From positions 1 through 21,265 of the IMG/VR virus record IMGVR_UViG_3300017917_001832: a DNA stretch of 21,265 nucleotides. One strand, given 5' to 3'. Source of the DNA: a virus. The notes below the pieces were generated by a model. That model was not told the DNA's origin. It did no database searches and was given only the letters and a program-made list of their open reading frames with translations. Numbering within the stretch: the stretch's first letter is position 1; every line of letters begins with the position of its first letter. The position numbers and the translations under genes were made by a program. Positions 1 through 21,265 of the stretch are shown here, piece after piece.

Positions 1-1
1 A

Positions 2-286
2 ACTGCATTATTAGGTGGTGACGCTAATGGTGGAGATGAAGGTGGCGGCGGTGGTGGCGGTGGTGGATACTTTGGTGGTGGTGCAGGATCTGGTAATCAA
101 GGCGGTGGAGGTGGTGGTGGATCTGGTTATTTAAATACAACATTTATTTCTAATGGAGTTTTAACAACTGGATCTAGTTCAACACCAGGAAATAGTTCTG
201 ATACATTAAGATCTGGTTCTGGAAATGGTGGAGGATCTGGTGGTAGTGGAACAGATGCAAGAGTTATTATTAGAATAGCTCAATAA
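2..286 (+). CDS. Gly-rich C-terminal end of a phage tail/adhesin protein (5' truncated)
   Basis: Only the last 94 codons lie in the window; the reading frame runs from base 2 to TAA at 284-286. The visible part is dominated by glycine: runs of seven or eight Gly at about residues 14-21 and 37-43, broken by Y, F, S and N, followed by a Ser/Thr/Gly segment and a short hydrophobic end (RVIIRIAQ). Gly-rich tracts closing with a V-I-I strand are typical of the C-terminal Gly-rich domains of phage tail fibres and adhesins, which pack as polyglycine-II-like receptor tips. The gene sits directly upstream of a fibre gene, which agrees with a virion surface role. The N-terminal part and the true length are unknown. 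Confidence 0.7.
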   Translation, partial: TALLGGDANGGDEGGGGGGGGGYFGGGAGSGNQGGGGGGGSGYLNTTFISNGVLTTGSSSTPGNSSDTLRSGSGNGGGSGGSGTDARVIIRIAQ

Positions 287-302
287 TTAATTTAATATAA
301 AA

Positions 303-311
303 TGGTATAAT
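303..311 (+). promoter_or_regulatory. Extended -10 promoter element (TGGTATAAT)
   Basis: TG at 303-304, one base, then a perfect TATAAT at 306-311. No convincing -35 box lies 16-18 bases upstream, as is usual for extended -10 promoters. Transcription would start near 318, only a few bases before the ATG at 321, so the mRNA would be almost leaderless. The same element recurs before several other genes in the window. Confidence 0.5.
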
Positions 312-320
312 TAAAATACT

Positions 321-2228
321 ATGTCTACAATTTTTCCATTATCTGCCTCTGTTGGTCAAATATTTGACGGATATGAGTTTGATGGATCAAGATGGAATAT
401 AATTGGAATTGATTTAACTGCTGATTACCCTGAAATTATTGATGGAAAGATATCTGCCAGTGTAATACCATCTCAATATGTAACAGGCTCTAGCCCACAT
501 ACCCTAACAAATAAAACAATTGGAAGTTCTGGTCTATTATTCAATAGTGGAGCTCAAAATCATTCAATATATGCAGGTGGAAATGATTTTTCAATATTTG
601 GATATCATGATTTATATTTAAATACAGATAATGGCGATATTATATTACAACCAGATGGTTTTGCATATATATATTCAGAAAGAATAGCGACAAGACCATG
701 GGTTGAGGAAAATTATCAACCAGTTGGATCATATCTAACAACCTCATCAGCAAGTGCAAACTATGCAACAATAAGCTATGTTGATACAGAAATTGCAAAT
801 ATCGATGCACTTCCATCACAGACTGGAAATTCTGGAAAGTTTTTAACTACATCAGGATCAGCTGCTTCCTGGGCAACAATTGATTTAAGTAATTATTTAA
901 CATCATCTATAAATGAACAGATAATTATTACAGATACAACAAATTCAACTTCAGATACAACTGGGGCACTAGTAGTTTCTGGAGGAGTTGGGGTAGGAAA
1001 AGACTTATGGATACATGGAAATCTACATGTAGATGGAGTAACTTATACATTACAAACTCAAACAGTTGCAACAGAAGATAATATTATTTATTTAAATTCA
1101 GCACACGATGCAACAATTACAAATGCTGTTTATAATAGTGGATCAATTGTATATACAGCAGAAAATGACTATCATGTTGGAATGGATATAAGAGTAACTG
1201 GTATAAATCCATCAGGATTTAATATATCAACTGGAGATAATTTAACTATAGTAGCAGCAAATGCAACTAGCTTTACTGTTATAAAATCAGACCCAGGATC
1301 TCCATATGTTTCTGGAGGAACCTCACATGCAAAGTCTGAAGCAAACGCAGATCTTGGATTTGCTGGTGGATATTATTCAGGTGGATATGCTCACGCAGGT
1401 TTATTTAGAGATGCATCAGATGGAATATTTAAGTTTTTTGATGGATATATTCCAGAACCAGATGAGGCAGTTAATATTGATATTACCCATCCATCATTTT
1501 CTCTAGCACCAATATCAGCAGATAGTATTATATTATCAAATCCAGTTTCAACTCAATATGGTGGAACTGGTCTTACATCAATTGGTACTGCAAATCAAAT
1601 TTTAAGAGTAAATTCAGGTGCAACAGGATTAGAATGGGCTACACTAGATGCACTTCCATCACAAACTGGAAATACTGGAAAATTTCTTACTACAAATGGA
1701 TCTACAGCATCATGGGCTAATGTAGATGCACTTCCATCACAAACTGGAAATTCTGGAAAGTATCTTACAACAAATGGATCTAGTGCTTCATGGGCTACAC
1801 TAGATCTATCTCTATATGCTACTTTAAATAGTCCTACACTAGTAACACCAAATATTGGAGTAGCTAGTGGAACATCTTTAACAACAACTGGAAATGTTGT
1901 ATATCATGTACAAATATTAACTCCATCTATAGTCTCAAATTCTTATACATTAAATGGTTCAGAAGATGGATGCATTATAATGATTGATAATTCTACAACA
2001 GATGCAAACCTATATGTTCCAACAGATGCTACATATAATTTCCCTATTGGAACACAAATAACTATTATTCAAAAAGGTAATAGTATTACAACAATATCTG
2101 CATCATCACCTGGAATAACAACTATAAACTATACACCAGGAAATAAAACAAGAGCAAGATATTCAGCAGCAACTTTAGTAAAAACTGCTGCAAATCAATG
2201 GATGCTAATGGGAGACTTGACTTTATAA
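321..2228 (+). CDS. Tail fibre / structural protein with 26-aa repeats (635 aa)
   Basis: A virion tail-fibre-type protein. Three copies of a 26-residue module (DALPSQTGNxGKxLTTxGS..SWA) begin at residues 162, 443 and 469. Residues about 205-400 hold the block seen in T4-like cyanophage fibres: TTGALVVSGGVGVG, then a 'DNIIYLNS' segment and a 'HAGLFRDASDGIFKFFDG' segment. Residues about 540-635 match a recurring phage tail C-terminal domain (SEDGCIIMIDNST, GTQITIIQKG, a final NQWMLMGDL). The start is the first ATG in frame. There is no Shine-Dalgarno sequence; a -10 box ends nine bases upstream, so translation may be nearly leaderless. The stop overlaps the next start (TAATG). The family assignment is by recognisable motifs; the exact position in the virion is inferred. 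Confidence 0.85.
   Translation: MSTIFPLSASVGQIFDGYEFDGSRWNIIGIDLTADYPEIIDGKISASVIPSQYVTGSSPHTLTNKTIGSSGLLFNSGAQNHSIYAGGNDFSIFGYHDLYLNTDNGDIILQPDGFAYIYSERIATRPWVEENYQPVGSYLTTSSASANYATISYVDTEIANIDALPSQTGNSGKFLTTSGSAASWATIDLSNYLTSSINEQIIITDTTNSTSDTTGALVVSGGVGVGKDLWIHGNLHVDGVTYTLQTQTVATEDNIIYLNSAHDATITNAVYNSGSIVYTAENDYHVGMDIRVTGINPSGFNISTGDNLTIVAANATSFTVIKSDPGSPYVSGGTSHAKSEANADLGFAGGYYSGGYAHAGLFRDASDGIFKFFDGYIPEPDEAVNIDITHPSFSLAPISADSIILSNPVSTQYGGTGLTSIGTANQILRVNSGATGLEWATLDALPSQTGNTGKFLTTNGSTASWANVDALPSQTGNSGKYLTTNGSSASWATLDLSLYATLNSPTLVTPNIGVASGTSLTTTGNVVYHVQILTPSIVSNSYTLNGSEDGCIIMIDNSTTDANLYVPTDATYNFPIGTQITIIQKGNSITTISASSPGITTINYTPGNKTRARYSAATLVKTAANQWMLMGDLTL
804..881 (+). repeat. First copy of the 78-bp fibre repeat
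   Basis: Encodes residues 162-187 of the 635-aa fibre (DALPSQTGNSGKFLTTSGSA...). It is separated from the two tandem copies at 1647-1802 by more than 700 bases of unrelated fibre sequence. Confidence 0.85.
1647..1802 (+). repeat. Two tandem copies of the 78-bp fibre repeat
   Basis: Copies at 1647-1724 and 1725-1802 each encode 26 residues and start with GATGCACTTCCATCACA. They are nearly identical at the DNA level in their first half and diverge in the second half. The period is a multiple of three, so copy-number change would keep the frame. Confidence 0.85.
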
Positions 2229-3274
2229 TGAGAGGAATATTTAATTCTGTAACATCTTCTGTTAGAAAAGTTTCAGAAGACACGTTTCAAAGAGCAGACG
2301 AATCTGGTCAAATAATAGCAACAGATGGCTCAAGATGGCAAAAACTTCGTGGATTATGGGGAATTTCTACAAATAAACTAGTTTCTTCATCAAGTCCAAC
2401 ATCATTAGCAGACTCTCCAATTATAGTGGAAGACTTTCCAACAAAAGATGTAAATATTTTACAAAAAGGTACTGGTCCAGGAACAACTACTGCTCTTTGG
2501 GTAACAGATGAAAATAATTGGTGGGCAGTTGGAATAGATTCACAAAGCACTAACTGTAATTGTACTGACTATAGTTGTTGTGTTGCCTATGGATGTACTG
2601 GATATGGCTGTACAGGATATGGATGTACTGCTTATGGATGTACAGCAACAGGATGTACAGCAACAGGATGTACTGCATATGGTTGTACTTCTGGATATGG
2701 ATTATGTACTTCTGGATATGGTCTTTGTACAGGATATGGATGTACTGCTTATGGATGTACAAAATATACATCTGGTAAATGCTCTGGTTATGGCTGTACT
2801 AGATTTGGATGCACTGGATTTGGATGTACTTCTTTTGGATGCACAACTTTTGGATGTACTAAATATGGATGTACGGCAACAGGATGTACTGCAGAAGGAT
2901 GTACCGCATCTGGATGTACGTCAAGTGGATGTACTTCTTCTGGATGTACTCAATCATCAACATGTACTACATGTCAAACATGCTATCCTAAATATATAAA
3001 GGTTTTTAAATCAGTTGCCAGTGCTATATCAACCTTAGTTTCTTGGACTCCAGGAAGTGATTTAATTAAATCATTTAGAGTAAAAACTAAAGGAAATTTG
3101 ATTCAAGTACAGGCATATAGTGATGATTATGGTCAAACTGTTTATGGTAGTGAAAATGTATATGATGCAACATCAGAAAATCCACAAAGAACTAATAGAT
3201 TTGGAATAATGATAACTCCAGCAACAATGGATCAGGCTAATTATTCTAGTGGAATTAGAATTGAAATAAATTAA
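2228..3274 (+). CDS. Virion protein: beta-sandwich-like domain interrupted by a Cys pentapeptide array (348 aa)
   Basis: I chose ATG 2228, which overlaps the upstream stop as TAATG; an in-frame ATG at 2198 would lie 31 bases inside the fibre gene. Residues about 15-105 resemble the N-terminal half of phage lectin/LamG-like beta-sandwich domains (DTFQRAD, DGSRWQKLRGLWGIS, then NNWWAVGID). Residues 110-252 hold all 30 cysteines: CNC and CC, then repeats of the form xxGCT, with breaks at two SGYGLCT units and one KYTSGKCS unit, then CTTCQTC. Residues 253-348 resume with YPKYIKVFKSVAS and a strand-rich segment ending in GIRIEIN, as if one domain were split by a large loop. No signal peptide or membrane segment. 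Its position behind a fibre gene suggests a tail-tip or receptor-binding protein. The fold of the Cys region and its metal or disulfide state are unknown. Confidence 0.75.
   Translation: MRGIFNSVTSSVRKVSEDTFQRADESGQIIATDGSRWQKLRGLWGISTNKLVSSSSPTSLADSPIIVEDFPTKDVNILQKGTGPGTTTALWVTDENNWWAVGIDSQSTNCNCTDYSCCVAYGCTGYGCTGYGCTAYGCTATGCTATGCTAYGCTSGYGLCTSGYGLCTGYGCTAYGCTKYTSGKCSGYGCTRFGCTGFGCTSFGCTTFGCTKYGCTATGCTAEGCTASGCTSSGCTSSGCTQSSTCTTCQTCYPKYIKVFKSVASAISTLVSWTPGSDLIKSFRVKTKGNLIQVQAYSDDYGQTVYGSENVYDATSENPQRTNRFGIMITPATMDQANYSSGIRIEIN
2585..2950 (+). repeat. 15-bp tandem repeat array encoding xxGCT pentapeptides
   Basis: The unit is roughly NNN-TAT/TTT/ACA-GGA-TGT-ACT. It gives twenty xxGCT pentapeptides plus two seven-residue SGYGLCT units and one irregular KYTSGKCS unit. 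Wobble positions vary (GGA/GGT/GGC, TGT/TGC, ACT/ACA/ACG/ACC), so the protein pattern is better conserved than the DNA. A 36-base stretch is repeated exactly at 2609-2644 and 2726-2761. Confidence 0.95.
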
Positions 3275-3289
3275 ATTTTATGATATACT
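3261..3289 (+). promoter_or_regulatory. Sigma70-type promoter with extended -10 (TTGAAA-17-TATACT)
   Basis: TTGAAA at 3261-3266, a 17-base spacer, and TATACT at 3284-3289 preceded by TG at 3281-3282. It overlaps the end of the Cys-array gene and lies 27 bases before the ATG at 3317, leaving room for the AAGGAG ribosome binding site at 3306-3311. Confidence 0.6.
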
Positions 3290-3316
3290 ATAAATAAATA
3301 GCACTAAGGAGATAGC

Positions 3317-3544
3317 ATGTCTTTACCAGAAGTTCCAGAGCTAGTTAATGTAGCACCAGATTTGAGCACAGATCCTGGATACTCTATTGCTATTATAAAA
3401 GATGGTTTTGTTTATCAAGTAATGAATACAGATGGACAAACTGCTGCTTTATTATTGTCAGATCCAATTTTTGTTCAAGTAGATAATACTGTTGTTAGTG
3501 TTGGAGATAAGTATGACGAAGAAAATAAAGTATTTTCAAAATAG
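3317..3544 (+). CDS. Small conserved phage protein of unknown function (75 aa)
   Basis: A well-placed AAGGAG at 3306-3311 supports this start. The protein begins SLPEVPELVNVAPDL and then has a strand-rich core: IAIIKDGFVYQVMNTDG, then TAALLLSDPIFVQV, then GDKYDEENKVF. This core looks like a small domain common in aquatic phage genomes, usually unassigned. It also resembles the C-terminal half of the 4264-4689 product (pattern LAALL-S, acidic end). No signal peptide, membrane helix or Cys. It opens a run of small genes transcribed from the promoter just upstream. I cannot assign a function. Confidence 0.75.
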   Translation: MSLPEVPELVNVAPDLSTDPGYSIAIIKDGFVYQVMNTDGQTAALLLSDPIFVQVDNTVVSVGDKYDEENKVFSK

Positions 3545-3565
3545 TTAAAGTTAGGCTATAAAAAA

Positions 3566-4264
3566 ATGCAACTAATTAGATTTTCTTCAAATAAAATTTA
3601 TGGTGGAGTTGGACAACCAATTCCAGCAAAAAAATATTTACCAGAATGGTTTAAAAATGCAGAAAGTTTTTATATTAATTCTAATAGACCAGAAATTGGT
3701 CCACAGCCTGGATTAAAAGAATGTAAACCTTATATGGATATGATGATTGCTGGATACTATTTAGTATTTCCATGCGATGTTACTATAACTTCAAAAGATG
3801 ATGGATCAATTTCTATTGAATGGGATGAAGAAAAAGTACATCCAGACTTTATTGCAGAAAGACCAAAAGAAATGGGTGCAACAATGCCAAGACCACATGG
3901 ATTTGCATCAAACCATCTAGTATTTTCTGGCATGTGGGGATGGAAGACACCGAGAGGATGGTCAACAATTGTTACCCATCCAATTAATCAAGTAGACTTG
4001 CCATTTCATACAGTTTCTGCTTTTATGGATAGTGATATGTTTAATGGTGCAGGTAATATTCCATTTTTTATTCGTCAAGGATGGAGTGGTGTTATTAAAA
4101 AGGGAACTCCATTTGCACAAATAATTCCAGTAAAAAGAGCAAAGTGGAAAATGATAAATAATGATCAGGGGTTGCTTGAAAAGGTTGAATTTGATGCAAC
4201 AGTTGTAAGAAATCCAGAAAGATCATATAAAAAAACAATGTGGTTTAGAAAGGATTATAGCTAA
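3566..4264 (+). CDS. Conserved phage protein resembling DUF6065 (232 aa, function unknown)
   Basis: The protein opens with MQLIRFSSNKIYGGVGQPIP and AKKYLPEWFKNAE. Further landmarks are PMP-like MPRPHGFASNHLVF, GWKTPRGWSTIVTHPINQ, DLPFHTVSAFMDSD, NIPFFIRQGWSGVIKKGTP and FAQIIPVKR. This order matches a family I know from cyanophage and other aquatic phage genomes, to my recollection called DUF6065; the label is from memory and unverified. The 'PxGTPFAQIIP' region is reminiscent of cupin-like or dUTPase-like beta folds, but that is speculation. Only a weak ribosome binding site is visible. The last residues (MWFRKDYS) resemble the first residues of the next protein (MWFKKDDE), and the two genes overlap as TAATG at 4262-4266. 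Confidence 0.75.
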   Translation: MQLIRFSSNKIYGGVGQPIPAKKYLPEWFKNAESFYINSNRPEIGPQPGLKECKPYMDMMIAGYYLVFPCDVTITSKDDGSISIEWDEEKVHPDFIAERPKEMGATMPRPHGFASNHLVFSGMWGWKTPRGWSTIVTHPINQVDLPFHTVSAFMDSDMFNGAGNIPFFIRQGWSGVIKKGTPFAQIIPVKRAKWKMINNDQGLLEKVEFDATVVRNPERSYKKTMWFRKDYS

Positions 4265-4689
4265 TGTGGTTTAAAAAAGATGATGAATTAAAAAAACCAG
4301 AATCAGATGCTGCTAAACCAGTATACGTAAGAGATCCAGATTTTATAAAATTATCTACATTACAACTACTTAAAATATTAGTTATTGATAAATTTTTAAA
4401 AGGAAAAAATGATTCGTATAAACTAGATAATGGAAACTTGGTAATTATAGAAGAACCACCACCACCTCCAAATAAAGATAAGGTATATCATTTGGCTTTG
4501 GTTGTAAATACAGAGGTTAAAGATGTTTTGCGTACACATGAAAGACTGGCTGCTCTTCTTACAAGTGAGCATGAGTTTATAGCATTTGATCCAGAAGTAG
4601 ATCATGTTCATGTTCATTCTGTTTACCAAGATGGTGAATTTATAGCACCAAAGGATCAGCCAAGATTTAATCATAGTAGTGATAAATAA
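4264..4689 (+). CDS. Unassigned phage protein with Pro-rich hinge (141 aa)
   Basis: The start overlaps the upstream stop (TAATG). Residues 1-45 are charged and helical (KKDDELKKPESD, LSTLQLLKILVIDKFLKG). A hinge of five prolines (EEPPPPPNKD) lies near residues 63-72. The C-terminal half (VYHLALVVNTEVKDVLRT, RLAALLTSEHEFIAFDPE) resembles the core of the 75-aa protein at 3317-3544, so the two may share a small beta domain. It ends with a His-rich stretch (DHVHVHSVYQDGEF). The stop overlaps the next ATG. Function unknown; probably translated together with its neighbours. Confidence 0.7.
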   Translation: MWFKKDDELKKPESDAAKPVYVRDPDFIKLSTLQLLKILVIDKFLKGKNDSYKLDNGNLVIIEEPPPPPNKDKVYHLALVVNTEVKDVLRTHERLAALLTSEHEFIAFDPEVDHVHVHSVYQDGEFIAPKDQPRFNHSSDK

Positions 4690-4940
4690 TGGATTTACCA
4701 GAGGTTCCAAAACTTAAAAAACCTGCAAGACCTTGGGATATGCTTAATCCAAATACAGAATATGTTTCAGATGAGATTCAATTAAAAAGAATGTCTATTT
4801 GTAAAAAATGTCCATTTTATATAAAGTTAACACATCAGTGTACAAAGTGTGGATGCATTATGAATCTTAAAACAAAACTATCTCATGCAGAATGTCCTAT
4901 TGGAAAATGGGGTATAGAAATTCCAAAAGAAAGTAATTAA
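4689..4940 (+). CDS. Small Zn-ribbon-like phage protein (83 aa)
   Basis: Residues 36-75 carry CKKCP, then CTKCGC, then a conserved K-T-K-L-S segment and AECPIGKW, giving the spacing of a compact zinc-binding knuckle protein. The N-terminus (MDLPEVPKLKKPARPWDML) is an extended, basic, Pro-containing arm. Proteins with this arm plus CxxCP/CxxCGC and a final CP-GKW are frequent in aquatic phages, in late or structural gene neighbourhoods, and have no established function. It overlaps the upstream gene as TAATG and is followed with no gap by the methyltransferase. Confidence 0.8.
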   Translation: MDLPEVPKLKKPARPWDMLNPNTEYVSDEIQLKRMSICKKCPFYIKLTHQCTKCGCIMNLKTKLSHAECPIGKWGIEIPKESN

Positions 4941-5660
4941 GTGAATATAGATTTTATTGTTGGAGATGCATGTAGTCTAGATATAAAAAATAATTCTATA
5001 AATCTTATTTTAACATCCCCACCATATTCTGGAATTGATCCATATAGATATGGAGGAGATTATAGAAAGCAAATAAACAATAATAAAAAAAAGATGGTAA
5101 ATTTACTAATAAAAAGTATTAAAGAAATGGAAAGAGTAATAACAGATGATGGAAGCATTATTATTAATATTGGTCATCAAGACTATATGCCATATCATAT
5201 AATAAGTAACATTGTACAAAAAACTAAATTAAATCTTGTTAATCCACCTTTCATAATAAAACACGAAGATTTAGGCAAGAGTATGCCAGAAGAAAAATTT
5301 AAAAAATCATATAGCTTTTGGTTTCACTTATCAAAAAGTAAAAATAAATTTTATAATAACCATCTTTTATATAAAAGGCATAGTGATCCAATATGGGATA
5401 TAAACTGGTATGACGATAGTGAAGTTTTTAATAAATTAAAAGAAACAGAGTTTATGTTAGATTCTTTTAATTCAGAAATTGCTAGAAGATTTATAAAAAT
5501 ATTTTCAAATATTGGAGATACTGTCTTAGATCCATTTGGAGGAACTGGTGTTACTGCAATAGAGTCTTATAAAAGTGGTCGTAATGGAATAAGCATAGAT
5601 ATTTCACCAAAACAGATTGAGTTAGCAAAAAAGAGATTAAGTTTAGAAATTAATAAATAG
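4941..5660 (+). CDS. DNA (cytosine-N4 or adenine-N6) methyltransferase, orphan
   Basis: Transfers a methyl group from S-adenosylmethionine to an exocyclic amine in DNA. The catalytic motif TSPPY is at residues 25-29, ahead of the SAM-binding part (DPFGGTG at 197-203, GISIDISPKQIELAKKRL near 216-233). That is the beta-class order of the N4/N6 methyltransferase family, and the Ser in SPPY favours m4C, though m6A cannot be excluded. At 239 aa it is short but contains both motif regions. The start is GTG directly after the TAA of the upstream gene; no other start is better placed. No restriction endonuclease lies nearby, so it is likely an anti-restriction or regulatory orphan enzyme. It is very A-rich in codon use and converges with the minus-strand gene downstream. 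Confidence 0.9.
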   Translation: MNIDFIVGDACSLDIKNNSINLILTSPPYSGIDPYRYGGDYRKQINNNKKKMVNLLIKSIKEMERVITDDGSIIINIGHQDYMPYHIISNIVQKTKLNLVNPPFIIKHEDLGKSMPEEKFKKSYSFWFHLSKSKNKFYNNHLLYKRHSDPIWDINWYDDSEVFNKLKETEFMLDSFNSEIARRFIKIFSNIGDTVLDPFGGTGVTAIESYKSGRNGISIDISPKQIELAKKRLSLEINK

Positions 5661-5672
5661 ATTTATATATAA

Positions 5673-5885
5673 TTAAATATTGCTACTCATTGATTTTTCA
5701 TTAATAGAATCTAATTCATTAATTATTTCAAATGACCAAGATTGAATACCTTCTTGAAATTTTTTAAAATGATGTCCACAAAAGTATAATTCACCATTTA
5801 TTCCCTTGGCTAAAACAAAGGCTTGAGCACCACAACGATCACAGCGGTCTGCTATTTTTAATACTTTTTCTTTTACTTCTGTCAT
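5673..5885 (-). CDS. DUF7455-type small Zn-binding protein (70 aa), actinobacterial family
   Basis: The sequence ADRCDRCGAQAFVLA at residues 12-26 followed by GELYFCGHHFKKF matches the DUF7455 signature, a short protein widespread in Actinobacteria (streptomycetes among them) and their phages. CxxC plus CxHH are likely zinc ligands. The C-terminal 25 residues are helical and unremarkable. GGGGGA lies five bases before the ATG and supports the start. It is one of only two minus-strand genes in the window, placed between a methyltransferase and a membrane protein, so it looks like an independently transcribed accessory gene. Function is unknown; family membership is the best single clue to the host group. 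Confidence 0.8.
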   Translation of the reverse strand: MTEVKEKVLKIADRCDRCGAQAFVLAKGINGELYFCGHHFKKFQEGIQSWSFEIINELDSINEKSMSSNI

Positions 5886-5895
5886 TTTTCCCCCG

Positions 5896-5904
5896 TTTAT
5901 AACA
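5896..5904 (-). promoter_or_regulatory. Possible extended -10 for the minus-strand gene (TGTTATAAA)
   Basis: Read on the minus strand, TGTTATAAA occupies 5904 to 5896. It lies back to back with the plus-strand element at 5908-5916, three bases away. A start point about seven bases downstream would fall within the GGGGGA ribosome binding site or just after it, so the assignment is tentative. Confidence 0.3.
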
Positions 5905-5907
5905 TTA

Positions 5908-5916
5908 TGGTATACT
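5908..5916 (+). promoter_or_regulatory. Extended -10 promoter element (TGGTATACT)
   Basis: TG at 5908-5909, then TATACT at 5911-5916, with no -35 match. It precedes the AGGAG at 5936-5940 used by the membrane protein gene. The element also contains an ATG at 5907 in the same frame as that gene, which argues that this upstream ATG is not the real start. Confidence 0.45.
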
Positions 5917-5954
5917 TGATTTTATATTCTTTAATAGGAGTTTACCATAAAAAA

Positions 5955-6266
5955 GTGAATATGTCAATATGGATTATTGAGAATTGGTCAACTCTAGCAT
6001 CCATAGCAACACTATTAGCTGTTGGATATGCTACCGCTAGAAAATTTGAAAGAATTCTTGGAAAAGATGAAAAAGGAAGAACAATAGCTGATCGCCTTGA
6101 TCGTGTAGAACACCAGTTATTTCCAAATGGTGGCAGTAGTTTAGCAGATAAAGTAAATGATTTATCAGATAATCAATCAGAAATTAAACAAGATATTAAA
6201 CAAATTACAGGTGAATTAAAGACAGTTCATGATGTATTAATAGCATATATCTCAGAGAAAAAATAA
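5955..6266 (+). CDS. Small membrane protein with C-terminal coiled coil, holin-like (about 103 aa)
   Basis: One hydrophobic segment near the N-terminus (ENWSTLASIATLLAVGYATA) is followed by a charged region (KFERILGKDEKGRTIADRLD) and a heptad-like helix ending ELKTVHDVLIAYISEKK. One membrane span plus a coiled coil of this size is the layout of DUF2746-like actinophage proteins often proposed as holins or lysis accessories. The start is uncertain: GTG 5955 is 14 bases after AGGAG 5936-5940, ATG 5961 is 20 bases after it, and the longer frame from ATG 5907 runs through the promoter element. A role in lysis or membrane anchoring is inferred from layout only. Confidence 0.65.
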   Translation: MNMSIWIIENWSTLASIATLLAVGYATARKFERILGKDEKGRTIADRLDRVEHQLFPNGGSSLADKVNDLSDNQSEIKQDIKQITGELKTVHDVLIAYISEKK

Positions 6267-6273
6267 AATAGTT

Positions 6274-6282
6274 TGATATAAT
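6274..6282 (+). promoter_or_regulatory. Extended -10 promoter element (TGATATAAT)
   Basis: TG at 6274-6275, A, then a perfect TATAAT at 6277-6282, in the 48-base gap before the gene at 6315. No -35 match. AGGAG at 6301-6305 follows at a proper distance from the ATG. It could drive the whole fibre block 6315-14849. Confidence 0.5.
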
Positions 6283-6314
6283 AAGAGTATAAATTTAAAT
6301 AGGAGTGCCCAAAT

Positions 6315-6662
6315 ATGACCCCAGGGCTTGTAAATTTTGTTTGTCCCCAAGGATCTACATTTAAAAGGACATTAACATATACCCTGGATAATGCACCCAT
6401 TGATTTAAGTGGATATTCTGCAAGATTACAGGTAAGAGAAGCATATTATTCAACAGAGCCAATATTGAGCATAGCTTCATCTGGAAGTGGAATATATATT
6501 GGTGGATCAGCTGGAACAATAGATATTTTAATATCAGACTCACAAACTTCACAATTACCTGCAGGTACACATGTTTATGACCTAGAAATAATTAGTCCAT
6601 CACTTGAAGTAAATAGACTAATTGAAGGAAATTGGACTGTCACTCCAGAGGTGACAAGATAA
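6315..6662 (+). CDS. Tail-associated beta-sandwich protein, first cassette (115 aa)
   Basis: The opening FVCPQGSTFKRTLTYTLD, the core IDLSGYSARLQVREAY and the ending HVYDLEIISPS...GNWTVTPEV match a small all-beta protein found in many phage tail regions, which resembles the N-terminal domain of baseplate upper (BppU-like) proteins. It usually precedes a collagen-like or fibre gene, as here. A paralogue with the same landmarks (LSGYTPRFTI, YVYDVEIRSGG, VTGTITVTQDV) is at 15453-15809. Strong AGGAG, nine bases before the ATG. The stop overlaps the next ATG. A structural or attachment role is inferred from context. Confidence 0.75.
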   Translation: MTPGLVNFVCPQGSTFKRTLTYTLDNAPIDLSGYSARLQVREAYYSTEPILSIASSGSGIYIGGSAGTIDILISDSQTSQLPAGTHVYDLEIISPSLEVNRLIEGNWTVTPEVTR

Positions 6663-7108
6663 TGTCAGAATTAAAAGTACAAGTTGAAGAAATAATTAAT
6701 AATGTAACTATTGATGAAGAAACAGTTGAAGTAATTCTTGGAAACTCTGGTCCACAAGGTGGCAGAGGAACTGGTATTTTAAATGGAACAACTCCTCCAG
6801 ATATTAATCTTGGAATATTAGGAGATTTTTATTTAAATACAACAAATATGAATTTATATGGTCCAAAAACTGAATCAGGTTGGGGAGATCCAACAGATTT
6901 AGTTGGAAACCAAGAACTTGGATATGAACATATTCAAGAAGTTGCAGCAACAACTTGGACCATAGAACACGGATTAGGTTTCGTACCTAATATTACAGTG
7001 GTTGATTCAGCAGGAACAGTTGTTGAGGGGTCATACGACTATCCAGATTCAAATACTGTAATTTTAACCTTTATTGGGGCATTCTCAGGAAGGGCTTATT
7101 TATCATAA
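6662..7108 (+). CDS. Tail protein with short collagen-like GPQG segment (148 aa)
   Basis: I chose ATG 6662, which overlaps the upstream stop (TAATG), over an in-frame ATG at 6632 inside the previous gene. Residues 1-33 form beta strands (IINNVTIDEETVEVILGNS), followed by a short GPQGGRGTG collagen-like element. Next comes the typical phage fibre segment GDFYLNTTNMNLYGPK...GWGDP, and then a C-terminal domain from about residue 85 (TTWTIEHGLGFVPNITVVD, then FSGRAYLS) that recurs at the ends of many tail proteins. Its partner arrangement with the 115-aa protein is repeated at 15453-16387. Probably a small trimeric fibre or connector. Confidence 0.8.
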   Translation: MSELKVQVEEIINNVTIDEETVEVILGNSGPQGGRGTGILNGTTPPDINLGILGDFYLNTTNMNLYGPKTESGWGDPTDLVGNQELGYEHIQEVAATTWTIEHGLGFVPNITVVDSAGTVVEGSYDYPDSNTVILTFIGAFSGRAYLS

Positions 7109-7128
7109 TAGGGAGGTGAATATAGAAT

Positions 7129-8571
7129 ATGGCTAGAAAGTTTTTAACAAATATTGATTTAAATAGTAATGAATTACGCAATGGTGTTATTCATAATTTG
7201 GCTACAGATCCATTAACTGGAACTGCTGGTCAGCTTTATTTCAATACTGTTGATCAAGTGTTAAAAGTCTACAATGGCACAACAAACCAATGGGAAGCTG
7301 TTGGATCTGTTGAATTTATTGGAGATGCAGTAGCCAACCTACTTAGTGCAGGTACTGGCATAGAGCTAACATATGATGATGGTGCAGATCAGCTAACTAT
7401 AACAAATACTGGTGTTATAGATCTTGAAGGAACTGCTAATGAAGTTCTTGTAAGTGCTTCAGCAGGATCTGTTATCCTAAGTCTTCCAGATAACATTCAT
7501 GTTGATGTTACTGGTGACTTGACAGGAAATGCAGATACTGCAACTGCATTAGAAACTGCAAGAACAATTAACCTTGGAGGTGTTCTAAGCGGAAGCGTAA
7601 GCTTTGATGGAACCTCTGATGTTACTATTACTGCAGATATCGTAGCAGATGCAGTGACTCTTGGATCAGATACTACTGGTGATTATGTTGCAAGTGTTTC
7701 TGGATCTGGTGACGGTATTAGTGTTACTGGAACTGGAGAAGGTGCTCTTGTAACAATTTCAAACACTGGTGTTACATCACTTTATGGTACAGAAAATGAA
7801 GTTGTTGTATCAGCATCTGCTGGTGCAGTAACAATTGGACTACCTGATAATGTAATCATATCTGGAGATCTTACAGTTAATGGAGATCTTACAGTAAGTG
7901 GTAGTGTGACAGCACTAAATACAGAAACCTTGTTAGTTGAAGATAATGTTGTTACATTAAATAGTAACGTAACAGGATCTCCTGTAGCTAATGCTGGAAT
8001 TGAAGTTGAAAGAGGTACAGAAACTAATGCATCACTAATCTGGAATGAAAATACAGATAAGTGGGAAGTTGGTTTGCTTGGCTCAGAAACAGCAATTTCA
8101 ATTGAGGGTCATACACATGTGTCTACAGATATTACTGATTTTACAGAAGCAGTTGAAGATGTAGTTGGTGGTTTAGTAGAAAACACCGATACTATATCTT
8201 GGACTTATACTGATGGATCAGATATCCTTGAGGCAAATGTAGTAACATCTGGAAGTGCATCATACTTAACAACAGTTGGTGGTGTTGCAGTAGATCTGAC
8301 AACATTAGAACCAAAACTTGTTACTGATGGTTTTGCAAAGAAATATTCAGAACAAAATGGTTCATTAACATCAGTTGGTGGTGTATGTACTTGGACAGTA
8401 ACTCATAATTTGGGAACAAAGGCTGTAAACGTACAAGTGTACGAAGTTGCAGCTGATTATAACCAAGTTGAAGTTGATGTTCAACATACTTCTACATCAG
8501 TAGTTACACTAAAGATAAACAGTGGGTCAACAATTACAGCTGGTACTTATGAAGTTGTAGTAATTGGCTAA
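7129..8571 (+). CDS. Tail fibre protein (480 aa)
   Basis: The start is fixed by GGGAGGTGA at 7111-7119, the strongest ribosome binding site in the window. Residues 1-59 form the attachment module MARKFLTNIDL...DPLTGTAGQLYFNT...LKVYNG...WEAVG, shared with the next fibre. Residues about 91-122 and 209-241 are an internal duplication (TNTGVxxLxGTxNEVxVSASAG...LPDN). Residues 145-170 carry the ART-INLGG...FDGTSDV fibre repeat, and residues 244-312 carry the block DLTVNGDLTVSGSV...NAGIEVERGT...WNENTDKWEV well known from T4-like aquatic phage fibres. The C-terminal domain (TWTVTHNLGTKAVNVQVYEV, from about 415) is of the same type as in the 6662-7108 product. Likely a trimeric receptor-binding fibre. 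Confidence 0.85.
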   Translation: MARKFLTNIDLNSNELRNGVIHNLATDPLTGTAGQLYFNTVDQVLKVYNGTTNQWEAVGSVEFIGDAVANLLSAGTGIELTYDDGADQLTITNTGVIDLEGTANEVLVSASAGSVILSLPDNIHVDVTGDLTGNADTATALETARTINLGGVLSGSVSFDGTSDVTITADIVADAVTLGSDTTGDYVASVSGSGDGISVTGTGEGALVTISNTGVTSLYGTENEVVVSASAGAVTIGLPDNVIISGDLTVNGDLTVSGSVTALNTETLLVEDNVVTLNSNVTGSPVANAGIEVERGTETNASLIWNENTDKWEVGLLGSETAISIEGHTHVSTDITDFTEAVEDVVGGLVENTDTISWTYTDGSDILEANVVTSGSASYLTTVGGVAVDLTTLEPKLVTDGFAKKYSEQNGSLTSVGGVCTWTVTHNLGTKAVNVQVYEVAADYNQVEVDVQHTSTSVVTLKINSGSTITAGTYEVVVIG

Positions 8572-8573
8572 AG

Positions 8574-8579
8574 TATAAT
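8574..8579 (+). promoter_or_regulatory. Possible -10 box (TATAAT) before the 808-aa fibre
   Basis: A perfect TATAAT three bases after the stop of the 480-aa fibre gene, preceded by AAG rather than TGn and without a clear -35. If used, transcription would begin just before the hairpin at 8587-8615, placing that hairpin at the very 5' end of the mRNA. Confidence 0.3.
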
Positions 8580-8586
8580 ATAAAGT

Positions 8587-8615
8587 GGGGAGCTGGTGAA
8601 ATAATCCAGCTCCTC
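8587..8615 (+). promoter_or_regulatory. Strong intergenic RNA hairpin, no U-tract
   Basis: GGAGCTGG (8589-8596) pairs perfectly with CCAGCTCC (8606-8613) across a nine-base loop. A G-U pair and a G-C pair extend the stem to ten. The sequence after it is ATCTAAAAAGG, so a standard intrinsic terminator is unlikely. It ends 17 bases before the ATG at 8633 and upstream of the AAAAGGA ribosome binding site. An mRNA stabiliser, processing site or transcript-end trap between two fibre genes is possible. Confidence 0.6.
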
Positions 8616-8632
8616 ATCTAAAAAGGAATTTT

Positions 8633-11059
8633 ATGGCAAAGAAATTTTTAACAGGATTAACCCTAGTTAATTTAGATTCAGATCCTTTAACAGGATCAGA
8701 GGGAGAGCTTTATTTTAATACCTCTGCATCTGTTGCCAAAATATATAAAGCTGGTCAATGGACAGAATTAGGTGCTGGTTCTGGTGGCGGAGTTATAATA
8801 TCTGAAACAGCACCACTATTACCTAGTGCTGGAGATCTATGGTATCAAGCAAGTTCTGGATCATTATCAGTTTTTGATGGAACATATTGGGTAGAAATAA
8901 ATGGAGCAGTTAGTTTAACAGAAGAACAAGTTCAAGACTATGCTTCTAATTTATTCATACACAGTAGCCATAATAATATATCTGCTCAATATGATGATCT
9001 AAATAATAAAATAATTTTATCTACTAGTGCAAGTATTACAAATGAACAAATTCAAGATGCCGTATATCCATTATTTGCCCATCCAAATAATAGCAATATA
9101 ACAATATCATATGATGATGACAATAATCAAATAATTTTTACTGCACTATCTGATGAAAATATACAGGATTTGGCTGCAGATCTTTTAAATCATTTAAATC
9201 ATATAAACATGTCTGCTTCCTATAATGACAGTGCAAATCAAATAATATTATCTGCACCATATTCATTTACAGCAGAAGAAATACAAGATTTAGCAGCAGA
9301 TCTTTTATACCATGAAGGTCATACAAATATTGGTGTAATTTATGACGATGAAAATAATCAAATATTCCTTTCAGCAAGTGCAACTGTTCCAACAGAAGAT
9401 ATTCAGGATGCAGCAGCAAACTTATTTACACATGAAAATCATTCAAATATTGTAGTAATTTATGATGATGAAAACAATCAAATTATTTTAAGTGGATCAG
9501 CTTCCTTTACTACTGAAGAAATTCAGGATGCAATTGCACCATTGTTTGATCATCTTAACCATGTTGGAATGTCAGCGTCATATGATGATGGTAATAATCA
9601 AATAATATTATCTGCAGATCCTGGAAGTGGAATTACAATATCAAACACGGCACCATTATCACCACAAGAAGGAGATGGATGGTATAACAATGATACTGGA
9701 GCATTCTACTTATTTGATGGAACATACTGGGTAGAAGTAAACGGTATTATAAATGGTTTGACAGAAGACCAGGTACAAGATTATGTAGCACCACTATTTA
9801 CACATAGTAATCATACAAATGTTGTTGCTACTTATGACGATTTAAATAATAAAATAATTTTAAATACAAGTGCATCAATTACAAATATTGATTCTATAGT
9901 TGCACCAGATTATATTACTTTTGATACCACCCCAGAAACTAGTAGTGCTGCTGTTGGAACATTGTCTTGGGATTCTGGAGAAAGTGGACTAAATGCTCAA
10001 CTAAATACAAATATAAATGTAACCCTTGGTCAAGAAGTATATACAGTTGCTAAGAATGCTGAGGCAACAACACTTACTAAGGGTGAAGTTGTTATGGTTA
10101 ATGGTGCTTCTGGTCAAAAGCCAAGAATTGTTAGAGCATCAAATACATCAGATGCAACATCTGCAAGAACATTTGGTATTGTTGCAGAAAATATTGCTAG
10201 TGGTGCAGAAGGCATTATAATAACACAGGGCATTGTTAAAAATATAAATACTAATGGATTTAATGAAGGAGATATTCTTTATCTATCTTCTACTCCTGGA
10301 CAGGTTACAACAGTAAAACCACAGGCTCCAAACCATTATGTTTTTGTTGGGGTAGTATTAAAGAAAAGCAATACTGCTGGAAGAATATATGTAAAGCCAC
10401 AAAATGGATATGAATTAGATGAAATTCATAATGTAAGAATTACAAGTGTTCAAAATGATGATATTTTACTATATAATTCAGCATCTTCTATATGGGTAAA
10501 TAGTCCAAAACAAAATATTATAAATACTGCTAGTGCCGCTGCAGTTACCTATCTTGTTGATGCTGCACCTAGTACTTTAGATACATTAAATGAACTGGCT
10601 GCAGCACTAGGTGATGATCCTAATTTTGCTACTACTATAGTAAATGCACTAGCTGAAAAATTAAGTGCAGCAGCTGCTTCTGTTACATATGCTACAAAAA
10701 CGGAAGTAAATGAAATAGCAGACATTACTCCATTAGATAATATTAAAAGTCAGTTTGATGGAAAAAGAACTAGATTTTTACCAACATATTTAGGGACACA
10801 AGTTAATATTACCAATCCTTATAGGTTGCTTCTAAATATTAATGGTATAATACAAGTGGTGGACTACCCAGAATTAGTCTGGTCGTCACCGTTACCAAGA
10901 CAAGGTTTTTGGATTGATAACGATGGATACATAGTCTTCTCTGAAGCTCCACCACCTGGATCAACATTTGACGCAAGACTTATGGCTGGTTCAACAACAA
11001 CTACAAAAACGAAACTATTGTATCCATTTGAACCAGTGGATATTTTACTAGGAGAGTAA
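8633..11059 (+). CDS. Large tail fibre with tandem EIQD/YDDxNNQIIL repeats (808 aa)
   Basis: Residues 1-46 repeat the attachment module of the previous fibre (MAKKFLTGLTL...DPLTGSEGELYFNT). Two GDxWY...FDGTYWVE modules end near residues 90 and 370. Six tandem copies of a roughly 39-residue unit (EEIQDxAAxLFxHxNH then YDDxNNQIIL) fill residues 97-330, with a seventh at about 378-416. After that come a beta-rich block near 425-640 (EVVMVNGASGQKPRIVRA, RTFGIVAENIASGA, GDILYLSSTPG), the widespread fibre repeat STLDTLNELAAALGDDPNFA near 655-675, and a C-terminal domain with NGIIQVVDYPELVW and IVFSEAPPPGSTFDARL. All are motifs of T4-like aquatic phage fibres. AAAAGGA at 8621-8627 supports the start. 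Confidence 0.85.
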   Translation: MAKKFLTGLTLVNLDSDPLTGSEGELYFNTSASVAKIYKAGQWTELGAGSGGGVIISETAPLLPSAGDLWYQASSGSLSVFDGTYWVEINGAVSLTEEQVQDYASNLFIHSSHNNISAQYDDLNNKIILSTSASITNEQIQDAVYPLFAHPNNSNITISYDDDNNQIIFTALSDENIQDLAADLLNHLNHINMSASYNDSANQIILSAPYSFTAEEIQDLAADLLYHEGHTNIGVIYDDENNQIFLSASATVPTEDIQDAAANLFTHENHSNIVVIYDDENNQIILSGSASFTTEEIQDAIAPLFDHLNHVGMSASYDDGNNQIILSADPGSGITISNTAPLSPQEGDGWYNNDTGAFYLFDGTYWVEVNGIINGLTEDQVQDYVAPLFTHSNHTNVVATYDDLNNKIILNTSASITNIDSIVAPDYITFDTTPETSSAAVGTLSWDSGESGLNAQLNTNINVTLGQEVYTVAKNAEATTLTKGEVVMVNGASGQKPRIVRASNTSDATSARTFGIVAENIASGAEGIIITQGIVKNINTNGFNEGDILYLSSTPGQVTTVKPQAPNHYVFVGVVLKKSNTAGRIYVKPQNGYELDEIHNVRITSVQNDDILLYNSASSIWVNSPKQNIINTASAAAVTYLVDAAPSTLDTLNELAAALGDDPNFATTIVNALAEKLSAAAASVTYATKTEVNEIADITPLDNIKSQFDGKRTRFLPTYLGTQVNITNPYRLLLNINGIIQVVDYPELVWSSPLPRQGFWIDNDGYIVFSEAPPPGSTFDARLMAGSTTTTKTKLLYPFEPVDILLGE
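8921..9622 (+). repeat. Six tandem copies of a ~39-residue fibre repeat
   Basis: Each copy runs from the EEQVQD/EEIQD motif to IILS, with a conserved H-x-x-H-x-N in the middle and a YDDxNNQ turn. Copies differ strongly in the residues between NI and YDD, and the DNA is well diverged, so this is an old protein repeat rather than a recent DNA amplification. A seventh copy follows near 9764-9880 after an unrelated insert. Confidence 0.85.
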
Positions 11060-11066
11060 ATAAAAT

Positions 11067-14000
11067 ATGGCAAGAAAAGTTATAGTGGAGACTGACTACA
11101 CTTTTAATCCAGCTACAAGGACTATTGTTCTTAATGAATATATTCCAAGAGAAAGACTTATCTTAATCACAAATGTTACAACTAATCAAGTTTTATATAA
11201 TTTTTCTGATACCAGCCTAGCATTACAGTCTCTTACAACAGCTATAACTCCACAAGGCACTGGTCAAACAACCATAGTTCTTGGATATAACACAGTTGGA
11301 ATGAATTCAACTGATAAAATTCAGGTAGTTTTTGATGAAGCTGATCAAAAATTTACTCCATCTGAAACACAGTTAGATCCTACAAATAAATTTAGAGTTA
11401 CAACTCCACAATCTTTAATTGATACAGACTTTGAATATGGTCTACAGAATAGCAAGTGGGAAAGTCTTGCAATGATTAACAATAGACCATTTGCTTATCC
11501 AACTGCTACACCAGTTCCAAATATAACTGGTATTGCAATGAGCACAGGTTCAAGAACTGTTACAATTACCACATCTATTGCACATGGTATTACAGTTGGA
11601 ACACCTGTGTATGTACAAGATACATATTTATCATTTGCAAATGGAAACTTTGTTGTTGAAACGGTTCCAACATCTACAACATTTACATATACCGCAAGAG
11701 CAGCAAATAATACATCGATCACAGCAATTTGGGATCAATTTAAGACAAATGTTTTTGTTGGTGCACTATATACTGGTGCAGCAATTGGTGGAACTCCAAC
11801 ATTTACATATTCAGGTCAACAAGTAACTGCAGTAACAACAGTCCCACATGGATTATCTATTGGAAATGAAATTGCTATAACTGGTACAACTGCACTAACT
11901 AATGCACCAAATGGAACATTTATAGTTACAACAGTTGATAGCCCAACACAATTTAAGTTTTATGTTCCAGCAGCACCAACTGGCACCATAGCATCTGGAA
12001 CTATTTACAATCTTCCACAAGGAAGCTTTTTACATAGAGCTTTTGATGGTGGTGTTATATTTTCAAATAATGCTAACTCAAACTTTGAACAGTCAATTAG
12101 ACAAACTCGTAGATACTTTAGATATCAATCTGGAAAAGGTATTCAAGCATCAACTGGAACTATTTTAAAGCCAAATCTACAGCTTGACTCTATCACGGCA
12201 AATGGAACAATTGCAACTGTTCAAACAAAAGAAAAGCATAATATTCAGCCAGGTGCATCAATTACAATTGCTGGTGCAGATGAGGCAACATATAATGGAA
12301 CATTTACAGTAACATCTGTTACTGGATATAATACATTCCAATATACAATGAACAGTGTTCCAGTATCAACAACTGGAACTGGTCCTTATTATTGCTCTGT
12401 TAATAACTGGTATGGATCAGTTAATAGAATGGGTATTTTTGATCAGCAAAATGGTATGTTCTGGCAATATGATGGACAGGTATTAAGTATTGTTAGAAGA
12501 AATTCAACATTCCAACTTTCTGGAAGAGTATCTGTAACAAATGGTTCAAGTACTGTTACACAAACAAGCTCTTCATTTCCAACACTATTTGCCCAACAAG
12601 CAAAGCCTGGTGACTTTATTGTAATTCGTGGTCAATCATATAGAATTCAAGACATTGCAAGTAATACATCTATGACAATTACACCAGCCTATAGAGGTGC
12701 AACAACCACTATGGCAAATGTATCTAAAACAGTTGATACAGTAATAACACAGTCTCAATTTAATATAGATAAAATAGATGGAACTGGTCCATCAGGATAC
12801 AATATTGATCTTGCAAAGATGCAAATGTTCTATATTGACTATTCATGGTATGGTGCAGGATTTATTAGATGGGGTGTTAGAGGAACTGACGGTAACGTAA
12901 TTTATGTTCATAAGATGCCAAATAATAACGTTAACCAAGAAGCATTCATGCGTTCAGGTAACTTACCAGCTAGATATGAAGTATCAACATTACCTCCATA
13001 CACATTCCTATCAGCTACTGTTGGAGCATCAGATACTGTAATGTCTGTTGGATCAACAGCAAACTTCCCATCATCTGGTACACTTTGTATTAGAAGTGGT
13101 TCAACATATGAATATGTTAACTATACTGGAAAAACAGCTACAAGCTTTACTGGTCTAATTAGAGCAAGAGCAGGTTTAACTACCGTACAATCACTAACAA
13201 TAGCAAATGGATCTAATCAAGGAACAATTGCTAGTGCTGCAAATCTTCAGGTTGGTATGAGAGTAGTAAGTGCATCTATACCAGAAGGAACATTTATTAC
13301 AAATATAAGTGGAAATACATTAACATTAAGTCAAGCAGTAACCGCTGCAAATCCTACTGATGTTTTATTCCCACCAATGGGTGCTACAACTGGTCAAACA
13401 TTTACATATAGCGATACTGCACCAGTTGCTGTAGAATTTGCCTATCCAACATTTGGATCTACACTATCTCACTGGGGTACATCTGTAATTATGGATGGTA
13501 GATTTGATGATGATAAGTCTCTAGTTTTCACATATGGACAAACATCATTTGCCAATATTGCATCAGGTGCATCTAAAGCATTATTCTCAATTCGTGTTGC
13601 TCCATCTGCAGATAATGGTGTTGCATCAGGATTTGGTCAAAGAGAAAATATTAATCGTATGCAATTAGTTTTAAGAGCACTTGATATTACAACAAGAACC
13701 TCTGGTGCTAATATGCTAGTTCGTGCATTCCTAAACGCAACACCTTCAGTTTCAACAACTTGGACAAATGCTGTTGCAAATGCTACAAATATAGCTAATT
13801 CATCATTGGCACAAATTGCAGACCATGGAACTGGTGTGGCTACTGTTACTGGTGGTGAAATCACTGGTGGTTTCTTCGTAAGCAGCACTGGTGCAATTGA
13901 TTTATCAACAGTTCGTGATCTTGGTAATGCCATTCTTGGTGGTGGAACAACTACTGCTAATACTGGAATTTATCCAGATGGTCCAGATACTTTAACAATT

Positions 14001-14072
14001 GTTGTTACAAATCTTGGAGCATCAGCAATTGACGTTCTTGGAAGGATATCCTGGACAGAAGCACAGGCTTAG
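11067..14072 (+). CDS. Large T4-like cyanophage-type structural protein, baseplate or fibre (1001 aa)
   Basis: The longest gene of the window; GGAGAG at 11051-11056 supports ATG 11067. Three beta modules of the type HGxxxGxxVxIxG...NGTFxVTxV...TxFxY lie at about residues 171-210, 260-300 and 388-430. Between and after them comes a long conserved region: RQTRRYFRYQSGKGIQAS (345-362), NWYGSVNRMGIFDQQNGMFW (447-466), GDFIVIRGQSYRIQDI (515-530), DGTGPSGYNID (571-581), YIDYSWYGAGFIRWGVRG (589-606) and SGNLPARYEVS (630-640). I recognise this order from very large structural proteins of T4-like cyanophages. The C-terminal third (DDKSLVFTYGQTS, ending VLGRISWTEAQA) also belongs to that type. A virion role at the baseplate periphery or proximal fibre is inferred. 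Confidence 0.85.
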   Translation: MARKVIVETDYTFNPATRTIVLNEYIPRERLILITNVTTNQVLYNFSDTSLALQSLTTAITPQGTGQTTIVLGYNTVGMNSTDKIQVVFDEADQKFTPSETQLDPTNKFRVTTPQSLIDTDFEYGLQNSKWESLAMINNRPFAYPTATPVPNITGIAMSTGSRTVTITTSIAHGITVGTPVYVQDTYLSFANGNFVVETVPTSTTFTYTARAANNTSITAIWDQFKTNVFVGALYTGAAIGGTPTFTYSGQQVTAVTTVPHGLSIGNEIAITGTTALTNAPNGTFIVTTVDSPTQFKFYVPAAPTGTIASGTIYNLPQGSFLHRAFDGGVIFSNNANSNFEQSIRQTRRYFRYQSGKGIQASTGTILKPNLQLDSITANGTIATVQTKEKHNIQPGASITIAGADEATYNGTFTVTSVTGYNTFQYTMNSVPVSTTGTGPYYCSVNNWYGSVNRMGIFDQQNGMFWQYDGQVLSIVRRNSTFQLSGRVSVTNGSSTVTQTSSSFPTLFAQQAKPGDFIVIRGQSYRIQDIASNTSMTITPAYRGATTTMANVSKTVDTVITQSQFNIDKIDGTGPSGYNIDLAKMQMFYIDYSWYGAGFIRWGVRGTDGNVIYVHKMPNNNVNQEAFMRSGNLPARYEVSTLPPYTFLSATVGASDTVMSVGSTANFPSSGTLCIRSGSTYEYVNYTGKTATSFTGLIRARAGLTTVQSLTIANGSNQGTIASAANLQVGMRVVSASIPEGTFITNISGNTLTLSQAVTAANPTDVLFPPMGATTGQTFTYSDTAPVAVEFAYPTFGSTLSHWGTSVIMDGRFDDDKSLVFTYGQTSFANIASGASKALFSIRVAPSADNGVASGFGQRENINRMQLVLRALDITTRTSGANMLVRAFLNATPSVSTTWTNAVANATNIANSSLAQIADHGTGVATVTGGEITGGFFVSSTGAIDLSTVRDLGNAILGGGTTTANTGIYPDGPDTLTIVVTNLGASAIDVLGRISWTEAQA

Positions 14073-14081
14073 TGATGACTT

Positions 14082-14849
14082 ATGGCTCTTAATAAATTAA
14101 ACCATAATTATAATCAACCATTACAAGTTATTGGTCTAAGTTCAAATTATATAAAAACTAATGATATTCAGTCAATAAACTCAGTAGTAAATTCTGCATC
14201 AGTTTCAAATTTAAGAGCAACAGTTATTAATGCAACTTCAGCAACAATTGGAAATATTTCAAATTCAGAACTACAGTTTTTAGATGGGGTTACATCAAAT
14301 GTTCAAGCACAATTAAATGCACTTTCATTAGTTGGTGGAGTACCTGCAGGTTCATTAATAATGTATTCTGGAACAAGTTCTACTGTTCCAAGTGGATGGC
14401 TACTATGTGATGGATCAGCACAATCAAGATCAGTTTTTTCAACATTATTTGGAATAGTTGGAACAACATATGGTGCTGGTGATGGATCTAGCACATTTAA
14501 CTTACCAGACTTTAGAGGTCGTGCACCACTTGGAGCTGGAACTGGTGCAGGTTCTTCAACTGGTTCTTTTACTACTGGTGCACCATCTGGTACAGCATTA
14601 ACAGCAAGAGCCCTTGGTACATGGGGTGGTGCAGAATCACATACACTTCAAACATCTGAAATGCCAAGCCATACACATCCAATATCTATGGTTTGGGGTA
14701 CTGGTTGGACTGGTGGTAACTTGGGAAATGCTTACTCACCACTTGGTAATAATCCACAAAACAATGGTGTTGCAAATGCTACTGGTGGTGGTGGAGCACA
14801 TAATAATATCCAGCCATCTTTAGTAGTTAATTTTATTATAAAAACATAG
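14082..14849 (+). CDS. Short tail fibre with phage tail-collar domain (255 aa)
   Basis: Residues 62-81 carry the SELQFLDGVTSNVQAQLNA fibre repeat. Residues 88-152 are a phage tail-collar domain: AGSLIMYSGTSSTVPSGWLL, CDGS, TLFGIVGTTYGAGDGSSTFN and LPDFRGRAPLG. The receptor-facing part includes EMPSHTHP (193-200), whose His-x-His resembles the metal-binding motif of T4 gp12-type short fibres, a Gly/Asn-rich stretch, and the typical ending AHNNIQPSLVVNFIIK. Length and layout fit a T4 gp12-like or MdpB-like adhesin. No good ribosome binding site is visible in the nine-base gap after the previous stop, so translation may depend on reinitiation. Confidence 0.9.
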   Translation: MALNKLNHNYNQPLQVIGLSSNYIKTNDIQSINSVVNSASVSNLRATVINATSATIGNISNSELQFLDGVTSNVQAQLNALSLVGGVPAGSLIMYSGTSSTVPSGWLLCDGSAQSRSVFSTLFGIVGTTYGAGDGSSTFNLPDFRGRAPLGAGTGAGSSTGSFTTGAPSGTALTARALGTWGGAESHTLQTSEMPSHTHPISMVWGTGWTGGNLGNAYSPLGNNPQNNGVANATGGGGAHNNIQPSLVVNFIIKT

Positions 14850-14850
14850 T

Positions 14851-14879
14851 TTTACAAATTACTCAATATATGATATTAT
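14851..14879 (+). promoter_or_regulatory. Sigma70-type promoter with extended -10 (TTTACA-17-TATTAT)
   Basis: TTTACA at 14851-14856, a 17-base spacer, TATTAT at 14874-14879 with TG at 14871-14872. It begins right after the stop of the collar-domain gene and lies 22 bases before the ATG at 14902, which has AAAGG ten bases upstream. Confidence 0.55.
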
Positions 14880-14901
14880 ATTTAAGATAGAAAGGTATTA
14901 A

Positions 14902-15387
14902 ATGTCATACGATAGCCATCAACATACACATACAAGTATGGATAATATATACTATAGAATATACAAGAGTTTTAAGACAAATGAAGAAGTCCCATTAAAA
15001 AATATATTATCTTTTGATAAAGAGCATATTTGGAAAGAACTATCACTAGAAAGAGCTCTAGATTTAATTCAAAATAAAGAGGAAAATGACTTATCTGAAG
15101 ATCAGTTGAAATCATTACTAATATATTCAGTAATAAAATATTCTATAGAAAATATTCCAGATATTGAAATGATGTATCTAGCTGAACTTATAAATTATGA
15201 AATTAAAGATTATAAAACATTATCAGATAATTCAGATAGAAAATTAAGGGAATCTCATAGTAATAATGAATATGACAATATCCTATTAAAATTATTAGAA
15301 TTATCAAGCGTTCCAGAAAGATCTTCTGATTATAGACTTGGTGTAATAGACTCAATAAAGACCGTTGTAAGCCATGGAAATACTTAA
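14902..15387 (+). CDS. Unassigned acidic helical protein (161 aa)
   Basis: The start is supported by AAAGG at 14891-14895 and a promoter just upstream. It begins with a His cluster (SYDSHQHTHTSMD) and continues as an amphipathic, Lys/Glu-rich, mostly helical protein (KELSLERALDLIQNKEE, LKSLLIYSVIKYSIENIPDI, YLAELINYEIKDYKTL), ending RLGVIDSIKTVVSHGNT. No Cys, no signal peptide, no clear membrane helix. Its composition (A+T-rich codons, high Ile/Lys) differs from the Ser/Thr/Gly-rich fibres on both sides, so it is probably not a fibre. It could be a chaperone or assembly factor for the neighbouring fibres, but nothing in the sequence proves this. Confidence 0.7.
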   Translation: MSYDSHQHTHTSMDNIYYRIYKSFKTNEEVPLKNILSFDKEHIWKELSLERALDLIQNKEENDLSEDQLKSLLIYSVIKYSIENIPDIEMMYLAELINYEIKDYKTLSDNSDRKLRESHSNNEYDNILLKLLELSSVPERSSDYRLGVIDSIKTVVSHGNT

Positions 15388-15425
15388 AATTTAAGAATAT
15401 TAATAAATAAATAGGTATCCTTACA

Positions 15426-15434
15426 TGGTATAAT
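15426..15434 (+). promoter_or_regulatory. Extended -10 promoter element (TGGTATAAT)
   Basis: Identical nine-base element to that at 303-311: TG at 15426-15427, G, TATAAT at 15429-15434. No -35 match in the AT-rich stretch upstream. AAAGGTGA at 15439-15446 and the ATG at 15453 follow. It probably starts the second fibre cassette. Confidence 0.55.
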
Positions 15435-15452
15435 ATTCAAAGGTGATTAAAT

Positions 15453-15809
15453 ATGGCTTTTCCAGCTACTTATAATTTTAACTATTATTCAGGTGACACC
15501 TTTCAATTTTTAGTATATCCAAAAGATTCTCAGGGTGGAGTTTTTGATGACCTATCTGGATATACACCTAGATTTACAATTGCTCCATCTAGAGGTGCAA
15601 CTCCAACTTTAGATAGTGATGATGAAGAATTAGTTATTACAGTAAGTCCAGAAAATGATCATTTAATTTGCGAAATTTTAGCATCATCTGGACCACTACT
15701 AACACAGCAGTCATATGTTTATGATGTTGAAATAAGAAGTGGTGGAGGTTCTAAAGTTTATACGCTTGTCACAGGAACTATTACAGTAACACAAGACGTG
15801 GCAGGTTAA
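15453..15809 (+). CDS. Tail-associated beta-sandwich protein, second cassette (118 aa)
   Basis: Paralogue of the 115-aa protein at 6315-6662: both start with a strand around GxTFxxxL, have LSGYxxRxxI near residue 35, an acidic loop, a (H/Y)VYDxEI strand and a final TGTITVT-like or GNWTVT-like strand. Sequence identity outside these landmarks is low, so the split is old. The start is firm because of AAAGGTGA six bases upstream. The gene is followed by a GPKGERG protein, reproducing the order of the first cassette. Probably a BppU-N-like attachment or connector domain. Confidence 0.75.
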   Translation: MAFPATYNFNYYSGDTFQFLVYPKDSQGGVFDDLSGYTPRFTIAPSRGATPTLDSDDEELVITVSPENDHLICEILASSGPLLTQQSYVYDVEIRSGGGSKVYTLVTGTITVTQDVAG

Positions 15810-15811
15810 AT

Positions 15812-16387
15812 ATGGCAATTGACACAATTATTTCTAATGATGAAATTGTAGTTATAGGTCCTCCAGCATCAGTTACAGTAAGTACAGATATTGGTCCAAA
15901 GGGAGAAAGAGGAGCAATATTTTTCTCTGGACTTGGTGAACCAAACTCATCATTGTTATCAAATCCAAAACTTGGAGACCTATATATAAATAGACAGCCT
16001 GGATCAGAGTATGGAACAATATATGTACTATCAGCAGTACCAGGTGGTACAACATGGGTAAAATCATTAAAGTTTAGTCCAACAGTTTATTCAACAACAT
16101 CTTCGGTAGCATTTACTGCTGGATCTGGATCTACATCATTTTTGCTATCAAATTTTTATCCAGATGCACCAGCTGATCTAAATGCTGATGATATATTAGT
16201 TCAAGCAACAATAGAGCTTAATAATCCTGCAATGATTTCAATATCTGATAAATCATTAATAGAAAATGATGGAATAAAGATTTTTAGACTAGACTTAAAA
16301 GCAGCAAAATTTGAAACAGGAACTGTATCAGCACTTTCTGCATCTCCAAATGTAAACTTTTTAATAACAATTAATGGGGGTATATAG
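15812..16387 (+). CDS. Tail protein with short collagen-like GPKGERG segment (191 aa)
   Basis: Residues 1-27 form beta strands (TIISNDEIVVIGPPASVTVS) and lead to GPKGERG at 28-34, a collagen-like element typical of trimeric fibre necks. The segment LGDLYINRQPGSEYGTIYVL...TTWVKS corresponds to the GDFYLNTT...GW segment of the 6662-7108 product. The C-terminal 100 residues are a different beta-rich domain (FTAGSGSTSFLLSNFYPDAP, FRLDLKAAKFETG, NVNFLITINGG) not found in the first cassette, so the two paralogues share the stem but not the tip. The gene starts two bases after the previous stop and overlaps the next start (TAGTG). Confidence 0.75.
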   Translation: MAIDTIISNDEIVVIGPPASVTVSTDIGPKGERGAIFFSGLGEPNSSLLSNPKLGDLYINRQPGSEYGTIYVLSAVPGGTTWVKSLKFSPTVYSTTSSVAFTAGSGSTSFLLSNFYPDAPADLNADDILVQATIELNNPAMISISDKSLIENDGIKIFRLDLKAAKFETGTVSALSASPNVNFLITINGGI

Positions 16388-16986
16388 TGGCAGAATTAAT
16401 TAGTTCTTCAAAAGACTGGAATAATGAAATTGAATTACTATTTGATACATATATTCCATCAATAAATGAATCTGCAGATATTCAAACAGCTTTAAAATTA
16501 TTTTTCTTTGGAAATGCTAATAGTGGTAGCGATACTTCTCCAGATAGTATTTATGAGCATTTAAAATCAATACAGCAAACAGCTAGTGGAGAGGCTGCTG
16601 TAGCGACACATAATTCAAACTCAACTGGAGTGCATGGTCTTGGAACTGGTGATGGTTCTGTTGTTGGAACAACAAAATCACAAGAATTAACTAATAAAAC
16701 TATCACAGCTCCATCTATAAGCAACCCAAGAGTAAACTCATTAATAACATTATCAGCAAGATCTCAAGATTTAAATATATTGACAAATACTACTGTAACA
16801 CAGACAGAATTTGGATATTTATCTGGAGCATCTGCTGCAATACAAACTCAGTTAAATAATAAACTTGGATCTACCGCTACTGCTGTAAATGCAAGTAGAG
16901 TTGGTGGCAGAACAATATTTGTTCAATCTGCTACTCCAACAGCTAATGCAATTGGTGACATCTGGTTTCAAGTAACAGGACTATAA
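16387..16986 (+). CDS. Tail fibre-like protein (199 aa)
   Basis: The start is GTG at 16387, overlapping the upstream TAG. Residues 1-75 are helical and charged (SSSKDWNNEIELLFDTYIP, IQTALKLFFFG, SIYEHLKSIQQ), suggesting an N-terminal attachment or trimerisation region. After HNSNSTGVHGLGTGDGSVVG come classic phage fibre signatures: GTTKSQELTNKTITAP, then ILTNTTVTQTEFGYLSGA with SAAIQTQLNNK, and an end of the type NAIGDIWFQVTG. The TEFGYLSGAS...IQTQLNNK unit is the same kind as SELQFLDGVTS...VQAQLNA in the collar-domain fibre. One base separates its stop from the next ATG. Confidence 0.8.
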   Translation: MAELISSSKDWNNEIELLFDTYIPSINESADIQTALKLFFFGNANSGSDTSPDSIYEHLKSIQQTASGEAAVATHNSNSTGVHGLGTGDGSVVGTTKSQELTNKTITAPSISNPRVNSLITLSARSQDLNILTNTTVTQTEFGYLSGASAAIQTQLNNKLGSTATAVNASRVGGRTIFVQSATPTANAIGDIWFQVTGL

Positions 16987-16987
16987 T

Positions 16988-17779
16988 ATGGCTATAGAAT
17001 GGGGAGCCTGGGTATACGCTGGTGGAAATGGTATGCGTGTCGGTCTTGATGTCAACTGGTCTGGAGTTGACTCAAATTCATCAAGCACTACGGCAACAAT
17101 TGCTGTATGGACACAAAACCAATATAATTATAATGATAATCAAACAGTATCATATGGTGGAGCAATAGGTGGAAGTTTAGCATATAATAATACACAGTCA
17201 AGTGGAACTTCCACACAACGTGATACTAAAACATTTACTCATAACTATGGATCAAATCCAGCAACATATACATTTACAGCAACACTTTCAGGACTATATA
17301 ATGGTGGAAGCCCAACAGTTTCTGTTACAAGTACTACGCCAACAAAGCCATCTCCACCATCACCACCACCTCCACCACCAGGACCAAGTGCTCCAAGTGC
17401 ACCAAATAGTTTTACATCAGTAGGTGAAGCAAATCAAATATCCCTATCTTGGTCAGCACCATCAAGTGATGGAGGAGCAACTGTAACTGGGTATACATTA
17501 AATAGAGGTGCAACAAACTTATTAACAAATTCAAATGTATTAAGTTATATAGATACTGGACTATCTGCAAATACAACATATTCTTATACAGTATCAGCGG
17601 TAAACTCTGCTGGAACTGGACCAACATCATCTACCTCTGCAACAACATTAGCTGGTTTGGCAAGGATTTGGAATGGATCAGCCTATGTAACAGTAGTTCC
17701 AAAAATATGGAACGGTACATCTTGGGTAGATGGACAAGCCCGTATTTGGAACGGCACACAGTGGGTATATGGATCTTAA
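16988..17779 (+). CDS. Minor tail protein with fibronectin III domain and WNG repeats (263 aa)
   Basis: Residues 1-115 form a Trp/Gly-rich beta domain (EWGAWVYAGGNGMRVGLDVN, then FTHNYGSNPATYTFTATLSG). Residues 117-138 are a proline-rich linker with six consecutive prolines. Residues about 138-221 are a fibronectin type III domain (NQISLSWSAPSSDGGATVTG, YIDTGLSANTTYSYTVSAVN, SAGTGPTS). The C-terminus has three WNG units 13 residues apart (RIWNGSAYV, KIWNGTSWV, RIWNGTQWV), a motif seen at the ends of actinophage and other tail proteins and often thought to bind surface glycans. It closes the second fibre cassette. A receptor-binding or tail-tip role is inferred. Confidence 0.85.
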   Translation: MAIEWGAWVYAGGNGMRVGLDVNWSGVDSNSSSTTATIAVWTQNQYNYNDNQTVSYGGAIGGSLAYNNTQSSGTSTQRDTKTFTHNYGSNPATYTFTATLSGLYNGGSPTVSVTSTTPTKPSPPSPPPPPPGPSAPSAPNSFTSVGEANQISLSWSAPSSDGGATVTGYTLNRGATNLLTNSNVLSYIDTGLSANTTYSYTVSAVNSAGTGPTSSTSATTLAGLARIWNGSAYVTVVPKIWNGTSWVDGQARIWNGTQWVYGS

Positions 17780-17792
17780 AATAGTGCAATAT

Positions 17793-17821
17793 TTGACAAA
17801 GACCAAGTATTAATGTATAAT
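17793..17821 (+). promoter_or_regulatory. Consensus sigma70 promoter (TTGACA-17-TATAAT)
   Basis: Perfect -35 TTGACA at 17793-17798 and perfect -10 TATAAT at 17816-17821, with the optimal 17-base spacer. This is the only full consensus promoter seen in the window. It directs the holin-like gene, whose GGAG at 17843-17846 lies in the predicted leader, and probably the glycosyltransferase behind it. Confidence 0.85.
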
Positions 17822-17851
17822 AATTTTTGTGTACTATAGATTGGAGAAAAG

Positions 17852-18178
17852 ATGGTACTCAAACTAACACCAGAACAGAATGCAATGTTGCAGTCTTATG
17901 GTCGTTCATTCTTAGGTGCAGCAATTGCCCTATATCTAGCAGGTGTAACAGATCTATATCAGTATTTGTATGCATTTGTTGCTGCTGTCGCACCAGTTGC
18001 AATTCGTTATTTTAATAAAAATGATTTAGCATTTGGTAAAGTTTCAGGAAACTCAACTCCTGAAGAAGTTGCTACAGAAGTAGTAAAAGCAGTAAAAAAG
18101 GTTGCTAGTAAAAAAGCTACAGCAAAGAAAGCCCCAGCGAAGAAAGCTGCCACAACAAAGAAGACATATAAAAAGTAA
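17852..18178 (+). CDS. Holin-like membrane protein with Lys/Ala-rich tail (108 aa)
   Basis: GGAG five bases before the ATG fixes the start. Residues 1-15 are polar (LTPEQNAMLQSYGRS). Two hydrophobic segments follow, at about 17-31 (FLGAAIALYLAGVTD) and 36-52 (YQYLYAFVAAVAPVAIRYF), joined by a short turn. The second half contains NDLAFGK and then a strongly basic, low-complexity tail (KKATAKKAPAKKAATTKK). The LTPEQ start, two spans and the 'RYFNKNDLAFGK' segment are the pattern of actinophage holins; a basic tail is common in holins. The histone-H1-like tail could also bind DNA or the envelope. No endolysin is adjacent. Overlaps the glycosyltransferase start (TAATG). Confidence 0.7.
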   Translation: MVLKLTPEQNAMLQSYGRSFLGAAIALYLAGVTDLYQYLYAFVAAVAPVAIRYFNKNDLAFGKVSGNSTPEEVATEVVKAVKKVASKKATAKKAPAKKAATTKKTYKK

Positions 18179-19269
18179 TGTCTAAACCAACCGTATCATT
18201 TCTAACTTATGACTGGACATTTGGTGTCAAGCCATTACAACCTAATGGTTGTGCGTGGTATAGATGTTACCTTCCAATGAAGGAGTTAGCTAAAAATGGT
18301 TGGGAGTCTGGTATAGGTATTCCAGGATTTAATCCAGATCATGGTTTTGGAATACTAATACCAGATCAGAAAGCAATACATGGATGGGAAATAGTTGTAC
18401 TAAAATTAATAATGCTTGAAAGAGTTGTTGAACAGGTACAAAAGGCAAGAGAGCTTGGTCAAAAAATTGTTGTTGATATAGATGATTTTATGGAAGGATT
18501 AGAAGAAACTAATCTTGCCTATAGAACCACTTCTCCAGAAGAAAATCCAAGAAATAATAGAGAACACTATGTAAATATTATTTCACAAGCTGATGCTTTA
18601 ATTGTTTCTACACCATTTTTAAAAGACTATTATCAAAAACAATATCCTAAAAAACCAGTTTTTATGGTTAGAAATGGAATTGATATTGATAGATGGGGAA
18701 TTAGAAATGATCATAAGGGATGGCTTCCAGTATTTGGATGGGTTGGTGCAACTCCATGGCGTTCTGGAGATCTAGAAATATTAAAACCATATTTTGGACA
18801 GTTTTTAGAAAAAAGACATTTAAAGTTTCATCATGCTGGAAGTGTACAACATGCTCCGAAAGCATATGAACAAGCTGGTATAAATAAAAGAATTTCAACA
18901 GAAGAACCAATGAAAACAATGCTTGGAGTTCCAGAGTTGTATTCTAAAAAAATTGATGTTGGAATAGTTCCATTAAGAGATGTTCCATTTAATCATGCAA
19001 AGTCATATTTAAAGGGTATGGAATATGCTGCTGCTGGAGTTCCATTTATTGCAACAGGTTTGCCAGAATATCAACTGTTAGCAGATTCTGGTATTGGAAG
19101 AATTGCTAATACTCCACAAGAATGGATCGGACATATGGAAGAATTATTAGATCCAAAGGTTAGAAAAGAAGAAAGAGAAAAGAACTTTGAAATATTAAAG
19201 GATAATTTTTCTATGAAACAGCGTGGAGCAGACTGGGCAGAAACACTAGAAAAAATCAAGATGTTATAA
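18178..19269 (+). CDS. GT-B fold (GT4-like) glycosyltransferase (363 aa)
   Basis: Likely transfers a sugar from a nucleotide-sugar donor. N-terminal half: GCAWYRCYLPMKEL (24-37) and KIVVDIDDFMEG (96-107). Middle: FMVRNGIDIDRW (162-173), the usual 'NGID' entry to the C-terminal domain, followed by FGWVGATPWRSGD (186-198). C-terminal donor-binding part: DVGIVPLRDVPFNHAKSYLK (260-279) and GMEYAAAGVPFIAT (280-293), equivalent to the EA-x-G-P region of GT4 enzymes. Full length for a compact GT-B enzyme. No signal peptide, so cytoplasmic. Substrates could be hypermodified phage DNA, the Ser/Thr-rich fibres, or a host surface glycan; the sequence does not decide. Translationally coupled to the holin-like gene. 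Confidence 0.85.
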   Translation: MSKPTVSFLTYDWTFGVKPLQPNGCAWYRCYLPMKELAKNGWESGIGIPGFNPDHGFGILIPDQKAIHGWEIVVLKLIMLERVVEQVQKARELGQKIVVDIDDFMEGLEETNLAYRTTSPEENPRNNREHYVNIISQADALIVSTPFLKDYYQKQYPKKPVFMVRNGIDIDRWGIRNDHKGWLPVFGWVGATPWRSGDLEILKPYFGQFLEKRHLKFHHAGSVQHAPKAYEQAGINKRISTEEPMKTMLGVPELYSKKIDVGIVPLRDVPFNHAKSYLKGMEYAAAGVPFIATGLPEYQLLADSGIGRIANTPQEWIGHMEELLDPKVRKEEREKNFEILKDNFSMKQRGADWAETLEKIKML

Positions 19270-19270
19270 T
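19262..19270 (+). promoter_or_regulatory. Extended -10 element at the end of the glycosyltransferase gene (TGTTATAAT)
   Basis: TG at 19262-19263, T, TATAAT at 19265-19270, overlapping the stop codon of the upstream gene. A start site about seven bases downstream would coincide with the ATG at 19277, giving a leaderless mRNA. The match could be fortuitous, because it includes the stop codon context. Confidence 0.35.
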
Positions 19271-19276
19271 ATATTT

Positions 19277-19798
19277 ATGGCAAATATATTTATTAAATAT
19301 GATCAATTATCTGAACAAACTGGAAAAATATTAGAAACTTATATTAGAAATATGACAGTTCATAATCTGTCAGTAAAAGAACAGAATGCAGATTTTTGCA
19401 TATCCTTAAAAATTGTTCCATATCCAGAAGAGCCAAGATTTAATGCATACTATTATAATAATCAAGAAGGTCTTGAAGATTTATGTTCAAAAATTTATTA
19501 CCAATGTTCAAAAGCTGGTATTCCAACAAGACCATTAAAAAAGAAATCTATGCCAAGAGAGCAGTATGAACAAGAATTTAAAGTTCCTACTCTAGTAATT
19601 AATTTAACTGATGATGTAAAAGAATTTGATGAAGAAATGTATGCGGTTATGATTGGACAAGGAATTGTATCATATCTTAATCCTGGAACAGTTTTTGATA
19701 CATTTTCAAGTAAGAAAAAATCTAATGAAAAAAGATTTATAGATAGAAAATTTGTTCAAGAACCAACAAGTAATTCAAAAATTCTTTTTAAGAAATGA
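19277..19798 (+). CDS. Unassigned protein, possibly a degenerate Amidase_3-like pseudoenzyme (173 aa)
   Basis: I do not recognise this with certainty. The segment NADFCISLKIVP (residues about 37-48) looks like the 'ADLFISIHxN' strand of N-acetylmuramoyl-L-alanine amidases (Amidase_3), with the zinc-binding His replaced by Lys. The following 'YYYNNQEGLEDLCSKIYYQC' with GIPTRPLKK fits the 'YY...LA..I' helix of that fold. VPTLVINLTDDVKEFDE...GIVSYLN (about 101-135) fits the 'PAVLVExGF...' strand with the catalytic Glu replaced by Asn. If so, the active site is lost. There is no ribosome binding site. The 3' end overlaps the convergent minus-strand gene by 24 bases. Its place after a holin-like gene and a glycosyltransferase would suit a cell-wall binding role. 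Confidence 0.6.
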   Translation: MANIFIKYDQLSEQTGKILETYIRNMTVHNLSVKEQNADFCISLKIVPYPEEPRFNAYYYNNQEGLEDLCSKIYYQCSKAGIPTRPLKKKSMPREQYEQEFKVPTLVINLTDDVKEFDEEMYAVMIGQGIVSYLNPGTVFDTFSSKKKSNEKRFIDRKFVQEPTSNSKILFKK

Positions 19799-20008
19799 TG
19801 CTTGTATATAAGCTTTTATTTTTTGTATTAAATTAATTCCTGGATAAAAATTAGTTTTACAAGATATACAATAAAAGTAAACCTCATTTTTTTCGTCTAA
19901 TTTTGATATAACAATATCTGTCTCATCAAATGGACATGAAATTTTTTCAGCAAATCCTTTGTTTACAAGATCGTTATAATAGTGAACCTCTTGAATTCTT
20001 AACTCCAT
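19775..20008 (-). CDS. Small Cys-containing phage protein (77 aa)
   Basis: AAGGAAG upstream of the ATG (minus strand) supports the start. The core ISCPFDETDIVISKLDEKNE is followed by VYFYCISCKTNFYPG: one Cys-Pro and a CxxC knuckle, as in small zinc-binding proteins found across aquatic phage genomes. The C-terminal part is a basic amphipathic helix (LIQKIKAYIQASFLKKNF). Function unknown. It is divergent from the ribonucleotide reductase gene and convergent with, and overlapping, the 173-aa gene, so its transcript would be antisense to that gene's 3' end. Confidence 0.7.
   Translation of the reverse strand: MELRIQEVHYYNDLVNKGFAEKISCPFDETDIVISKLDEKNEVYFYCISCKTNFYPGINLIQKIKAYIQASFLKKNF
19800..19824 (+). 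terminator. Weak candidate intrinsic terminator
   Basis: GCTT (19800-19803) pairs with AAGC (19810-19813) around a small loop and is followed by TTTTATTTTTTG, two bases after the stop of the 173-aa gene. The stem is only four to five pairs, so termination would rest mainly on the U-rich run. It lies inside the 3' part of the minus-strand gene. Confidence 0.35.
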
Positions 20009-20037
20009 TTGTATCTTCCTTAATACTCGTGTAGAAT
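20009..20037 (+). promoter_or_regulatory. Sigma70-like promoter for the ribonucleotide reductase (TTGTAT-17-TAGAAT)
   Basis: TTGTAT at 20009-20014, a 17-base spacer and TAGAAT at 20032-20037, with TG directly before the -10. It starts at the divergent minus-strand start codon and leaves about 35 bases of leader before the ATG at 20078. Confidence 0.5.
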
Positions 20038-20048
20038 ATAACTATTCT

Positions 20049-20057
20049 ATTTTATCA
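20049..20057 (-). promoter_or_regulatory. Possible extended -10 for the minus-strand Cys protein (TGATAAAAT)
   Basis: On the minus strand TGATAAAAT occupies 20057 to 20049, about 40 bases before the ATG at 20008, with a poor -35. It would overlap the leader of the divergent reductase gene, so the two promoters would cross. Confidence 0.35.
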
Positions 20058-20077
20058 GAAAAGGTGTGTGTTACACA

Positions 20078-21265
20078 ATGTCATTCATTGACTCAAACGG
20101 ATCAATAACAGATCCATATCGTAATTTTATTCATATTTCAAGATATGCTCGTTGGATTGAAAGTGAAAATCGTAGAGAAACCTGGCAGGAAACTGTTGAA
20201 AGGTATACAAACTTTATGAAGGATCATTTAGTACTAAACTATGGCTACAGTCCAAATGCAAAAATATTCGATGAAGTAAAAGAAGCTATCTTAAATCATA
20301 AAATTATGCCGTCAATGAGAGCCTTAATGACTGCTGGTCCAGCACTAGAGCGTGATCATATTGCAGCCTATAATTGTTCTTTTATTGCCGTTGATAGTCC
20401 TCGTGCTTTTGATGAAGCAATGTATATTTTGATGAATGGTACAGGTGTTGGATTTAGTGTTGAACAGAAGTATACAAATTTACTTCCAACAGTTTCAGAA
20501 GAATTTCATCCAACAGATACAACAATTATTGTTGATGACTCAAAGCTTGGATGGGCAAAAGCATACAAAGAATTAATAGCACTTTTATATCAAGGACAAA
20601 TTCCAAACTGGGACACCTCAAAGGTTAGACCTGCTGGAGCAAGACTAAAAACATTTGGTGGTCGTGCATCAGGTCCAGAACCATTAAATGATTTATTTAA
20701 GTTTACAATTGAAACATTTAAGATGGCTTCAGGACGTAAGTTAAAGCCAATTGAAGCACATGACATTATGTGTAAGATTGGTGAAGTTGTCGTTGTTGGT
20801 GGAGTTCGCAGAAGTGCACTAATATCTCTTTCAAATCTTGATGACTTTGAGATGGCAAAAGCAAAGAGTGGTCAATGGTGGGAAGGAAATGCTCAACGTG
20901 CATTAGCAAATAATTCCGCTGTATATAATACAAAACCAAATACTGCACAATTCCTTCGTGAATGGCGTAACTTATATGAATCAAAATCTGGAGAACGTGG
21001 TATTTATAATATGGATAGCGTTCGCAAACATATTGATAAGTTTGGTCGTAGAGATTCTTCATTAGTTGGTGGAACAAATCCATGTGGAGAAATCTTACTT
21101 CGTGCTAATGAATTTTGTAATCTAACTGAAGTTGTTATTGAAGCATCAGATAGCAGAGAGGACCTACTTGAAAAAGTAAGACTTGCTACAATTTTGGGTA
21201 CATGGCAATCAACTCTTACAAACTTTAAATATATTAGAAAATCATGGAAAGATAACTGTGAAGAA
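20078..21265 (+). CDS. nrdJ: Class II (adenosylcobalamin-dependent) ribonucleoside-triphosphate reductase, 5' part
   Basis: Open to the right edge with 396 codons visible; the stop lies outside. Reduces ribonucleotides to deoxyribonucleotides for phage DNA synthesis. Landmarks match the monomeric RtpR type: MPSMRALMTAGPALERDH (77-94), YNCSF with Cys100 (one of the redox pair), MNGTGVGFSVEQ (119-130), GGVRRSALISLSN (241-253), NAQRALANNSAVY (271-283) and NPCGEI (334-339), where Cys336 is the expected thiyl radical residue and Glu338 its partner. FCNLTEV (346-352) gives Cys347, the second redox cysteine. All expected catalytic residues in this part are present and I see no intein. AAAAGG at 20059-20064 is a somewhat distant ribosome binding site. 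No cobalamin riboswitch is visible in the short leader. Divergent from the small Cys gene. Confidence 0.92.
   Translation, partial: MSFIDSNGSITDPYRNFIHISRYARWIESENRRETWQETVERYTNFMKDHLVLNYGYSPNAKIFDEVKEAILNHKIMPSMRALMTAGPALERDHIAAYNCSFIAVDSPRAFDEAMYILMNGTGVGFSVEQKYTNLLPTVSEEFHPTDTTIIVDDSKLGWAKAYKELIALLYQGQIPNWDTSKVRPAGARLKTFGGRASGPEPLNDLFKFTIETFKMASGRKLKPIEAHDIMCKIGEVVVVGGVRRSALISLSNLDDFEMAKAKSGQWWEGNAQRALANNSAVYNTKPNTAQFLREWRNLYESKSGERGIYNMDSVRKHIDKFGRRDSSLVGGTNPCGEILLRANEFCNLTEVVIEASDSREDLLEKVRLATILGTWQSTLTNFKYIRKSWKDNCEE

Follow-up and report, generated by a model that had tools for sequence, protein, structure and literature searches.

What could be built from a protein segment in which, over long runs, every fifth residue is a cysteine, and what would a phage use it for? 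The question is raised by a gene at 2228..3274 (+ strand) in a viral DNA stretch of 21,265 nucleotides (hereafter the window). As delimited from the ORF list, the sequence and the relatives described below, it encodes a 348-residue jelly-roll protein with a Cys-rich insert. An earlier note on this DNA had counted 30 cysteines within 143 residues and none in the remaining ORF, and had described runs of seven and then eleven GCT units at exact five-residue spacing; translation of 2555-2983 (residues 110-252) confirmed the count and contains both runs. The longest run of cysteines exactly five residues apart comprises 12, against a maximum of 9 when these residues were shuffled 20,000 times.

The gene, its neighbourhood and its cysteine array

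The reading frame of the array is open throughout. Its 20 Gly-Cys-Thr units are written with nine different codon strings, so that the DNA repeat has silently decayed while the pattern was held at the protein level. In 15 pairs of close relatives, the insert cysteines are conserved at 174 of 178 places and the other insert positions differ at 359 of 1685. Silent codon decay and Cys conservation together indicate that the insert is translated and that its cysteines are under selection.

The ATG of the gene overlaps the stop codon of the gene upstream (TAATG, 2226-2230), and translation of the gene is therefore probably coupled to that of its neighbour; the same one-base overlap was found in the relatives L228, L245, L269 and L275. 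The upstream gene (321..2228, + strand) encodes a tail-fibre-like protein of 635 residues whose C-terminus matches PHROG 8780, annotated as 'minor tail protein' (E 2e-11). Its last ~95 residues (about 1941-2225, + strand) form a fibre C-terminal module that is met again just before the genes of relatives, although direct blastp recognised such a C-terminus there in only 28 of the 65 loci. Further along the window, the product of gene 11067-14072 shows, in its best matches, full-length identity of 44-48% to virion structural proteins of T4-like cyanophages. The tail-fibre neighbourhood, together with a core fold common to phage receptor-binding domains, agrees with the previous proposal of a virion protein.

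Several other features of the region were observed. Window positions 2-286 encode the C-terminal end (GGGGGGGYFGGGAGSG...) of a poly-glycine protein such as is seen at phage fibre tips, and the relative L140 terminates in a similar stretch. Within the upstream fibre gene, a 78-bp tandem repeat at 1634-1805 (2.2 copies) encodes SQTGNTGKFLTTNGSTASWA-like units. The gene at 3566-4264 belongs to PHROG 7084 (with a weak DUF6065 match) and often occurs beside the adhesin gene of relatives in at least two diverged copies (L246, L247, L258, L269 and L275). One of these, L275, carries two different members of the jelly-roll family on a single phage contig (1149-2288 and 7183-8286), about 5 kb apart.

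The core and its insertion site

No family matched the window protein in Pfam (E 0.1), PHROGs or NCBIfam profiles; the Pfam pentapeptide models in particular gave no match at E 0.1, PDB sequence matches were at chance level, and the earlier impression that the repeat belongs to no known family thus stands. Single-protein searches of IMG/VR and INPHARED returned no match, and a scan of IMG/VR for seven cysteines at five-residue spacing was discarded because it was swamped by other-frame readings resembling ordinary pentapeptide-repeat genes. Relatives were found by a DNA pattern for the block GLWGISTN...WVTDENNWWA, which flanks the insert in the core and is recognisable in the window protein, and then by two profile searches, which recovered 93 and 104 IMG/VR stretches encoding them. 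About 75 distinct viral-metagenome relatives bear differing Cys-rich inserts at one shared loop. When GTDB was searched with the family alignment, none of its 84,980 bacterial and archaeal genomes yielded a relative, no isolate carrying the gene was found, and the literature library searched held no description of such phage proteins.

The core is predicted with confidence to be a two-sheet jelly roll of the ConA/CBM66 type. Given the 43 aligned relatives, AlphaFold2 produced a jelly roll in which 175 residues exceed pLDDT 90 and strands flank the insert on both sides. The first part of the core (residues 15-104, 2270..2539, + strand) ends in WVTDENNWWAVGID, is modelled at pLDDT about 86-98 and holds the residues invariant across the 43 relatives (F20, G85, W91, V92, D94, N97 and W98). 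The second part (residues 255-348, 2990..3271, + strand) is modelled at about 89-98, and the structural alignments span residues 6-348. The nearest solved fold is the central fibre gp20 of Mycobacteriophage Douge (Z 17.2, 2.8 A over 169), followed by CBM66 (Z 16.7, 2.5 A over 149 residues) and the C-terminal receptor-binding domain of TM4 gp23 (Z 16.4). The two fibre proteins share the predicted core fold and the probable tail location of the window protein at a sequence identity of about 11%, and CBM66 of Bacillus subtilis and the ConA-like lectins share the jelly-roll fold at 14% identity. Matches in BFVD were uncharacterised proteins of uncultured Caudovirales with 15-26% identity. The window protein carries the WVTDxNNWWA block within a ConA-like, nearly Cys-free core.

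The insert itself (residues 105-254, 2540..2989, + strand), placed by the alignment and by the insert lengths, lies in a beta-hairpin of this core, a setting that the earlier note had missed: modelled strands 97-105 and 108-116 enter it and 245-252 and 255-263 leave it. The insertion point is identical in the relatives, between NWWA and a strand of the KVFKSVASAIS type. Insert length varies across the family from about 0 to nearly 500 residues; L140 and L318, with 2 and 10 residues at this point, have next to no insert. The cores contain 5 cysteines in 8911 residues, whereas Cys makes up 11% of the inserts, in which Thr, Gly, Ser, Tyr and Asn are also abundant. The Cys period in this loop also differs among relatives, with values of 5, 8, 10, 11, 12-13 and 16-17. 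For most of the insert of the window protein AlphaFold2 gave no structure (pLDDT 35-44, about 37), so that any rod formed by it is not directly predicted, and a run on the array alone was uninformative.

Cysteine number and spacing

We examined 75 complete inserts: 72 unique ones, which group into 53 clusters at 80% identity or 37 at 50%, and the three longest, L269, L267 and L247, with 46, 36 and 34 cysteines. The number of cysteines, which ranges from 4 to 46, is even in all 75, and related inserts of unequal Cys count differ in such a way that every count is still even. Among control genes from the same loci, those with at least 4 cysteines have 168 even and 125 odd counts, and those with at least 10 are even in 53 of 103 cases. 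Set against the roughly 50-57% expected from these controls, the unbroken evenness of the inserts indicates, at the level of sequence, that their cysteines are paired. It favours disulfides over free cysteines, and lends support to the 'ladder of disulfides' that had been suggested for the window protein.

The spacings of the cysteines are moreover mirrored about the centre of the insert. In L267 the gaps of the left arm are 17,17,17,14,18,18,9,12,9,12,21,13,11,10,13,13,9 and those of the right arm, in reverse order, are 16,16,16,14,19,19,10,11,10,11,21,13,11,9,14,13,9, a near-perfect mirror over 36 cysteines. Across 45 representatives the mirrored gaps correlate with r 0.37, as compared with -0.07 in shuffles (z 6.7), and halves taken in the same order show no correlation (z 0.8). 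The left half of an insert is fitted better by its own right half than by those of other members (z -9.7 for 28 representatives with at least 14 cysteines), also when the two outermost gaps are dropped (z -7.9); unrelated Cys-containing control proteins show no such effect (z -1.0). Losses follow the same rule in two of the comparisons made. Between L344 (12 cysteines) and L352/L166 (10) the unmatched ranks are 5 and 8, which sum to n+1, and L270 and L279 differ, of 24 cysteines, at ranks 10 with 15 and 11 with 14, that is, at mirror partners; in L389 versus L393 the differing ranks, 10 and 12 of 20, are not partners. Even counts, mirrored spacings and joint loss of partners fit a long hairpin with nested disulfide rungs, and not a pentapeptide solenoid or a metal site. 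A plain flat beta ribbon whose rungs all lie on the same face does not accommodate rungs spaced 5 or 11 residues apart. Some short inserts (4-12 cysteines, with C-x10-C modules, for example L271 and L371) are not simply nested and may contain local pairs. In L305, L307, L309 and L315 a duplicated module of the CACGNGxxDxMxCCC type replaces the evenly spaced ladder, which suggests that this loop accommodates a second type of insert.

In the window protein the five-residue spacing is interrupted at the exact centre of the array by its longest gap, eight residues (C177-TKYTSGK-C185), with 15 cysteines on each side. We delimit from the list of Cys spacings an outgoing arm (C110-C177, 2555..2758, + strand), from the 15-gap-15 layout a proposed hairpin turn TKYTSGK (2759..2779, + strand), and from the arm layout and the mirror symmetry of relatives a returning arm (C185-C252, 2780..2983, + strand), whose cysteines would be partners of those of the outgoing arm, outermost with outermost. 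Taken alone, the array of the window gives p 0.11 in the mirror test because its gaps are nearly uniform, and we infer nesting there from the central gap and from the relatives. Outside the window, searches of viral contigs for GCTxx and YGCxx patterns and of bacterial genomes for YGCxx found arrays with GYGCT units only in the viral contigs L243 and L244. The former has 10 cysteines, CSQYSRGNC and 10 cysteines (mirror test p 0.016), and the latter has 9, CVFYNRYPPYAC and 9, with breaks of spacing that agree in both arms (p 0.001). The three arrays are of unequal lengths, yet the exact centre of each is a turn-like segment that contains an aromatic residue and a basic one.

Two further Cys-rich phage proteins were encountered. 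The product of L133 (ORF at 1, - strand, 695 residues), a phage tail-type protein unrelated to the jelly-roll family, has another kind of Cys array (GCETGCETSCEMGC...) with about four-residue spacing and 81 cysteines in the portion examined. A protein of 860 residues on the phage contig L096 has 141 cysteines; the count is odd and the spacings are not mirrored (p 0.55), so that this is a different kind of Cys-rich protein.

The earlier note had likened the five-residue period to one face of the quadrilateral beta-helix of pentapeptide repeat proteins. The classic members of that class (A(D/N)LxX) share the period with the window array, but their core is Leu/Phe, whereas the conserved residue of each window unit is Cys. 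A period of five is in addition only one of many in the same loop, and spacings mirrored about a centre argue for a two-stranded nested hairpin rather than stacked coils, so the pentapeptide or solenoid fold was dropped as the leading idea. A variant of it deserves separate consideration. Midge antifreeze protein consists of 10-residue Cys/Gly/Tyr repeats and has been modelled as coils of that length, each closed by one disulfide. PMC9418140 mentions its beta-solenoid with a stacked Tyr row. The insert could likewise form ten-residue coils, each closed by a disulfide between cysteines five apart, with rows of Tyr and Thr; the exact spacing and the presence of Gly, Tyr and Thr recall the midge repeats, and local pairs would also yield even Cys numbers. 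We regard this as unlikely, since local pairing leaves unexplained the mirrored spacings, the joint loss of distant partners and the exactly central turn in arrays of 30, 20 and 18 cysteines, and since relatives have periods of 8, 10, 11, 13 and 17 in the same loop; the mirror symmetry points to a hairpin where the midge protein is a solenoid. A more remote reading takes the antiparallel strands to belong to two or three neighbouring copies, stapled into a multimer by disulfides between subunits. Trimers are frequent at fibre tips and an antiparallel dimer would also produce mirrored spacings; this arrangement, however, would not demand the even counts seen in all 75 inserts and gives the central turn no special role. 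The least probable reading is the metal-lined solenoid of the earlier note, or any array of zinc or iron sites with Cys thiolate ligands along the insert. The very high Cys content and the CxC/CxxC ends are in its favour, but counts of 6, 10, 14, 18, 22 and 30 are even without being multiples of four, a metal site needs no evenness, other ligands are scarce in the inserts (His about 0.5%, Asp and Glu about 1.2% each) and there is no match to a metallothionein-type or other family. On parity and scarcity of ligands this reading was rejected.

A proposed fibre-tip loop and its parallels

Putting fold, neighbourhood and Cys pattern together, we consider it probable that the window protein is a receptor-binding adhesin of the fibre tip, a jelly roll with an ultralong hypervariable loop whose 30 cysteines form 15 nested disulfides. 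The conserved core would present this single loop at the tip of the tail fibre. The outermost two cysteines would bond with each other, then the next two inward, and so on up to the turn, making the loop a stiff two-stranded hairpin rod with disulfides as rungs and the turn CTKYTSGKC at its distal end. The disulfides presumably form outside the reducing cell, probably on or after release. By altering length, period and sequence of the rod with all cysteines staying paired, related phages would turn a varied surface toward the host. Receptor binding is suggested by the genomic context and the core fold, and the rod shape of the insert by the pattern of its cysteines.

The divergence of insert and core bears on this function. 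L321 and L325 have cores 99% identical and inserts 48% identical. Some close pairs have a pN/pS of about 1 in the insert, as against about 0.15 in the core, with the cysteines retained. Together with the core fold, this points to a fibre-tip adhesin using an ultralong loop as its variable binding surface. The loop could instead be a structural spacer that lengthens or stiffens the fibre tip, its variation being neutral, an idea that competes with the function proposed here and leaves the disulfide ladder untouched. The low-complexity Gly/Ser/Thr/Tyr/Asn composition and the spread of insert lengths already described are what such a spacer might show. We hold it to be rather unlikely, given that variation is concentrated in the insert with cysteines and core conserved, and that the core is similar in fold to receptor-binding domains.

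Antiparallel strands joined by several disulfide rungs are known from the cystine ladder of theta-defensins and the stacked hairpins of granulins, which are small secreted animal peptides with three to six rungs; the proposed phage ladder resembles them in this respect and differs in being a loop of a jelly roll. The nearest working parallel appears to be the ultralong CDR-H3 of bovine antibodies, with its stalk and knob (PMC5994613), for which the germline segment IGHD8-2 contains GYGCGYGYGCSGYDC and reads ...YGYGCGYGYGCSGYDCYGYGG (PMC7366855). As proposed here, the phage protein has in common with it a beta-sandwich from which a single ultralong hairpin loop extends, hypervariable and rich in Gly, Tyr, Ser and Cys; the Cys numbers are biased to even in both, and the disulfides of the cow loops are diverse. 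The cow loops, however, have few disulfides and are built as a stalk with a small knob, whereas the phage inserts would have 2-23 pairs, nested in the long ones, and diversity arises by somatic mutation in the cow and by phage evolution in the jelly-roll family. Since the Ig fold is unrelated to that of the phage protein, as is the host, the likeness would be one of convergence and not of membership.

Whether this amounts to a new architectural class, in which a hairpin reaching about 500 residues is held by as many as 23 nested disulfides and serves a large group of uncultivated phages as a freely evolvable binding loop convergent with the ultralong antibodies of cows, seems to us evenly balanced. 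The rules of even number and mirrored spacing provide a simple sequence test that could locate such loops elsewhere. If the architecture is as proposed, these proteins would be natural scaffolds with dozens of ordered disulfides, and they would raise the question of how so many disulfides arise in a virion built in a reducing cytoplasm. Phages would have independently reached the solution of cattle antibodies, a constant beta-sandwich with a hypervariable, disulfide-laddered loop, and a disulfide-rich binding loop would join the known routes by which phage adhesins diversify.
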